Positions 1 to 64,000 of a stretch of DNA of 64,000 nucleotides are shown here, piece by piece; position 1 is the stretch's first letter; each line of letters begins with the position of its first letter. This DNA is from Saprospiraceae bacterium (lineage in GTDB: Bacteria; Bacteroidota; Bacteroidia; Chitinophagales; Saprospiraceae), in assembly GCA_020436835.1 (NCBI GenBank), contig JAGQWZ010000094.1, positions 1 to 64,000 on the forward strand, read 5' to 3'. The notes under the pieces were generated by a model. The model saw nothing but the letters and a program-made list of their open reading frames with translations. It did not search any database and had not been told where the DNA came from. The translations under genes were made by a program, and so were the position numbers.

Positions 1-439
1 AAAAAAAAAAAAAAAAACCGTAGAGCAGTTTCATCGCCGATTAGATATGATAATGTGGGACTACTGCGGGATGGCCCGAAATGCAGAAGGATTACAGAAG
101 GCAAAGAAACTAGTGCAGGAGCTGAGAGAAGAATATTGGAAAGATGCCATTGTACCGGGTGGAAAGGATGAATTTAATCCGGAACTGGAAAAAGCGATGC
201 GGGTAGCCGATTTCATGGAGTTGGGAGAAATGATGATCGAAGATGCCCTTAATCGCAATGAATCCTGTGGAGGGCATTTCCGGGAAGAATATCAAACGCC
301 GGAAGGTGAAGCACTGAGGAACGATGCGGATTACACTTACGTGGCAGCGTGGGAATGGAAAGACGGTGCTGATTCGGTCCTGCACAAAGAGCCGCTTAAA
401 TTTGAAGCAGTAGAATTGAAGACCCGAAGCTATAAATAA
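1..439 (+). CDS. sdhA: Succinate dehydrogenase flavoprotein subunit, C-terminal part
   Basis: This is the 3' end of a reading frame that enters from outside the window and is open back to base 2. The translated part matches the C-terminal domain of Bacteroidota SdhA: an FHRRL segment, then IMWDYCGMARN, then NESCGGHFREEYQTPEGEA, ending TRSYK. SdhA is the FAD subunit of complex II, which oxidises succinate to fumarate at the inner face of the membrane. sdhB follows after 31 bp in the same direction. The first 17 bases are all A and read as five lysines in this frame, so those residues are doubtful and may be an assembly edge. Confidence 0.93.
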   Translation, partial: KKKKKTVEQFHRRLDMIMWDYCGMARNAEGLQKAKKLVQELREEYWKDAIVPGGKDEFNPELEKAMRVADFMELGEMMIEDALNRNESCGGHFREEYQTPEGEALRNDADYTYVAAWEWKDGADSVLHKEPLKFEAVELKTRSYK

Positions 440-470
440 ACCAATCTTTAAAAAATATAGATAAACTGAT

Positions 471-1217
471 ATGAAATTAACGCTGAAGATCTGGAGACAG
501 AAAAATGCAAAAACAGAAGGAAAATTTGAAACATATCAGGTTGATGCCAATGAGCATATGTCCTTTCTCGAAATGTTGGACGTACTAAATCAGGATTTGA
601 TAGAAAAAGGGGAGGATCCGGTAGCGTTTGAACATGACTGCCGGGAGGGAATATGTGGTTGCTGTGGATTTGTGGTTGACGGTCGGCCTCATGGGCTATT
701 GAAGGGTACAACTGTTTGCCAGTTACACATGCGGTTTTTTAAAGATGGGGATACCGTGACGATTGAGCCATGGAGGGCAAATGCCTTCCCGGTAATCAAA
801 GACCTGGTGGTTGACAGAAGTTCTTTCGACCGTATTATGCAGGCAGGAGGATATATTTCTGTGTCGACAGGTCAGGCTCCCGATGGCAATAGTATTCCCG
901 TAGAGCGTGACGATGCTTCAAAAGCATTCGATGCGGCGGCATGCATCGGCTGTGGAGCTTGTGTAGCCGCATGTCCAAATGCATCGGCAATGCTTTTCGT
1001 ATCTGCCAAGGTGTCTCACCTTTATCTGCTTCCGCAAGGAAAAATAGAAGATGAAACCCGGGTTGCCAATATGGTGCGTCAAATGGATCTGGAAGGTTTT
1101 GGCAATTGTTCTAATGCATATGCTTGTGAAGCGGAATGCCCTAAGGAGATCTCGGTAGAGAATATCGCCCGGATGAATCGTAGATATCTCAAATCATCGT
1201 TGGCAGCAAGTAAATAA
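471..1217 (+). CDS. sdhB: Succinate dehydrogenase iron-sulfur subunit
   Basis: The 248-residue protein passes electrons from SdhA to the membrane quinone site. The N-terminal ferredoxin domain holds the [2Fe-2S] ligands C57, C62, C65 and C83 (CREGICGCC and a later VCQ). The C-terminal domain holds [12 protein letters not shown] (C158, C161, C164, C168) and a second cysteine group (C213, C219, C223) for the 4Fe-4S and 3Fe-4S clusters. The length is typical of the Bacteroidota type that works with a five-helix cytochrome b. It lies 31 bp after sdhA, so the two are almost certainly co-transcribed; the cytochrome subunit would lie upstream of the window. Confidence 0.96.
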
Positions 1218-1303
1218 TCTTTTCTCCGAAGCGGTAAGTTCCTGACGGCTCCACGTGCAACTTTCTCTTAGCCTAAAAACGAAAAGTCAGGATTTATCTG
1301 TGC

Positions 1304-1327
1304 ATTTTTTAACATATGTTAAAAAAT
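1304..1327. repeat. 24-bp perfect palindrome
   Basis: The half-site ATTTTTTAACAT is followed directly by its exact reverse complement, centred between 1315 and 1316. It lies in the gap between sdhB and asnS, about 45 bp before an exact TAnnTTTG box. It has no T-tract beyond its own arms and no G:C stem, so an operator is more likely than a terminator. Confidence 0.6.
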
Positions 1328-1370
1328 CAAAATAAATACGTCGCTTCAACCAAGATATATAAGAAAAATC

Positions 1371-1378
1371 TACATTTG
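1371..1378 (+). promoter_or_regulatory. Candidate -7 promoter element (TACATTTG)
   Basis: Exact match to the Bacteroidota -7 consensus TAnnTTTG, on the plus strand in a stretch without a gene. A transcript from it would start near 1384 and run straight into the hairpin at 1404-1481. I see no convincing -33 TTTG at the usual distance, so confidence is moderate. Confidence 0.4.
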
Positions 1379-1384
1379 TGTCTA

Positions 1385-1482
1385 CTCCCATGAGCCGTAA
1401 CGGTCCCTCTGGATGGATAAGAAAATCCCATAGTCTTATGATCTCATATCTATGACATATCCAAATTCCAGGGGGATTTTTA
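1385..1482 (+). ncRNA. Candidate small RNA of about 97 nt ending in a terminator hairpin
   Basis: No reading frame is evident here. A 10-bp stem pairs 1404-1413 (TCCCTCTGGA) with 1467-1476 (TCCAGGGGGA) with one G-U pair. It is followed by a T-run at 1477-1481, the form of an intrinsic terminator but with a 53-nt internal region. Inside, ATAAG (1417-1421) can pair with CTTAT (1435-1439). The -7 box at 1371-1378 and the palindrome at 1304-1327 lie upstream. It may instead be only an elaborate terminator for the sdh operon. No known RNA family is recognised. Confidence 0.35.
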
Positions 1483-1520
1483 TTTGCATTAGCCGGAGTG
1501 AATATTCCCCCTAATAGGCA

Positions 1521-2960
1521 TTAGAAATTGGCACTTCCAGGGAACCTGGGGAAAGCGATTACATCCCGGATATTACCCATACCGGTCACAAATTGTACCA
1601 GACGCTCAAAGCCCAAGCCATAACCGGCATGCGGACAACTTCCAAAGCGACGCGTGTCTAAAAACCAATACATTTCTTCCGTAGGTATATCCATCTCTTG
1701 CATGCGTTTTTCTAATATCTCCAGACGCTCCTCTCGTTGAGAGCCACCGACAATCTCACCAATGCCCGGGAATAGAATATCCATCGCACGAACGGTTTTA
1801 TCATCATCATTCACCCGCATATAGAATGCCTTGATTTCTTTGGGATAGTCGGTCAGAATGACCGGTTTCTTAAAATGCTTCTCTACCAGGTATCGCTCGT
1901 GTTCCGACTGTAGATCCGCTCCCCATTTCTCAATGAGATAACTGAATTTCTTTTTCTTATTTGGTTTGGAGTTCATTAGAACATCAATCGCCTCCGTATA
2001 GGTCAGTCGTTCGAAGGTATTGTTCACAACAAATTGCAAACGTTCGATCAAACTCATTTCTGATCGCTGGTCTTGGGGCTTATTTTTCTCCTCTTCAAGT
2101 AGGCGGTCTGATAGGAAGGCAAGATCATCTGCGCAGTGTTCTAAGGCATCTTTAATTACGTATTGCAACATCGCTTCTGCCAAATCCATGTTATCATCCA
2201 GATCATTGAAGGCCACCTCCGGCTCGATCATCCAGAATTCTGCCAGGTGTCGTGAGGTATTGGAGTTTTCTGCCCGGAAAGTGGGTCCGAAAGTATACAC
2301 TTTACCTAAAGCGAGTGCTGCAAGTTCAGCTTCCAGTTGACCGGAGACGGTCAGATTGGTTTCCCGTTCAAAAAAATCCTGCTTGAAGTCAATATTTCCA
2401 TCCTCGTTTTTTGGAAGATCTTTTAGATCCAGCGTGGTTACTCTAAACATTTCTCCGGCACCTTCTGCATCAGAGGAAGTGATGATGGGTGTATGTAAAT
2501 AGTAAAATCCACGTTCATGAAAAAAACGATGAATTGCGAACGAGAGTTGATGCCGGACACGGAAGACTGCTCCAAAAGTGTTGGTCCGGAAACGCAGGTG
2601 TGCAATTTCTCGCAGAAACTCCAGGCTGTGCCGTTTTGGTTGCAACGGATACTTTTCCGGATCGGCTTCTCCATAGACGACTACTTCTTCAGCTTTCAGT
2701 TCCACGTCCTGGCCTCTACCCTGTGATTCAACAATTTTACCTTTGGCACCAATAGCTGCTCCCGTGGTGATCTTCTTCAATAACTCCATGGGAGTATTCT
2801 CAAAATCAACGACTACCTGAAGGGTGCGGATGGTTGAGCCATCAGTCAAAGCGATGAATTGATTATTGCGAAAAGTACGAACCCAACCCTTCACGACCAC
2901 CGACTGACCGATCGGTAGTTTTGCCACAATTTCGCTAATAGGTGTTGCTTTGTCCTTCAT
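1521..2960 (-). CDS. asnS: Asparaginyl-tRNA synthetase
   Basis: A 479-residue class IIb aminoacyl-tRNA synthetase that charges tRNA-Asn with asparagine. The N-terminal OB-fold anticodon-binding domain (about residues 1-115) contains [13 protein letters not shown]. The catalytic domain has motif 2 ([21 protein letters not shown] region) and motif 3 ([13 protein letters not shown]), and ends with the family's RDVIAFPR tail. Length is normal. It lies 88 bp downstream of batD on the same strand. A near-consensus -7 box, TAATTTCG, sits at 2998-2991, so it probably has its own promoter. Confidence 0.97.
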
Positions 2961-3048
2961 GACTCAAACTAACTTATTGGATTAAACCCGCGAAATTATC
3001 CTTCTTTTTTAGAAAAGAGGCAAATTACCGGATCAATTGTTCGCCCGG

Positions 3049-4752
3049 TTAAAGGACTTCATTCAGTTTTGTTATCAATTGAACGGCTTCCTGGTAGGTC
3101 GATTCAATTTTACTAGGATCACTGTATCCTGCGTACAACGCAAGATCACATTTCTCGATCAACTGTCTCACCTCCATCTCCAGTGCGGTTTCGACTTTAT
3201 TGGCCAGCAAAGACTCAGTGATTCTTTGACGGGACAATTCTGAGGCCTGGAGATTAAGTTTAAAAGCAATGAACTGCTTTAGGCTAAGGGCGATTTCTTC
3301 GTAGAATGCTCTGCTTGCTCCCTGCAGCATATGTTCCCTGGCGGTTTGCAGCCGGTCCTTGGCTACGGCATGAGGGTCAAATTCTTCAACTTTCTCCTTT
3401 TGATTTTTAGTTCGCCAACTCAGGAAGAGAAAAGCGAGAATGGGTACCACATAACCAGTCAGATACCACGGGCGGAGGTACAACGGTTTACGTACTCTAT
3501 GCAGTTTAGTACTTTGTTCGATCGGTTGAATTCCTTCCGTTTCTTGTCTGAGTGTATTATCTGCGGTGGTAGATAGTACACCAGTGCCCTGCTGAATACT
3601 TACCGGAAACGAATCAACTATCGTTTGATAAATCCCTTTTTGAGGGTCAAAATAAGTGAAGGACGGTTTGATCTGATAGGTTCCGGGTTGGTGACCGATT
3701 ATCAGATATTCTATTATCTTTTCTCCTCGCACGGAATCAGTGGCATTGATCATTTTTTCCTCCTTGGTCTTCGGTTCGAAGATTTCGAATTCCCGGGGCA
3801 AATTGAGTTCGGGATTTCTTATCGTCTTAACATCCCCATTTCCCTGAATGCGGATAATGACGGAAATGGCATCATCAGTGGTAGCCTGATTCGGTCTCAC
3901 ACTAAAACCAGCCGTAAAATTTCCTACCGCACCGGTGAAGTCTTCAGGAGCATCGTCGTACGCCGACTGGACAATCAGTGACAATCCATTAGAGTTGATA
4001 TTTTTCCTCTCAAGGCCAAAACTTGATAATAACCCTCTACGCACGGACGAGCGGCTAGGTATTCCCACCTGTACTACCATCGGATCAATTTCGATTTTTC
4101 CTCCTTGCTGAGGAAATACCGCTACTTTTCGCAAAACCTTGGTGCTATACTCCCGGCCATTGATCACTTCCTTCACAACGGGTTCTTTATAGGTATCCAA
4201 GGCCTGAGCAAAACATCCGGCATAGTTGCTTTCGGTAAGAATATTGTAATTTTCAATATTCACCTGGGTATAAATTTTATACCGGATCATCAGTTGTTGT
4301 CCAATATAAACCTGATTGGAATCAATTTCTGCCCGGATAAAGATCTGGGGAGTACGCTCTGATTGAACGACATCTTGTTCTCTCAAGACCTCAATGTTCA
4401 CGGAGTTCGATTTCATCTCCTTACCCTTGATCTTTACGCTAGCGCCCGAGATTGTAAATTTACCCGCCCTGGTGGCTTGAAGCGTATAGCTGAAACCAAC
4501 TGACCGGGTACCGATTCCATTGATATAAGTTGATTGATAGGACTGGGAAGGTCCGCTGATAACCTTGAAAGGGCCAAAATTGGGAGGTGAGAAATTATTT
4601 GCGTCGCTATTTTCTACTTTAAACTCAATGGAGAAGGTACTTCCAACAATCACTTGCTTCGCGTCTATCGAAGTAGTAAATCGTACCTGTTGGCCCCAGA
4701 CCGTGACAGGAATCGAAATAAGGAGGTAAATCCAGAGAAGACGACTTGGCAT
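3049..4752 (-). CDS. batD: BatD-family protein (oxygen-tolerance operon)
   Basis: 567 residues. Signal peptide 1-20 (ending VWGQQ), then a long periplasmic region of beta-rich BatD repeats. The family signature VGSTFSIEFKVENSDANNF near residue 36 recurs in related form near 150 (YIGQQLMIRYKIY) and 290. One membrane helix lies at about 430-447 (YLTGYVVPILAFLFLSW), followed by a cytoplasmic tail of about 115 residues. BatD proteins are thought to assemble with the BatA/BatB von Willebrand proteins in the envelope; biochemical function is not settled. It is the last gene of the moxR-bat operon, 6 bp after a short paralogue. Confidence 0.9.
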   Translation of the reverse strand: MPSRLLWIYLLISIPVTVWGQQVRFTTSIDAKQVIVGSTFSIEFKVENSDANNFSPPNFGPFKVISGPSQSYQSTYINGIGTRSVGFSYTLQATRAGKFTISGASVKIKGKEMKSNSVNIEVLREQDVVQSERTPQIFIRAEIDSNQVYIGQQLMIRYKIYTQVNIENYNILTESNYAGCFAQALDTYKEPVVKEVINGREYSTKVLRKVAVFPQQGGKIEIDPMVVQVGIPSRSSVRRGLLSSFGLERKNINSNGLSLIVQSAYDDAPEDFTGAVGNFTAGFSVRPNQATTDDAISVIIRIQGNGDVKTIRNPELNLPREFEIFEPKTKEEKMINATDSVRGEKIIEYLIIGHQPGTYQIKPSFTYFDPQKGIYQTIVDSFPVSIQQGTGVLSTTADNTLRQETEGIQPIEQSTKLHRVRKPLYLRPWYLTGYVVPILAFLFLSWRTKNQKEKVEEFDPHAVAKDRLQTAREHMLQGASRAFYEEIALSLKQFIAFKLNLQASELSRQRITESLLANKVETALEMEVRQLIEKCDLALYAGYSDPSKIESTYQEAVQLITKLNEVL

Positions 4753-4758
4753 ACCTGG

Positions 4759-5268
4759 TTATATTTTGGTCACCTTAAGTTTTTTCTTCTTGGGTTTGGC
4801 CGGTGTCCGGTCAAAAAAAGGAAATCCACCGAAATGTAACTGTTCCTTTTGCTTCTCAATCCTGGAATTCTGTACAATGCCTTCAGGATTGGGAAGACAG
4901 TATATATCGATGGGAGGGGTTTCATAGCTTTGATCATCACTGCTGTGAAAATAGGCAGGTTCGATATGTAAGACTCCTGTGGTCTTTGGCTTGATAAAAT
5001 AGCTGTAGCTGGCAGATTGACTGGTTTCTCCATTAATCATGCTCATGCTGGTCGATTGATTCGGACCTCCGACTATTTCAAAATCTTCCAATTGAGGTGC
5101 TTCGAACTCACCGGTAATGTTTTGAGCGGTGAACTGTATTTCCAGATAATTACCTAACAATATACTATCGACACTGACTTTCACCTCAAATGATTGGGCC
5201 GGATCATTTTGCCCCTGCAGATTCCCGATTGCAGTGGCTAAAAAAACCATTATTAGTATATTTCTCAT
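4759..5268 (-). CDS. Short BatD-like protein (single domain)
   Basis: 169 residues with a signal peptide (to about residue 19, NLQGQ). One BatD-type domain follows: SILLGNYLEIQFTAQN, then FEIVGGPNQSTSMSMING, which parallels FKVISGPSQSYQSTYING in the full-length BatD next door. The protein ends in a lysine-rich tail (KPKKKKLKVTKI) without a membrane helix. It lies 6 bp upstream of batD. It looks like a partial duplication of the N-terminal domain of batD. It has its own start and a clean stop, so I call it a real gene, not a fragment. Confidence 0.75.
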   Translation of the reverse strand: MRNILIMVFLATAIGNLQGQNDPAQSFEVKVSVDSILLGNYLEIQFTAQNITGEFEAPQLEDFEIVGGPNQSTSMSMINGETSQSASYSYFIKPKTTGVLHIEPAYFHSSDDQSYETPPIDIYCLPNPEGIVQNSRIEKQKEQLHFGGFPFFDRTPAKPKKKKLKVTKI

Positions 5269-5317
5269 ATTAATTTAGATTTATACCTGCCAAGGATTTC
5301 TCTATTAAGAACTATAA

Positions 5318-6040
5318 TTACCAATCTTTAGTCTTCTTTTTCTCTCCGGCTTCCCGCTTTCTCAGTTTTTCCTGTACTTTTTGATCCTCTTCATCGATTA
5401 TCTCAAGTAACTGCATCGCCTGTTCTTTGGTGAGTTTTTGTTCCAGTTCATCTTGTGCCTGCTCCTGCTCACTGTCTTGATTCTGTTGCTGTTGTTTTTC
5501 ATCATCTTGCTGTTGTTGCTGTTGCTGTTGATTTTGTTGTTGCTCCTCCTCCTGTTCTTGCTGATCTTGCTGCTGATCCTCTTGTTGTTGCTGTTGTTCC
5601 TGCATTTTCATTTCTCTCAATGCCAGCATCAGATTTTGTTTGGCCTGGAGATCGTTAGGATCTTCGATCAGCGCTCTCTTATATGCATCGACACTTTTAT
5701 CGTACTTCCCATTCAAATAATGGGCATTTCCCAGATTATACCATGCTTTAGCTTTTTCCTGTGGATTTTCAATCAGGTCAATGGCCTTTTCATATTGCCG
5801 GGCTGCTTCGTCGTAGCGGTTTTGATGGAATATGCTATTTCCCAGATTAAAAACTCCTTTCTCATCCGGGTCGATTATCGTTGACCGTCTATAAGATTCT
5901 TCAGCCTGATCGTATTGCTGGCGATCGTAAGCCTGGTCTGCATCCCGACGCAGATCGTGTGCCTTACCCTTAGATTGAGCAGAAATGGCAGACAGTCCCG
6001 ATAAGGTCATGATGCATGATATCAACAATATCCTAATCAT
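5318..6040 (-). CDS. batC: BatC-like TPR protein with polyglutamine tract
   Basis: 240 residues with a signal peptide to about residue 21 (AISAQ). Three to four tetratricopeptide repeats follow (about 28-135; DPDEKGVFNLGNSIFHQNRYDEAA and KAWYNLGNAHYLNGKYDKSVDAYKRAL are typical units). Next is a segment of about 60 residues made almost only of Q, E and D (about 143-203), then a charged C-terminus. TPR proteins of this operon are presumed to be protein-interaction scaffolds in the periplasm. It overlaps batB by 4 bp. The low-complexity segment is coded by CAA/CAG repeats and could vary in length between strains. Confidence 0.87.
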   Translation of the reverse strand: MIRILLISCIMTLSGLSAISAQSKGKAHDLRRDADQAYDRQQYDQAEESYRRSTIIDPDEKGVFNLGNSIFHQNRYDEAARQYEKAIDLIENPQEKAKAWYNLGNAHYLNGKYDKSVDAYKRALIEDPNDLQAKQNLMLALREMKMQEQQQQQEDQQQDQQEQEEEQQQNQQQQQQQQDDEKQQQQNQDSEQEQAQDELEQKLTKEQAMQLLEIIDEEDQKVQEKLRKREAGEKKKTKDW

Positions 6041-7053
6041 AGATCATTTTTTCTAAATACTATCAGATTGTTTGAAAGTACCCACTGTAATAGAATACCC
6101 AATATGCCCAGGCCGAGAAAGACCTGAAAATAACTTTCATACTCGGTAAAGGACCGCTCTTCAAATTCTCTTTTTTCTAAAACATCTACTCTTTGCTCGA
6201 TGTCTCGTAAAATGCTATTGGTATTACTTAAATAAAAATAGGATCCTCCACCAGATGTTGCTACCTCCTGTAACAAGCTTTCATTGAGCTTGGTTCGGAC
6301 CGGTTGGCCCTGTTCATCTCTTTTCCAATCTTCATTACCCCGGATCATCATTGGAATAAAGGATCCTTCTGCGGTGCCCACACCTACGGTAAAGATTATC
6401 ATTCCCCCGGCATTAGCTTCTTTTGCCATTTCAATCGCATCCGCATCATGATCCTCTCCATCAGAAATGACAATCATGACACGATGATATTTGACATCTT
6501 CGGTAAATCCCTCCTGAGCCGTACGGATGGCATCTCCAATGGCGGTACCCTGGGTTCCGGCCAGATCTGGATTCGCCGACTGGATAAATACCTCTGCCGC
6601 CGCATAGTCGGAAGTGAGTGGCATCTGTAAATAGGCATTTCCTGCAAATAAGATCAATCCAATACGTTCTCCTCTTAGTTGGTGCACCAATTGCGTTGCA
6701 AATCGCTTTGCCTGATCCAATCGACTGGGCGCAACATCCTGACAATACATACTGTTGGAAATGTCGAGGGCAATAAAGATATCCGAGCTCCTGGATTTAA
6801 CTTTTTCGCGTTTGGCTCCCCACTGGGGATTTGCCCAGGCAATGATGAGCAGCGTAAAAATCAGGAGAACCAAAACATAGTGCCATTGCTTCATCCGTTG
6901 ACTGGCATGCTGTGCCAGGGATCTGATCAATGATTCTTCCCCCAGACGTCTGCCCTGAGCCTTATACCATTGCCAGCCCAGGTAGAGCAATGCCACCAAA
7001 GGCAGTAACCCTGTCAAATACCATAGATAATCACCGTGCTCGAATCGAAACAT
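6037..7053 (-). CDS. batB: BatB, von Willebrand factor A domain membrane protein
   Basis: 338 residues. Two membrane helices near the N-terminus (about 10-28 and 58-76), a VWA domain (about 88-285) and a last helix near the C-terminus (about 308-328). The metal-ion-dependent adhesion site is intact: DISNS near residue 95, the threonine loop, and ISDGEDHD. This is the standard architecture of BatA/BatB, paired VWA proteins of the aerotolerance operon thought to form a membrane complex with BatC/D. It sits 3 bp after batA and overlaps batC by 4 bp. Confidence 0.92.
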   Translation of the reverse strand: MFRFEHGDYLWYLTGLLPLVALLYLGWQWYKAQGRRLGEESLIRSLAQHASQRMKQWHYVLVLLIFTLLIIAWANPQWGAKREKVKSRSSDIFIALDISNSMYCQDVAPSRLDQAKRFATQLVHQLRGERIGLILFAGNAYLQMPLTSDYAAAEVFIQSANPDLAGTQGTAIGDAIRTAQEGFTEDVKYHRVMIVISDGEDHDADAIEMAKEANAGGMIIFTVGVGTAEGSFIPMMIRGNEDWKRDEQGQPVRTKLNESLLQEVATSGGGSYFYLSNTNSILRDIEQRVDVLEKREFEERSFTEYESYFQVFLGLGILGILLQWVLSNNLIVFRKNDL

Positions 7054-7056
7054 CTA

Positions 7057-8067
7057 TCAAGGATAAGTTCGTAATACCGTTACACTTAGTATCAAATGCA
7101 ACAAAAATAATACTAGCCCAATTCGTAAGAACCAGGGGAATTCATCGCTGTATCTTTTAAACGTCGTCACATCTCTTTCGGTCTTTTCCAACTGGTCAAT
7201 CTCGTTGTAGACCATTTCAAGACTTTGTTCTGAAGTGGCGCGGTAATATTTACCACCAGTAATCTGAGCAATCTGATTTAATAATTCTTCATTGATCATT
7301 ACCCTGGCATAGTCAAACACATAAGATCCATCGCTTCGCTTACCTTGAGGAGTCAGGGCCATACCTTTACTACCTACTCCAATAGTGTAAACGGTGACGT
7401 CCAATTCCCGGGCCATTTCAGCCGCGGTAAGAGGTTTGATATAGCCGGTATTGTTATCTCCGTCCGTCAGCAGAATAATCACTTTACTCTTTGCCTCACT
7501 ATCCTTAATGCGGTTGACAGCAGTAGCCAGTCCCATGCCTATAGCCGTACCTTCCTCCAAAAACCCACATTGAAGCTGGGACAGGAACCTTTTCACGATT
7601 CGATGATCGGATGTGAGAGGACATTGGGTGAAACTTTCTCCAGAGAATACCACTAGACCAATCCGGTCGTCTGGCCTTTTATCTACGAATTCACTCGCCA
7701 CCTTTTTGCTTACTTCTAAGCGATCCGGTTGAAAATCTTTCGCAAGCATACTACTGGAAAGATCAAGTGCCATTACTATATCGATTCCTTCCGCAGTGAC
7801 TTCTTCTTCTTTCAGTGCCAATTGCGGACGGGCTAGAGCAATCATAAGAAAACCGAGGGCAAGCAATTGAATTAAGGGAAGAAATCGCAGCGCGGTAGTT
7901 CGAAGCGACTTACCGGTCAATCCGGGATTGGCATGGCCCACTCGAATTGTGGCCTGCTTTCTCGTTCCCTTGTAAAAATAGTGGTAGTAGAGAATCGCTG
8001 GAAGCAACAGGAGTAAAGCCAGAAACCAGGGTTGGTCAAATTCAATATTCCGCAAAAGATCAAACAT
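7057..8067 (-). CDS. batA: BatA, von Willebrand factor A domain membrane protein
   Basis: 336 residues with the same plan as its neighbour BatB: two N-terminal membrane helices (the second near 58-76, FLPLIQLLALGFLMIALARP), a VWA domain with MIDAS motif DLSSS and LTDGDNNTGY, and a C-terminal helix (about 312-330). The two VWA genes lie 3 bp apart and probably arose by duplication. It overlaps the upstream BatD-like gene by 8 bp, which suggests translational coupling. Confidence 0.92.
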   Translation of the reverse strand: MFDLLRNIEFDQPWFLALLLLLPAILYYHYFYKGTRKQATIRVGHANPGLTGKSLRTTALRFLPLIQLLALGFLMIALARPQLALKEEEVTAEGIDIVMALDLSSSMLAKDFQPDRLEVSKKVASEFVDKRPDDRIGLVVFSGESFTQCPLTSDHRIVKRFLSQLQCGFLEEGTAIGMGLATAVNRIKDSEAKSKVIILLTDGDNNTGYIKPLTAAEMARELDVTVYTIGVGSKGMALTPQGKRSDGSYVFDYARVMINEELLNQIAQITGGKYYRATSEQSLEMVYNEIDQLEKTERDVTTFKRYSDEFPWFLRIGLVLFLLHLILSVTVLRTYP

Positions 8068-8968
8068 CCGGTTCTGATTTTGATTCTCGAGTGCTTCTCA
8101 CAAAATACTCTGCCTTCTGCATGAATTCTTCATGGATCCCAATCTCGGGTTGCGCTTTGGCAAATTTGATAAGATCTGCAATATTTAGTATCTGATCCAG
8201 GTCTGTTTGCAATTCTGATGAAAGGCTCTTCACTACCGCAAAATTCAGTATTTCTGATGTTGTAGACTCCAGAGCCGGGATAGAATAGCGGGCCTGGATA
8301 TATGCTCTGATAATATGCGTGAGTTCGGACTGATACTCTTTTATCTGTCCGCTTTGCCATAGCTTGCGACTTCGTAATTTTTGTAAGTCATCAAGGGCCA
8401 GTTCGTCAGCTGGAACCGGTATTTCCACAATTTCCGGTTCCGGTTCCGGCTTTTTCTTTCTTAAGAAGACAAAAGCAATAATTGCCAAGCCCACCAGCAG
8501 GGCAACAATATAGACTAAAGCATCCCGGAGTTTGAAGGGTTCACGCAAAATCGGTTTGATCGGGGCCAGTCCGGTCGAGTCAACCACAATGCCCTGCACT
8601 TCAAGGACAATATCATTTGAATAAGTGGTATCAGTTTGCCCATTGACCGAATAAGGTAATATCAAGGGGGGCAGTTTGATGTATCCGGTATCAAAGGCAG
8701 CTATTTTAATCATTTGGTGATAACCATCAACCCCTTCCGATTGCCAGGATTGTTTCACCAGAGGTTCGATTCCTAAGTCCTGCCAGGCCGAAAATGACAC
8801 CGTATCCGGGACCAGTCCGGAAGGGCCTCGTGCCCGTAAGTGTAGTATGCGTTGGTCACCAATAAGAAGCTGATTACTATCGATTGTACACTCAAAGTCT
8901 ACCTGACTCAGTGATACCTGATAACAGGATGAAATCAGCAATATTGTCCAAAGCAGGCGCTGCATCAA
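8060..8968 (-). CDS. BatD-like membrane protein between DUF58 and batA
   Basis: 302 residues. Signal peptide to about residue 21, a periplasmic beta-rich region resembling one BatD domain (CTIDSNQLLIGDQRILHLRA), one membrane helix at about 150-168 (ALVYIVALLVGLAIIAFVFL), a proline/glutamate-rich linker, and a helical cytoplasmic domain of about 110 residues like the C-terminal part of DUF4381-type proteins. Its place between DUF58 and batA is standard for the operon in Bacteroidota. It overlaps both neighbours (4 bp and 8 bp). Its own function is unknown. Confidence 0.8.
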   Translation of the reverse strand: MMQRLLWTILLISSCYQVSLSQVDFECTIDSNQLLIGDQRILHLRARGPSGLVPDTVSFSAWQDLGIEPLVKQSWQSEGVDGYHQMIKIAAFDTGYIKLPPLILPYSVNGQTDTTYSNDIVLEVQGIVVDSTGLAPIKPILREPFKLRDALVYIVALLVGLAIIAFVFLRKKKPEPEPEIVEIPVPADELALDDLQKLRSRKLWQSGQIKEYQSELTHIIRAYIQARYSIPALESTTSEILNFAVVKSLSSELQTDLDQILNIADLIKFAKAQPEIGIHEEFMQKAEYFVRSTRESKSEPDV

Positions 8969-9834
8969 TTGGATCTTTTTTTGAAAAATCGGTGCAACGC
9001 CAGGATGTAAGACTCACGACTTTCCAAACTGATTAAATCAGCTCCCGATCGATTAAAAAGGCTGAATAACTTCTGTTCTTTCTCCTGAAATGCCGCTTCA
9101 TGTCTCTGTCGAGTTGCTCTATCAGAAGTATCAATGATTTGTTCAAGGCCACTTTCGGCGTCAGTGATTCGTAGCAAACCCGCTTTGGGCAGTGATTTTT
9201 CAAATGGATCGTAAAGATGCATTCCAATGATATCGTGTCGGCGTGCAGCAATTTGCAGTGGCTGATCAAATTCCGGGGCAAAGAAATCACTTAGTAAAAA
9301 GCAGATACTCTTCTTTTTAACTACATTATTAAAGTACTCCAATGCGATAGATACGTTGGTAGTCCCTGCATCAGCCTGTCCATCAATCAATTCACGGATG
9401 ATTCGCAATATGTGTTTCTTACCTTTCTTAGGAGGGATATACAATTTGACATCATCGGCAAAAAGGATCAAACCTACCTTATCATTATTATTTATGGCGG
9501 AAAAAGCCAGGACAGCAGAAATCTCCGTAATCAAATCTCTCCGGAGATATAATTGGGTGCCAAAGCTCGATGAAGGACTGATATCGACCAGCAGCATGAC
9601 GGTAAGTTCACGTTCTTCTTCAAAAACCTTGATATGGGGATGCCCGGTCCTGGCCGTGACATTCCATTCAATGTTTCTGACATCATCGCCGTACTGGTAG
9701 TCTCTTACCTCACTGAAAGACATGCCGCGTCCCTTGAAGGCGCTATGATACTCACCAGAGAACAGCTCTTTGCTGATGCCCTTGGTTTTAATTTCGATCT
9801 TCCTGACTTTCTTGAGAAGCTCATTGGTCTCCAT
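8965..9834 (-). CDS. DUF58 domain protein
   Basis: 289 residues with no signal peptide. The N-terminal part has the DUF58 signature GRGMSFSEVRDYQYGDDVRNIEWNVTAR (about 36-63). A VWA-like fold follows with a MIDAS-type LLVDISPSSSFG. DUF58 proteins are regularly coded beside MoxR AAA+ ATPases and are thought to be their VWA-type partners. This one lies 26 bp after moxR and overlaps the next gene by 4 bp. Confidence 0.92.
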   Translation of the reverse strand: METNELLKKVRKIEIKTKGISKELFSGEYHSAFKGRGMSFSEVRDYQYGDDVRNIEWNVTARTGHPHIKVFEEERELTVMLLVDISPSSSFGTQLYLRRDLITEISAVLAFSAINNNDKVGLILFADDVKLYIPPKKGKKHILRIIRELIDGQADAGTTNVSIALEYFNNVVKKKSICFLLSDFFAPEFDQPLQIAARRHDIIGMHLYDPFEKSLPKAGLLRITDAESGLEQIIDTSDRATRQRHEAAFQEKEQKLFSLFNRSGADLISLESRESYILALHRFFKKRSN

Positions 9835-9860
9835 TGTGCTTATTCTTTTTCAGGATCGAT

Positions 9861-10859
9861 TTAAGGTACTTCTACAATATTGAGGATTTCTTTGATAATG
9901 TCTTCCTGGCTGATGTTTTCTGCCTCTGCCTCGTAAGTCAGACCTATCCGATGTCTCATGATATCATGACATACGGCACGCACATCTTCCGGAATGACAA
10001 ATCCACGTCGCTTAAGAAAAGCGTATGCTTTCGAAGCCAGGCCAAGATTGATGCTGGCCCGTGGACTTGCTCCATATTGAATCAAAGGCCTGAGGCGGTC
10101 AAGACCATGTTCTTCGGGAGTTCTGGTTGCAAAAACGATGTCGAGGATGTACTGTTCTATTTTATCATCCATATAAACCTTTCGCACAGTTTTACGTGCT
10201 TTAAGCACATCTTCAGGACTGATTTTAGTTTCGACTTTACCAAAAGAATCATCATTCAGATTTCTGCGAATGATCTCCCGTTCTTCCTCTTTTGTTGGAT
10301 AGTCTATATTGACCTTAAGCATAAAACGGTCTACCTGGGCTTCAGGCAGTGGATATGTTCCCTCCTGTTCGATAGGATTCTGAGTTGCCAGCACCAAAAA
10401 AGGTTCTTCCAGTTTATAACTTTGGTCTCCAATAGTCACTTGTCGTTCCTGCATGGCTTCCAGGAGCGCACTTTGTACTTTTGCCGGGGCCCGGTTTATC
10501 TCGTCTGCAAGGATAAAGTTGGCGAAGATCGGTCCTTTCCGCACATTGAATGTGGCTTCACTGGGATTATATATCAAGGTGCCGATGATGTCTGCAGGCA
10601 AGAGATCAGGGGTAAACTGTATTCGGCTGAATTGCCCATGTACGGCAGATGCCAGCGTTTTTATCGCCAGGGTTTTTGCCAATCCCGGAAGTCCTTCCAG
10701 AAGCACATGCCCTTTGGTGAGTAATCCCAGGAGAAGACGCTCCATCATACGTTCCTGTCCCACAATCACTTTAGAAGTTTCCTCCAGCAGTTTCTCGACA
10801 AAAGCGCTTTCGATGTAAATTTGTTGATTTAGTGCTTCTATATCTAATGCAGGCTGCAT
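9861..10859 (-). CDS. moxR: MoxR-family AAA+ ATPase
   Basis: 332 residues from the ATG at 10859. The frame is open to a further ATG at 10961, but that would add 34 residues, partly hydrophobic, not found in the family and would overlap the divergent gene at 10944, so I reject it. Walker A is GLPGLAKT, Walker B is LADEINRAP with the MoxR features FTPDLLPADIIG and LATQNPIEQEGTYPLPEAQ. MoxR ATPases act as chaperones with VWA proteins, here probably DUF58, BatA and BatB. It is the first gene of the operon that runs to batD. Confidence 0.94.
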   Translation of the reverse strand: MQPALDIEALNQQIYIESAFVEKLLEETSKVIVGQERMMERLLLGLLTKGHVLLEGLPGLAKTLAIKTLASAVHGQFSRIQFTPDLLPADIIGTLIYNPSEATFNVRKGPIFANFILADEINRAPAKVQSALLEAMQERQVTIGDQSYKLEEPFLVLATQNPIEQEGTYPLPEAQVDRFMLKVNIDYPTKEEEREIIRRNLNDDSFGKVETKISPEDVLKARKTVRKVYMDDKIEQYILDIVFATRTPEEHGLDRLRPLIQYGASPRASINLGLASKAYAFLKRRGFVIPEDVRAVCHDIMRHRIGLTYEAEAENISQEDIIKEILNIVEVP

Positions 10860-10943
10860 AGCTTGGTTGTCGTTTAGTGATTGGATAAGGGGCGTAAAAA
10901 TGCCACTTTTTACCAAATAAAGTGCGAAAATAAAGAGTAGACC

Positions 10944-11567
10944 ATGAAGGAACCACGTCAATCTACCGTCTTTAACGAAGTTTTAACCCTGACCATTTTG
11001 TGGATTTTTGTATTTGCCCCCTTCCACTTAAATTCACTCACTGCACAGAATGCAGGCCCGGTCCGCGGTTCTGAACTAAAGACGGCTAAATTTTATTTCG
11101 TCACTCCTACTGCAAATCTAAAAATGGCTGCCCTACAAGAGGAACTCCAAAAAGCTCAGGATCTTCCCAAAAGAGAACGTATCAAAAATAGGATCTCCCG
11201 GGCCCGGATCGAGGCAGATAGCTTCTCGCATGCTCTTCGAAATGCGGTGGCCCGGCATTTTCGTTTTACCGATTTTGATTTTGTTGCCGACACATCTTTA
11301 AAGCAGTTGCTCGACTTGCCATTATCTAAAGATTCTGTATTTATTGTCCGAAGGTCAGAAACGGAAAGTGGGGCAGATGCTCTGATTGTACATAACTCAA
11401 AAATGCAGCCTTTGGAACGTCCCGTACCCTATTATGCCAGACTTACCGGCCTGTCATCTTTCATCGATGCATTATTTGGAAATACCTCATGCAATTGGAA
11501 AGATTTGGAAAAGGTGATTGACAAGTGGTCGCAACGAATGGAAGAATATGCCTCCAGGCATCCCTGA
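10944..11567 (+). CDS. Hypothetical exported protein
   Basis: 207 residues. A hydrophobic N-terminal segment (about 14-34, ending LTAQN) looks like a signal peptide. The rest is soluble and mixed alpha/beta, with a charged helix around residues 67-95 (LQEELQKAQDLPKRERIKNRIS). I recognise no family. The start codon lies 84 bp from the divergent moxR start, so the two genes share a promoter region. It converges with a lipoprotein gene that stops 10 bp away. A role in the bat system is possible only from position. Confidence 0.72.
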   Translation: MKEPRQSTVFNEVLTLTILWIFVFAPFHLNSLTAQNAGPVRGSELKTAKFYFVTPTANLKMAALQEELQKAQDLPKRERIKNRISRARIEADSFSHALRNAVARHFRFTDFDFVADTSLKQLLDLPLSKDSVFIVRRSETESGADALIVHNSKMQPLERPVPYYARLTGLSSFIDALFGNTSCNWKDLEKVIDKWSQRMEEYASRHP

Positions 11568-11577
11568 TTTCTTAGTA

Positions 11578-11916
11578 CTATCCCTTGTTTTTAGATTTGG
11601 AAATTATTGGCTCAATTTTGATGCTGTCTTTACGCCTTTCGAATTCCGGCCGATCCGGTTTTGTAGGTACAGGAGGTCTTTGTAAAGAATCCAGACTGAT
11701 AAAAACAGGATTAGCTCTCAAAAGGCTATCAGCAAGATTGCTGGCTTCTTCCATTACCTTTGTACGGCAGCGCCTTTGTTCCACCTCGATATAGTTTTGC
11801 AGTCTTTCCTGGATTTGCTGCTCGATCATTTGTTGGCGTAAAGCGGTGTCATCCTCTTCACAGGCGCAAAGTATGAGGCAGAAAATGGCGAGGTAAATAC
11901 TATTTCTCCTTTGCAT
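11578..11916 (-). CDS. Small putative lipoprotein, last gene of the kinase operon
   Basis: 112 residues. Signal peptide with a lipobox-like LCAC near residue 18, so the mature protein would start at a lipidated cysteine followed by EEDD. A helical, charged region follows, then a proline-rich segment (PPVPTKPDRPEFERRKDS). No family recognised. It overlaps the upstream lipoprotein gene by 17 bp, so it belongs to the histidine kinase/response regulator operon and may be a sensor accessory or an output. Confidence 0.72.
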   Translation of the reverse strand: MQRRNSIYLAIFCLILCACEEDDTALRQQMIEQQIQERLQNYIEVEQRRCRTKVMEEASNLADSLLRANPVFISLDSLQRPPVPTKPDRPEFERRKDSIKIEPIISKSKNKG

Positions 11917-12163
11917 ACTGATCCAACATTAAATTGATTTCAGATAACCTAAGGGCTTTCAGTGAGTCAGTCCAGATCGGCAACATCTTATCCCGAAATG
12001 CATTACAACTGTCTTCCAGCTTCGGGCTCCATTCGCCCCGCCGGGCCAGAAATAATGAATCCGACAGCTTTAGTTCCGAACGGGTCAGAACAATACTCGG
12101 AGGCTGGTTGCAGGAGATACTGAAACTACAAATGGTCAATATTAATAAGACTCTAAGTACCAT
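11900..12163 (-). CDS. Small putative lipoprotein downstream of response regulator
   Basis: 87 residues. Signal peptide with lipobox FSISC at about residues 14-18. The mature part is short and helical and has one further cysteine (DSCNAF). It overlaps the response regulator gene by 11 bp and the next lipoprotein gene by 17 bp. Both lipoproteins share the loose pattern of a cysteine, then about 14 residues later DSL; paralogy is possible but not shown. Confidence 0.72.
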   Translation of the reverse strand: MVLRVLLILTICSFSISCNQPPSIVLTRSELKLSDSLFLARRGEWSPKLEDSCNAFRDKMLPIWTDSLKALRLSEINLMLDQYAKEK

Positions 12164-12854
12164 TCACCTTTAGTTTAAATCCAACACCATGAATGTTTTC
12201 TAACGTGATTCGTTCATCAAAGGCCAGATATTTTCTTAACCTGCTAATAAAAACATCGAGACTGCGCCCCAGGAAATAATCATCCTCACCCCAGATATTT
12301 TCCAGGATTTCACTCCGCTTACACACCGTATTGAGATGTAAAATTAAGTACTTCAATAAATCTGCCTCTTTCTGAGTGAGAAGTTTGTCCTGTTCGGGGT
12401 GTTTCAAATTCAAATTAGCCGGCTCAAAGGAAAACTGTCCCAGATGCAGAACCTGTGGAATTTCTATCTTGCTAAGATGACTCCGTTTTAAGAAAACATG
12501 GATACGGAATAAGAGTTCTTCAATACTGTAGGGTTTGATTATATAATCATCCGCACCGATTTCAAATCCTCTCAACCGATCCTCCTTCAATGATTTTGCG
12601 GTGAGGAAAAGTATAGGTACTTCCAGATTATAGGACCGGATTGCTTCTGCTATCGCAAATCCATCTGTGTGAGGTAGCATTACATCAAGAAGCGCCAGAT
12701 CAAAAGAAAGATTACGCAAATGATTCAGGACGGAATTACCTTCGGTAAAATGTGAAACAGAAAATCCATTTTGTTCAAGATTATCTCTGGTCACAAAACC
12801 GAGTGTTTCATCATCCTCTACGTAAAGAATATGTGGCTTCTCCGCATTCATCAT
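12153..12854 (-). CDS. OmpR/PhoB-family response regulator
   Basis: 233 residues. Receiver domain 7-122 with acidic pocket D14/D15, phospho-acceptor D57 (LALLDVMLP) and conserved lysine K87 (LTAKS). Winged-helix DNA-binding domain about 135-230 with LTQKEADLLKYLI and recognition helix GRSLDVFISRLRKYL. Its start codon shares one base with the stop of the histidine kinase gene (TAATG), so the two form a cognate pair. The recognition helix is almost identical to that of the membrane regulator at 36901-37785. Confidence 0.95.
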   Translation of the reverse strand: MMNAEKPHILYVEDDETLGFVTRDNLEQNGFSVSHFTEGNSVLNHLRNLSFDLALLDVMLPHTDGFAIAEAIRSYNLEVPILFLTAKSLKEDRLRGFEIGADDYIIKPYSIEELLFRIHVFLKRSHLSKIEIPQVLHLGQFSFEPANLNLKHPEQDKLLTQKEADLLKYLILHLNTVCKRSEILENIWGEDDYFLGRSLDVFISRLRKYLAFDERITLENIHGVGFKLKVNGT

Positions 12855-14128
12855 TAGGGGGTTTTTATATAAATAGTGACGGTTGTACCCACACCCAAGT
12901 CACTGTCGATCTCCATTTTCCAATTATGCATCCTTACCATCTGATGTACGTAATGCAGTCCCAATCCAAATCCCTTTGCGTTGTGGATATTGCCGGTTGG
13001 GACCCGGAAAAACTTCTGGTGCAAGCGGGCAAGATACATTTTCTCAATTCCAATTCCATTGTCTTCTATCGACATTCTAACTCCCCCATTGGCCTCGGCT
13101 ACTGCGATAGTAACCGTGGCATTTTCCTTGCGATATTTAAGCGCATTGTCTACCAGATTATAGAGAATGTTGGATAAATGATGGGGGTCAGCATGCACGG
13201 TGAATCTTCCTCCGTCATACGTGGAGGTGATGCTGGCATTTTCTTTTTCGCATCGGCTTTTCAGTTGATCAATGATGGCATCGATAACCAAACGTATGTC
13301 TATCCACTGCTTCTGCAATTGAATCTGTCCTTTTTGCATTCCGGCAATTTGAAGCACCCGCTCCACCTGATCATTTAAGCGGACCGCCTGATCATTGATA
13401 ATGCCAGCATAGCGATGCAATCGATCATCTTCACGGATCCGAGGATGATTAAGGAATACTTCCGAACTAACCCTGATACTGGACAATGGTGTTTTAAATT
13501 CATGGGTCATGTTATTAATGAAGTCTTTTTGCAGGTCGGAAAGTTTTTTCTGTTTCAGGATCTCGAAAGTGGCATAGCTAAAGAAAAGTACGGCCAGGCA
13601 GAGGATCACTGTGAAGAGAATGGGCAGCCACTGATTATTTAACATGTACCCTTTTCGGTCAGGAAAACGCACACCAAAGTAATACACGAAGTCATTTTGC
13701 ACCGGCACCTCCAGTGTTTTTGAAGGGCTGTTTATAGCTTTTTTTTCTTCCGGGCTTACATAGTTCCCGTAGACCATTTGGTCCGTATCACAATCGTAAA
13801 TTCCATACTCAAAATCTGTTAGAAGTCCGATCTGTTCAAACTCCTGAATCAAATAATACTCCAGGTTCTTTGCATCAATTGCATCACGGATGTTAACGAT
13901 AAAATAATCTTGTGATATCTGGTTGATCAGATCATAGGAGGGAAGTTGCACTTTTTTCAGTTCGGAAATCTGTTGCGCCACATTTCGGAGGGCAATGTGA
14001 ACCTTCTCTTCAAAGGCCTTTTCACTCTGACTAAAACTATTGGTCATCCAATAACCCTGAACGATAATTATTCCCACCAGAGCCAGAGCTCCCGATATGA
14101 TGACTTTCCAAATTGAACTGTTCCGCAT
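12854..14128 (-). CDS. Sensor histidine kinase
   Basis: 424 residues. Membrane helices at about 8-26 and 168-188 bracket a periplasmic sensor of about 140 residues (FEEKVHIALRNVAQQI, later YDCDTDQMVYGNY). The HisKA domain carries phospho-acceptor H209 (FINNMTHEFKTPLSSI). The HATPase domain has N box NLVDNALKYRK, DNGIGI, and GFGLGLHYVH. It phosphorylates the response regulator coded next to it. The sensor resembles that of the membrane winged-helix protein at 36901. It diverges from the DUF1573 gene; a candidate -7 box TACTTTCA (7 of 8) lies at 14160-14153. Confidence 0.95.
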   Translation of the reverse strand: MRNSSIWKVIISGALALVGIIIVQGYWMTNSFSQSEKAFEEKVHIALRNVAQQISELKKVQLPSYDLINQISQDYFIVNIRDAIDAKNLEYYLIQEFEQIGLLTDFEYGIYDCDTDQMVYGNYVSPEEKKAINSPSKTLEVPVQNDFVYYFGVRFPDRKGYMLNNQWLPILFTVILCLAVLFFSYATFEILKQKKLSDLQKDFINNMTHEFKTPLSSIRVSSEVFLNHPRIREDDRLHRYAGIINDQAVRLNDQVERVLQIAGMQKGQIQLQKQWIDIRLVIDAIIDQLKSRCEKENASITSTYDGGRFTVHADPHHLSNILYNLVDNALKYRKENATVTIAVAEANGGVRMSIEDNGIGIEKMYLARLHQKFFRVPTGNIHNAKGFGLGLHYVHQMVRMHNWKMEIDSDLGVGTTVTIYIKTP

Positions 14129-14185
14129 GCGCTTAGATCTCAGTATCTAACATGAAAGTAGGCTTGTTCTGATGGTGTAAAATAG

Positions 14186-14228
14186 TCATTAACAACTCAT
14201 TAACAATCATTTGAAACTCATTAACGGC
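14186..14228 (+). promoter_or_regulatory. Four phased direct repeats, likely response-regulator operator
   Basis: TCATTAAC starts at 14186, 14197 and 14218, with a degenerate copy TCATTTGA at 14207. The spacing is 11, 10 and 11 bp, one helical turn, as for OmpR/PhoB-type dimers binding in tandem. The last copy lies about 20 bp before an exact -7 box, where an activator would contact RNA polymerase. The kinase/regulator operon starts on the other side, so the array may control both directions. Confidence 0.6.
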
Positions 14229-14247
14229 AGATAGATTAAAGTCCAAT

Positions 14248-14255
14248 TAGGTTTG
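14248..14255 (+). promoter_or_regulatory. -7 promoter element (TAGGTTTG) for DUF1573 gene
   Basis: Exact TAnnTTTG match. Transcription would start near 14261, giving a leader of about 26 nt before the ATG at 14287. The usual -33 position is taken by the last TCATTAAC repeat, which fits an activator-dependent promoter. Confidence 0.6.
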
Positions 14256-14286
14256 TACCATCATTAATCATTAAAACATTTTAACT

Positions 14287-14673
14287 ATGCTAACCTTCAA
14301 TTCTAAACTTCTGATCAGCCTCTTATTCTCAGCATTTATTGCCTTTGCTTTCACGAGTCCAAAGCCAGTTCATTTTGATAAGATGGAACATGATTTCGGG
14401 ATCATTCCACAAGGTAACCCTCAAAAAACGATTTTCAAGTTGACCAATGATAGCGACCGACCTTTGGTGTTGAAAAAGGTCAAAGGATCTTGTGGTTGTA
14501 CCGCGACCAGTTATAGCATGGAGCCAATTTCAGCCGGTGAAACTACCGAGATCGAAGCCACATACAATGCCAAATCTACCGGGGAGTTTCGTAAAACGGT
14601 ATCCGTCTACACCAATCTGCAGGATGAACCCTATATCCTGACCATCAAAGGTACCGTTGAAGCTGCTCAGTGA
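14287..14673 (+). CDS. DUF1573 domain exported protein
   Basis: 128 residues. Signal peptide to about residue 24, then one DUF1573 immunoglobulin-like domain. It shows the family features MEHDFGIIPQGNPQKTIFKLTND, VKGSCGCTATSYS and the closing ILTIKGTV. These proteins are common in the Bacteroidota envelope and have no known biochemical activity. The gene diverges from the histidine kinase operon across a phased repeat array and has an exact -7 box, so it is a likely target of that two-component system. A strong terminator follows at 14759. Confidence 0.9.
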   Translation: MLTFNSKLLISLLFSAFIAFAFTSPKPVHFDKMEHDFGIIPQGNPQKTIFKLTNDSDRPLVLKKVKGSCGCTATSYSMEPISAGETTEIEATYNAKSTGEFRKTVSVYTNLQDEPYILTIKGTVEAAQ

Positions 14674-14758
14674 CTTAAGTAGCAGCTTCGCACTTTGAAA
14701 ATCAAAATAATTCAATATACCCTGCGGCTTTGCAATCATGAGCCGGAATTAACCAAGT

Positions 14759-14791
14759 GCCTTGTTCGAATGAACAGGGCTTTTTGTTTTT
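14759..14791 (+). terminator. Intrinsic terminator after DUF1573 gene
   Basis: Stem GCCTTGTTC (14759-14767), loop GAAT, GAACAGGGC (14772-14780), nine pairs with one G-U, followed by TTTTTGTTTTT. It lies 86 bp after the DUF1573 stop. Confidence 0.8.
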
Positions 14792-14832
14792 GAAGAACGC
14801 TTTTAATCCAGGATCACGTTAAGGTTGAATGA

Positions 14833-14868
14833 TTGACCTAATGGTCAAAATCATTATCATTATCTTTG
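14833..14868 (+). promoter_or_regulatory. Promoter with inverted repeat and Fur-like hexamers before DUF4271-hemD
   Basis: Three elements lie together. TTGACC-TAAT-GGTCAA (14833-14848) is a perfect inverted repeat. AAAATC-ATTATC-ATTATC (14847-14864) reads on the other strand as two GATAAT hexamers plus one degenerate copy, the unit recognised by Fur proteins. TATCTTTG (14861-14868) is an exact -7 box that overlaps the last hexamer. A repressor bound here would block the promoter. Fur control is an inference from the motif only. Confidence 0.45.
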
Positions 14869-14889
14869 CAGGTCAAAATTACTCAAGGA

Positions 14890-16011
14890 TTGAACGGAAC
14901 TCATTCAGGTTCAAAACTTTACCGTTATTGGATTAGACTTGTTTTAAGTCTGATGGCATGTCTTGTGACCTTCATTGCAAATGGTCAACAGGAAAATCCA
15001 TTCGAACTGAAAAGGAGGATTCCTGCAAAGCCTTTAGTTGTCGACACGACTCACGGAGATTCCCTGGAGCTATCCCGGGATACCTTTAGTGTTTCAAATG
15101 ATTCTATCGTACTGGATAGTTTGACCAGTCAATCACCCTCTCTGGATATTTTCAACATGCCACCGGATTCCCTGGTACCTGATTCTCTGATACCACAGAT
15201 TGATACAGTTCCGCTGGACAGTGTTCCATTTTCGGCTGATACGATCTCTACGGCCCAGGACCAAATTAAAAGCTTACCTGAAGAGAAGAAGGAAAAGCAG
15301 GCCTTTAGTCAAGGGGATGGACTGGTTAAACGGCTTGAAGATTTTCCGATAAGCGACCAAATTGAGGTTGAAAACCGGAATGTGTTACTTGGGGTCTCAA
15401 TTCTGGCTCTCTTGCTCCTGGCCTCCCTCCTGGCGGTGAACCGCTCGTTGATTCGAAAAGCATACCGGGCAATTGCCAATGATAATTATCTCCGGTTTCT
15501 CAATCGTGAGTACAAATCAATGCCCTGGTTATATTGGTTATTTTATCTTCATTTTTTCATTAATGCCGGGTTTTTCACCTATCTGCTCCTTCATTATTTC
15601 AGATGGTATCAGGGGGGCTCCATTGTAGTCCTGTTGTTTTGCATATTGTTCGTTTTTGGGGCCTATATGCTTAAGCATCTGACCTTGAACACCCTGGCAT
15701 CGACATTCCCGGTTGAAAAGGAAACAGGGCTCTATGGCTTTGTAACGTTACTGGTAAATATCTTGCTCGGCATTGCCTTACTGCCACTCAATTTGCTTGT
15801 TGCTTTTGGACCCGCCGGTGTTGTTCCATTTGCCATCTGGGCGGGTATTGGGCTGATAATTCTCTTGTATTTGTTCCGGCAACTGAAGGGTTTGTTTATC
15901 TCAGGCAGATTGGTCCGTTCTTATGTTTTTCATTTTTTTCTCTATCTTTGCAGCGCCGAAATCGCACCCTTATTGATAGTTGGGAAACTGGCCTTGGGCA
16001 ATTTTGGGTAA
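14890..16011 (+). CDS. DUF4271 membrane protein
   Basis: About 373 residues. The frame is open to a TTG at 14866, but that codon lies inside the -7 box, so I prefer the TTG at 14890. From there the N-terminus reads as a signal sequence (SKLYRYWIRLVLSLMACLVTF). An ATG at 14956 would cut into it. A long segment rich in D, S and P follows, then one helix (about residue 170) and, after residue 210, five or six membrane helices typical of DUF4271. Function is unknown. In Bacteroidota it is regularly found just upstream of hemD, as here (29-bp gap). Confidence 0.85.
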   Translation: MNGTHSGSKLYRYWIRLVLSLMACLVTFIANGQQENPFELKRRIPAKPLVVDTTHGDSLELSRDTFSVSNDSIVLDSLTSQSPSLDIFNMPPDSLVPDSLIPQIDTVPLDSVPFSADTISTAQDQIKSLPEEKKEKQAFSQGDGLVKRLEDFPISDQIEVENRNVLLGVSILALLLLASLLAVNRSLIRKAYRAIANDNYLRFLNREYKSMPWLYWLFYLHFFINAGFFTYLLLHYFRWYQGGSIVVLLFCILFVFGAYMLKHLTLNTLASTFPVEKETGLYGFVTLLVNILLGIALLPLNLLVAFGPAGVVPFAIWAGIGLIILLYLFRQLKGLFISGRLVRSYVFHFFLYLCSAEIAPLLIVGKLALGNFG

Positions 16012-16040
16012 ACTTGATTTTTTCATTCAAAATATGTTGA

Positions 16041-16814
16041 ATGTCAGCATCAAATGCAGAAGTAAAGAAATATAAGAAGGTCAAAACCATACTGATTTCA
16101 CAGCCAAAACCAGAAAGATCTCCATACTATACCCTGGAGCAGAAGTATGGTCTTAAAATTGACTTCCGTCCATTTATCCACGTAGAGGGAGTGACTGAAA
16201 AGGAGTTTCGAAAGAATCGAATCCGTCCTGATGAGTACACAGCCGTTATTTTCACCAGCCGTAATGCTATAGAGCACTACTTCCGGATGTGTGAAGAAAT
16301 GCGAATCAAGATTTCTCAGGACATGAAATATTTCTGTCTATCGGAAGCCATAGCCCGTTATCTGCAAAAATTTATTGTGTACCGTAAAAGAAAGGTGTTT
16401 GTAGGAAAACGAAATATCGAAGATCTTGCGAATTACTTCAATAAACACAAAAGTGAGAAATTCCTTTTACCATGTTCAAATCTGGGAGCAAAACCAGTTG
16501 TTGAGTTTCTCGAGAAAATTGGAGTGAATTATCAAGAAGCAATGATGTACCGGACGGTAAGTAGTGATCTATCTGACCTGCGGGATATTTTCTATGATGT
16601 ATTGGTGTTCTTTAGCCCTTTAGGTATCAAGTCTCTATATGAAAACTTTCCTGACTTCAAGCAAAACGACACTCGCATTGCAGTCTATGGCTCCAGCACC
16701 AGTGCAGCAGTGGAAGAACGAGGTCTGACCATAAACATAGCCGCACCATCACCGGAAACGCCTTCTATGACGATGGCATTAGAAAAATATATTCAGGAAG
16801 CCAATAAGAAATAA
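16041..16814 (+). CDS. hemD: Uroporphyrinogen-III synthase
   Basis: 257 residues with the fold and signature of Bacteroidota HemD: KTILISQPKPERSPYYTLEQKYGLKIDFRPFIHVEGV at the N-terminus, VIFTSRNAIEHYF, FLLPCSNLGAKPVVEFLEKIGV and VFFSPLGIKSLYENFP. The enzyme cyclises hydroxymethylbilane to uroporphyrinogen III on the way to haem. It is probably co-transcribed with the DUF4271 gene from the promoter at 14861 and with the NUDIX gene, which starts one base after its stop codon. Confidence 0.93.
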   Translation: MSASNAEVKKYKKVKTILISQPKPERSPYYTLEQKYGLKIDFRPFIHVEGVTEKEFRKNRIRPDEYTAVIFTSRNAIEHYFRMCEEMRIKISQDMKYFCLSEAIARYLQKFIVYRKRKVFVGKRNIEDLANYFNKHKSEKFLLPCSNLGAKPVVEFLEKIGVNYQEAMMYRTVSSDLSDLRDIFYDVLVFFSPLGIKSLYENFPDFKQNDTRIAVYGSSTSAAVEERGLTINIAAPSPETPSMTMALEKYIQEANKK

Positions 16815-16815
16815 A

Positions 16816-17454
16816 TTGCTCAACGCAGGTTATCTTTCTTCGTTGAAAGATAGGTTACAGCAGCCACTTCCCGGACGTGCTGCTCAACTTGAAATGGCTG
16901 CCTATGCCGGCCGTTTAAGTTTTGATCCTCCCCAGAATGCCATGAGGGCAGGAGTGCTGCTACTTCTACATAAACATGAATCTGAGCTGGGTACCGTACT
17001 GATTGAGCGGGTCACTCATGATCAAGATAAACACAGTGGCCAGATATCGCTGCCGGGTGGCAAACTGGATCGTTGTGATATCGATATCGAAGCTTGTGCA
17101 CTGAGGGAAGCCAATGAAGAAATTGGCATTGTGAAGGAACAGATTGAAATCATTGGCCGGCTGTCAGATCTTTACATCCCCGTCAGTGGTTTTCTGGTGA
17201 CTCCGGTGGTTGGAATGACCATGGATCCGGTTGATTTAGTTCCCCAGCCAAGCGAAGTCGCTGATATCTTAAGAGTTCCCTTATCCTGGTTGTTTGCTTC
17301 AGATGTCCGGCATACTAGGGATTTGCGCCTCCAAAATGGAATGCATTTACGTGATGTGCCTTATTTCAACCTTCAGGGCAAGGTCGTGTGGGGAGCAACC
17401 GCCATGATTCTCAATGAGTTCTTGAAGATATCTGAGGAAATATTAGCGGATTGA
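16816..17454 (+). CDS. NUDIX hydrolase, CoA pyrophosphatase type
   Basis: 212 residues from a TTG start that lies one base after the hemD stop. The first in-frame ATG would remove the conserved LPGRAAQLEM segment, so TTG is preferred. The domain shows SGQISLPGGKLDRCD and REANEEIGI, the Nudix-box core with the Mg-binding glutamates. Upstream SGQ(I/V)SLPGG is typical of enzymes that split coenzyme A and related dinucleotides. Substrate is inferred, not proven. Confidence 0.87.
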   Translation: MLNAGYLSSLKDRLQQPLPGRAAQLEMAAYAGRLSFDPPQNAMRAGVLLLLHKHESELGTVLIERVTHDQDKHSGQISLPGGKLDRCDIDIEACALREANEEIGIVKEQIEIIGRLSDLYIPVSGFLVTPVVGMTMDPVDLVPQPSEVADILRVPLSWLFASDVRHTRDLRLQNGMHLRDVPYFNLQGKVVWGATAMILNEFLKISEEILAD

Positions 17455-17466
17455 CTCTATCAGCTC

Positions 17467-18729
17467 TTATTCGGGCTGGTGATTGAGGATCTTTTTTATA
17501 CGCACTGTTTCAATTCGCGTATTGCTTACCTTTTCCAGGATAAACTGATATCCCTCCAGGTCCAAAATGGTTCCTTCTTCGGGGATTTTTGCCGTTGTCA
17601 TCACCAGATATCCAGACAAGGTATTATAATCGCCGGTGGGTAGATCAAGCCCATCGTACTTTTCGTTCAGATAGTCCATCTCCAGGCGGCCTGAAAAAAC
17701 CCATTCCTGATCGGATACCTGTTGTTCAATGTATCCTTCTTCATCATGTTCATCCTCGATTTCTCCAAAGATCTCCTCCAAAATGTCCTCCAGTGTGATC
17801 ATGCCCGCCGTACCACCAAATTCATCAACCACGCAGGCAATGTTCTTTTCGGATTTAAACATCTGGTTCATCACATCCTGTACATTCATTGCTTCCGGAA
17901 CAAAGGGAATATCAAGAATGACGGATTTAAGACGTTTCGGTTGTTTCAGCATCTGCTGATGATGAATATATCCGGTCACATTATCGATATCTCCCTTATA
18001 GGTAAGGATTCGGCTGAGCTTGCTTTGGTCGAATTGCTGAACCAGCTCACCTATATCTGACTCCTCATCAATAGCGACAATTTCATTTCGCGGCACCATG
18101 CAGTCTCTCACTTTAATCTCCTTCAAGCGTAAAGCATTCTTGAATATGTCCGTATCAATCTCATCATCATCGTCACCCTCAAAGCTATCCTGCACAAAGT
18201 GCTCCAGGTCGATCCGCGTAAATGTTTGAGTCGCCTGCTCATCGGAAGACCGGAAAAAAAGTTTGAGGATCAATGCCGAAAGCTGAGTCATGATCCAGGT
18301 GGGGGCGGACAGAAGAAACTTGAAAAAGCGAAGTGGTAAGGCAAAGAAACTGATCATGTTGTTGGCATACACGCGGAAAATCGTCTTCGGAATAAATTCG
18401 CCAAAGATCAGCACGACTACGGTGATCGTGACCGTGTTAACCAGCGCAAGAAGCCCGGCATTGGAAATAACGGGGATGAGAAAAGGATTGAGGAGTTTGG
18501 TCATAAGCGTGGTGAATACCACCAACGCAATGTTATTTCCTACCAGCATTGTACCCAGAAACTCACGGGGTTTCTCATAAAATTGACTCAGGATCTTTCC
18601 ACGGAGATGCCCCTGCTCCTTAAGCAGCTCGATACGAATCTTGTTGGCGGAGATGAATGCAATTTCCGATCCCGAAAAGAAAGCAGACAAGAGTAGAAAT
18701 ATGAGAATAAAGAGTATCAGGGAACCCAT
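17467..18729 (-). CDS. CNNM/CorC-type membrane protein with CBS domains (GldE-like)
   Basis: 420 residues. N-terminal DUF21 (CNNM) domain of three to four membrane helices (about 1-150), containing FFSGSEIAFISANKIRIE and FGEFIPKTIFRVYA. Two CBS domains (about 200-325; VRDCMVPRNEIVAID and VVDEFGGTAGMITLEDILEEIFGEIEDEHDEE) and a C-terminal CorC/HlyC transporter-associated domain follow. Such proteins are linked to Mg/Co transport; the Bacteroidota branch includes GldE. It lies 12 bp after lptC, a pairing often seen in the phylum. Confidence 0.9.
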   Translation of the reverse strand: MGSLILFILIFLLLSAFFSGSEIAFISANKIRIELLKEQGHLRGKILSQFYEKPREFLGTMLVGNNIALVVFTTLMTKLLNPFLIPVISNAGLLALVNTVTITVVVLIFGEFIPKTIFRVYANNMISFFALPLRFFKFLLSAPTWIMTQLSALILKLFFRSSDEQATQTFTRIDLEHFVQDSFEGDDDDEIDTDIFKNALRLKEIKVRDCMVPRNEIVAIDEESDIGELVQQFDQSKLSRILTYKGDIDNVTGYIHHQQMLKQPKRLKSVILDIPFVPEAMNVQDVMNQMFKSEKNIACVVDEFGGTAGMITLEDILEEIFGEIEDEHDEEGYIEQQVSDQEWVFSGRLEMDYLNEKYDGLDLPTGDYNTLSGYLVMTTAKIPEEGTILDLEGYQFILEKVSNTRIETVRIKKILNHQPE

Positions 18730-18741
18730 GCCCTATGTAAA

Positions 18742-19305
18742 TCAATTTTTAAATTCATTGTCATCGACTTTTACCCGGCCTACTACCTTCTGCAGAGTAT
18801 ATTGAGAAAAGTCCTGATTGGCGGTAAAGCCATAGGCAAAGATAATTTCTTCTGGCTTAGTGATTTTGACGAATTTGTCCGTGTACACTTTTGAGTCTCC
18901 TTCATCCCAAATCAATTCACTGGTTTCAAGTTTTTCACCGCGATTATTTTTTAGAATGACCGGTATGCCATCATTTAGATTCGATCGGACGATCACGAGG
19001 TTTTCACGGGTAAACCGTTCAGCATATTGGGCGTCAAGGGTACTGTTGACACTGCCATCTTCTTCCAGGAAATCTACATGCACACCATCCGGAAACTCGT
19101 CTCTTGGTTTGTCGCCCTCCAGGTAACGGATCAAGGTGGGCCCTATGATTCTTACCCGCACCACAGCGCTGTCACTGTACAGCATTTCAATATCCTTTGC
19201 GACCTCTGTTCCGGTTTCAGCCTGCTCGAATAATTGATTTACTTCAGCCAGGTCGTTTACACAACCAGCCAAGGTGATCAGTAAAAGATAAATCCAATAC
19301 CTCAT
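18742..19305 (-). CDS. lptC: LPS export protein LptC
   Basis: 187 residues. A lipoprotein-type signal (LITLAGC, C15) instead of the usual single helix, then an LptC/OstA-like beta-jellyroll: YSDSAVVRVRIIGPTLIRY, GVHVDFLEEDGSVNSTLDAQYAERF, LVIVRSNLNDGIPVILKNNRGEKLETSELIWDE. LptC links the inner-membrane LptBFG transporter to the periplasmic bridge that carries lipopolysaccharide outward. Its start overlaps the stop of the SprB-repeat gene (TAATG) and it is followed by the CNNM gene. Confidence 0.88.
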   Translation of the reverse strand: MRYWIYLLLITLAGCVNDLAEVNQLFEQAETGTEVAKDIEMLYSDSAVVRVRIIGPTLIRYLEGDKPRDEFPDGVHVDFLEEDGSVNSTLDAQYAERFTRENLVIVRSNLNDGIPVILKNNRGEKLETSELIWDEGDSKVYTDKFVKITKPEEIIFAYGFTANQDFSQYTLQKVVGRVKVDDNEFKN

Positions 19306-22300
19306 TAACGTACCAGGGTTATATCGCCTTCAAATTGAAGTACCGAGTTATCGATAAACTCAACTTCTGCTACATAGACAAAAACGCCTGGATTCAGTGG
19401 TTGGCCCCGGTAGGTTCCATCCCAACCCTGGGTCTCATCATTGAGTAGCAGATCTTGACCCTCATATACCATTTCTCCCCAGCGGTCGAAGATCTGGATC
19501 TTTCTGACCGCGCGAGCGGCCGCGCCAGAATAGATAGCCAATTTGTCATTGTACCCGTCGCCATTGGGTGTGATCGAATTGGGGATAAAGATGGGCCGGT
19601 TCAGATAGACAAAAACCGTCACCTGATCACTGGTCGTACAACCGGAATCATCCACGATGCTTACGGTATAGGTTGTGGTCGAAACCGGACCAGACAAGGG
19701 AGCAGGACATGTATCACAATCGAGACTTTCCGGAGGCGACCAGTTGTATAGTACGGGTTTGCCAAGAGGTTGGTGCGTAGCCAACAATTGCGCGGTGAAT
19801 CCCAGATCAATCGTAGTATCCGGACCGGCATTTACGCTGAGTTGAGCAGGTTGAAAAATCTGAACATCCGTCGTACGGGTACAACCCCTGTCATCCCGGA
19901 TAGTAAGACTGTAATTTCCTGCAGCAAGGCTTTCAAAGCTGGAAACTTCGAGAAAATTTGATCCGTCAATAGAAAAATTAAAGGGCGGACTTCCTCCTGC
20001 ACCCACGAAGAAGACGGACCCGGTACGGTCGCCAAAACAGACCACATCCCGGGTACTATCAATGGTCACCACCAGTTCGGGTGGCTCACTTACGAAAGCA
20101 GCTCCGGAGGTCTGGCATCCGTTGGCATCCGTCACGGTCAGGCCGTATTGACCACTCACCAATTCCGTTGCCAGTGAGTCGGTGGTGCCATTACTCCAAT
20201 TATATTGATAACTCATGGTACCGCCATTGACAACAGGATTAACCTGTCCATCGGTTTCTCCAAAACAGGAGATATTAATGGTGTCGATACTTACAATCAA
20301 TTGATCGGGTTCAGTTACTTCCAGTGATATGAAACCCAGGCAGTTCATCGCATCTCTGACTCCGGCAAAGAACGGACCGGCACCGACCCCGGTTAAAATA
20401 TTGTCCGGAACGAAGGACCCATCCAGATTCCAGTCATATTCGTAAGGTGCCTGACCGTTGACAATCCGGATCTCAACGGCACCATCGGAGAATCCGAAAC
20501 AACTGGGAGGAGTAATCGGATCAAAATCAGGATCGAGTTCGATATTAATCTCTCCCAGCGGAACGGTCACTTCCGTGATGCACCCATTGGCATCCTGAAT
20601 TTCGATATCATAGATGCCCGCAGGCAAACCATTCAGGGCATTGATGGCTTGAAATCCACCGCCACGATTGAAATTAAAGAGAAAAGGAGGTGCCTGTCCA
20701 CTGACATTGAGAACAATACCACCATCTGAACCTCCACCGCAACTGGGCCGGGTGATGATTTCTTCGATCTCTAGGGGCATAGGAGCCTCAATGTTGTAAG
20801 TAACTACGGTATCACAACCATTGAAGTTGGTAATTACAGCGGTATATTCTCCCGGTGAAAGATTTTGCAGGGTAGGACCGTTCATTCCATTGTCCCACTG
20901 AATACTGGTAATACTACTATTGCTATTGATATCCAGGTTGATGCTCCCATCCATGCTTTCGGGGCAGGTCTGGTGCACGATATCCGCCTGGATTTCAAAA
21001 GGTTCTTCAATGATCAGGGAGCCAATGGCAGTCACCAGACATCCAGTTTCACTCTCTACCGTTAGAGCGATTGATTTTATTCCTCCTGTGGTGTAATTGA
21101 CCCGGTGTGGTCCCGGTCCATTGGCTTCCTGTGGAACAGCTCCTTCACCAAAATTCCAGTTCCAATTCATAATATTTAGATCACCAAAGGTGGATTGATC
21201 AAAAAATGTCACCGGATCTCCAAAGCAAACGGTTCCATCCAGATCGTCGGTGATAAAGTCCGCTTCCGGACCGAGAAATTCACCGGTACCTCCAAAATCA
21301 ATGGAGAAGCCGGAACCTGACTGGGTATAATTATTTACAATTAGGGCATATGCTCTTCCGGCTTCCATCTGGATTGCAGAAACAAAATTGTCATCATTCT
21401 GGCCGGTAAAGAATTGGACGCAAGGATCATTGATATTACATCCTGCTGTTTCAATCTCGTCGGATGATGACACTCTCAAGCCGGTTGGTCCGGTGCAAGG
21501 TTCCCATATCGAAAAATCGCAACCACCCTGCTCCCCTGATGCCATACATCTCAACAATCTTTTGTCGCTACAATCATTAAGACCATTGGGCAGCTCAAAA
21601 ACACCGAAATCGATATCATCTGCCGGATTGTTCGGAGTAATAGTAAAAGTTAACGTTCCCGACGATCCTGCGACCCATTTATACCACGCGGAATTTAGTT
21701 CGGAATTTTCCCGGCTGTCAAATTGATTGTTGCGATCGAGACAGGTGTTATCTGCTTCATCCTGAATAGATCCTGAAGATGTTAGTGCTTCCACGACGAA
21801 AGAAGATTTGTCACAAAGTACTACACCTGTCGGGCAGTCAGAACTTGGATCAGCCACATTATTGAATGAATTGACACATAACTGAAAAGTTCCTGAGGAA
21901 TTATTACGTCCCGATATTCTAATAAAATATGTGCCTCCAGGTGTAATTTTGTCAAGCAGAAGTTCAACGAACCCTGCGTTAAATGCATCAGAGTTGCAGC
22001 CCAATTCTGTGAGATTTGAACAATCACCCTGGTAGACAGAAACTTCTGGATTGGACATGGTACCACCCGGGTCTTTGTCAATCAGTCCGATCACTCTGAC
22101 ATTCAGGTCTGTACCAACAGCTTTAAAAGTAAACCAGACATCCCTAAAAGATCCATTAGAAAGAAGGCATCGTGGTGCAGTCTGACTAGATTGATTGGCG
22201 CTACTATTATTATAAGCGTCTGCATCCGAACACCAATTATTGACATCCGTCAATTCTATGGCATTTGCGCACTCATCATTCACTGGCTGGGCCAGCAACC

Positions 22301-22343
22301 CCATGGGAAGAATAACTAAGATGATGAGTCGTAAGTGCTTCAT
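19305..22343 (-). CDS. SprB-repeat surface protein with T9SS type B sorting domain
   Basis: 1012 residues, secreted. Signal peptide 1-18. Two N-terminal beta-sandwich segments of the kind found in PPC-like domains (NDECANAIELT; about 20-350) hold many cysteines. A PKD domain follows (about 355-445, MNWNWNFGEG). Five SprB-type repeats occupy about 455-860, each with a C-F/P-G-x-x-D/T-G core (such as PSCFGFSDGAVEI and ISCFGETDGQVNP). The last 90 residues are a gliding-motility-associated CHU_C domain (PNSITPNGDGYNDKL, FDRWGEMVYEG). It is likely a cell-surface adhesin. It shares a TAATG junction with lptC. Confidence 0.93.
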   Translation of the reverse strand: MKHLRLIILVILPMGLLAQPVNDECANAIELTDVNNWCSDADAYNNSSANQSSQTAPRCLLSNGSFRDVWFTFKAVGTDLNVRVIGLIDKDPGGTMSNPEVSVYQGDCSNLTELGCNSDAFNAGFVELLLDKITPGGTYFIRISGRNNSSGTFQLCVNSFNNVADPSSDCPTGVVLCDKSSFVVEALTSSGSIQDEADNTCLDRNNQFDSRENSELNSAWYKWVAGSSGTLTFTITPNNPADDIDFGVFELPNGLNDCSDKRLLRCMASGEQGGCDFSIWEPCTGPTGLRVSSSDEIETAGCNINDPCVQFFTGQNDDNFVSAIQMEAGRAYALIVNNYTQSGSGFSIDFGGTGEFLGPEADFITDDLDGTVCFGDPVTFFDQSTFGDLNIMNWNWNFGEGAVPQEANGPGPHRVNYTTGGIKSIALTVESETGCLVTAIGSLIIEEPFEIQADIVHQTCPESMDGSINLDINSNSSITSIQWDNGMNGPTLQNLSPGEYTAVITNFNGCDTVVTYNIEAPMPLEIEEIITRPSCGGGSDGGIVLNVSGQAPPFLFNFNRGGGFQAINALNGLPAGIYDIEIQDANGCITEVTVPLGEINIELDPDFDPITPPSCFGFSDGAVEIRIVNGQAPYEYDWNLDGSFVPDNILTGVGAGPFFAGVRDAMNCLGFISLEVTEPDQLIVSIDTINISCFGETDGQVNPVVNGGTMSYQYNWSNGTTDSLATELVSGQYGLTVTDANGCQTSGAAFVSEPPELVVTIDSTRDVVCFGDRTGSVFFVGAGGSPPFNFSIDGSNFLEVSSFESLAAGNYSLTIRDDRGCTRTTDVQIFQPAQLSVNAGPDTTIDLGFTAQLLATHQPLGKPVLYNWSPPESLDCDTCPAPLSGPVSTTTYTVSIVDDSGCTTSDQVTVFVYLNRPIFIPNSITPNGDGYNDKLAIYSGAAARAVRKIQIFDRWGEMVYEGQDLLLNDETQGWDGTYRGQPLNPGVFVYVAEVEFIDNSVLQFEGDITLVR

Positions 22344-22540
22344 TTGCAGAATAAAATAGCGCCTAAAGATAACGATCCAAGTGTAATTGCAGTTTTACAG
22401 ACTACCGTGTATTAACTTATAATTAATACCTTGAATGTTATCTGGTCGAAACTTCCTATCTACATAGACGGAATTTGTGCGGGATTCGTTGTCCGATCAC
22501 TTCCCGTGGCTATTAACCCGAAGTCATGAAAGACTTTCAC

Positions 22541-22548
22541 TAGATTTG
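22541..22548 (+). promoter_or_regulatory. -7 promoter element (TAGATTTG) for pssA
   Basis: Exact TAnnTTTG match only 9 bp before the pssA ATG, so the transcript would start at or within 1-3 bases of the start codon. A perfect palindrome TGAAAG-A-CTTTCA (22527-22539) lies directly upstream and could be an operator. Confidence 0.5.
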
Positions 22549-22556
22549 AGTTCAAG

Positions 22557-23264
22557 ATGCGAATGATACCTAACCTGTTGACTTTGTTGAATCTATTCAG
22601 TGGTTGTGTGGGCATTGTCCTGGCCTTCACCGGCCATCCTTTTGGGGTCATCTGGTGTATTGGCTTATCCCTTTTGTTTGATTTCCTAGACGGATTAATG
22701 GCGAGGTTGTTGAATCAGCAACATCCCCTGGGAGGTGATTTGGATAGCCTGGCAGATGTAGTGTCTTTTGGGGTTTTGCCTGGTGTCATGTATTATCACA
22801 TGATACGAGGTCTGGAAGGTATCGATCAATTTGCCTGGCTTCCATTTGCCGGGTTTGTCTTTACCCTGTTTGGCGCGTACAGACTGGCCAGGTTTAATGT
22901 CATGCATGGCAGTGAGAACTTCTTCTCCGGACTTCCGATCCCTTCAGCGGCGATATTCGTCACCGGTTTGTATTGGATTGATCATAGTGCCAGCTGTGCA
23001 AGTTGTGCTTCTGCTTTCATAAACATTTATGTTCTGCTTATTAGCTCATTTTTTCTTAGTTACCTAATGATATCCAGTGTTCCGCACTTTTCCTTTAAGG
23101 TGAAGGGGGTGGGATGGAAGGGTCAGGAGATCCAATGGATCTATTTGTTCCTGGTCATTCTGTTTGCACTTTTTCTGAAAGAGGTCGCGGTGAGTCTAGC
23201 AATTGTGCTTTATATATTTTTATCAATGGCCTATTTTTCTTTCCGTCCAAATAGACCCACATAA
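22557..23264 (+). CDS. pssA: CDP-diacylglycerol-serine O-phosphatidyltransferase
   Basis: 235 residues, integral membrane. The CDP-alcohol phosphotransferase motif D-G-x2-A-R-x8-G-x3-D-x3-D is complete in DGLMARLLNQQHPLGGDLDSLAD (about 44-66). About seven membrane helices. It makes phosphatidylserine, the precursor of phosphatidylethanolamine. A second ATG at 22563 (MIPNLLTLLNL) is an equally good start, since many homologues begin close to IPNLLTLLNL. The rsmI start overlaps its stop (TAATG). Confidence 0.93.
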   Translation: MRMIPNLLTLLNLFSGCVGIVLAFTGHPFGVIWCIGLSLLFDFLDGLMARLLNQQHPLGGDLDSLADVVSFGVLPGVMYYHMIRGLEGIDQFAWLPFAGFVFTLFGAYRLARFNVMHGSENFFSGLPIPSAAIFVTGLYWIDHSASCASCASAFINIYVLLISSFFLSYLMISSVPHFSFKVKGVGWKGQEIQWIYLFLVILFALFLKEVAVSLAIVLYIFLSMAYFSFRPNRPT

Positions 23265-23929
23265 TGCTTTATGTACTGCCAACACCTATAGGTAATCTGG
23301 GTGATATTACCATACGTACGATTGAACTACTTCGCGCGGTTGATTTCGTGATCGCTGAGGATACCCGGGTGAGTGGTCAATTACTCAAACACCTCGATAT
23401 AAGTAAACCGTTCCGGTCTTATCATGTCCACAATGAACATAAGGTTGTTGATTCTATCATTCAGCAACTGGGAGCGGGACAAAATGCTGCCTTGATCACC
23501 GATGCAGGCACACCAGGTATTTCGGATCCCGGATACCTTTTAATCCGTGAATGTATTAACAAAGGTATCGATGTAGAATGTCTTCCAGGTGCCACGGCAT
23601 TCGTTCCCGCTCTTGTGATTTCCGGTTTACCCGCCCATCACTTTTATTTCGAAGGATTCCTGCCGCATAAAAAAGGCCGGAAAACGCGAATTGATTTCCT
23701 GGCTACGCTCCCGGACACGTTTATCCTCTATGAATCACCTCATCGTCTCGTTAAATGCGTTAAGGAACTTGTGGAGGCTTGTGGTGTAGATAGGCCAGCC
23801 TGCCTTTGCCGTGAGTTAAGCAAACTTCACGAAGAAACAGTCAGAGGCACTTTGTTGGATCTTCAAAACTGGGCAGAAAAAAAAGATAAAGTGAAAGGTG
23901 AAATAGTGATTGTGGTGGGAGGCTGTTAA
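23264..23929 (+). CDS. rsmI: 16S rRNA 2'-O-ribose C1402 methyltransferase
   Basis: 221 residues of the tetrapyrrole-methylase fold. Signatures are LYVLPTPIGNLGDITIRTIELLRAVDFVIAEDTRVS at the N-terminus, ALITDAGTPGISDPGYLLIREC, and PGATAFVPALVISGLP. It methylates the ribose of C1402 in the ribosomal decoding centre, using S-adenosylmethionine. The C-terminal domain found in some RsmI proteins is absent, as is usual for short forms. It is translationally coupled to pssA. Confidence 0.94.
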   Translation: MLYVLPTPIGNLGDITIRTIELLRAVDFVIAEDTRVSGQLLKHLDISKPFRSYHVHNEHKVVDSIIQQLGAGQNAALITDAGTPGISDPGYLLIRECINKGIDVECLPGATAFVPALVISGLPAHHFYFEGFLPHKKGRKTRIDFLATLPDTFILYESPHRLVKCVKELVEACGVDRPACLCRELSKLHEETVRGTLLDLQNWAEKKDKVKGEIVIVVGGC

Positions 23930-23947
23930 GTTAAAGCTGAAGCTGGA

Positions 23948-25450
23948 TCATAGTCCCGAAGATTTAATCACCCTAATCAGTCCTAAATTGGAATGTAGAT
24001 CACTTTGAATCCGCAGGAAATACAAGCCATTGGGCAGGCTATTTAAATTAATCGATATCGGAGTCGGATTGCTGGAAAGATCTTGTACGATCTGCCCATT
24101 GATGTCAATGACCTGCACCGAGGCATAAGTAAAATCTCCATCGATAGTGACGGTGTTTGGTGTTGGGTTTGGACCGATATGGATTCCATTATCTGAAACC
24201 AGATACTCCGATGAAGTAATGGACTGATTACCCTCGAAAGCGCCAACGGAAGGTGGGTCAGCAAAAGTATGTTGAATGAAATCATGGGTTGGCTCTGACA
24301 CAGTTATTCCAGATCCAACCGCAGGGCTATTCTCCGGGATACGGAAGTCCTCCTCACCGGGATTCAAAAACATTGGATCATCGATTATCTGACCGTTATC
24401 TACAACCGGAAGTACAGGATTCCAGGAGGAACCGGAAGCATTATACCAAAGATTATTGCTGAATATGAAAGACTGAGGGTCGGTATTAGGACCGATATTG
24501 ACCTCGGTGATATCCGTAGTAAGATAGATTATATTGTTGCGATATTCATTATCACCACAGGCAAGAAAACCAGGTTCGGTAGTCTCTTGTAAGATACGTA
24601 TTGCCCAGTTTTCGGGTTGATAGAAAGTGTTGTTGATCACTTTTACCCGCACGCTGCCAACAAAAGCAATCGGTGCCCAGCTGCCAATAAAGATATTACT
24701 GAATACCTCCAGATCCGCTGCTTCGAAGGCGTTGGAAATCGGGTCGGATAGAGGAGGCCTAAAGAACTGCAAGCCAGTACTACCGCCAAGGTTTAATGCT
24801 CGCTGATCGATATCTTTTAGAATGTTACGCTGGATGCGTATGAATTGAGTTCCACCTTTAGCCTGAATGCCTGTGGTGCCTGCCTGATCAAAATAGTTGT
24901 CTTCAATCACTCCCTGGTGGCAGCCCACCATATCAATACCACTGCCGCCACTACTTCCATTTATGAAGGAGCAGTTCTTAATCAGAAAGTCGTCCAGTCC
25001 AGACAGTTTCAATAAATCATTATTTCCTGTGCCGGCCATATCCCGGAAGATGCAGTTCGTAATTTTCAGATGATGGGTGGGGGTTGAATAGTCGCCACCA
25101 TCGTCGATGTTTATACCATTTCCCTGCTGCTGCTCGATAACCAGCCCAGACAACTCCAAATACGCACAATTGGATAGGTGAATGGCCTCGGAACCGCCAC
25201 GGAAAACCGTCTGATGCTGATTCTGGGCCATGATCACAATTGGAGCCTGTTCTGTACCTACTAAGTCGTTGAGAAATTGAGTTCCATCGGAATAAACACC
25301 ATCCAATAGCATTACCGTATCACCGGCGTCAATACTTGCTTGGGCAGCCTCCAGATTAACGTAATCTCCACCGGTTCCTACCAGAATTGGTTGACCCTGG
25401 AGGGAAATGAAAAGGTGCAAAAGACCAATGCAGCAGAAGCAACGTATCAT
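23948..25450 (-). CDS. Right-handed beta-helix protein with T9SS type A sorting domain
   Basis: 500 residues. Signal peptide to about residue 19. The body (about 35-400) is a parallel beta-helix of the pectate-lyase/PL6-like kind, with repeated turns such as LKITNCIFRDMAG, LIKNCSFINGSSG and VIEDNYFDQAGTTGIQAKGG. The last 75 residues are a Por secretion tail (IGPNPTPNTVTIDG, LNSLPNGLYFLRI). It could be a polysaccharide lyase such as alginate lyase-like PL6, or only a carbohydrate-binding surface protein; catalytic residues were not identified. Confidence 0.85.
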   Translation of the reverse strand: MIRCFCCIGLLHLFISLQGQPILVGTGGDYVNLEAAQASIDAGDTVMLLDGVYSDGTQFLNDLVGTEQAPIVIMAQNQHQTVFRGGSEAIHLSNCAYLELSGLVIEQQQGNGINIDDGGDYSTPTHHLKITNCIFRDMAGTGNNDLLKLSGLDDFLIKNCSFINGSSGGSGIDMVGCHQGVIEDNYFDQAGTTGIQAKGGTQFIRIQRNILKDIDQRALNLGGSTGLQFFRPPLSDPISNAFEAADLEVFSNIFIGSWAPIAFVGSVRVKVINNTFYQPENWAIRILQETTEPGFLACGDNEYRNNIIYLTTDITEVNIGPNTDPQSFIFSNNLWYNASGSSWNPVLPVVDNGQIIDDPMFLNPGEEDFRIPENSPAVGSGITVSEPTHDFIQHTFADPPSVGAFEGNQSITSSEYLVSDNGIHIGPNPTPNTVTIDGDFTYASVQVIDINGQIVQDLSSNPTPISINLNSLPNGLYFLRIQSDLHSNLGLIRVIKSSGL

Positions 25451-25529
25451 GAGCGAAGGGTTTACCTCTTCAACGGCAAAACCTGTTCCTCATTATTTGA
25501 GGTACCCGAAGGCAAGAATATTTTTCGGC

Positions 25530-26933
25530 TTAAATATGGATAGGCCGGTTTTCTGTGGCCATCAATGCTGCTTCCCTCACCGCTTCAGTGTAGGTGGGGT
25601 GTGCATGACTCATTCGTGCGATATCTTCTGCCGAAGCTCTGTACTCCATCGCCACCACCGCCTCAGAAATCATATCGGCTGCACGGGCTCCTACAATGTG
25701 GACTCCAAGAACCTCATCGGTATTTTTATCTGCCAGTATTTTAACCATACCATCCACATCCATACTTGCCCTGGCTCTGCCCAAAGCCTTGTAGGGGAAC
25801 TTACCTACCTTATATTCAACTTTTTTCTCTTTCAATTCTTCTTCCGTCTGACCAACTGCTGCCACCTCCGGCCAGGTATATACCACTCCCGGAATCAGAT
25901 TATAATTGATATGCGGTTTTTGACCCGCCAGCTGTTCTACGACAAAGATTCCCTCTTCCTCCGCCTTGTGAGCAAGCATCGCTCCTCTGATCACATCACC
26001 AATTGCATAGATATCTGCATGCGTGGTACGCAAATGGTCATCGACGATCACACGCCCTTTTTCATCAACAGAAACAGAAGCATTCTCCAATTGCAGGCCT
26101 TCGGTGTAAGGCCTCCTACCTATGGCCACCAGACAGTAGTCGGCAGATATCTCAAAAGTTTCATCACTGTCTCTCTTCTGCACTTCAATTTTTACGTTAT
26201 TCTTCCCTGCATTTACCTTGGTCACCATGTGCCTCAGATGGAAAGTGAATCCTAACTTTTTTAAGGACCGCATTAATTCTTTACTGCAATCTCCATCCAT
26301 ACCGGGAATAATTCGATCCAGGTACTCTACAACGGTTATTTCAGTGCCTAACCGTGCATAGACGGAACCCAGCTCAAGACCTATAACTCCTCCACCAATG
26401 ACTACCATTTTCTTAGGCACTTTGGAAATGTTCAAGGCTTCCGTAGAAGTGATGACTCTTTTCTTGTCATAATTAAACGCTGAAGGTGTTATGGGTTTCG
26501 ATCCTGTAGCAATGATGGTTTTTTTTGATGATATCTCCCTGGTTTCACCCTTATTATCTGTTACGATAATGGTGTGAGGATCTTTGAATGCTCCCAAACC
26601 GTGCAAGACGTCGATCTTATTCTTTTTCATCAGAAAATCAATGCCGGACACCGTTTGACTGACTACTTCATCCTTTCGGTTTATCATTTGAGCTAAATCT
26701 ATTTCCAGAGAACTGGTCTTGATCCCATGCGCAGCAAAATGTTCTTTGGCGTTGTGGAAGTGTTCGGATGAATCCAAAAGGGCTTTGGAGGGGATGCAAC
26801 CCACATTCAGGCAGGTCCCTCCCAGGCTGTCATATTTTTCAATCAGTGCGGTTTTCATTCCTAATTGTGCAGCCCGGATGGCAGCTACATAACCTCCCGG
26901 CCCGGAACCGATGATGGTCAGATCATATTGCAT
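25530..26933 (-). CDS. lpd: Dihydrolipoyl dehydrogenase
   Basis: 467 residues. FAD-binding GSGPGGYVAAIRAAQLG, redox-active disulfide GGTCLNVGCIPSK, NAD-binding VVIGGGVIGLELGSVYARLG, YAIGDVIRG, and catalytic HAHPTYTEAVREA at the C-terminus. It is the E3 component of 2-oxoacid dehydrogenase complexes and of the glycine cleavage system. It lies 5 bp after ricT on the same strand and is the last gene of a holB-ricT-lpd operon. Confidence 0.97.
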   Translation of the reverse strand: MQYDLTIIGSGPGGYVAAIRAAQLGMKTALIEKYDSLGGTCLNVGCIPSKALLDSSEHFHNAKEHFAAHGIKTSSLEIDLAQMINRKDEVVSQTVSGIDFLMKKNKIDVLHGLGAFKDPHTIIVTDNKGETREISSKKTIIATGSKPITPSAFNYDKKRVITSTEALNISKVPKKMVVIGGGVIGLELGSVYARLGTEITVVEYLDRIIPGMDGDCSKELMRSLKKLGFTFHLRHMVTKVNAGKNNVKIEVQKRDSDETFEISADYCLVAIGRRPYTEGLQLENASVSVDEKGRVIVDDHLRTTHADIYAIGDVIRGAMLAHKAEEEGIFVVEQLAGQKPHINYNLIPGVVYTWPEVAAVGQTEEELKEKKVEYKVGKFPYKALGRARASMDVDGMVKILADKNTDEVLGVHIVGARAADMISEAVVAMEYRASAEDIARMSHAHPTYTEAVREAALMATENRPIHI

Positions 26934-26938
26934 GGTCG

Positions 26939-28168
26939 TTAATTGTTGTTTCTATTACTTTTTGGATTTCTACGCGGTTTTTTGTTACGGGGTGGCCGAT
27001 TGTCCTGTTGATTCTGATTTTTTGCTTGGGGATTAGGTTTTTTCTTTCGCTTGTTCCTGCGGCGCCGTTTTGGGGCTTCTTTCAATTCAACTCCACCGGT
27101 CACGTCATCTTCAAAATCAACAATTGGCTCGACCATTTCCGACGTCTTCAGTGAGTCTTCGATCATGTCAGGGATAATACCCCGCTTATTCATCTGAAAG
27201 ATTTCTTTAGCGTGCTCTGGGGTGAGAGTCAGCATACTTATCCTTCCCCGGGTATCTTCATGCGAATAGTACATGTACTTCTTGAAAATATCGATTTTTA
27301 CCAAGGACGCCTTTCCATTTCCTGACTTCAAGACCTCAGCCTTCATGGGGAACTGATCCAGCGCTTCGGTATACAGGTCCAGTTCGTAGTTAAGGCAACA
27401 TTTGAGGCGCCCACATTGACCCGATAATTTAGATTGGTTGATCGCCAAATTTTGATAGCGGGCCGCCCGGGTCGAAACACTCTTAAAGGTAGTGAGCCAG
27501 GTGGAGCAGCAAAGTTCTCTACCACAAGAGCCGATGCCTCCAATACGGGAGGACTCCTGACGAGATCCGATCTGGCGCATTTCAATCTTAATCCTAAATT
27601 CCTTTGCATAGTGCCGGATCAACTCGCGGAAATCCACTCTACCATTCGCAGTAAAATAGAATGTTGCTTTCCTTTTGTCTCCCTGATACTCTACATCCCC
27701 TATTTTCATCTCCAGATCAAGCATTCTGGCTATCGCCCGTGCCCGTACCAGCGTTTTTTGCTCCAGCGCTCGCGCCTCTTCAAGACGTTCCAAATCCCGG
27801 TGATTTGCCCGCCGTAATACCGGATTTGATATTCGATCGGGATTAGTTCTTCTCTTTTTCATTTGAAGAGCGACCAATTGGCCGGTGAGACTGATCCTCC
27901 CAATATCATAACCACTGCCACTATCAACGACCACCATCTCCCCCGTATTCAGTAGTAAGTTTGGCGGCATTTTAAAAAAGTCTTTCCGGGCGCCGTGTTT
28001 GAAGCTTACTTCTATATATTCATACGTACTGAAATCCTCCAGGTCAGTTCGAGATGAAAGCCAGTCGTAAGTATTGAGTCGATTACAATCTCCGGTTTTG
28101 CAACCTCCATTATTGTTACAGCCTTTTGGCGTTAAGCCATCCTTATTTCCACAACTTGCACAACTCAT
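26939..28168 (-). CDS. ricT: PSP1-domain protein, RicT (YaaT) family
   Basis: 409 residues. Cysteine-rich N-terminus (C3, C6, C17, C23, C28) of the kind that binds an Fe-S cluster in RicT complexes. PSP1 domain over about 80-260, with FKHGARKDFFKMPPN, ARAIARMLDLEMKIGDVEYQGDKRKATFYFTANGRVDFRELIR, and CGRELCCSTWL. The last 45 residues are a basic K/R/N/Q-rich tail, perhaps for RNA binding. In Bacillus RicT works with RicA/RicF in RNA processing; here the role is inferred. holB lies directly upstream, an arrangement widely conserved in bacteria. Confidence 0.9.
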   Translation of the reverse strand: MSCASCGNKDGLTPKGCNNNGGCKTGDCNRLNTYDWLSSRTDLEDFSTYEYIEVSFKHGARKDFFKMPPNLLLNTGEMVVVDSGSGYDIGRISLTGQLVALQMKKRRTNPDRISNPVLRRANHRDLERLEEARALEQKTLVRARAIARMLDLEMKIGDVEYQGDKRKATFYFTANGRVDFRELIRHYAKEFRIKIEMRQIGSRQESSRIGGIGSCGRELCCSTWLTTFKSVSTRAARYQNLAINQSKLSGQCGRLKCCLNYELDLYTEALDQFPMKAEVLKSGNGKASLVKIDIFKKYMYYSHEDTRGRISMLTLTPEHAKEIFQMNKRGIIPDMIEDSLKTSEMVEPIVDFEDDVTGGVELKEAPKRRRRNKRKKKPNPQAKNQNQQDNRPPRNKKPRRNPKSNRNNN

Positions 28169-28180
28169 TTCTTTTTTGAT

Positions 28181-29320
28181 TTATGATGACGAGAGCATAG
28201 CCTTAAGGCCGGCTCTCTGATTATGTAATAGATAATGCATCCGGATACTACTGTCCAGAAGCAATATTCTACTATTTATGTTTCGCTCGATATGGAAGAT
28301 GTTCTCTTCCATTAGTTCTATCATACCTTCGATAGACCCGTAATCAAGTAATTCACTCATCTTAGTCAATGCGACTTTTTCCTTTTCCAGCAGATGAATC
28401 CGGTGGGAAGCATCCAAGTGAAAAAGCAGCATTTCTCTGAGGAAATGTAGACCATAGTGCATAAAGGTCTTTTGCAATTCCCGGTTGAGTTTTGAATATT
28501 GATCTATCCAGGTATTTATCTCAAGACCTGCTCCTTTGTAGGCCAACCTCAGCCAATCTAACCACAGATCGGCGATCTTTTGGTTTGCATGTACCAACAA
28601 AGATTTGGCGGCATTTACGTTCCCGTTCGCAAGAAACGCAATTTGGGTCGAGGTATCACCATCAAGTTGATTTTCTTCCCTCAGAAAAGAAGCCAGTTCA
28701 TGGTCCGGGATTGGTTTAAATGGAATGATCTGGCACCGTGAAAGAATAGTGTTTAAAATCGCTTCCTGACTTTCAGCCAGCAAGATAAACAACGTATTCT
28801 CAGGTGGTTCTTCAAGGATCTTAAGCAGCCGGTTACCTTGTGCACCCAGAAATTCGGCCATCCAGATGATCAGAATTTTATGACTTCCTTCATAGGTTTT
28901 CAGACCTAAGATCTTTAAGATACGGTCACATTCGCTTTTGGTGATATTTCCCTGTTTGTTTTCACCGTCCAGATTTCTATACCAATCCTGTACATCCTGA
29001 TAGGGACCACCTGCCAAAAATTTTCGCCATTCGGGCAAAGAGTCCCCACTGGTCATCTTGCTTCCTATCGTGGGATACGTATAGTGAATATCCGGGTGAA
29101 TGAAGCGACTTGCTTTGCGGCAGTGATTGCATTGACCACAGGCATCTTCAGAGGTCTTGTCCTGACACATGATGTATTGGGCCAGTGCATTGGCCATTGC
29201 CAGGGTTCCGAACCCAGTGGGTCCAAGAAACAACAGGGCATGGGGCAATCTTCCTTGCCGGTCAGATAGCCTCAAATAGTCCTTGATATCTTCCTGTGCA
29301 ACAACCTGGCTGAATAACAT
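28181..29320 (-). CDS. holB: DNA polymerase III subunit delta'
   Basis: 379 residues, AAA+ clamp-loader fold. Degenerate P-loop GPTGFGTLAMANALAQ, in which the catalytic lysine is missing as expected for delta'. Zinc-site cysteines CQDKTSEDACGQCNHC (about 51-66). The sensor 1 region LKILEEPPENTLFILLAES and SRC motif (ILSRCQIIPF) supply the arginine finger to DnaX. It works with DnaX, coded in this window at 45090, and HolA. It is the first gene of the operon with ricT and lpd. Confidence 0.93.
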   Translation of the reverse strand: MLFSQVVAQEDIKDYLRLSDRQGRLPHALLFLGPTGFGTLAMANALAQYIMCQDKTSEDACGQCNHCRKASRFIHPDIHYTYPTIGSKMTSGDSLPEWRKFLAGGPYQDVQDWYRNLDGENKQGNITKSECDRILKILGLKTYEGSHKILIIWMAEFLGAQGNRLLKILEEPPENTLFILLAESQEAILNTILSRCQIIPFKPIPDHELASFLREENQLDGDTSTQIAFLANGNVNAAKSLLVHANQKIADLWLDWLRLAYKGAGLEINTWIDQYSKLNRELQKTFMHYGLHFLREMLLFHLDASHRIHLLEKEKVALTKMSELLDYGSIEGMIELMEENIFHIERNINSRILLLDSSIRMHYLLHNQRAGLKAMLSSS

Positions 29321-29657
29321 TTAGATAGTTACTTGCTAATCCAAATCAGGCTGTTGATGTAATCGTAAAAATTTGTACGAGGACAAACTACACCAAAGTG
29401 TCATAGTAGGGTATGATCCTCTTTAAGATCTGTATATATATTTGATGCGGAAATAAAGTCATGCTGACTCTTTTCCTTTCAAGTATTCAAGTCCTATTAC
29501 ATCAACCTGCCAAAACCTGGAGTTGTAATAAAAACATAAAATTAGGAAAAATGATCACTGCTGACCAAAAACCTTTTTCTGATACGAGTTATTAAGATAT
29601 TCAAAACCACTATTGTGATCAGGCGTTTCTATCTTTGATCACAAGAATCGATAGTTT
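29321..29657. other. Intergenic region with inverted repeats and pterin-synthase promoter
   Basis: No gene found in 337 bp between divergent holB and the pterin synthase. An 11-bp perfect inverted repeat has arms GTTGATGTAAT (29353-29363) and ATTACATCAAC (29496-29506). Between them, TCATA-GTAGGG-TATGA (29401-29416) forms a small hairpin flanked by GAGGA/TCCTC. Exact -7 boxes on the plus strand are TATATTTG (29437-29444) and TATCTTTG (29630-29637). A second repeat, TTGTGATCA / TGATCACAA (29613-29621 and 29636-29644), flanks the latter. Confidence 0.5.
29630..29637 (+). promoter_or_regulatory. -7 promoter element (TATCTTTG) for pterin synthase gene
   Basis: Exact consensus match, 20 bp before the ATG at 29658. 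It lies between the arms of the perfect inverted repeat TTGTGATCA-N14-TGATCACAA, whose right arm covers the end of the box and the predicted start point. This would suit a repressor site. Confidence 0.55.
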
Positions 29658-30065
29658 ATGAGAGTAGCGATCTTCAGAAGAGCTCATTTCAATGCAGCTC
29701 ACCGGTTATATAATCCTGACTGGACCTATGATAAAAATCTGGAAGTCTTTGGAATTTGCACCAGTCCGAACTTTCATGGCCACAATTATGAGATAGAAGT
29801 CAAAGTAGTGGGTGAAGTGGATCCGTTGACTGGAATGGTTATCAATCTGAAAACGCTTTCTGAGCTCATTAAGACCGAGATTGAAGATCGATTTGACCAC
29901 AAGAATCTTAATCTCGATACGGATGAATTCCGGGATTTAAATCCGACGGCAGAAAATATCTGTTTCGTAATCTGGAAAATTCTCAGTGAAAAGCTGGAAA
30001 GCAAATACGATGTTACTGTGCGCTTGTATGAGACGCCCAGAAACTACGTGGAATATCCTGCCTAG
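29658..30065 (+). CDS. 6-pyruvoyl-tetrahydropterin synthase / QueD family enzyme
   Basis: 135 residues, full length. Zinc ligands H15 (FNAAHRL), H40 and H42 (NFHGHNYEIEV), catalytic cysteine C34, and the later FDHKNLNLD and AENICFVIW motifs. The family converts dihydroneopterin triphosphate to 6-pyruvoyl-tetrahydropterin or, in bacteria making queuosine, to carboxytetrahydropterin (QueD). The stretch EVFGICTSPNFHGHNY and VDPLTGMVINL is closer to the animal-type synthase than to E. coli QueD, as far as memory allows. No queuosine genes lie near, so the product is left open. Confidence 0.9.
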   Translation: MRVAIFRRAHFNAAHRLYNPDWTYDKNLEVFGICTSPNFHGHNYEIEVKVVGEVDPLTGMVINLKTLSELIKTEIEDRFDHKNLNLDTDEFRDLNPTAENICFVIWKILSEKLESKYDVTVRLYETPRNYVEYPA

Positions 30066-30742
30066 TACTTTCTGAGTCGGAAAGTCTTGATCACCTTATT
30101 TCTGGAGTCCAACAAACGGATAAGGTAGATATCTCTCTGTAACCCACTGACATTAAATTTAGAGCCGGGGTATACATTATATCTTCTCAACTCCTGACCG
30201 ACAAGATTAGATACCGCTACCTGTTGTACCTGATCGTAGTCAGACAACTGGAAGTAATCAACCGCAGGATTAGGATAGATTTTCAGGGACTCCCGCTTCA
30301 GATTGAAAGTGGGTGACACCATATTGAAAAGATATTCTCCGGTCACCGAATTTTCCGGATCAGACACATCTTCCACCCTTACTTTAATGTTCGCACTTCC
30401 ATCCAGACCACCTGGTCGGATATGTACATCAAGCATGGAGGAATCACCGGGGGCCAGCGTCAATAAAAAATCGGAAGGAGTAGAGTCGGTCTCCACAGAA
30501 TAACAGGCATTGATGTCACAAATCGCACTCTGCCAGCCCATGGATATGGCCTCAACTTGACGAATCCATCTGATGGTGATGGTGTCTTCACCGGTATTGG
30601 TGATGTAGGAATGTGCTACAGTTTCAAATTCTACTGGATCAACATCTGTCAAAACCATTTCAGGGTTCAGTACCAGGGTGACCTGAGCCGAAATTTGAAA
30701 AACACAAAAAATAAATATGATCGAAAGTAAAATTTGCTTCAT
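30062..30742 (-). CDS. Exported protein with T9SS type A sorting domain
   Basis: 226 residues. Signal peptide 1-19 (FQISAQ). A beta-sandwich of about 120 residues contains AHSYITNTGEDTITIRWIRQ and HIRPGGLDGSANIKVRVED, suggestive of an immunoglobulin-like domain. A Por secretion tail follows (LKIYPNPAVDYFQLSDY, LQRDIYLIRLLDSRNKVIKTFRLRKY). It overlaps the convergent pterin synthase gene by 4 bp at the stop codons. Specific function unknown. Confidence 0.85.
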   Translation of the reverse strand: MKQILLSIIFIFCVFQISAQVTLVLNPEMVLTDVDPVEFETVAHSYITNTGEDTITIRWIRQVEAISMGWQSAICDINACYSVETDSTPSDFLLTLAPGDSSMLDVHIRPGGLDGSANIKVRVEDVSDPENSVTGEYLFNMVSPTFNLKRESLKIYPNPAVDYFQLSDYDQVQQVAVSNLVGQELRRYNVYPGSKFNVSGLQRDIYLIRLLDSRNKVIKTFRLRKY

Positions 30743-30967
30743 CCAGTACTTTTAAAAAGTAAACAAGATCGGGAGCATGTTCTCTTATTCCACTCTAAAA
30801 TACAAGTTTTCCGCCATGTGTGCCATTGAGCAATTGGTTTTAACGTTTGCATAACGGCAATTTTCTGTTCGGATGTAGCCCAAAAGACATGCCAGATTCT
30901 TTTTTATTGATCATGACGGCAGAAATTTCCAAAGATTGTACCTTACTCTTTTAAAGTTTTCTCTGAT

Positions 30968-32350
30968 ATGAAGATGGTCATTTTGGGAAATGGAATAAGT
31001 GGCATCACCGCTGCCCGTTTCATCAGAAAGCTATCGGGGCATGAGATAATTGTAGTATCCAGGGAAACCGACTATTTCTTCTCCCGGACTGCGCTGATGT
31101 ATTTATACATGGGGCACATGCGCTATCAGGATATACAACCATATTCACATGATTTCTGGGGAAAGAACAGAATACAATTGTTGCGGGCGGAAGTAGCTTC
31201 GATCGATTTTGAGAAGAAAGTTTTACACCTAAATTCTGATTTTAAGCCGGGTGATTCTTCATTTTCTACTTCTGAAACTGACCTCGGTTATGATCGTCTA
31301 ATATTGGCCCTTGGATCTACCCCGAATAAATTTGGCTGGCCAGGCCAGGATCTTAAACGGGTACAGGGATTGTACAGCTACCAGGATGTGCTTTCGATGG
31401 AATCACATTCGAATGAAATTAGACATGCGGTCGTTGTCGGAGGAGGTCTAATCGGAATTGAAATGGCGGAAATGTTTCATTCACGTCATATTCCGGTGAC
31501 CCTCTTGGTCAGAGAGAACAGTTATTGGGATATGGTTCTGCCACCGGAAGAATCCGCCATGGTGGGAAGACAAATCGCCAAGCATGGAATTGATTTAAGG
31601 TTAAATACAGAACTGAAGGAGATCCAGGGAAATCAGAAAGGGCAGGCTGTAGCGGTAGTAACTAACAAAGACGAAAGAATTGAATGTCAGTTTGTGGGAC
31701 TAACCGCAGGAGTTCATCCTAATGTAAGATGGCTCAAAGAATCAGCGCTTGAAATTGATCGGGGAATCCTGGTCAATAGCCAGCTTCAAACTAACCTGCA
31801 GGATGTCTATGCAATCGGCGATTGTGCTCAATTGAGAACGCCACAGGCAGGACGAAAAGCAATTGAAGCTATCTGGTATACCGGAAGGATGATGGGAGAG
31901 GTGGCAGCGCACAATGTTTGTGGAGATGCCGTCGCGTATGACCCGGGTATTTGGTTTAATTCCGCCAAGTTTTTAGATATCGAATACCAGGTTTATGGGG
32001 AAGTGCCGGTAAAGTTACCGGATCATCTCGATAGTATCTATTGGGAGGAAGACGCTGGTGAAAGGAGCATCCGGTTGGTTTTTGAAAAGGTTTCCCTGTG
32101 CATAAAAGGGTTCAATCTGATGGGGATACGATTTCGACAGGAGATTTGTGAGAAATGGATCAGAGAAGAGACTCAGCTTGAATCAGTACTGGAAGATCTG
32201 GCCCTGGCAAGCTTCGACCCGGAGTTCTTTCCGCCATATCACCGGGAAGTGGTTAAAATCTACAATAAGCAGTATAACCGATCTCTGGCTCTCAAGAAAA
32301 AGAGAAAATTTGATATGGTCTATCAATTTTTAAACCGTAAACATGGCTGA
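30968..32350 (+). CDS. FAD/NAD(P)-dependent oxidoreductase
   Basis: 460 residues of the pyridine nucleotide-disulfide oxidoreductase fold. N-terminal FAD site ILGNGISGITAARFIRK, second dinucleotide site VVVGGGLIGIEMAEMF near residue 157, and DVYAIGDCAQL near 278 for FAD. There is no CxxxxC redox disulfide, so it is closer to nitrite-reductase or rubredoxin-reductase type flavoproteins. A C-terminal extension of about 110 residues follows the core. Its stop overlaps the start of a membrane Fe-S protein gene by 8 bp, which suggests that the two form one electron-transfer unit. Confidence 0.88.
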   Translation: MKMVILGNGISGITAARFIRKLSGHEIIVVSRETDYFFSRTALMYLYMGHMRYQDIQPYSHDFWGKNRIQLLRAEVASIDFEKKVLHLNSDFKPGDSSFSTSETDLGYDRLILALGSTPNKFGWPGQDLKRVQGLYSYQDVLSMESHSNEIRHAVVVGGGLIGIEMAEMFHSRHIPVTLLVRENSYWDMVLPPEESAMVGRQIAKHGIDLRLNTELKEIQGNQKGQAVAVVTNKDERIECQFVGLTAGVHPNVRWLKESALEIDRGILVNSQLQTNLQDVYAIGDCAQLRTPQAGRKAIEAIWYTGRMMGEVAAHNVCGDAVAYDPGIWFNSAKFLDIEYQVYGEVPVKLPDHLDSIYWEEDAGERSIRLVFEKVSLCIKGFNLMGIRFRQEICEKWIREETQLESVLEDLALASFDPEFFPPYHREVVKIYNKQYNRSLALKKKRKFDMVYQFLNRKHG

Positions 32351-33728
32351 TCAAACCTATCCCAGTATGTCCCTGGCCGAACCTCACCCTCCCTTTGTCG
32401 GACCAATTCAGAAAATTGCTATAGCAATCGGATTGGTCGGTCTGTCCATGCTAATATTGGCATGGGCCAATCAACTTTCCGCTGGAGTAGGTATAAGTCT
32501 GGCACTAATTGTAATAGGTGTTTCACTGTTTGCCTGGAACAAGTATTCGGATCAACCAGCTGGAATAAAAAATAATGGAGTTTGGTTCAGTAGTTTGACA
32601 AGTAGAGGTTTCTGGGCCTGGTCTATCGGAATCCTGATCACTTTCTTCTATATCTGTTTATACTGGTATCCTCAACTGGTCGGATTGGGAACAGAAGGAG
32701 AAGAAAATAGTGGTCTGGTTGCTTTTTTTGACCCCCTCAGCATGGCGATCAAGGGACAGCCAGCAAGTCAATGGTTCGTCTATGGAGTTCTCTATACCCT
32801 GGCAATTCTCATTTTCGGGATCAAATTTATCCTCAAATACCGGCATAATCGATACCAGATTCTGAGAACGATTTCAGTTATGTTCTTTCAGCTCTGTTTT
32901 GCATTTGCCATTCCCGAACTGCTGGAGAGATTGAACCAGCCGGCAATGGACTTGAAAAATATGTGGCCCCTCAACTACTATTTTTTCTTTGACTGGAATC
33001 TGGACAAGTTGGTCCATGGTGGCAATCTTGGAATGTTTATGTTGTTCTGGGGTATCGCGATGATCATCCTGATTTCACCGGTGTTGACCTATTTTTATGG
33101 AAAAAGGTGGTACTGCAGTTGGGTCTGTGGCTGTGGCGGCTTGGCTGAAACCGCAGGAGATCCTTTTCGTCAACTTTCCGACAAATCACTAAGAGCCTGG
33201 AAAATTGAACGTTGGTTAGTACATGGTGTCCTGGTTTTTGTGGTCATTATGACAGCCATGGTCATTTACACTTACCTGACCGGAGTCAGCCAGATTCTCT
33301 TCCTCAACAGCTATAGTGTACGTGAGTGGTATGGATTTCTGATCGGTGCCGCTTTTTCAGGTGTGATCGGAGTAGGGTTTTATCCTTTGATGGGCAGCCG
33401 GGTTTGGTGCCGCTTTGGATGTCCGATGGCTGCGATCCTGGGTATTCAGCAGAGGTTTTTCAGTCGTTTTCGGATCACTACCAATGGAGGTCAGTGCATT
33501 TCCTGCGGTAATTGCTCTACATATTGTGAGATGGGAATTGATGTTCGATATTATGCGCAAAGAGGTCAAAATATTGTGAGAGCATCCTGTGTTGGTTGTG
33601 GCATTTGTGCCGCGGTATGTCCAAGAGGAGTTTTAAGATTGGAAAATGGAGCGATCGATATTCACGAGAGAACAACGAAGGTGCGCAATGTGCATGTACC
33701 TCTGAGTGAAGTCAAAATTCTTAAATGA
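32343..33728 (+). CDS. Polytopic membrane 4Fe-4S protein (NapH/NosR-like)
   Basis: 461 residues with about seven membrane helices (near 22-42, 46-64, 90-108, 150-166, 236-254, 300-320, 340-358). Two cysteine pairs beside membrane segments (WYCSWVCGCGG and VWCRFGCPMA) resemble the CX3CP motifs of NapH/NosR-type quinol-linked proteins; the first has G in place of P. At the C-terminus two ferredoxin clusters are intact: CISCGNCSTYCEMGI and CVGCGICAAVCPRGV. It probably exchanges electrons between the overlapping flavoprotein, its clusters and quinone. The physiological partner is not visible in the window. Confidence 0.85.
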   Translation: MADQTYPSMSLAEPHPPFVGPIQKIAIAIGLVGLSMLILAWANQLSAGVGISLALIVIGVSLFAWNKYSDQPAGIKNNGVWFSSLTSRGFWAWSIGILITFFYICLYWYPQLVGLGTEGEENSGLVAFFDPLSMAIKGQPASQWFVYGVLYTLAILIFGIKFILKYRHNRYQILRTISVMFFQLCFAFAIPELLERLNQPAMDLKNMWPLNYYFFFDWNLDKLVHGGNLGMFMLFWGIAMIILISPVLTYFYGKRWYCSWVCGCGGLAETAGDPFRQLSDKSLRAWKIERWLVHGVLVFVVIMTAMVIYTYLTGVSQILFLNSYSVREWYGFLIGAAFSGVIGVGFYPLMGSRVWCRFGCPMAAILGIQQRFFSRFRITTNGGQCISCGNCSTYCEMGIDVRYYAQRGQNIVRASCVGCGICAAVCPRGVLRLENGAIDIHERTTKVRNVHVPLSEVKILK

Positions 33729-33796
33729 TAAGGCTCTATTCGATTTCGTACCGTACGGATCGATTTTAATGTCTGTCGCATTCAAGATCGGAATTA

Positions 33797-36220
33797 CTAG
33801 AGTGAATTTCTCAATTGTTCGACCGGATCGATTTTTGCCACCCATCTGCTTTGAATGCCGATCGTAAAAAACCCGATTAATAAGGTGATAATACCGGCCA
33901 GGACAAAAACCCACCAGGAGATCTCAACATGATAAGCATAGTTATTCATCCAGATATGGAGAAGATAATTGGCAAGAATGGATGCGACGGGAATCGCCAA
34001 TAAAATCACAATAATGAAATCTCTGGCAAATAGTAGGATTATATTTTGAGTTGACGCTCCTAAAACCTTGCGAATACTTACCTCCTTCAATCTTTGTTGG
34101 ATTAACAACAGTGAAAGTGCGAGTAAACCCAGGCAGCCAATGACCAGAGCAATCACGGTAAAAATCATACTGACTATCTGAAAATTCTGGTCCCAGCTAT
34201 AGAGATTGTAATAGGATTCTTTCACCTCCGTTGATTCAAAAACAGTGAGTGGAAAGAAGTCGTAAAAGGCATCTTTTACCCAATCATTTATGACTTTTAC
34301 TGATGGGTTAGACTTGTATTTGATCGAAATGTAACCATCCACCGATGCCTCAGAAATATTCGTAAAATCCATCATAATGGGTGTAATGGGATGGTGAAAG
34401 GACTGTTGGTGAAAATTCTCAGTAACTCCGATGATGACTACTTCCCAACCGTATATATTGATCGTTTTGTTCAGGATGTCTAAAGGATCTCTTAGTCCCA
34501 GGAGATCTACCACTTTGCGATTCACATAGGCATATCGATTATTATCTAGTAACGTCCTATCCAGTTTGACAATAACAGGAAGTTCATACACCGGAATAAA
34601 ATCAGGAGCAATGAAATTTCGAGAAAGACCAAAAGGAAATTTCTTTCCATCGATATTTGCCTGGCCGGTGTATTCCAGGGCATTACCTGGTATGTTTCTT
34701 GAAAATCCCACATTCGTAATAGATGGGTTCGATAATAAAAACTGCTTGAATGCGGGATAGGTCTTCTCGAACTGCTCCGGGTCAAAACCCAAAGGACTCC
34801 GGATACTTAATACGCGATCCAGATTGAACCCCGGATCTTTTTGATGGATATATTGCATCTGTTGATATCCAACGATCCCCCCCGTCATCAAGGTGAGTAT
34901 GATGGCAAATTGGATTCCAACGAGGATTAATCTGACACGTATTCCCTTTGATTTAAAATCCTGAGTTTGTAATTGTAGAGCATTTGTATGCCTCGCCGTT
35001 ATCCAGAATGCCGGAAACAAACTAAAAAGAATAGATCCGACTAAAATGACGGAGGTCAGAATGATACCCGGCTTCCACTGAAGCCAGGAAAAAATACCTT
35101 GATGCACTGGTATATTTAAATAAGGAAATAAAGATGGCTTAGCGATCAAGGCAACGATAATTCCGGTAATAATACCCAGGAAGTTCATGAAAAAAGAATG
35201 AACAAATATGGTTTGGAATATTTGTGCGGAAGTTGCACCCAGGATCTTTCTGACCGAAAGGGACGTTTCCTGACGCATGATACAGGTGCCAAATATGTTT
35301 AGGTGGTTGACCCAACTGATAATTAATATGAGAATCGAAATGGCAAAGAGAAACCAGATTCCTCTCACCGGATTTGTCCCGGCTAGATCATTGATCTCAT
35401 CAGACGAACTGAGATGGAGTTTTGCCAGCGGTCTCAGAGTAAAAGAAACGTTTTCAGCTGTTTTTTCGGCATTCGAACTTTTCTCGACGAGACTCGTAAT
35501 CAAATTGCCTTGCAGATCAGGATCAGTTGCTTTCTCTAACTTCAGGTAGGAATAGACATAAGGAATGTCCAATTCATTGTCACCGAAAACTTCAAAACCC
35601 CAATCCTGGAGGGTCCGAAAGGAGATGATCGATGAGAACTGCAGATGTGAGTTTGCGGGAGGATCTTCCACTATTCCAGCTACGGATAAGGGTTTGAAGT
35701 TCTCAAATAAAACCTCCTCGCCAATGACATTTGTGTTTCCAAATAATGCCAGGGCTTTGGATTGAGTGAGTAATATAGTATTCGGTCTCTTAAGAGCCTG
35801 CGGTGATCCAGAGGTAATTTCGAATGAAAAGAATTTGAAGAAGGAGGACTCAGCAAAGATAAATTGGTCATCACGTATTACCTGTTTTCCATGAGACAGC
35901 ACCACATCATTTGCAATCCATTGTGCTACTCGGGTGTACATTAAAATTCCTGGCAATTGCCCGGTGATGCCTGGTCCCAGTCCAGCCGGGCTGAGAGCAT
36001 TTGTTTCCATTGCATCACCCTCCCTTTGCAGGGAGGAGACACGGTACAGTTGGTCCAGGTCATGATGGAATCTGTCAAAGCTATAATGCCAATTGACATA
36101 ATTACAAAGGAGCAAACTGGCCGCAACTCCTATCACAATACCGATCAGCTGGAGAATACTCAATTGCTTTTGTCTGGTGCTTTGCCTCCAGGCCTGCAGT
36201 ATCTGTTTTTTAAATTGCAT
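33797..36220 (-). CDS. ABC transporter permease, FtsX/MacB type
   Basis: 807 residues with the doubled MacB layout: helix 1 (about 22-40), a periplasmic domain, three helices at about 285-410, a short link helix near 430, a second periplasmic domain, and three C-terminal helices (about 680-795). The FtsX signature RQETSLSVRKILGATSAQI is repeated as LKEVSIRKVLGASTQNI. Such permeases work with a separate ATPase to move lipoproteins or peptides or to transmit force. No ATPase gene lies nearby, so it is an orphan here, as is common in Bacteroidota. Confidence 0.9.
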   Translation of the reverse strand: MQFKKQILQAWRQSTRQKQLSILQLIGIVIGVAASLLLCNYVNWHYSFDRFHHDLDQLYRVSSLQREGDAMETNALSPAGLGPGITGQLPGILMYTRVAQWIANDVVLSHGKQVIRDDQFIFAESSFFKFFSFEITSGSPQALKRPNTILLTQSKALALFGNTNVIGEEVLFENFKPLSVAGIVEDPPANSHLQFSSIISFRTLQDWGFEVFGDNELDIPYVYSYLKLEKATDPDLQGNLITSLVEKSSNAEKTAENVSFTLRPLAKLHLSSSDEINDLAGTNPVRGIWFLFAISILILIISWVNHLNIFGTCIMRQETSLSVRKILGATSAQIFQTIFVHSFFMNFLGIITGIIVALIAKPSLFPYLNIPVHQGIFSWLQWKPGIILTSVILVGSILFSLFPAFWITARHTNALQLQTQDFKSKGIRVRLILVGIQFAIILTLMTGGIVGYQQMQYIHQKDPGFNLDRVLSIRSPLGFDPEQFEKTYPAFKQFLLSNPSITNVGFSRNIPGNALEYTGQANIDGKKFPFGLSRNFIAPDFIPVYELPVIVKLDRTLLDNNRYAYVNRKVVDLLGLRDPLDILNKTINIYGWEVVIIGVTENFHQQSFHHPITPIMMDFTNISEASVDGYISIKYKSNPSVKVINDWVKDAFYDFFPLTVFESTEVKESYYNLYSWDQNFQIVSMIFTVIALVIGCLGLLALSLLLIQQRLKEVSIRKVLGASTQNIILLFARDFIIVILLAIPVASILANYLLHIWMNNYAYHVEISWWVFVLAGIITLLIGFFTIGIQSRWVAKIDPVEQLRNSL

Positions 36221-36345
36221 GCTTTGTACTTTCTCTCACAGAAATTTTGCGTTTGCACTCCTATACAAATACCGTGCATTAAGACCAAAAATATTGACCA
36301 TAGATATCTTTAACGGGAATTGTGTCCGGTGCTTTGTTATCTTTT

Positions 36346-36768
36346 TCATTGAGCATAATGAACAATTATTTCATTGTGTGGAAGTGTATATCCTTCATCT
36401 ACCAGCATGACCAGGATGGAGTCTCCAGCATGGCATTTGGACAGGACGTCTTCTACCGGTACCTCTTCGAATGTGTTGTCGGAAAAGGAAACTAAGGTAT
36501 TGCTTGCACCACGTCGGATCGCAAGTCTAAACTTGATTTGTCCGGTCGGTTGACACTGCTCTGAAGATAGAATAACTGTTTGTACGGTGAAAGACCCCGT
36601 TACATTGTAGTCAATGATACACTGGCCATACTCCGAATATTCATCTACGACCAGATGATCGTCTAAGAAGACAGCGACACAGCTGGAAGATGTTTTCTGG
36701 CAGAAAACAATGGAGGAGAAGACCAGGAAACTGCAGAAGAGGATTGCTTTTCGAATTTTAGCAGACAT
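36346..36768 (-). CDS. Small exported protein of unknown function
   Basis: 140 residues. Signal peptide to about residue 23 (SSIVFCQ). The mature protein is beta-rich with four cysteines (SSCVAVFL, GQCIIDYN, EQCQPTG, SKCHAG), which may form disulfides. No family recognised. It diverges from the membrane regulator gene. Its promoter (exact TACTTTTG at 36801-36794) lies next to phased repeats, so it is the most likely target of that regulator. Confidence 0.75.
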   Translation of the reverse strand: MSAKIRKAILFCSFLVFSSIVFCQKTSSSCVAVFLDDHLVVDEYSEYGQCIIDYNVTGSFTVQTVILSSEQCQPTGQIKFRLAIRRGASNTLVSFSDNTFEEVPVEDVLSKCHAGDSILVMLVDEGYTLPHNEIIVHYAQ

Positions 36769-36793
36769 TTTTCAAAGTTTTATTTATTCACTT

Positions 36794-36801
36794 CAAAAGT
36801 A
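36794..36801 (-). promoter_or_regulatory. -7 promoter element (TACTTTTG) for exported protein gene
   Basis: Exact TAnnTTTG match read on the minus strand. Transcription would start near 36788, about 20 nt before the ATG at 36768. Confidence 0.6.
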
Positions 36802-36832
36802 TTGTCGACTGTGATAAGGTAACTGAACGGAA

Positions 36833-36861
36833 GGTAAAAGAATGTAAATGATATGTAAATA
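36833..36861. promoter_or_regulatory. Phased direct repeats between regulator and exported protein genes
   Basis: GTAAA occurs at 36834, 36844 and 36855, spaced 10 and 11 bp. Read on the minus strand the units are (T/C)nTTTAC; the middle one is TCATTTAC. This resembles the TCATTAAC units at 14186-14228. A weaker copy (GGTAAC) lies at 36818. The array is upstream of the minus-strand -7 box at 36801 and between the two divergent genes. Confidence 0.5.
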
Positions 36862-36887
36862 GGGACTATTCCTATTGGGTTGATCGT

Positions 36888-36895
36888 TATTTTTG
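36888..36895 (+). promoter_or_regulatory. -7 promoter element (TATTTTTG) for membrane regulator gene
   Basis: Exact consensus match that ends 5 bp before the ATG at 36901. The transcript would start at about the first base of that codon, so this mRNA may have no leader. An earlier ATG at 36880 lies upstream of this box and is therefore unlikely to be the start. Confidence 0.45.
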
Positions 36896-36900
36896 ACAAT

Positions 36901-37785
36901 ATGCACAACTCTATATTCTCATTCTTTCTTATCCTGGCTTTTGGTTTTGCGTTGGAGATCAATGCGGATTCCAGCTGGACCTCTCATCAGGGTGAAGATT
37001 ATTTTTTTGAACGGGTGAACCTTGCTTTGAGGAAAGCGGCAGATCAATTATTAAATCTGGCAGGTGATTCCACGAGTATGATCCCACCGGTCAGACAAAT
37101 CATGCCGGCATCTTTCAGCTTAAGACTGGAGGGGAATATAGCATATGACAGTCTGCCTGACATCCTGGAAAATGCCTTGAGTACACATGGGATCAACATG
37201 CACTATTTGGTATCAATCAAGGATTGCGACGATGGGCAAGTCTTGTTGGGTTATAGTAGAAACGATCTGTATTCCAGTGTTCCCTGTGTGGGTCGTGATA
37301 GGTCAGAAAGGTGTTTTCAGCTTGACCTGATCTTTCCCTCTTCATTGGACCAGGGAAAGACGTCATCTTACGTGTACTATCTCGCATTAATCGGTTGTTT
37401 CTTGATCGGACTGATCTTTTATCAGAAAGTCAGGATTAACCCGGAAGAAAGAAGATCATCTCCAGAAAATAAAATCGATGGTGTTTGTTTTGGTAACACC
37501 ATTTTCGATTCTTCGAACCAGTTGGTAGTGGTGCATGGAACGGAAAAAACCCTCACGTTCAGAGAGTCTAAGTTGCTTAGCTATTTTTTGAAACATCAAA
37601 ATCAGTTATTGGAGCGAGACCAGATTTTGTCAGAAGTGTGGGGTGATGAGGGAATTTTGGTTGGACGAAGTCTCGACGTATTTGTGTCGCGATTGCGTAA
37701 ATTATTAAGATCAGACAATTCGGTGAAGATTACGAATGTACATGGTGTGGGCTACCGTTTTGAGGTAGGTAGAGATATGGTATAA
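36901..37785 (+). CDS. Membrane-anchored winged-helix regulator with periplasmic sensor
   Basis: 294 residues. N-terminal signal or anchor helix (about 5-18), a periplasmic domain (about 20-155), a membrane helix (about 158-175) and a cytoplasmic OmpR-type winged helix (about 198-290; LTFRESKLLSYFL, recognition helix GRSLDVFVSRLRKLL, VHGVGYRFEV). There is no receiver or kinase domain, so it is a one-component regulator like ToxR or CadC but with the opposite domain order. The periplasmic part resembles that of the histidine kinase at 12854-14128: FFERVNLALRKAADQL against FEEKVHIALRNVAQQI, and KDCDDGQVLLG against YDCDTDQMVYG. Three cysteines (109, 129, 138) may report redox state or form disulfides. 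Confidence 0.85.
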   Translation: MHNSIFSFFLILAFGFALEINADSSWTSHQGEDYFFERVNLALRKAADQLLNLAGDSTSMIPPVRQIMPASFSLRLEGNIAYDSLPDILENALSTHGINMHYLVSIKDCDDGQVLLGYSRNDLYSSVPCVGRDRSERCFQLDLIFPSSLDQGKTSSYVYYLALIGCFLIGLIFYQKVRINPEERRSSPENKIDGVCFGNTIFDSSNQLVVVHGTEKTLTFRESKLLSYFLKHQNQLLERDQILSEVWGDEGILVGRSLDVFVSRLRKLLRSDNSVKITNVHGVGYRFEVGRDMV

Positions 37786-37790
37786 AAAAA

Positions 37791-37812
37791 GGGCAAGCGT
37801 TGATGCCTGCCC
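37791..37812. terminator. Bidirectional terminator between regulator and atp operon
   Basis: GGGCAAGC-GTTGAT-GCCTGCCC is an eight-pair stem with one mismatch or G-U pair and a six-base loop. Read from the atp operon (minus strand) it is followed by seven T. On the plus strand it is followed by CTCCTTTATATTTTT. It lies between convergent stop codons at 37785 and 37837. Confidence 0.85.
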
Positions 37813-37836
37813 TCCTTTATATTTTTGATAGTCACA

Positions 37837-38730
37837 TTAGCCTCCAAGTGCGGCAGCTCCACCAACGATTTCTGAAATCTCGGATGTAATCGCTTCCTGA
37901 CGGGCTTTGTTGTAGCTTATTCTCAGGTCACGTAAGATTTCATCTGCATTCTCGGTAGCTTTATCCATGGCAGTCATTCGGGCACCATGTTCAGATGCAT
38001 GGGTATCCAGTAAATATCGATAGAACTGGGTCTGCAGAATACTAGGGATCAACTCACCCAGAAGCTCCTGTTCATTAGGTTCGAAAATGTAGTCTGCTCT
38101 GGTTTGTCTTTCATTATCACTTGACGCTTCTTGCGGTACAGGTAAAAATTGTTCCGCTTCCGAGTACTGCACTGCGGCATTCTTGAACCGGCCATAACAA
38201 ACCTCTATCGCATCATACTTACCCGATTCAAAATAGCTCATCAATAGATCGGGTACTTTGCTAACATTACTAAAACTCAGATCGGCGAAAAGATTTACAT
38301 AATCACTCAGTATACGATTACTTTTCATGTGCTTCCGGAAAAAATCATATCCTTTTTTTCCGATCGGTAGTATGTCTACTTTTTCTGCCTGGGCCTGAGC
38401 AGCATATTTCGTATCCATAAGCCCCTGTGCTGCCTTAATGATATTTGTGTTGAATGCGCCAGCCAATCCCCGATTACTGGTTACTACGACAATCAGCACT
38501 TTTTGTACATCACGACTGATTCCAAAAGAAGAACTACTGTCACCGCTACTGTTGGCGAGTATGTGCGCCAACATATCATTTAATTTATTGGCGTAGGGTC
38601 GCATTTTCACAATGGCATCCTGAGCTCTGCGCAGTTTGGCAGCTGATACCATTTTCATGGCCTTGGTGATCTGTTGGGTAGAGATCACCGATTTAATGCG
38701 CTCCCGTACTTCCTTTAAATTTGCACCCAT
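37837..38730 (-). CDS. atpG: ATP synthase F1 subunit gamma
   Basis: 297 residues. N-terminal coil NLKEVRERIKSVISTQQITKAMKMVSAAKLRRAQ and C-terminal coil RMTAMDKATENADEILRDLRISYNKARQEAITSEISEIVGGAAAL form the rotating central shaft. The middle has VTSNRGLAGAFN. Gene order and spacing place it last in the operon, 37 bp after atpA. A strong terminator follows. Confidence 0.97.
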   Translation of the reverse strand: MGANLKEVRERIKSVISTQQITKAMKMVSAAKLRRAQDAIVKMRPYANKLNDMLAHILANSSGDSSSSFGISRDVQKVLIVVVTSNRGLAGAFNTNIIKAAQGLMDTKYAAQAQAEKVDILPIGKKGYDFFRKHMKSNRILSDYVNLFADLSFSNVSKVPDLLMSYFESGKYDAIEVCYGRFKNAAVQYSEAEQFLPVPQEASSDNERQTRADYIFEPNEQELLGELIPSILQTQFYRYLLDTHASEHGARMTAMDKATENADEILRDLRISYNKARQEAITSEISEIVGGAAALGG

Positions 38731-38767
38731 AAGATTATTTTACCTGGTCAAAAGATCTGGAGATTAA

Positions 38768-40369
38768 TTAGGCGTATTGTTTGGCGATTTCGGCCGATAG
38801 TGTTTTTAACGTATTGGTTGCTTCGTCTGTCAACTTGCCGGCTCTAAATTCCTTAAGCACCTCAGGATGTCTTTGGCTTAGAGTATCCAGAAATTGTTCT
38901 TCAAATTCTCTTACCTTATCTAATGGTACATTTCTTAAAAGTCCATTGGTACCTAGATAGATGATGGCGACTTGTTTTTCAACAGGTACCGGTGAATACT
39001 GAGGTTGTTTCAATACCTCAACGTTTCGTGCTCCTTTCTGTAGAACCGCTTTTGTCGCGGCATCGAGATCACTACCGAATTTGGCAAATGCCTCCAGTTC
39101 CCGATATTGGGCCTGATCAAGCTTCAATGTACCGGCTACTTTCTTCATCGACTTGATCTGGGCAGAACCACCCACTCGAGATACGGAGATACCTACGTTA
39201 ATTGCTGGCCGGATACCGGAGTTAAATAAATTAGACTCCAGAAATATCTGACCATCAGTAATAGAAATAACATTCGTGGGAATGTAAGCAGACACGTCGC
39301 CGGCCTGGGTTTCAATGATTGGCAATGCAGTCAATGAACCACCTCCTTTAACCAATGGCTGGCCATTTTCATCTTTTGCATTCTGGAGCGATTCAGGAAG
39401 ATCGTTCATATTGCGAGCGATGTCATCGTTTGCAATGATTTTTGCTGCCCGTTCCAGAAGCCGTGAGTGTAGATAGAATACGTCACCAGGATAAGCCTCT
39501 CTGCCCGGTGGTCTCCTTAACAACAACGATACCTCACGATAAGCCACGGCTTGTTTTGACAGATCATCATAGATAATTAGTGCTGGCCTACCGGTGTCAC
39601 GGAAGAATTCGCCAAGAGCCGCTCCGGCAAAAGGTGAATAAAACTGCAGAGGTGCCGGATCGGAGGCAGAAGCGGAAACGATGACTGTATAGTCCATTGC
39701 ACCCCTGTCCTGTAAAACTTTCGCAACCTGGGCCACTGTTGAAGCTTTCTGCCCGGAAGCAACGTAAATACAAAATACCGGCTCACCTCTCTCATAGAAT
39801 TCCTTTTGGTTGATGATGGTGTCGATGGCGATGGCTGTTTTACCAGTCTGCCGGTCACCAATAATTAGTTCGCGTTGTCCGCGGCCGATAGGAATCATGG
39901 AGTCAATCGCTTTGATACCTGTTTGTAGTGGTTCACTTACCGGTTGCCGGTAGATAACCCCGGGAGCTTTTCTTTCCAGCGGCATTGGGTATTTCTTACC
40001 ACTGATTGGACCTTTCCCATCGATGGGTTCGCCCAATGGATTTACTACCCGACCCAGGAAACCCTCGCCGACATCAATTGATGCGATCTGCCCGGTTCTT
40101 TTTACCGAAGACCCTTCCTTAATCCCATCTCCTGATCCCAGGAGTACCACCCCGACGTTATCTTCTTCGAGGTTAAGCGCAATTGCCTGGGTACCATTAT
40201 CAAACTGGACCAGTTCACCGGCCTGAACCTGACTCAATCCATATACGCGGGCAATTCCATCACCCACTTGCAGTACGGTCCCAACTTCTTCCAGTTCGGC
40301 TTCAGTTTTGAATCCTGAAAGTTCCTGTTTCAGAATTGCTGATATTTCATCCGGCTTTACATCAACCAT
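38768..40369 (-). CDS. atpA: ATP synthase F1 subunit alpha
   Basis: 533 residues. Non-catalytic nucleotide-binding subunit of F1 with P-loop GDRQTGKT (171-178), [10 protein letters not shown]-type switch ([16 protein letters not shown]), and the ATP-synthase signature around [18 protein letters not shown]-terminal beta-barrel contains [11 protein letters not shown]. It lies 31 bp after atpH. Confidence 0.98.
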
Positions 40370-40400
40370 TTTTTCCTTGTTTTTTTAAATTTTCATTTAA

Positions 40401-40940
40401 TTAATTGCTAAACTGCTTCCGTAAATCTTTCAGCTTGGTGGCAATACTGGAGTCGTATTGTTTTCCCTCAAACTGGAGTGTAAAACCTCCCAGAAGTGAA
40501 GGATCGACCGATACTTCTAACTCCAGGTTTTTATTTACATCCGGTGATGCTGCTAATTTTTCCCTGATTGTAGCTAATGCATCATCACTCAGGGCAACCG
40601 CAGTTTTGATATAGACAGTTGAAATCTGTTTGTAGTCTTTGTATTGTTCAATAAATGAATCCACGATTTCCGGCAGATGATCTTCTCTGCCTTTTCGAGT
40701 CATAATTTCAAAAAAAGCAGTCGTGGTCTTTTGAATTTTGCCGGAAAATATCTTTCTGAAGATGGACAGTTTCTTGTCCATGGAAACGATAGGACTCTTA
40801 ATTAACAAATAGAGGTCACGCGATTTTAGTGCAGCTTTGATGTAATTCATGTCCTCTAGAACGGCATCTACTTCGTTTCTTTCGATGGCTAAATCCAGTA
40901 GTGATTTTGCATAACGACCTGCGATTCTTTGTACTGACAT
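40401..40940 (-). CDS. atpH: ATP synthase F1 subunit delta
   Basis: 179 residues. N-terminal helical bundle begins MSVQRIAGRYAKSLLDLAIERN; the C-terminal part has the typical VDPSLLGGFTLQFEGKQYDSSIATKLKDLRKQF. It fixes F1 to the peripheral stalk. It lies 11 bp after atpF in the usual order. Confidence 0.95.
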   Translation of the reverse strand: MSVQRIAGRYAKSLLDLAIERNEVDAVLEDMNYIKAALKSRDLYLLIKSPIVSMDKKLSIFRKIFSGKIQKTTTAFFEIMTRKGREDHLPEIVDSFIEQYKDYKQISTVYIKTAVALSDDALATIREKLAASPDVNKNLELEVSVDPSLLGGFTLQFEGKQYDSSIATKLKDLRKQFSN

Positions 40941-40951
40941 TTCAGATAGTT

Positions 40952-41470
40952 TTAGGAGAGATTAAGGTCGTTAATCAGGTTGTTGACAAGCTTTTTCTGG
41001 CTTTCCTTGTCCTTTAATTCTTCTTTGAGCAATCTTTCGGTAATGTCGATTGCCAGCTGACCCGCCTGATTCTTTACCTCAGTAATTGCGTGTTTCTTCT
41101 GGTTTTCAATTTCCAGTTTAGCTTGCTCAAGAATTTTACTTGCCTCTGCCTTTGCTCCTTCCCGGGCTTCTTTCACAATACCATCACCAGTTTCTTTGGC
41201 TTCCCGCAGCATGCGACTTCTTTCTTCCCGGGCTTGAGCGAGCAGTGCTTCATTTTCGGCCTGCATTTTTGCCATCTCCTCCCTCGTGCGCACGGCTTCG
41301 TCCAGCGCTCCCTGGATGTCATCTTCTCTTTTCTTGAGTGCTTCTGCAATCGGGCGGAACGCAAACCGGCCCACAATGATCCAGAAAAGAGCAAAAATCA
41401 CACATGACCAAAAGAATAAGCCAAACTCCGGCTTGATCACACTAAAATCAGCTAAAAAAATCATGGACAT
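40952..41470 (-). CDS. atpF: ATP synthase Fo subunit b
   Basis: 172 residues. One N-terminal membrane helix (about 15-35, FGLFFWSCVIFALFWIIVG) and a long charged coiled coil (about 40-160) with RFAFRPIAEALKKRED at the junction. It forms the peripheral stalk that holds the stator. It lies 88 bp after atpE. Confidence 0.96.
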   Translation of the reverse strand: MSMIFLADFSVIKPEFGLFFWSCVIFALFWIIVGRFAFRPIAEALKKREDDIQGALDEAVRTREEMAKMQAENEALLAQAREERSRMLREAKETGDGIVKEAREGAKAEASKILEQAKLEIENQKKHAITEVKNQAGQLAIDITERLLKEELKDKESQKKLVNNLINDLNLS

Positions 41471-41558
41471 CTCTCTTTATTAGTTGAATTTGTTTTTCTC
41501 ATTTAAGGGAGAAGCCGGTTCAACCAACCGTTGATGACCGGCTTCTCAAATCTTTCTG

Positions 41559-41783
<225 letters not shown>

Positions 41784-41800
41784 TTAGTTTATATAGTGAA

Positions 41801-43069
41801 TTAATGATGATGTTCTTCAATGGCTGCGCCAATATATGATGCAGTCAAGATGGTAAAAACAAATGCTTGAATAAATGCCACCAAAAGTTCGATGGACATC
41901 ATAAATATCGTCAGGGGTACCGAAACCACTGCTCCCAAAGAAGCTCCTCCAATACTTGCACCCGAATTACCAAAAATGAAAATGAGACCAATAAAGCTCA
42001 GTACGACAATGTGGCCAGCGGTAATGTTGGCGAAAAGTCGTAGCATCAAGGTGAATGGCTTTATAAATAATCCCAGGATCTCAACCGGAGTAATAATCAC
42101 CGCCTTAATGGCAGCCGGGACACCGGGCATCCACAACACGTGTTTCCAATAATCTTTCTTCCCGTTTAAATTCACTACAAAGAATGTGAATAAAGCCAGG
42201 GCCATCGTGAATGCAAGGTTTCCGGTAACGTTGGAATTTCCCAGGAAAGGAATCTGTCCAAATAGATTCAGTCCGAGAATAAAGAAAAAGAGTGCCATGA
42301 GAAATGGCTGGTACTTTGCATAGTACTTCTCTCCCAGAAAAGGCTTTGCTACTTCATCCTGTATGAAGAGAAACATGGGTTCCATAAAGGACTGCAAACC
42401 CTTGGGAGCTTTACCTTCTCGATCTTTGTACCCTCTGGCCACTGCAAAAAACACCCAGGCCAGGAAGGCGAAAACCAGGAAAAGAGAAACTACATTCTTT
42501 GTCAGGGAGAAATCGTAAAAGGAGGTGATCCCTCCGCCGAATAAGCCCCCATCCATCGTACTTCTGCTCTCCAATTTATACGGATGCCCATCGTAGCATA
42601 CATAACTGTCTTCTCCCTGGTGGGCAATTCCTCCAATTTCCACCTCCTCATTTGGAAAAGAAGGGTCAGCCACTCTCTTTACAGAACCTCCATCCAGCAC
42701 ATAGCCCTTGTATGCTTTGTGTCCTTCTCCGTGTCCCTGAAAATCAAAATCAAACCGACCGGAAGAAAAGATATCCAATCCATGATCAGGGGCATATAAA
42801 ATGCAGGGCAAAGGAAAATTAAAAGGTCCGATCGAATAGACATTGGGATTGCCGATATGATGGAAAGCTGTGTTGGCCGGATCAAACTCTTCCTCATGAT
42901 GGCCTAAGTGAGCACATAGATCTCCTTCATGGTGATCCATTTCATTGTGCGTTACCTCTTCATGATCGGAATTCTGATTTTCATGCTGTCCGAAATTAGG
43001 GTGTATTACCACTAACGACAATAATGCTGAAAACCAGAATTTGATGGGAAATTTTCTTTTAAAATCCAT
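41801..43069 (-). CDS. atpB: ATP synthase Fo subunit a with periplasmic N-terminal extension
   Basis: 422 residues; the core (about 190-422) has the essential arginine in TLMLRLFANITAGHIV and ends YIGAAIEEHHH. The N-terminal 190 residues are extra relative to the 271-residue E. coli subunit: a signal-like helix (about 10-26) and a histidine- and acid-rich stretch (HEEVTHNEMDHHEGDLCAHLGHHEEE). Extended a subunits are usual in Bacteroidota. It is the first gene of atpBEFHAG, behind an exact -7 box. No atpI/atpZ gene is found before it, and atpD/atpC must lie elsewhere. Confidence 0.96.
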   Translation of the reverse strand: MDFKRKFPIKFWFSALLSLVVIHPNFGQHENQNSDHEEVTHNEMDHHEGDLCAHLGHHEEEFDPANTAFHHIGNPNVYSIGPFNFPLPCILYAPDHGLDIFSSGRFDFDFQGHGEGHKAYKGYVLDGGSVKRVADPSFPNEEVEIGGIAHQGEDSYVCYDGHPYKLESRSTMDGGLFGGGITSFYDFSLTKNVVSLFLVFAFLAWVFFAVARGYKDREGKAPKGLQSFMEPMFLFIQDEVAKPFLGEKYYAKYQPFLMALFFFILGLNLFGQIPFLGNSNVTGNLAFTMALALFTFFVVNLNGKKDYWKHVLWMPGVPAAIKAVIITPVEILGLFIKPFTLMLRLFANITAGHIVVLSFIGLIFIFGNSGASIGGASLGAVVSVPLTIFMMSIELLVAFIQAFVFTILTASYIGAAIEEHHH

Positions 43070-43100
43070 AGGTGTTTTGACCCTGCCTTAAAATTCGGCA

Positions 43101-43108
43101 CAAAGGTA
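43101..43108 (-). promoter_or_regulatory. -7 promoter element (TACCTTTG) for the atp operon
   Basis: Exact consensus match on the minus strand. Transcription would begin near 43095, giving a leader of about 26 nt before atpB. Confidence 0.65.
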
Positions 43109-43271
43109 TGATTTTAACCCTTTTATCGTAATCTTCCCCTTTCTTTTTTGTATCCCGGAGTGAAAAAATAAGATAATCAAACCGAAGAAAATTACCGGAC
43201 TCATAGAAAATCGAAGCAGGAATATTTAGTAGGAGCAGCAATGCCGAACAACTTCAGACTTGTGCAGCCAA

Positions 43272-44906
43272 TTAGCTAAGATATTTTCCGACAATGGGCA
43301 TCCGCCTTCCCATGCCAAAGGCTTTCGAAGAAACCCTTAAAACGGGAGGAGTCTGGAATCGTTTAAATTCGTTGATATTTACTAATCGTAAAATTCGATT
43401 CACGAGGGCTTCATCATAACCCATGTCAATGATTTCTCTTGGTCCCAATTCTTTTTCGATGTATTCGTACAGAATGACATCCAGACTTTCATAATCAGGC
43501 AGTGAATCTGAATCTTTCTGATTCGGACGTAGCTCTGCACTTGGTGGTTTAACTATTGTATTATGGGGAATGATTTCCTTATCCCGGTTTATATACCTCG
43601 AGAGGGCAAATACTTCCGTTTTATAAAGATCTCCAATGACACTTAATCCACCTGCCATGTCACCATATAAGGTACCGTAGCCGACTGCTGCTTCGCTCTT
43701 GTTAGATGTGTTTAAGAGGATGTGGCCAAATTTATTTGACATTGCCATCAGTATTATACCGCGACAGCGGGCCTGAATATTTTCTTCGGTCACATCGAAG
43801 GGTAGGTCTGCAAATATTGGCTTAAGAGTTTCTTTGAATGCCTGATAAGTTTCCTCGATCGGAACGATGTCATATTGTAACCCCAGATTTTTGGCCAAGG
43901 TTATGGCATCATCTATAGAATGTTGGGAAGAATATTCGGAAGGCATCAAAACCACCCTCACATTCTCCTCCCCTAACGCATGGGCAGCCAGAACGGCAGT
44001 TAATGCGGAATCTATCCCTCCACTCAGCCCGAGAATAGCTTTCTTGAAACCGAGTTTGCCGAAATAATCCTTTATTCCCAATGATATAGCCTCGTAGATC
44101 AGTTTCAATTTTTCTTTAGGTTGCAGGATGTCTTTGCTATGCTGACTTATCTCATCCAGTTCAAATACCTGCACCATTTCACGGAAGTAAGGGAGCTCCA
44201 CGACATGGCCTGTAGGTGAAATTGCCATAGAACCGCCATCGAAGATTATTTCGGTTTGTGCCCCCACATTATTGACATAGAAGATAGGCAATTTGTAACG
44301 AAGAGCGTTTTCACGAATGACATCTACCCGCTCCTGACTATGGGTATAGGAAAAGGGTGAAGCGGAGATATTGATCATGAGGTCCGGTTGTTCCGGCAGC
44401 ATTTCATCCATGGGACAAATGGTGTAAAGGGGGTTTTCATTCCCAATATTCCATAGGTCTTCGCATATGGTCAGTGCAATCCGTTTACCCTTGTAGATGA
44501 ACGTGTGAAATTCTTCCGCGGGTTCAAAATATCGGTCTTCGTCAAAGATGTCATATGTCGGCAACAAAGTCTTTTTTGCCTGGTGAATGATCTTTCCATC
44601 TACCAACACGAATGCACTATTGTGCAGGTCCTTTCCTTCTATCCTCGGATTGACAGCAGGACTGCCAACGATGATGGCGATGTCATGGGCCACCTTTGCG
44701 AGGGTGTCTACACTCTCCTGTGCCCTGCGAATAAAATCTCTGAACTCAAGGAAGTCACGAGGTGGGTAGCCACAGGTGGCCAATTCACCGAAACAGACCA
44801 TATCGGCACCCTGTTTCTTCGCTTCTTCGACTGCACTCAGCATTTTTTGCAGATTACCTTCAAAGTTGCCAATGTGATAATTTAGTTGTGCAAGGGCAAT
44901 GCGCAT
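43272..44906 (-). CDS. nadE: Glutamine-dependent NAD+ synthetase
   Basis: 544 residues from the ATG at 44906. The frame continues to an ATG at 44978, but an exact -7 box at 44949-44942 lies between, and homologues begin MRIALAQLN. N-terminal glutaminase (nitrilase fold) with the E-K-C triad in CFGELATCGYPPRD, AKKTLLPTYDIFDE and ALTICEDLWN. C-terminal synthetase with P-loop LGLSGGIDSALTAVLAAHA and NKSEAAVGYGTLYGD. It makes NAD from deamido-NAD using glutamine as ammonia source. nadC, an earlier step, is coded at 48988. Confidence 0.97.
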   Translation of the reverse strand: MRIALAQLNYHIGNFEGNLQKMLSAVEEAKKQGADMVCFGELATCGYPPRDFLEFRDFIRRAQESVDTLAKVAHDIAIIVGSPAVNPRIEGKDLHNSAFVLVDGKIIHQAKKTLLPTYDIFDEDRYFEPAEEFHTFIYKGKRIALTICEDLWNIGNENPLYTICPMDEMLPEQPDLMINISASPFSYTHSQERVDVIRENALRYKLPIFYVNNVGAQTEIIFDGGSMAISPTGHVVELPYFREMVQVFELDEISQHSKDILQPKEKLKLIYEAISLGIKDYFGKLGFKKAILGLSGGIDSALTAVLAAHALGEENVRVVLMPSEYSSQHSIDDAITLAKNLGLQYDIVPIEETYQAFKETLKPIFADLPFDVTEENIQARCRGIILMAMSNKFGHILLNTSNKSEAAVGYGTLYGDMAGGLSVIGDLYKTEVFALSRYINRDKEIIPHNTIVKPPSAELRPNQKDSDSLPDYESLDVILYEYIEKELGPREIIDMGYDEALVNRILRLVNINEFKRFQTPPVLRVSSKAFGMGRRMPIVGKYLS

Positions 44907-44941
44907 AATCAGATCAACAAGGATTAAGGGTCCAAAAATCG

Positions 44942-44949
44942 CAAATATA
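44942..44949 (-). promoter_or_regulatory. -7 promoter element (TATATTTG) for nadE
   Basis: Exact match on the minus strand, 36 bp before the ATG at 44906. It decides the nadE start against the upstream in-frame ATG at 44978. Confidence 0.55.
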
Positions 44950-45051
44950 TAGATATAAAGCCTGTGGCTGATTTCCAAATAGTTGGGTCTTCAACCTAAA
45001 AATAGGTCTGAACTTGCCCCTCATATATAAAAAAGGTATATGAATCTTTTG

Positions 45052-45059
45052 TAGTTTTG
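45052..45059 (+). promoter_or_regulatory. -7 promoter element (TAGTTTTG) for dnaX
   Basis: Exact consensus match. Transcription would begin near 45065, 25 nt before the ATG at 45090. The TTG at 45057 falls inside the element and cannot be the start. Confidence 0.55.
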
Positions 45060-45089
45060 GGCACTGCACTAAGACAATCTAGAATCCGG

Positions 45090-46934
45090 ATGAGCCAATT
45101 TATCGTTTCTGCCCGCAAATACCGACCCTTAAAATTTGATGACGTTGTCGGTCAGGAACATGTGAGCAAAACGCTTAAAAATGCGATAAAACAAAACACA
45201 CTGGCGCATGCATTTCTATTTTGCGGGCCTCGTGGTGTGGGTAAGACCACCTGCGCGAGGATTCTTGCAAAAGTTTTGAATTGTAAGAATGTCACTAAAG
45301 ATACGGAACCCTGTAACCATTGTGATTCATGCCTTTCTTTTGATCGTAATGCCTCACTCAACATAATTGAGCTTGATGCTGCCTCCAATAATAGCGTCGA
45401 ACACATCCGGTCCCTTAACGAGCAGGTGAGGTTTCAACCACAGGAAGGGATGTATAAGGTGTTTATCATCGATGAGGTGCACATGCTGTCTTCCGCTGCA
45501 TTTAATGCTTTCTTAAAGACCTTGGAAGAACCTCCATCCTATGCCATTTTTATCCTGGCAACCACCGAAAAGCACAAGATTATCCCGACTATTCTTTCCC
45601 GCTGCCAGATCTTTGACTTTCGCAGAATACGGGTTGATGATATTGTGGGACAGCTTAGGTACATATGTGAAAGTCAGGAAATCGAAGCCGAAGAGGAAGC
45701 GTTGCATTTGATAGCCACAAAATCCGATGGAGCGCTGCGGGATGCTTTAAGCATATTCGACAAACTTGCCAGCTTCGGAGGAAAGAAAATCACCTATAAG
45801 GATGTAATCACAAATCTGAATATTCTGGACTATGACTATTTTTTCAAGGTAGTCGAATCCATGCTCATGGGCGATGTGGCAGAAGTACTTCGGATATTTG
45901 ATGAAATTCAACAAAAGGGATTCGAGGCAGACGCCTTTCTCAACGGTCTGGCTGAGCATTTCAGGAATCTTCTTGTTTGTCATCACGAAGCCATACACCA
46001 TCTTCTGGAATTGAGTGACCCGGTTAAGATTACCTATCAAAACCAGGCAAAATTAACCGATGAAGCATTTCTGCTTTCGGCCCTCGATATAGCAAATGAC
46101 TGCGATGTAAACTACCGGATGGCCAAAAATAAGCGACTGCATGTGGAAATGGCTTTGATCAAAATGAATTTTATCAACCAGGCCAGAAAGCAAGGAGCCG
46201 AACAGTCCATCGAAAAAAAAAATGAAATCGTAACAAAGGGTCCGGCAACACCAGTTCGTGTGGCCCCTCCTTCACCTCCCCGGCCCAAAGAGGAGGAGCT
46301 TTCTCCAGCAGATGCCAAATATTCCGGAAGTGATAATAAGTCAGATACAGCTAGTTCAGGAAAGAACATCTCTACACTGAACAGTACAGAGCTGGCCGAA
46401 GCACGATCCGATCAGGAAGACCCGGTTGTTTCTCAAATCGGAGAGGGACTCCCTTTTAATTTGAAGAAGAAAAAGGGATCGGGAAGTCCTGGATTGAATT
46501 CCCTAAGTCATTATGTCAAAGCAGTAGAAAAGAAGTTTGAAGAGACCCAAAAACTGGAGTCACAGGTGATTTCCGTTGAGCAGGTTCAGTCTCTTTGGGA
46601 TGAATATGCCGAAAATCAGAATTCTCAGACAGTGAGGACCGTTCTCCAAAAGACTAAATTGAAGGTGAGCAACAATGCTATTGTCGCTTCAGTCGGAAGC
46701 ATGGTCTCGAAATCGGTGATCCTGCAGGAAGTACCATTGATCGAAGATCTTCGCGGTAAACTCGGTTTGCCGAAACTTACGATAAGAATCGAGATTGATG
46801 AACGCAATATTGAAGCCTCGGAGAAGCCAAAATTGTTGACTACCAAAGAAAAATATGAACATATGTGCACGCAGAATCCACAACTGGCTTCTTTTCTTAG
46901 TCGATTTGGATTGAAACCGGACAATGATGTCTGA
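45090..46934 (+). CDS. dnaX: DNA polymerase III subunits gamma and tau
   Basis: 614 residues from the ATG at 45090 (MSQFIVSARKYRP). P-loop GPRGVGKTTCARIL, zinc-site cysteines in CKNVTKDTEPCNHCDSC, Walker B IIDEVHMLS and SRC motif ILSRCQIFDF make up the clamp-loader ATPase (to about 365). A proline-rich, charged linker (about 385-470) and a C-terminal domain for polymerase binding follow. I noticed no A-rich frameshift site of the E. coli kind, so one product is assumed. It works with HolB (28181-29320). Confidence 0.95.
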   Translation: MSQFIVSARKYRPLKFDDVVGQEHVSKTLKNAIKQNTLAHAFLFCGPRGVGKTTCARILAKVLNCKNVTKDTEPCNHCDSCLSFDRNASLNIIELDAASNNSVEHIRSLNEQVRFQPQEGMYKVFIIDEVHMLSSAAFNAFLKTLEEPPSYAIFILATTEKHKIIPTILSRCQIFDFRRIRVDDIVGQLRYICESQEIEAEEEALHLIATKSDGALRDALSIFDKLASFGGKKITYKDVITNLNILDYDYFFKVVESMLMGDVAEVLRIFDEIQQKGFEADAFLNGLAEHFRNLLVCHHEAIHHLLELSDPVKITYQNQAKLTDEAFLLSALDIANDCDVNYRMAKNKRLHVEMALIKMNFINQARKQGAEQSIEKKNEIVTKGPATPVRVAPPSPPRPKEEELSPADAKYSGSDNKSDTASSGKNISTLNSTELAEARSDQEDPVVSQIGEGLPFNLKKKKGSGSPGLNSLSHYVKAVEKKFEETQKLESQVISVEQVQSLWDEYAENQNSQTVRTVLQKTKLKVSNNAIVASVGSMVSKSVILQEVPLIEDLRGKLGLPKLTIRIEIDERNIEASEKPKLLTTKEKYEHMCTQNPQLASFLSRFGLKPDNDV

Positions 46935-47035
46935 GCGATACCCAAAAAAGCACGTACGGATCTATTGCGGTGCCAGTGATCTTGCCAACATTTTACCATG
47001 CTTGCTGTTTCATGGCTAGCTGAAATTTCAGGCCT

Positions 47036-47722
47036 ATGGATCAATCAAATTATTGGTACCTACAAAATATTGATGCAGTCGGCATTTTTTGTCCCGATAA
47101 GATGATGTCCCGTACGGATTTACATCAGGAAAAAACCTTCAAAAAAGGGGAATTTATATACCTCACCGATGATGACAGTGACAGGATCTATATGTTAGTA
47201 AATGGTAGAGTCAAGATTGGTACTTTTGGTGATTCCGATAAAGAGATTATCAAAGCTATCTTGGGTAAAGGTGAGGTTTTTGGTGAATTGGCCCTGGTAT
47301 CAGAGGGGAAGCGTAAAGAATTTGCCCAGGCCATGGAGGAAACGGAAGTCTGTATTGTTAAAAAAGATGATCTTCCATTTCTTTTCAGAGAGAGGCCAGC
47401 TTTTCTGCAATTCTTTCTTCGCTTGTTTGGAAATCGGATCCTGACCATGGAGAACCGGTTGGAACGATTGGTCTTTAAGGATTCCCGGAGCCGGATTATT
47501 GATTACCTGCTTGAGCTCTCTGAGCACAAAGGAGAAAGGGTGGGGTATGAGATTGTGATCCGAAAGTTTATGACTCATCAGGAATTGGCAAATTTGACAG
47601 CTACCTCACGACAAACGGTGACTACTGTGTTGAATGATCTTAGGTCTAAAGAACTTATAAAGTTTGACCGTCGCCGGTTGTTAATCAGAGACCGGGATAA
47701 ATTGGCTCAGGAATTATCTTAA
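47036..47722 (+). CDS. Crp/Fnr-family transcriptional regulator
   Basis: 228 residues. Cyclic-nucleotide-binding-type beta-barrel (about 30-125) with RIYMLVNGRVKIGTFG and GEVFGELALVSEG. The residues after GELAL are GKRKEFAQA, which lack the Arg-Ser/Thr pair that holds cAMP in E. coli Crp. There is no N-terminal Fnr cysteine cluster. The helix-turn-helix reads MTHQELANLTATSRQTVTTVLNDL (about 176-200). The effector is therefore unknown. It lies 19 bp upstream of pyrD. Confidence 0.9.
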   Translation: MDQSNYWYLQNIDAVGIFCPDKMMSRTDLHQEKTFKKGEFIYLTDDDSDRIYMLVNGRVKIGTFGDSDKEIIKAILGKGEVFGELALVSEGKRKEFAQAMEETEVCIVKKDDLPFLFRERPAFLQFFLRLFGNRILTMENRLERLVFKDSRSRIIDYLLELSEHKGERVGYEIVIRKFMTHQELANLTATSRQTVTTVLNDLRSKELIKFDRRRLLIRDRDKLAQELS

Positions 47723-47740
47723 CGATCATATAGAAATAAG

Positions 47741-48775
47741 TTGTATCAATACATAAAACCGATTTTATTCAAACTTGACCCGGAGGTTGCTCATCATTTC
47801 ACCGTAAAACAGCTTGATTTCCTGAGACGCATTCCATTCCTCTCTAATATAGCCCGGCATCAGTGGAGTTTTGATAACCCAAAGGTTCGAGTCCGGAAAA
47901 TGGGCCTTGATTTTCGTAATCCGGTAGGTCTGGCTGCTGGATTCGACAAGAATGGAGCTTACATCGATTGCATGGACCTGCTCGGTTTCGGATTTATCGA
48001 AGTTGGCACCATCACTCCTAAAGCTCAATCAGGAAATGAAAAGCCAAGATTATTCCGACTTCCGGAGGACGAGGCACTGATAAACCGTATGGGCTTCAAC
48101 AATGATGGAGTAGATGTGCTGGTTAAGAACCTGTCGCAGGTTCGGAAAAAAGATCTGGTCATCGGAGGTAACATCGGAAAGAACAAGGTGACCCCAAATG
48201 AACAGGCAGTAGACGACTACTTAATTTGTTTCAGGAAGCTTTTCGATCATGTAGACTATTTTGTGGTAAATGTAAGTAGCCCCAATACACCCGGGTTACG
48301 TAGTCTTCAGGAAAAGGAACCCTTGTCAGAGCTGCTCGGTGTCTTACAGTCAGAAAATCAAAAAAATGAGTCTCCCAAACCTGTTTTGCTTAAAATCGCG
48401 CCAGACCTGAATCTCGACCAATTGGATGATATTCTTTCGGTCGTTGAGCAACATGAACTTAATGGAATTATTGCTACCAATACCACCCTTGACCGGAGTG
48501 CACTAAAAACCAGTCAGGAGGAAGTGTTTCAAATAGGAGCCGGAGGCCTTAGTGGTGCACCTCTCAAAAAAAGGTCAGATGAGATTATTCAGTATATCCG
48601 GAAGAACACATCGGATGATTTTACGATTATCGGAGTTGGTGGGATCATGTGTGCTGATGATGCCTTGAGGAAATTGGACCTGGGTGCCGATTTGGTTCAA
48701 GTATACACTGGTCTGATCTATAGCGGGCCTACCCTGGTTCGTAAGATAAACATGGCATTGTCCGAAGTGGACTAG
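47741..48775 (+). CDS. pyrD: Dihydroorotate dehydrogenase (quinone), class 2
   Basis: 344 residues from a TTG start at 47741. The N-terminal helix (YQYIKPILFKLDPEVAHHFTVKQLDFL) is the quinone-tunnel membrane-binding segment of class 2 enzymes. FMN-barrel motifs include NPVGLAAGFDKNG, GFIEVGTITPKAQ, and the catalytic serine in NVSSPNTPGLRSLQ. It oxidises dihydroorotate to orotate in pyrimidine synthesis and passes electrons to quinone. No ATG lies near enough to serve without removing the conserved N-terminus. Confidence 0.95.
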   Translation: MYQYIKPILFKLDPEVAHHFTVKQLDFLRRIPFLSNIARHQWSFDNPKVRVRKMGLDFRNPVGLAAGFDKNGAYIDCMDLLGFGFIEVGTITPKAQSGNEKPRLFRLPEDEALINRMGFNNDGVDVLVKNLSQVRKKDLVIGGNIGKNKVTPNEQAVDDYLICFRKLFDHVDYFVVNVSSPNTPGLRSLQEKEPLSELLGVLQSENQKNESPKPVLLKIAPDLNLDQLDDILSVVEQHELNGIIATNTTLDRSALKTSQEEVFQIGAGGLSGAPLKKRSDEIIQYIRKNTSDDFTIIGVGGIMCADDALRKLDLGADLVQVYTGLIYSGPTLVRKINMALSEVD

Positions 48776-48856
48776 TGTTTTGCCTGATATTAGGTTAAAA
48801 TGCTATGGCATCAATTTTGCTTTCTAGCAAACTGACCCTTGTGTAGAGATAAGTTG

Positions 48857-48991
48857 ATGTTAAAAAAAGAACACTTTAATCAGACCATGAATAATAATGA
48901 TACTAGATCGAATTTCAGCGATCTCAGAATCTGGGTGGTGATCATTTTGACGATCATCTTCCTGGCTTTTGTGATCAGGGCACCGATTTAA
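48857..48991 (+). CDS. Small single-pass membrane protein (44 residues)
   Basis: The frame starts at ATG 48857 and stops at TAA 48989. It codes a charged, polar N-terminus (MLKKEHFNQTMNNNDTRS) and one strongly hydrophobic helix (WVVIILTIIFLAFVI, about 26-40), ending RAPI. A second ATG at residue 11 is an alternative start. It fills the gap between pyrD and nadC and overlaps the nadC stop by 4 bp. No homologue is recognised. Codon pattern and membrane helix support it, but no clear -7 box is seen. Confidence 0.5.
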   Translation: MLKKEHFNQTMNNNDTRSNFSDLRIWVVIILTIIFLAFVIRAPI

Positions 48992-49833
48992 ACCACCTTC
49001 AGACTCAAATCCAACGTCCCCGAAGAATGTGTTAGAGCCCCCACTGAAATGAAATCCACTCCGGTTTCCGCATAACATCTTACATTCGATAATGTAATGC
49101 CACCTGATGCCTCCGTCTCAAATCGACCCTGAATGGTGTCCACCGCTTCTTTGAGTAGGGGAATTTCAAAATTATCGAGCATAATTCTGGTTATGCCACC
49201 AGTGTTGAGTACTTCATGCAACTCCACTAGATTTCGTACTTCAACCGTAATTCCAAGATCGAGATCATGAGACTTGAGATATGCCTGTACATTGGCAATT
49301 GCCATACTGTGGGAACCGCATGCATCAACATGATTATCTTTGATCATGATCCAGTCATATAGGCCATTCCGGTAGTTGGTACAACCACCGATTTTAACCG
49401 CCCACTTTTCCATGAACCGGATCAGAGGAGTCGTTTTTCGCGTGTCAAGTATCTGGACCGGTAACCCCTCAATTTCCACCGCAAATCGGCTGCTGAGAGT
49501 GGCTATTCCGCTCATTCGCTGCATGGTGTTGAGCACCAGCCTTTCCGCTTTCAAGAGTGCCCGGGTATTTCCAGTCACAAAAAATACTTCATTTCCCATA
49601 TCCACATCCGCTCCGTCCTGAATTCTAATATCAATTTTAGCCTCAGGATCAACATGCTGGAATATCCGTTTGGATAGTTCCACTCCTGCAATCACACCAA
49701 CATCTTTGACCAGAAGTCTGGCGGTGGAGATGCTGTCCGGAGCGATACAGGCGTTCGAAGTATGATCACCCGATCCTACGTCTTCTGCCAGTGCATCAAC
49801 TATGAATTTTTCAATGGTTTGCTCATCAATCAT
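48988..49833 (-). CDS. nadC: Nicotinate-nucleotide diphosphorylase (carboxylating)
   Basis: 281 residues. Quinolinate phosphoribosyltransferase fold: LAEDVGSGDHTSNACIAP near the N-terminus, AERLVLNTMQRMSGIATLSSRF, ILDTRKTTPLIRFMEKWAVKIGG, MIKDNHVDACG, VEVRNLVELHEVL, and ASGGITLSNVRCYAETGVDFISVGALTHS. It makes nicotinate mononucleotide from quinolinate in NAD synthesis. nadE lies 4 kb away in the same window but not in the same operon. Confidence 0.97.
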   Translation of the reverse strand: MIDEQTIEKFIVDALAEDVGSGDHTSNACIAPDSISTARLLVKDVGVIAGVELSKRIFQHVDPEAKIDIRIQDGADVDMGNEVFFVTGNTRALLKAERLVLNTMQRMSGIATLSSRFAVEIEGLPVQILDTRKTTPLIRFMEKWAVKIGGCTNYRNGLYDWIMIKDNHVDACGSHSMAIANVQAYLKSHDLDLGITVEVRNLVELHEVLNTGGITRIMLDNFEIPLLKEAVDTIQGRFETEASGGITLSNVRCYAETGVDFISVGALTHSSGTLDLSLKVV

Positions 49834-49854
49834 GGCATTCGCGTCTTGCTGATT

Positions 49855-50595
49855 TTAGAAAAAGTACGCGAATTTAAGAATTAAACTGTTGAGTGTGCCT
49901 TTGGAGTCCTCCTCCTCCCTGGTCCCATTGGCCAAAACCCGGTAACCATTATTGGCGGTAATGTCTGATAGACCTCTTTGCAAATGCAACCCAAAAGTAC
50001 CATAGTGCTCCTGCATTGGGACAATAAGTCCTGCGCCGACTCCCCAGGCAAAATTAAAAGCCCGCACATCTTTTCCAATATCCTCCTTTTCGAGCAAGAC
50101 ATTGGTTGCTTGGATCGTTCCGGCAGATTTACTGATCAAACCAAGATTAAATTCTGGAAAGATGAGATATAGATCAAAAAGTTGGTTGGGTAAGCCGATC
50201 TGGTAACGGAGGCCGATGGGTATTTCGAAAAGCTGTAGAGAATACTTTATTTCAACATCATCGGGAAGAGGCTTGTCGCCGGTATTGTACTGCGGATCAG
50301 ATAATTCTGAATCCGGCAATAAATTACCACCGAATTTATGCAACAGGGTGCCTCCCTGTGAGAAACTGAAAGTAGCACCACCGTAAAGAGCCATCCAATC
50401 AGTGACATAATATTCTCCCATGCCTCCCACTTGCAATCCCAGTCGAACTCCATTGCTGTTTATTAAGTTGTCTTTGCTTTGCATCCAGCCAACCGTAGGA
50501 CTTACGATTATACCAAAACTGTTCTCATTTGTTTGAGTGTATACCAGATGGCTAACTATCACTATTAACGATAGGGCAGTACTAATTTTTTTCAT
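49855..50595 (-). CDS. Outer-membrane beta-barrel protein (PorT-like family)
   Basis: 246 residues from the ATG at 50595, which begins a signal peptide (KKISTALSLIVIVSHLVYTQ). An upstream in-frame ATG at 50724 would overlap the divergent gldB gene and is rejected. The mature chain shows alternating beta strands with glycine and aromatic girdles (GVRLGLQVGGMGEYYVTDWMALYGGATFSF, FEIPIGLRYQIGL, GVGAGLIVPM) and ends LKFAYFF, with a terminal phenylalanine as in barrel proteins. Specific role unknown. Confidence 0.8.
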   Translation of the reverse strand: MKKISTALSLIVIVSHLVYTQTNENSFGIIVSPTVGWMQSKDNLINSNGVRLGLQVGGMGEYYVTDWMALYGGATFSFSQGGTLLHKFGGNLLPDSELSDPQYNTGDKPLPDDVEIKYSLQLFEIPIGLRYQIGLPNQLFDLYLIFPEFNLGLISKSAGTIQATNVLLEKEDIGKDVRAFNFAWGVGAGLIVPMQEHYGTFGLHLQRGLSDITANNGYRVLANGTREEEDSKGTLNSLILKFAYFF

Positions 50596-50661
50596 AATAT
50601 TTACCGTCGTACCTTCGAGGTTTTGAATGAGATAATATATAGCATATATTGTTGATAACCA

Positions 50662-51666
50662 ATGATTAAATATATTTTTCCGGCACTTTGTCTTTTCTCG
50701 GTCTACTCCTGTCAAAACACTCAAGAAGCACCGGATGTTTCAGACATAGCTATTTCTCCGGAAGTGATCCGGTTTGAAAAAGAACTCTTTCAGGGGGATA
50801 CTCAGAATGTTGAAGTTTTGATAGAGCGCTTGAGCCAGAAGTATCCGGAATTTAGTGACGTATTTTTTCAACAGATTATTGCCGATCCCACGTTTGATAA
50901 TGATGTGACTAGATCTACCCGGTTCTTTGTTCGGGATTCTTTCATTAGGGCACTATATGCTGACTGTGACGACCTGTATCAGAATTTTGAACCCTATACA
51001 GCCGAGATAGAAGCGGGGCTTAAGTACTTCAAATACTATTTTCCGGATAAACCGGTACCAGATATTTATACCTGTATTACCGGGTTTGAATATGGATCAT
51101 TTACTGTAGGAGATCAAATCCTGGCTATCGGCCTGGATTTTTACCTTGGATCAGATTATCCCAATTATCACCCAGATTTATTTCCCGTCTTCATCAGGCA
51201 GACAATGTCCAAAGAGTATTTGGTAGCCAAAAGTATGCAGACACTGGTTAATAACTATCATGGTGAAACAAGAGGAAATCGATTGGTTGACTACATAATT
51301 CACAATGGAATTGGATTATATGTAAAGAAGAAACTACTGCCTTTCTCTTCAGATGCAGTTATTTTTGAATATTCACCAGACCAATTGGAATGGCTGGAAG
51401 AAAATGAATCTCAAATTTGGGGATATTTTATTGAAGAAGACCTGCTATTAAGCAGCGACTATCGGAGTTTTCAGAAAATCATATCCCCCAGTCCCAATGT
51501 ACCCGGTATGCCTCCCGATGCCCCCGGCCAACTAGGCAATTGGATCGGTGAGCGGATTATTGAATCCTACATGGATCGTCATCCGGAAACTTCGTTACAA
51601 ACACTTTTACAACTCGATGATAGTCAGAAAATATTGGCGGAGTCTAGGTATAGACCCCGCCAATAA
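50662..51666 (+). CDS. gldB: Gliding motility lipoprotein GldB
   Basis: 334 residues. Lipobox FSVYSC at about 12-17. The family pattern is clear: VIRFEKELFQGDT, LSQKYPEFSDVFFQQII, FKYYFPDKPVPDIYTCITGFEYGSF, ILAIGLDFYLGSDYPNYH and WIGERIIESYMDRHPETSLQTLLQ. GldB is required for gliding in Flavobacterium and belongs to the T9SS/motility set. A near-consensus -7 box TACCTTCG lies at 50610-50617. gldC, often next to gldB, is not here. Confidence 0.92.
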   Translation: MIKYIFPALCLFSVYSCQNTQEAPDVSDIAISPEVIRFEKELFQGDTQNVEVLIERLSQKYPEFSDVFFQQIIADPTFDNDVTRSTRFFVRDSFIRALYADCDDLYQNFEPYTAEIEAGLKYFKYYFPDKPVPDIYTCITGFEYGSFTVGDQILAIGLDFYLGSDYPNYHPDLFPVFIRQTMSKEYLVAKSMQTLVNNYHGETRGNRLVDYIIHNGIGLYVKKKLLPFSSDAVIFEYSPDQLEWLEENESQIWGYFIEEDLLLSSDYRSFQKIISPSPNVPGMPPDAPGQLGNWIGERIIESYMDRHPETSLQTLLQLDDSQKILAESRYRPRQ

Positions 51667-51685
51667 GTATCTACTTCTTTAGCGT

Positions 51686-52288
51686 TTATTTTCTGAATAA
51701 ACCACCAAGCACCTTCATGCCCATGCCGGCGATATCATCCATTACACTGCCATCTCCATCTGCATCCAGCACTTTCTCGATGAGTCCCATTCCTTCTCTT
51801 TGCTTTGCTGCCTGGGTAACCGTCCCGGAAAGAATCTGAGAAAGACCTCCGAGATCGAGTCCATTCTGACGCTTGGTTTGGCCGAGGGTACCCATCACGA
51901 TCGGAGCCAGTACTTTAAGCAATTCGGCACTTTTCAAAAAATCCAATCCACTGGTTTGGCTCACCATTTGCACAACATTGTTGGTTTTGCCTCCCAACAC
52001 ATGTTCCAGGATTCCCAGGCCATTTGTTGTTTTATCCCGTTGTTGTGCACCACCGATCAGATCCATGACATTGTTTAAGATACCCCCATCATGATCCCGG
52101 TCCAGTGCCTTCATCAGAGCCTGTCCGGACTCCGGCTTGGCTGCGTTGCGAGAGATGGCACTTACCAATGTGGCGAAAACTCCATTAGCAGCAGTGACCG
52201 TTTGTTCTTTATCTGCCCGGATCGTTTTACTGAGTTGATCAACCACCGGCTCACTCAGCTGGTTTTGTAAAAGTTCTAATAAATTCAT
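51686..52288 (-). CDS. DUF937 domain protein with EF-hand-like loops
   Basis: 200 residues, no signal peptide. DUF937 features: an N-terminal LLELLQNQLSEPVVDQLS, then ELLKVLAPIVMGTLGQ. Two segments resemble calcium loops followed by glycine-rich helices: LDRDHDGGILNNVMDLIGG (about 67-85) and LDADGDGSVMDDIAGMGMKVLGG (about 172-194). Function unknown. An exact -7 box TATTTTTG at 52366-52359 on the minus strand gives a leader of about 65 nt. Confidence 0.85.
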   Translation of the reverse strand: MNLLELLQNQLSEPVVDQLSKTIRADKEQTVTAANGVFATLVSAISRNAAKPESGQALMKALDRDHDGGILNNVMDLIGGAQQRDKTTNGLGILEHVLGGKTNNVVQMVSQTSGLDFLKSAELLKVLAPIVMGTLGQTKRQNGLDLGGLSQILSGTVTQAAKQREGMGLIEKVLDADGDGSVMDDIAGMGMKVLGGLFRK

Positions 52289-52358
52289 TGTAGTTAATTA
52301 AATAAGATTATAGAAAAGATTGGTTTCAAAAAGATGGGGTTATAGAAACTTTATCCTG

Positions 52359-52366
52359 CAAAAATA
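52359..52366 (-). promoter_or_regulatory. -7 promoter element (TATTTTTG) for DUF937 gene
   Basis: Exact TAnnTTTG match on the minus strand. Transcription would begin near 52353, about 65 nt before the ATG at 52288. Confidence 0.45.
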
Positions 52367-52406
52367 TCTTTTGATAACTAAATACAGTAGACAACGAGGT
52401 CAACGT

Positions 52407-52445
52407 TATATTTGACTCTGATGTTCCTCGCTCTGCGAGGTTTTT
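52407..52445 (+). terminator. Promoter followed at once by a terminator hairpin
   Basis: TATATTTG (52407-52414) is an exact -7 box. Starting 12 bp later, CCTCGC-TCT-GCGAGG (52426-52440) is a perfect six-pair stem followed by five T. No plus-strand gene ends upstream within 700 bp, so the terminator has no obvious operon to end. A transcript from this box would be only about 25 nt or would be attenuated before tatA. Confidence 0.5.
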
Positions 52446-52467
52446 AATATCAGTATCCAATTATTTG

Positions 52468-52475
52468 TAATTTTG
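52468..52475 (+). promoter_or_regulatory. -7 promoter element (TAATTTTG) for tatA
   Basis: Exact TAnnTTTG match. Transcription would begin near 52482, about 11 nt before the tatA ATG, downstream of the hairpin at 52426-52440. Confidence 0.5.
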
Positions 52476-52492
52476 GTTTAAAATAAATAACA

Positions 52493-52711
52493 ATGAGCCA
52501 AGTCATATTATTATTCTCCCTGGGTGGACCTGAAGTAATTGTAATTCTTTTTGCGATTCTTTTGTTGTTTGGGGGTAAGAAGATTCCGGAATTGATGCGC
52601 GGACTGGGAAAAGGTATAAAGGAGTTTAATAATGCCCGTTCGACAATTGAATCTGAACTAAAAGAGGGAATGAAAGAGCTGGAGGATGAAAAGAAATCAA
52701 GCAAGAGTTAA
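52493..52711 (+). CDS. tatA: Twin-arginine translocase subunit TatA/TatE
   Basis: 72 residues. One N-terminal membrane helix (about 8-26, [18 protein letters not shown]), the hinge [20 protein letters not shown], an amphipathic helix and a charged tail. TatA forms the pore for export of folded proteins. tatC is not in the window. The following lipoprotein gene starts 3 bp after its stop. Confidence 0.93.
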
Positions 52712-52714
52712 AAG

Positions 52715-53212
52715 GTGCATTTGAGAAAGAGGGCCACTTCTTTGATTATTCTGATTTTCGCCCTTCAAATTGCCTGTTCCACTGCCAAATCTAAGCTTAC
52801 CCAAGACGGACAAATTTACAATACTGACTTTCAGTTTGAACAAGACCAGGTACTTGTACTACTGGTTGAACTACGTCCTAATGAAGCTTCATTGAGGAGG
52901 GCTCGCATTGTAGAAGGTAATTTTAAACCCAATGTCGAACCCTTACTTCAAAGGGAAGCTGTCAGAGTACAATATCTCGATGAGCGTGACCAGGTCTTGC
53001 TGGAAAAGATATTGGACCATCCTTTGTATCAATATAAGGAATATAGTAACGAGGAGGGTCAGCTTCAATATATCCGGATAGAAGGGGAAAAAGGCTCTCT
53101 TTTGCTTCGAACCCAATACAGTAAAGCCATCAAGGCAATTCGAATTGACTATGGCGAAGACAACACATACAGACTGGTCACCCAGATTCCCCTTGCGCTT
53201 ACCGAAGACTAA
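52715..53212 (+). CDS. Putative lipoprotein of unknown function
   Basis: 165 residues from a GTG start 3 bp after tatA. Signal peptide with lipobox LQIAC at about 17-21. The mature part is beta-rich (VLVLLVELRPNEASLRRARIVEG, LLLRTQYSKAIKAIRIDYG). No family recognised. The M64 peptidase gene overlaps its 3' end by about 20 bp (or 68 bp with the earliest start), so the three genes tatA, lipoprotein and peptidase are probably one operon. Confidence 0.75.
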   Translation: MHLRKRATSLIILIFALQIACSTAKSKLTQDGQIYNTDFQFEQDQVLVLLVELRPNEASLRRARIVEGNFKPNVEPLLQREAVRVQYLDERDQVLLEKILDHPLYQYKEYSNEEGQLQYIRIEGEKGSLLLRTQYSKAIKAIRIDYGEDNTYRLVTQIPLALTED

Positions 53213-54539
53213 TTGGTATTCCCTGTTTCTATTGTTCTTTGGACTCTCTCTGAGCGCTCAACCTTTTCCCGTAGATACCATTCAATGGACGGGTCCGGCC
53301 GACCAACGAATAGACATGGTATTTCTCAGTGATGGCTATCAGCAGGAAGAATTGGAGCAATTTCGCAATGATGTTGATAAGGTAGCAACGCACTTCTTCA
53401 AACAAACGCCATTTCGAGAGTATAGAAATTATTTCAATTTGCTTGCTATCCGGGTTCCGTCAAAACAGTCCGGTGCCAAGAAAGATCCTGCGGATGAGCT
53501 TGATACCTATTTTGGGAGCTCGTATAATTTTGCTGGCATCGAAAGATTGCTGGTGCCGGGTAATTTAATCGCGGCTTTAGACATTCTGGTGGAACAGGTG
53601 CCGCTATTTGATCAGGCAGTTTTAATTGTCAATGATTCAAAGTATGGAGGCAGTGGAGGATGGTTGGCGACAACCTCCGTGCATCCCAGTGCGCCCGAGA
53701 TCGCGCTGCATGAAATCGGGCATTCCTTTGCCGGACTGGCCGACGAATATTGGGCAGGAGAAGAATTTGCAGCGGAAAGTCCGAATATGAGCAAGGAAAC
53801 TGATCCTGATCTGGTGCGATGGCATAATTGGTTGGGTGATGAAGGAATCGGGATCTATCCACATCAGGAAAATCAGATGTGGGTACGGCCCCATCAGAAT
53901 TGTAAGATGAGAGTGCTAAATCCAGACTTCTGTGCGGTCTGCCGGGAAACACTGGTAAAACGAATTCATGCGCTTTCGTATCCGGTCATTTGGTTTGATC
54001 CAGATAATAAGGAACCAGTCATGGTCTCAGACACACAAACATATAGAGTAAATTTTCTCGAACCGATTCCAAATACGCTGAAAGTGAACTGGTTTGTCGA
54101 TCAGCACACGTCTCCAGCATACAATTCACTCCTCGTTGAACGATCTCCCAACCAGGACACTATGTCGATCCAAATGTTTGTTGTTGACTCAACCAACTAC
54201 ATTCGGGATCTGGTTCATCTACAAAATCATACCTTCGAAATCGCCTGGTTGCAGACCTCTGAAGAACTCACAAAAGCACAAAGCTGGAACAAGCATATTC
54301 ATGCAAATGTATCTCCTAACCCGGTAGATGAAGTCGTTTATATTTCAATCGAATCCTCCAATTCGCTCTCTGGCAAGCTCGAATGTGATTTATCCGATAT
54401 TGAAGGCAATCTACTCTTGCAGTTTGATCTGAAAAGTGAACGGACTGCACTTCCGGTATCGCACCTGGTGCCCGGTTCCTACTGGATCAGGATTAAAGAT
54501 GAATTTGGGCATGTTACGTTCAGATTCATAAAGATGTAG
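53193..54539 (+). CDS. M64-family metallopeptidase with T9SS type A sorting domain
   Basis: About 448 residues from TTG 53193, chosen because it gives a clean signal peptide (LPKTNWYSLFLLFFGLSLSAQ). In-frame starts at 53145 (TTG) and 53151 (ATG) are possible. The peptidase M64 (IgA peptidase-like) domain has DMVFLSDGYQ near the start, then zinc motif HEIGHSFAGLADEY (HExxH plus downstream acid) and a PHQNCKMRVLNPDFCAVCRE segment. A Por secretion tail (VSPNPVDEVVYISIE, HLVPGSYWIRIKDEFGHVTFRFIKM) closes it. It should be an exported or surface zinc protease; the natural substrate is unknown. Confidence 0.88.
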   Translation: MRLPKTNWYSLFLLFFGLSLSAQPFPVDTIQWTGPADQRIDMVFLSDGYQQEELEQFRNDVDKVATHFFKQTPFREYRNYFNLLAIRVPSKQSGAKKDPADELDTYFGSSYNFAGIERLLVPGNLIAALDILVEQVPLFDQAVLIVNDSKYGGSGGWLATTSVHPSAPEIALHEIGHSFAGLADEYWAGEEFAAESPNMSKETDPDLVRWHNWLGDEGIGIYPHQENQMWVRPHQNCKMRVLNPDFCAVCRETLVKRIHALSYPVIWFDPDNKEPVMVSDTQTYRVNFLEPIPNTLKVNWFVDQHTSPAYNSLLVERSPNQDTMSIQMFVVDSTNYIRDLVHLQNHTFEIAWLQTSEELTKAQSWNKHIHANVSPNPVDEVVYISIESSNSLSGKLECDLSDIEGNLLLQFDLKSERTALPVSHLVPGSYWIRIKDEFGHVTFRFIKM

Positions 54540-54595
54540 TACCCCTTTGCCACGTACTCCTGAATTATTTCTATTGCAGACTTTCTAAAAAATCA

Positions 54596-54603
54596 TATCT
54601 TTG
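54596..54603 (+). promoter_or_regulatory. -7 promoter element (TATCTTTG) for DUF177-rpmF
   Basis: Exact consensus match in the common form TATCTTTGC. Transcription would begin near 54609, about 21 nt before the ATG at 54630. Confidence 0.65.
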
Positions 54604-54629
54604 CCGCCACTTTAGAAAGTTCTTTGGTA

Positions 54630-55154
54630 ATGAAGGCGCCGGATCAGTACAATCTTCCCTTAAAGTCCATTGGAGAAGGAGCAAGAATCTTTGAATTCGA
54701 GTTAGATCAGGATTTTTTCAAATCCTTCGAAAACGATCTCCTGGGGGAATGCTCAATAGTGCAGAAGGTCGAGGTCACAAGAAGGCCCGACTTCCTTATC
54801 CTATCTTTTTCACATGAGGGATTTTTGAAGGCTGATTGTGACCGGTGTTTGGAAAAGATCAGGATTCCGATTTCGGGTGAGAAGCAATTTATCCTGAAAT
54901 TTGTTGATCAGGAGCAGGAAGATGAAGAAGAGGTTATTTACCTCCTGCGAGATGAAGACCATTTCGACCTTGCGCCATTGATCAATGAATTAACCACCTT
55001 GTCTATACCAATAGTCAAGGTATACGATTGTGAAAAAGATCCAGATGCACCCTGCAATCCGGAGGTGTTGCGTTATCTGGATAGCCACGAAGAACCTTCA
55101 GAAGGGAGATCCCAAATTTGGGAACAACTGAAAGATTTGAAATTAGAAGACTAA
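54630..55154 (+). CDS. DUF177 (YceD-like) protein
   Basis: 174 residues from the ATG at 54630; the in-frame TTG at 54624 is less likely. The family core DCDRCLEKIRIPISGEKQFILKF and the acidic EQEDEEEVIYLLRDEDHFDLAPLINELTTLSIPI are typical of DUF177 proteins, linked to 23S rRNA maturation in other bacteria. CxxC at DCDRC and a further CEKDPDAPC hint at metal binding. rpmF follows 12 bp later, the arrangement conserved across bacteria. Confidence 0.9.
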   Translation: MKAPDQYNLPLKSIGEGARIFEFELDQDFFKSFENDLLGECSIVQKVEVTRRPDFLILSFSHEGFLKADCDRCLEKIRIPISGEKQFILKFVDQEQEDEEEVIYLLRDEDHFDLAPLINELTTLSIPIVKVYDCEKDPDAPCNPEVLRYLDSHEEPSEGRSQIWEQLKDLKLED

Positions 55155-55166
55155 AAAAATAGTGTC

Positions 55167-55361
55167 ATGGCACATCCTAAGAGTAGGGTTTCAAAAACCA
55201 GAAAGAGAAAAAGAAGAACCCATAAGAAACTAACTGCACCTCAGGTAGCAATTTGCCCTACTACCGGCGAGCCTCATCTTTTTCATCGGGCATATGAAGT
55301 CGATGGAAACTTATATTACCGCGGAAAGGTGTTGGCAAATCTGGAAATTGAAGAAGACTAG
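55167..55361 (+). CDS. rpmF: 50S ribosomal protein L32
   Basis: 64 residues. [22 protein letters not shown] at the N-terminus is highly basic. Only one cysteine remains ([16 protein letters not shown]), so it is a zinc-free or C-minus form. A terminator follows 30 bp later. Confidence 0.96.
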
Positions 55362-55391
55362 AAAGTCTCCTACATAAAAACTTTAGATCAG

Positions 55392-55421
55392 ACTCTTTCC
55401 TGGTGACGGGAAGGAGTTTTT
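55392..55421 (+). terminator. Intrinsic terminator after rpmF
   Basis: ACTCTTTCC (55392-55400) pairs with GGAAGGAGT (55409-55417) with one G-U, loop of eight bases, followed by TTTTA-TTTTTG. The end of the T-tract is also the start of the next -7 box (55421). Confidence 0.85.
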
Positions 55422-55428
55422 ATTTTTG
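55421..55428 (+). promoter_or_regulatory. -7 promoter element (TATTTTTG) for ridA
   Basis: Exact TAnnTTTG match that begins at the end of the terminator T-tract. Transcription would begin near 55434, about 36 nt before the ridA ATG. Confidence 0.5.
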
Positions 55429-55469
55429 TAACCAGACCGCTTAATAACGGTTGGAAAAAACAGTACAAC

Positions 55470-55856
55470 ATGAAAAAGATCATTGAAACCAGTCAGGCAC
55501 CCTCACCGGTTGGTCCCTATAATCAGGCGGTATTGGTAGGAAACCTCTTGTTTGTTTCAGGACAGATTGCGATAGTTCCGGCCACCGGAGAACTGGTGCA
55601 GGATGATATAGAGTCTGAAACACATCAGGTCATGAAGAATTTAGAGGCAATCCTGACCGAAGCCGGAGTTACCTTCGAAGAAGTAGTCAAATGCTCGGTC
55701 TTTGTGAAAGATATGTCACTTTACGGTCGTATCAATACAGTGTATGCTGCCTATTTCAACGAAAATACTGCACCAGCTAGAGAACTGGTCGAAGTAAGTA
55801 ATTTGCCCAAATTCGTAAATGTGGAAATTTCCGCAATAGCACATTTAAAGCAATAG
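55470..55856 (+). CDS. ridA: RidA-family 2-iminobutanoate/2-iminopropanoate deaminase
   Basis: 128 residues. TSQAPSPVGPYNQAVLVGNLLFVSGQIA at the N-terminus, VVKCSVFVKDMSLYGRINTVYAAYF, then PARELVEVSNLPKFVNVEISAIA with the conserved arginine that binds the substrate carboxylate. It clears reactive imines formed by PLP enzymes. Length is typical and trpS follows after 4 bp. Confidence 0.95.
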   Translation: MKKIIETSQAPSPVGPYNQAVLVGNLLFVSGQIAIVPATGELVQDDIESETHQVMKNLEAILTEAGVTFEEVVKCSVFVKDMSLYGRINTVYAAYFNENTAPARELVEVSNLPKFVNVEISAIAHLKQ

Positions 55857-55860
55857 AATC

Positions 55861-56868
55861 ATGCAGCATACGGTACTGTCAGGCATCCAACCGACGGGAA
55901 AATTACATCTTGGACGTTATTTCGGTGCTATCCAAAATTGGGTCGAATTGCAATCGAAGTATGACTGTATTTATGGCATTGTCAACTATCATGCGATGAC
56001 AATGCCTTACCAAATCAAGAACTTAATCCCGGCTACATGGGATTTGACTTTCGATCTCATCGCCTGTGGTCTTAAACCCGAAAATATCTTCATTCAGTCC
56101 CTGATTCCGGAACATACCGAGTTGTTTTGGATTTTCAATACGATGACGGGATACGGGGAGCTAAAAAAAATGACCCAATTCAAGGATAAGAGTCTCCTGG
56201 TCTCCGAAAAAGGTAAGGATGCATTCATCTCAAGTGGTCTATATACTTATCCTGTATTGCAGGCAGCGGATATTCTGATATACCGGGCACATTACGTACC
56301 GGTAGGTAAGGATCAGGAGCAACACCTTGAACTGACACGCAATGTGGCTCAGCGCTTTAATCACCAGGTGGGCAAGGCATATTTCCATTTGCCGGATCCT
56401 CTATTTACCGAAATTCCCAAAGTAATGTCAACGGCTGATCCAACCCGAAAAATGAGTGCCAGCCTGGGAGCAAAGCATCACATCGACCTTTTTGCGACGC
56501 CGGATCAAATTATCAGGCAGATTAAATCAGCTGTCACCGATGCCGGTGAAAATCAGGGTGGTTCGATGAGTCCAGGAGTTGAGAATCTATTTGGTCTCCT
56601 CAAAGCAGCAGGTCAAGAAGCAGAGTATGAAGATTTAATGGAACAGTATAAAAGGGGTGATCTGCGGTATGGTCCGCTTAAGGAAGTTGTGGCAAACGCC
56701 CTGGTGCAGATGACTGAACCGATCCGGGAACGGAAGGCCGAGATTTTAGGCGATAAAAAAAGAGTAAAAGATCAGATTAAGGCCTCCTCTTCAGACATCA
56801 GGAAGCGAGCTCAAAATACAATTGCCGAAGTAAAAGAACTCGTGGGTCTTTTAAATGTCAAATTTTAA
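55861..56868 (+). CDS. trpS: Tryptophanyl-tRNA synthetase
   Basis: 335 residues, class Ic. HIGH-type motif GKLHLGRYFGA, GYGELKKMTQFKDK, TYPVLQAADILIYRAHYVPVGKDQEQHLELTR, and KMSKS-type RKMSASLGA. It charges tRNA-Trp. It lies 4 bp after ridA and 32 bp before the fumarylacetoacetase-family gene. Confidence 0.97.
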   Translation: MQHTVLSGIQPTGKLHLGRYFGAIQNWVELQSKYDCIYGIVNYHAMTMPYQIKNLIPATWDLTFDLIACGLKPENIFIQSLIPEHTELFWIFNTMTGYGELKKMTQFKDKSLLVSEKGKDAFISSGLYTYPVLQAADILIYRAHYVPVGKDQEQHLELTRNVAQRFNHQVGKAYFHLPDPLFTEIPKVMSTADPTRKMSASLGAKHHIDLFATPDQIIRQIKSAVTDAGENQGGSMSPGVENLFGLLKAAGQEAEYEDLMEQYKRGDLRYGPLKEVVANALVQMTEPIRERKAEILGDKKRVKDQIKASSSDIRKRAQNTIAEVKELVGLLNVKF

Positions 56869-56900
56869 CAGCAGGGAAAACAGATAGCGAACCATAAGCC

Positions 56901-57512
56901 ATGAAGATAATCTGTATCGGAAGAAATTATGTCGATCATGCGAAAGAGTTAAATAACCCTCTACCTGAAAAACCGATCATTTTTATGAAGCCTCCCACGG
57001 CGTTGTTGATCGACGGCAGACCTTTTTACTATCCGGATTTTACCAGGGATCTGCATCACGAAGCGGAGATTGTACTTAAGATCTGTAAAAATGGACGACA
57101 TATAGAACCTCAATTCGCCCACACATACTACCAGGAGATTGGTTTCGGGATTGACTTTACGGCCCGGGACATCCAAAGTGAACTGAAAAAAAATGGACAT
57201 CCATGGGAGATAGCCAAAGCATTCGATTTTTCAGCCCCTATAGGCAGATTCATCCCCTTGGAGAAAATCCCTGATCCAAAAGATATTCATTTCGAGCTGA
57301 CTAAAAACGGAGTCACGGTACAGAAAGGCTCTACCGCCAGTTTGATTTTTCCATTCGATGATTTGATCTGCTATATTTCCAGATATTTTCGATTACAAAT
57401 TGGAGATTACATTTTTACCGGCACTCCCGCAGGTGTAGGTCCTGTAAGCGTAGGGGATGTCCTGGTAGGATCAATCGAAGGTGAGGAAGTATTCAGTTGT
57501 GACATCCGTTGA
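56901..57512 (+). CDS. Fumarylacetoacetate hydrolase-family protein
   Basis: 203 residues. KIICIGRNYVDHAKELNNPLPEKPIIFMKPPTAL opens the domain. Metal ligands are in HHEAEIVLKI and GFGIDFTARDIQ. GDYIFTGTPAGVGPVSVGD closes it. Short members of the family include oxaloacetate decarboxylase/acylpyruvate hydrolase; the substrate cannot be decided here. Confidence 0.92.
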   Translation: MKIICIGRNYVDHAKELNNPLPEKPIIFMKPPTALLIDGRPFYYPDFTRDLHHEAEIVLKICKNGRHIEPQFAHTYYQEIGFGIDFTARDIQSELKKNGHPWEIAKAFDFSAPIGRFIPLEKIPDPKDIHFELTKNGVTVQKGSTASLIFPFDDLICYISRYFRLQIGDYIFTGTPAGVGPVSVGDVLVGSIEGEEVFSCDIR

Positions 57513-57556
57513 CTTAATTGCTGGGGGGAAGAAAGTCTTTCTTTGGATCAATTAAG
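57513..57556 (+). terminator. Two-tier hairpin between FAH-family gene and metK
   Basis: Outer arms CTTAATTG (57513-57520) and CAATTAAG (57549-57556) pair perfectly. Inside, AAGAAAG (57529-57535) faces CTTTCTT (57537-57543). It begins at the base after the stop codon. No T-tract follows (ATTTACGG), so it may be a weak terminator or an RNA-stabilising element. Confidence 0.4.
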
Positions 57557-57637
57557 ATTTACGGCAAGTATTTAATAATGAGCAATAAAATCTACCTTTA
57601 AGATTAATTTTAAAACACCACAAATTTTCAGATTAAA

Positions 57638-58888
57638 ATGCCCTATTTATTTACCTCGGAATCGGTTTCTGAAGGACATCCTGATAAAGTAGCCGATCAG
57701 ATCTCAGATGCGATATTAGATGCTTTCCTCTCTCAGGATCCCGATTCGAGAGTGGCCTGCGAAACCCTGGTTACCACAGGACTTACCGTGATATCCGGAG
57801 AAGTGACATCCAAAGCTTATGTTGATGTTCAGAAAACGGCTCGCGACGTGATTAAACGTATAGGTTACAATCACTCGGAGTATCAGTTTGATGCTGATTC
57901 CTGCGGGGTGATTTCGACGATCCATGAACAAAGTCCTGACATCGCCCAGGGGGTGGACACCAATGAAAAGAAAGAACAGGGAGCCGGTGATCAGGGTATG
58001 ATGTTCGGATACGCCACTAATGAAACGCCGAGCTATATGCCTTTGGGCATTGAACTTTCTCACCTGATTTTAAGGGAACTTGCAGCCGTGAGAAAAGCAG
58101 GCAGGGAAATGACTTACCTCAGACCGGATGCCAAATCACAGGTGACTATTAAATATAGTGACGACCATAAGCCGATCGCTATTGAAACGATTGTGGTGTC
58201 TACCCAGCATGATGATTTTGGTAAGGAAGCAGCCATGCTTAAGCGGATCAGGAAAGATATTGAATCAATTCTTCTGCCCCGTGTCATAAAGAAATTGCCC
58301 GCGAGATTGAGGAAGCTTTTTGAGGCTAAGTATAAATTATTTGTAAATCCCACCGGCAAATTTGTGATAGGTGGACCCCATGGAGATACCGGATTGACCG
58401 GAAGAAAAATAATCGTAGATACCTACGGTGGAAAAGGGGCTCATGGCGGAGGTGCTTTTTCTGGTAAGGATCCTTCCAAGGTTGATCGATCTGCCGCCTA
58501 TGCAACGCGCCATATTGCAAAAAATGTCGTGGCCTCCGGACTGGCAGATCAATGCCTGGTGCAGGTTGCCTATGCCATCGGGGTAGCCGAGCCCGTGGGT
58601 CTTTTCGTGAACACCTATGGTACTTGCAAGAAAGAGATCAGTGACGGAGATATTGCAACGAAACTTTCAGAATTATTTGACCTGAAACCAGCTTCAATCA
58701 TTAAGCGGTATGGGCTCAAGAATCCCATATATTTTGAAACGGCTGCATATGGTCATATGGGACGAAAACCCCAGAAAAAGAAGGTTATCCTGGGCTTGAA
58801 TGGTAAATCTAAGGAAGTTGAGATAGAGACCTTTACCTGGGAAAAACTGGATATGGTCGATGCCATCAAAGAAGCGTTCGAGCTTTAA
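57638..58888 (+). CDS. metK: S-adenosylmethionine synthetase
   Basis: 416 residues. [60 protein letters not shown] and [27 protein letters not shown] are the family signatures for ATP, methionine and metal binding. It supplies SAM to methylases such as RsmI in this window. A near-consensus -7 element TACCTTTA lies at about 57592-57599. I found no SAM-riboswitch fold in the 125-bp leader. Confidence 0.97.
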
Positions 58889-58979
58889 GAATAGGCACAT
58901 CCTGAAAAAAGGTCCATCGAGATAAATCTTTCCATCAGGAGAAACAAAGGAGACTGCTTACGACTTTAAAAATTGAAAA

Positions 58980-60689
58980 ATGACAAAATTACGAAGCCAG
59001 GACTGGTTCGGGTTGAAGGGCAAATATGGATTCCTTTATCGGGCATGGATGAAAAACCAGGGTATCCCGGATGATGAATTCATGGGTAAACCGGTAATCG
59101 GTATTTGTAATACCTGGTCTGAACTTACGCCTTGTAATGGTCATTTTCGGGAACTCGCAGAAGCAGTAAAGAAAGGGGTTTGGGAAGCCGGTGGATTCCC
59201 GCTTGAATTTCCAGTCATGTCATTGGGGGAGACTCTGATTAAACCCACTGCCATGCTTTACCGCAACCTGATGAGCATGGATGTCGAAGAGTCCATCCGG
59301 GCCAATCCCATAGACGGAGTCGTTTTGTTGTGTGGATGTGATAAGACGACACCGGCTTCGGTGATGGGAGCCTGCAGCACGGACATACCCTCCATTGTGG
59401 TCTCAGGAGGACCAATGCTTACAGGTAAATATGAGGGTAGAAGTATTGCCACTTCAGACGTATGGCGATTTGCAGAAGGAGTAAAACAAGGCACTTTTAC
59501 TGAGGAAGCCTTCAGGGAAGCTGAGGCTTGCATGTGCCGGTCTGATGGTCATTGTGCCGTCATGGGTACTGCCTCCACCATGGCTTGTATGGTGGAATCT
59601 CTGGGGTTGACTCTGCCGGGCAATGCAGCAATCCCCGCAGCCGACTCCAGAAGAAAAGTATTGGCGCAGTTCAGTGGTCGTCGAATAGTGGAAATGGTCA
59701 GAGAAGACATGACTATTTCGAAAATACTTACACGTGAAGCCTTCGAAAATGCAATAAAGGTAAATGCAGCAATCGGCGGATCCACCAATTTTGTGTTACA
59801 TCTGCTAGCCATAGCGGGTAGAATGGAAATACCGCTTACCCTGGATGATTTTGACCTACTGGGTAGTAAAATTCCTCTGCTGGTCAACCTTCAACCTTCG
59901 GGTGAATACTTCATGGAGGATTTCTATTACGCCGGAGGGCTGCCCGCAGTGATAAATCAACTTCAGGATCATTTACACTCTAATATCATCACGGTGACCG
60001 GTAAGACCGTTCAGGAGAACAACGCGGGAGCCAAGATTTACAGTCCGGATGTTATCGCTCCAATAGAAACCCCATTTCAGGAGCACGCCGGAATCGTTGT
60101 GGTGAGGGGTAACCTGGCGGAGAGAGGCAGCGTCATCAAACCTTCTGCAGCCACCAAAAATTTGATGAAACACCGGGGTAAGGCAGTGGTATTTGAAGAT
60201 ATTGAAGACTATCATGCACGGATCAACGATGATGATTTGGAGGTGAATGCCAGTTCTGTCCTGGTCCTTAAAAATGTCGGTCCAAAAGGTTATCCCGGAA
60301 TGCCGGAGGTCGGTAATATGGGACTACCAAAAAAGCTTCTGGCAGAAGGCGTAACGGACATGGTTCGGATCTCGGATGGAAGGATGAGTGGAACCGCATT
60401 TGGTACCGTCTTTTTGCATGTGGCCCCGGAATCAGCCGATGGGGGTAACTTAGCCCTGGTTCAAAATGGCGATGAAATCGAAGTTGATGTCGAGAAAAAG
60501 CTGTTGCACTTACATGTAAGTGATCAGGAACTACAGAAAAGACGTGCAGAATGGCAAGCCCCAGACTTGGGTTTCCACCGGGGCTACATTGGACATTATA
60601 TTAAGCATGTCCAACAAGCTGACCTTGGAGTCGACCTGGATTTCCTGCGGGGAAAATCAGGAAATGTGGTCATCAGGGATTCGCACTAA
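58980..60689 (+). CDS. IlvD/Edd-family dehydratase (sugar-acid type)
   Basis: 569 residues. Fe-S cysteines in ICNTWSELTPCNGH, LLCGCDKTTPAS and CMCRSDGHCAVMGTAST. DGRMSGTAFGTVFLHVAPES lies near the C-terminus. The opening LRSQDWFGLKGKYGFLYRAWMKNQGIPDDEFMGKPVIGICNTWSELTPCN is typical of the pentonate/hexonate branch (such as arabinonate or galactonate dehydratase), not of dihydroxy-acid dehydratase for valine synthesis. No sugar-acid genes lie near, so the substrate is inferred only from this branch. Confidence 0.88.
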   Translation: MTKLRSQDWFGLKGKYGFLYRAWMKNQGIPDDEFMGKPVIGICNTWSELTPCNGHFRELAEAVKKGVWEAGGFPLEFPVMSLGETLIKPTAMLYRNLMSMDVEESIRANPIDGVVLLCGCDKTTPASVMGACSTDIPSIVVSGGPMLTGKYEGRSIATSDVWRFAEGVKQGTFTEEAFREAEACMCRSDGHCAVMGTASTMACMVESLGLTLPGNAAIPAADSRRKVLAQFSGRRIVEMVREDMTISKILTREAFENAIKVNAAIGGSTNFVLHLLAIAGRMEIPLTLDDFDLLGSKIPLLVNLQPSGEYFMEDFYYAGGLPAVINQLQDHLHSNIITVTGKTVQENNAGAKIYSPDVIAPIETPFQEHAGIVVVRGNLAERGSVIKPSAATKNLMKHRGKAVVFEDIEDYHARINDDDLEVNASSVLVLKNVGPKGYPGMPEVGNMGLPKKLLAEGVTDMVRISDGRMSGTAFGTVFLHVAPESADGGNLALVQNGDEIEVDVEKKLLHLHVSDQELQKRRAEWQAPDLGFHRGYIGHYIKHVQQADLGVDLDFLRGKSGNVVIRDSH

Positions 60690-60771
60690 GTAGCCTTTCT
60701 TCCCACAATTGGAATTGGGAGTCAACATTGGATTGAAATTGCAAAGCTTATATCTTAAATTGTAGCAATTT

Positions 60772-63700
60772 ATGCCTAAGCTGATTGGACTAATCTCATT
60801 ATCCGCAATAATTACAACCTTATTTTTATTGCACGCCTGTCAGTCCATTGTGCCGGACGAAGTGATCAACTATGAAGACAAGATACCGGAAGTAGTCGAT
60901 TATAATTTTCATGTGAAACCTATTCTTTCGGACCGTTGCTTTAAATGTCATGGTCCGGATGCAAATCAACGGAAGGGAGATCTGAGATTAGATCAATCAG
61001 ATGATGCCTACAAAGAAAGCTCCGGAAGTGACAGTCGTGCGAGATATGTTATTCAACCGGGTAATCTCGGAAAAAGTGAATTTGTGCGAAGGATATTGTC
61101 TAATGATCCTGACTACATCATGCCCACTCCGGAATCAAATCTTACACTGAGTGAAAGGGAGAAAGCAATCCTTGTACGTTGGATCGAGCAAGGAGCGGTT
61201 TACAAGGAACATTGGGCCTTTGCCGGGCCCAGGCCACCTGAAATGTCCGGGTTGCCTATGAATGATTGGGTTAAGGATGATATCGATCGTTTTGTGCTCA
61301 GGCAACTGGAGGAAATAGGATTGGCGCCTTCACCGGAAGCGGCCGGGGATGTTCTCCTGCGTCGTATTGCTCTTGATCTCACCGGAATACCACCTACCCC
61401 GGATGAGCAACTTCAGTTTATCGCTGAAGATAATCACCTGGCAGATCTTTCGAAGACAATTGACTACTACCTGGGTAAACCTCAGTATGGAGAAAAAATG
61501 GCGATGGAGTGGATGGATGTCTCCCGTTATGCAGATTCACACGGCTATCAGGATGATGGCATGAGAAACACCTGGCCCTGGCGTGATTGGGTCATCGATC
61601 AATTTAACCGTAATCTGCCATATGATACATTTTTGCTCTGGCAATTGGCCGGAGATCTTCTTCCCCACCCAAACAAGGAACAACTTATAGCCACCTGCTT
61701 CAATCGTAATCATCCCCAGACCCAGGAAGGAGGGGTCGTTGACGAGGAATACCGGGTAGAATATGTAGCCGACCGAACCAACACCCTGGGTAAAGGAATA
61801 CTCGGATTGACGCTGGAATGCGCACGCTGTCACGATCATAAGTATGATCCCATCACCCAGAAGGATTACTATTCGCTATTTGCTTATTTCAATAATAATA
61901 ACGATTCGGGGATAGTACCTTACAACGGTGAAGCTGCTCCCACGATCATCCTTCCTGCACCGGAAGCCAAGAGAAAACTGGCTGATCTAAATGAACAGAT
62001 TGCTGCATTGGAAGATTCACTTATGGTGACAGAGCAGTATAGAGCAGATTTCATTGCCTGGAGAGATGCCCAATCTGATTTATCCCAGAAGATCAGGGAG
62101 CTTCCAGGTATGGTGGCTGATTTCTCATTCGAAGAGGAAGTAAAAATAGATAAATACCGTATCCACCTGGATAAAGGCCCGGCCAAAGATCGTCCTTCCG
62201 GAGCAAAATTCTCGCCGGTATATACCTTCTACAACAAGGTGAAAAAAGAACAAGATGCACAGAATTGGGGACACCCTGATGATCGCCCTCAGGTTGTGGA
62301 TGAAGGATACCGTGGGAAAGGAATTCAATTTAATGGTGATGCAGGTGTACGTTTCAACCGCGATCTGGACTTTGACCGTGACCAACCGTTTTCGGTATCC
62401 CTTTGGGTTAAATTTCTTAAAAAGAATGAAGAGGGACCCATATTCGGGAAGACGAACGGTGACTTCGAAGGTTACCGGGGTTGGTTATGTAAACTGAATT
62501 CTGATGGGACCCTCTCATTTCAACTCAATCATGTATGGCCGGACAATTGCATCGATTTCCAAACCACGGAACCGATTAACATCGGTGAGTGGACTCATAT
62601 CGTAATGACCTATGACGGGAGCAGTAAAGCGACGGGGGTAAGATTTTACTTAAATGGAGCAATACCGGAATATCGATTACATGCGGATAAATTGGAGAAA
62701 AGTCTACTTCACGGAGTGAAAGGCACAAATTGGTCCGATCAACCTTTTCTCCTGGGCATGGAATTAAGAAAATCCATCGAGAATATGATCGCAGACGAAC
62801 TGAAGATCTTCAAAAGATGTCTGCATCCTTTGGAAGTAAAGTATTTGAACCAGGGTGAGATTCCGGACAATGCCTCTGACGAAGATTGGTTTGACTATTA
62901 TCTGACATCCGGCCAAAATATTCGACTGGAATCCATCAGAAGTACCTTGCAGGAATTGCGATGTCGAGAAAATCTCTTAATGACAGACCAGCCCGAAGTG
63001 ATGATCATGCAAGAGAAGAAATTTAAGAGGGAGACCTTTGTTTTGGAGCGGGGAGCATATGATGCGCACGGAGATACAGTGAGTCCGGCAATACCTGAAG
63101 CCTTAAGAGGGGAGCAAAACACCGAACGCAAGGATCGGTTAGGACTGGCTCAATGGGTGATCAACGCAAGGAACCCACTGACGGCTAGAGTCCAGGTCAA
63201 TCGCCTCTGGAAGCAATGCTTTGGAGAAGGACTTGTCAGTACTCAGGAGGATTTTGGAAGCCAGGGAAGTCTTCCTACCCATCCGCAATTGTTAGATTTT
63301 CTGGCATTGAGGTTTATCGATCTGGATTGGGATGTCAAAGCACTATTAAAAGAAATAATGCTTTCAGCTACCTATGCACAGTCCTCAGGCACATCGGAAG
63401 AAATGATGGAAATTGATCCGGAAAACAAATATTACGCGAGATATCCTGCGCACAGGCTGAGTGCCGAGACCATTCGGGATCAGGCACTTGCTGCCAGTGG
63501 ACTGCTGGTTGATGAAATCGGCGGACCCAGTGTATATCCCTATCAACCGGAAGGAATCTGGGAGGCACTGGCCACGCGAAACGCTACCAGATATCAACAA
63601 CAATCTGGTGATAGCCTCTACCGTCGCAGTTTATATACAATCTGGAAACGTAGTTCTCCCCCACCTGCTATGTTAAATTTTGATGCACCCGATCGCTACT

Positions 63701-64000
63701 ATTGTGTAGTAAGAAGGCAGAACACTTCAACACCCCTGCAAGCACTTGTACTGATGAATGATCCCCAGTTTGTCGAGGCGGCGAGAGTCCTGGGAGAGAT
63801 CATGACAAAGGAGGATTTACCGGAAGATGCAATCAGACTCGCATTCTCGAGGCTTTTATCGAGAAAACCCCGACCAGAGGAGGAACGGAAAATGTTGGAA
63901 CTATGGAAGGGACTGTACGATGATTTCTCTGCCGGGAGATCAGATTCGGAAGACATACTTTCAGTGGGAGACTCTCCATATAACCGGTCTGTCGACCGGG
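60772..64000 (+). CDS. Cytochrome c/DUF1549/LamG/DUF1553 lipoprotein, 3' end outside window
   Basis: At least 1076 residues; open to the window end. Lipobox LLHAC (C23). N-terminal Planctomycete-type cytochrome domain with CFKCH (56-60). DUF1549 (about 165-385) includes SRYADSHGYQDD and a second haem-type motif CARCH (about 349). A LamG/concanavalin-like domain (about 447-698; FSVSLWVKF, WTHIVMTYDG) is inserted. DUF1553 begins near 765 (NPLTARVQVNRLWKQCFG) and includes TPLQALVLMNDPQFVEAARVL. Such proteins are usually paired with DUF1501 proteins and sulfatases in polysaccharide degradation; role otherwise unknown. Confidence 0.9.
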   Translation, partial: MPKLIGLISLSAIITTLFLLHACQSIVPDEVINYEDKIPEVVDYNFHVKPILSDRCFKCHGPDANQRKGDLRLDQSDDAYKESSGSDSRARYVIQPGNLGKSEFVRRILSNDPDYIMPTPESNLTLSEREKAILVRWIEQGAVYKEHWAFAGPRPPEMSGLPMNDWVKDDIDRFVLRQLEEIGLAPSPEAAGDVLLRRIALDLTGIPPTPDEQLQFIAEDNHLADLSKTIDYYLGKPQYGEKMAMEWMDVSRYADSHGYQDDGMRNTWPWRDWVIDQFNRNLPYDTFLLWQLAGDLLPHPNKEQLIATCFNRNHPQTQEGGVVDEEYRVEYVADRTNTLGKGILGLTLECARCHDHKYDPITQKDYYSLFAYFNNNNDSGIVPYNGEAAPTIILPAPEAKRKLADLNEQIAALEDSLMVTEQYRADFIAWRDAQSDLSQKIRELPGMVADFSFEEEVKIDKYRIHLDKGPAKDRPSGAKFSPVYTFYNKVKKEQDAQNWGHPDDRPQVVDEGYRGKGIQFNGDAGVRFNRDLDFDRDQPFSVSLWVKFLKKNEEGPIFGKTNGDFEGYRGWLCKLNSDGTLSFQLNHVWPDNCIDFQTTEPINIGEWTHIVMTYDGSSKATGVRFYLNGAIPEYRLHADKLEKSLLHGVKGTNWSDQPFLLGMELRKSIENMIADELKIFKRCLHPLEVKYLNQGEIPDNASDEDWFDYYLTSGQNIRLESIRSTLQELRCRENLLMTDQPEVMIMQEKKFKRETFVLERGAYDAHGDTVSPAIPEALRGEQNTERKDRLGLAQWVINARNPLTARVQVNRLWKQCFGEGLVSTQEDFGSQGSLPTHPQLLDFLALRFIDLDWDVKALLKEIMLSATYAQSSGTSEEMMEIDPENKYYARYPAHRLSAETIRDQALAASGLLVDEIGGPSVYPYQPEGIWEALATRNATRYQQQSGDSLYRRSLYTIWKRSSPPPAMLNFDAPDRYYCVVRRQNTSTPLQALVLMNDPQFVEAARVLGEIMTKEDLPEDAIRLAFSRLLSRKPRPEEERKMLELWKGLYDDFSAGRSDSEDILSVGDSPYNRSVDR

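Follow-up and report, generated by a model that had tools for sequence, protein, structure and literature searches.

A membrane-anchored regulator family of the Bacteroidia with a kinase-type sensor, a predicted three-repeat operator and secreted partner genes

The window, by which we mean the whole stretch of 64,000 nucleotides analysed here, carries on its forward strand a gene for a membrane-anchored one-component regulator of 294 amino acids (36901..37785). A gene for a secreted partner of 140 amino acids lies on the reverse strand (36346..36768), divergent from the regulator. It is followed downstream on the same strand by a gene for an FtsX/ADOP-like ABC permease (33797..36220; NCBIfam ADOP at 150 bits, below the cutoff of 622). 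Two more reverse-strand genes of the window stand outside this system and are used here as comparison proteins. These encode an RprX-like histidine kinase with a homologous sensor (12854..14128; Pfam HisKA and HATPase_c) and an RprY-like response regulator with a related winged helix (12153..12854; NCBIfam RprY at 224.7 bits, below the cutoff of 370).

The regulator was characterized from its ORF translation, Pfam, an AF2 model and 122 family members, and consists of a periplasmic sensor, a membrane segment (TM2) and a winged-helix domain (wHTH). PF00486 (Trans_reg_C) is its sole Pfam domain (residues 214-287, E 6.7e-19). The match falls within an OmpR/PhoB-type winged helix that, with structural matches taken into account, covers residues ~194-290 (37480..37770). 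Response_reg, HisKA and HATPase gave zero Pfam matches in the protein, even at E<=1. Hydropathy shows two hydrophobic segments here and in most homologues, starting at about residues 4 and 155. The first is a signal peptide or TM1 (residues ~1-23, 36901..36969) and the second is TM2 (residues ~155-178, 37363..37434). Between them is a periplasmic domain about 120 amino acids long (residues 34-153, 37000..37359). In the AF2 model (mean pLDDT 82.6), residues 3-53 form the TM1 helix and residues 150-178 the TM2 helix, with an alpha/beta core in the periplasm between them. Residues 180-190 are a poorly ordered linker, and the wHTH begins near residue 195. Pfam, hydropathy and AF2 thus agree on the architecture that a preliminary description had proposed, in which a periplasmic domain between two membrane segments is joined to a wHTH without receiver, HisKA or ATPase domains. 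The inferred topology puts the N-terminus, with the sensor, on the periplasmic side and the C-terminal wHTH in the cytoplasm, and signalling without phosphorylation would follow from the domain content. A structure search with the full model returned mostly matches to the wHTH, the top ones being the DNA-binding domains of SaeR, YycF and CadC (Z ~14-15); the ToxR DNA-binding domain was also among the matches.

The periplasmic domain is a homologue of RprX-type kinase sensors. BLASTP aligned residues 2-117 of the regulator to residues 3-121 of the window's kinase at 24% identity (E 8e-6), and profile-profile comparison with hhalign covered 118 columns at a probability of 97.2% (E 4.6e-11). A profile of the fused sensors picked out ORFs of ~430 amino acids in other genomes, with E-values down to 3e-9, and these were kinases where examined. 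The reverse query, using the kinase sensor, found fused proteins in two other genomes. Because BLASTP, hhalign and searches in both directions agree, we take the resemblance to be homology and not chance. Over 94 amino acids, the wHTH shares 39% identity with its counterpart in the response regulator (E 7e-22), and among NCBIfam models RprY matches it best. Both similarities had been claimed in the preliminary description, which had suggested a profile comparison for the first, and both are borne out.

These comparisons support an old fusion event as the regulator's origin, in which the sensor of an RprX-type kinase was joined to an RprY-type DNA-binding domain. In a weakly resolved tree of 92 wHTHs (112 columns), the fused ones form about two clades beside the RprY-type regulators, though a single clade was not rejected (p-AU 0.25). 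We also asked whether the fusion arose from the kinase and response regulator of this window and saw no sign of it, as the fused wHTHs cluster apart from the RprY-type ones. This placement indicates an old fusion. The earlier proposal of a fused two-component system therefore survives in refined form: RprX/RprY-type parts are the most economical origin, and the event is old and family-wide.

The preliminary description had also proposed a survey of this domain order across Bacteroidota. Tallied by reading output lists, the fused regulator is present in 93 of 298 genomes of the same family (E below 1e-15) and in 25 of 395 genomes sampled from the phylum (E below 1e-20), the latter all in one class. 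By these searches, the family is spread over the class Bacteroidia, and the fusion is old and widespread. For gene neighbourhoods we sampled 122 loci with one regulator each. Neighbourhood ORFs came from a simple ORF caller, and some partner starts or ends may be wrong. The sampled loci share ancestry, so that counts and p-values given below are not independent and significance is overstated.

Upstream regions of the regulators contain regularly spaced direct repeats. Identical 6-mers recur at spacings of 10, 11 and 21 in 60, 63 and 64 of 109 regulator upstream regions, compared to ~6, 6 and 11 loci for control upstream regions when their counts are scaled to 109. The family motif is TGTAAA three times over, mostly at offsets 0, 10 and 21. 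In the window, this family-wide motif takes the form GGTAAA-N4-TGTAAA-N5-TGTAAA, with three direct repeats at 10/11-bp spacing (36833..36859, forward strand). A position weight matrix for this operator scored above the 99% level of shuffled sequence in 97 of 109 loci, the same loci on which it was trained. The operator is absent from 12 of the 109 regulator upstream regions, and in several of these cases it stands before a partner gene instead.

Candidate promoters flank the operator on both sides, their -7 boxes at fixed distances and in phase with it. A Bacteroidota -7 box (TAnnTTTG) lies downstream of the operator on the regulator side in 52 of 83 loci (2.1 expected), in most of these 25-27 or ~36 bp from the operator. 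On the partner side, a box was present anywhere in 31 of the 83 (4.6 expected), and in 28 of 83 it was 31-33 bp from the operator. Both family-wide boxes can be read in the window: TATTTTTG in the regulator promoter (36888..36895, forward strand), ending 5 bp before the ATG, and TACTTTTG in the divergent partner promoter (36794..36801, reverse strand), 31 bp from the operator. In 54 loci, 37-39 bp separate the end of the last repeat from the regulator ATG; a second group of loci has 47-49 bp, about one helical turn more. Relative to the transcription start, the flavobacterial -7 box is described as spanning -12 to -5 (PMC9723704). In the consensus of 52 loci with the 37-39-bp spacing, the same box letters fall at these very positions (-12 to -5) counted from the ATG, and for this reason the regulator mRNA is probably leaderless.

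With these boxes, the operator occupies about -38 to -65 of the regulator promoter and -44 to -71 of the partner promoter, and a site at about -38 to -71 points to activation as the likely direction of control. The opposite direction would have the regulator on its three repeats shut both divergent promoters until released by a periplasmic signal. An operator standing between two divergent promoters, as here, is common for autorepressors as well, and to that extent the arrangement suits repression. The geometry, however, is that of the usual place for OmpR-type activators, and we regard repression as unlikely, though a serious contender. The conserved operator, promoter geometry and target families are well supported computationally; that the regulator binds the TGTAAA repeats is what we infer from them.

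The gene on the regulator's upstream side is divergent in 92 of the 122 loci and co-directional in 27. Neighbours group into families that recur between loci, and almost all of them have an N-terminus resembling a signal sequence; a secreted-looking partner adjoins the regulator in most loci. Partner families include propellers (Reg_prop, BNR), TonB_C-like, YceI, Peptidase_S41 and Beta-lactamase proteins, and several without a Pfam match. The window's partner belongs to a recurrent family (c3) that fills this place in ~20 of 122 loci and whose members often end in -Gly-Cys. Its AF2 model is a beta sandwich (pLDDT 90.4). The protein had no Pfam match above cutoff. Against the PDB, its model matched nothing with an E-value under 0.038, a result that is not evidence of a new fold. 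The permease gene downstream is possibly co-regulated with the partner. Similar permeases are found near the regulator in four other loci (L146, L150, L152, L154).

Allowing at most two mismatches, we found 116 operator sites in 1.23 Mb of loci. Ninety-three are upstream of a regulator, eighteen upstream of another gene and five inside ORFs. In all eighteen of the non-regulator cases, the downstream gene belongs to family c1, c3 or c9 or, once, encodes a 444-amino-acid protein ending in Cys, and the operator has the opposite polarity. As the motif was learned from regulator upstream regions, these eighteen sites are a semi-independent test only. The exact pattern occurs twice in the window's 7.28-Mb genome, once at this locus and once 57 bp upstream of a gene for a secreted Reg_prop propeller, which belongs to a partner family. 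This second site is in L254 6463-6935 (G000:C676), where the propeller gene runs off the contig and its C-terminus is missing. Two further operator-like sites have one mismatch: one (L282, G000:C340:1282) is 61 bp upstream of a gene for a secreted-looking 435-amino-acid protein, and the other (L270, G000:C57:8697) has no gene close by.

In other genomes, sites in trans lie upstream of TonB_C-like (ending GLEGC), BNR (SGGC), beta-lactamase-like, S41-like and c25 (KGGC) genes, with families assigned by eye from the sequences. Copies of family c25 also occur at a distance from the regulator gene in four regulator-bearing genomes (G399, G457, G565 and G573); TGTAAA-type sites stand upstream of those in G399 and G457 and are weaker elsewhere. 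From the sites and gene families together, the regulator would appear to control a small regulon of secreted proteins in cis and in trans.

Many of the partners share a C-terminal cysteine. Among complete cases, the upstream-side neighbour ends in Cys in 38 of 88 divergent and 9 of 24 co-directional genes. The combined rate (47/112) compares with 3/675 for other ORFs in these related loci (P = 1e-40). Of 57 Cys tails on genes no more than two places from the regulator, 48 read -Gly-Cys, and the tails are found on unrelated partner families. They are encoded with every possible Gly codon (four), Cys codon (two) and stop (three), and this variation points to selection on the protein. A gene-overlap effect is likewise rejected by the variable codons and stops, and by partner 3′ ends that mostly point away from the regulator. 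Nor are terminal cysteines a general trait of genes in these loci, given their rarity among other ORFs and their absence from divergent neighbours of kinases (0/21). The window's own partner has no Cys tail (it ends in HYAQ), as is true of about half of the adjacent partners, and the evidence on tails thus rests on relatives. Strict dependence of -Gly-Cys tails on the regulator was rejected by one exception: G465 carries a c25 homologue with such a tail (L294, G465:C14:67284-67823), and no fused regulator was detected in its genome. At L146, the regulator is preceded by a cluster of several consecutive partner-family genes, two of which encode a -Gly-Cys end.

The sensor has conserved cysteines of its own. 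Cys129 (37285..37287, forward strand, as for the codons below), in the motif P-C-x-G-R, and Arg132 (37294..37296) are each identical in 122 of 122 family members. Cys109 (37225..37227) is Cys in 113 of 122 and Cys138 (37312..37314) in 112 of 122. The two are both kept in 112 members, both gone in nine and discordant in one (P = 8e-13, uncorrected for shared ancestry), so that they were lost together in nine of ten exceptions. Given this co-loss, the simplest reading is a Cys109-Cys138 disulfide with Cys129 probably an unpaired periplasmic cysteine. In the AF2 model, Cys129 falls within a low-pLDDT loop (residues 124-133). An equivalent of Cys109 is present in 30 of 30 kinase sensors; for Cys129 and Cys138 there is no matching column in the 30 aligned kinase sensors. 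Across the 122 loci, the terminal Cys of the partner does not track the presence of Cys109 and Cys138.

We propose that the regulator, a one-component protein bound to the membrane, activates its own gene and the genes of secreted partners, that it responds to thiol exchange at Cys129 and that in many relatives the partner tails provide feedback. We put the probability of this reading at roughly 60 per cent; the tail-less partners, the exception in G465, the failure of tails to track Cys109 and Cys138 and the 12 upstream regions without an operator count against it. The regulator would bind the three TGTAAA repeats with one wHTH per repeat and activate both its own promoter, which probably gives a leaderless mRNA, and the divergent promoter of the secreted partner; at other loci and in trans it would control further secreted proteins. 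A structural disulfide between Cys109 and Cys138 would leave Cys129 free in a flexible loop beside Arg132, and the signal would most likely be thiol exchange at Cys129. In many relatives, the thiol could come from the partner's C-terminal Cys, which would make the signal a feedback from the regulon's own secreted products. In the window's locus, the partner, which has no tail, may use its internal cysteines, or two Cys129 residues may pair in a dimer. As a guess that fits its invariance and nothing more, Arg132 could hold the C-terminal carboxylate of the partner tail. A broader idea is that unrelated secreted folds in Bacteroidota share a short C-terminal -Gly-Cys tag, read in the periplasm by the invariant Cys/Arg pair of a dedicated membrane factor controlling their genes. 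We advance this only tentatively and would place it somewhat below even odds.

One competing explanation is a redox or dimerization switch, in which an intermolecular Cys129-Cys129 disulfide sets the DNA-binding state, with the partners as plain output whose tails serve secretion, anchoring or some function of their own. A similar role has been proposed for the cysteines of ToxR-type regulators, and the available text of two reports describes the periplasmic cysteines of ToxR as redox-active (PMC6242745, PMC8359183). Such a switch accommodates the invariance of Cys129 even where the partner lacks a terminal Cys, as in the window. It would need a separate cause for Cys tails on unrelated families next to the regulator and on none of the 21 kinase neighbours, however, and it leaves the invariant Arg132 unexplained. 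We think this switch doubtful, on a par with repression.

A slightly less probable alternative makes the secreted partner (propeller, TonB_C-like, YceI-like or beta sandwich) an exchangeable ligand-binding unit that docks on the small sensor domain, tethered by its Cys tail, in the manner of a co-component system. The frequency of Reg_prop and BNR propellers among partners and the adjacency of the partner gene in most loci fit this proposal, and a partner combined with a membrane regulator is the logic described for ToxRS and VtrAC in the part of PMC9214523 available to us. Several partners are enzyme-like (Peptidase_S41 and Beta-lactamase domains), however, and in some genomes several partner genes lie in trans; moreover, operators on partner genes suit output at least as well as input. 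Release of the wHTH as a soluble factor by regulated proteolysis is very improbable: the poorly ordered linker would allow for it, but the neighbourhoods hold no recurrent adjacent protease gene save occasional S41-domain partners, and nothing in the regulator sequence demands it. Since several of these explanations could hold together, their probabilities overlap with that of the thiol-exchange reading.

The closest described case, matched by description, is Rsp of Neisseria gonorrhoeae, which in the text available to us has the receptor part of PilS at the N-terminus and the PilR DNA-binding domain at the C-terminus (PMC10269533). Our regulator likewise joins a kinase-derived membrane sensor to a response-regulator-type DNA-binding domain, and the order with a C-terminal DNA-binding domain on a kinase-type sensor thus already has a precedent. 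Rsp, as described there, is one chimera in one species, built from PilS/PilR parts, whereas the family described here has RprX/RprY-type parts, extends over the class Bacteroidia and has a conserved operator and regulon. The same survey reports that Bacteroidota are rich in transmembrane transcription regulators (TTRs). The regulator combines a DNA-binding domain with at least one predicted transmembrane helix in one protein and counts as one of them, but an orthologous family of its kind is not described in the passages of the survey available to us. Those passages stress hybrid TTRs, which keep kinase or receiver domains; the regulator has neither, and so cannot be classed with hybrid TTRs or hybrid two-component systems. 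Without an N-terminal receiver it is no OmpR/PhoB response regulator, and with homology to RprX-type histidine kinases in the sensor part alone it is not one of these either.

ToxR and CadC are also membrane-bound, with an OmpR-type wHTH, a periplasmic sensor and cysteines. Their DNA-binding domain is N-terminal, in contrast to the regulator, in which it follows both hydrophobic segments near the end of the protein. The preliminary description had drawn this comparison with the same reservation about domain order, and the order found here confirms the contrast. Assignment to the ToxR/CadC type is accordingly rejected. Co-component systems such as ToxR/ToxS and VtrA/VtrC, as far as the accessible text of PMC9214523 describes them, pair a membrane transcription factor with an adjacent gene for a periplasmic partner. 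Judged from genes alone, most of the 122 loci have this arrangement. The regulator's partners differ in that they come from many unrelated families, are mostly divergent, carry the operator and often end in Cys. For the reading of Cys tails by Cys129 that we propose, a comparable logic is that of AlgW, a periplasmic sensor described in the portion of PMC8545111 available to us as reading the C-terminal tails of outer-membrane proteins.

To our knowledge, DNA-binding regulators held in the membrane are common, and few have known targets. Here an operator, promoters and a small regulon are predicted from sequence alone for a regulator family found across the Bacteroidia, and this makes the mechanism directly testable in one laboratory species. 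We found no descriptions of the operator or of the Cys tails in the open-access papers searched. The preliminary description did not include the operator, the divergent secreted partner, the Cys tails on relatives' partners or the invariant Cys129 and Arg132. If Cys129 does read C-terminal Cys tails, it would give the cell a new way to sense its own secreted proteins; such a tail code would be new in kind and would amount to unrecognized feedback wiring in a large bacterial group.

RprX/RprY of Bacteroidota has the homologous periplasmic sensor and the closest wHTH, but it retains the kinase and receiver, the 30 aligned sensors of its kinases lack the Cys129 and Cys138 columns, and its upstream repeats are different. 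An operator shared between the two systems was rejected, as TGTAAA pairs occur in 0 of 30 kinase upstream regions. Direct repeats with 11-bp spacing are present upstream of the kinase in 19 of 30 relatives. In the window, TCATTAAC repeats with ~11-bp spacing lie at 14129-14286, between the kinase and a divergent gene at 14287, and probably represent an RprY-type operator distinct from TGTAAA.
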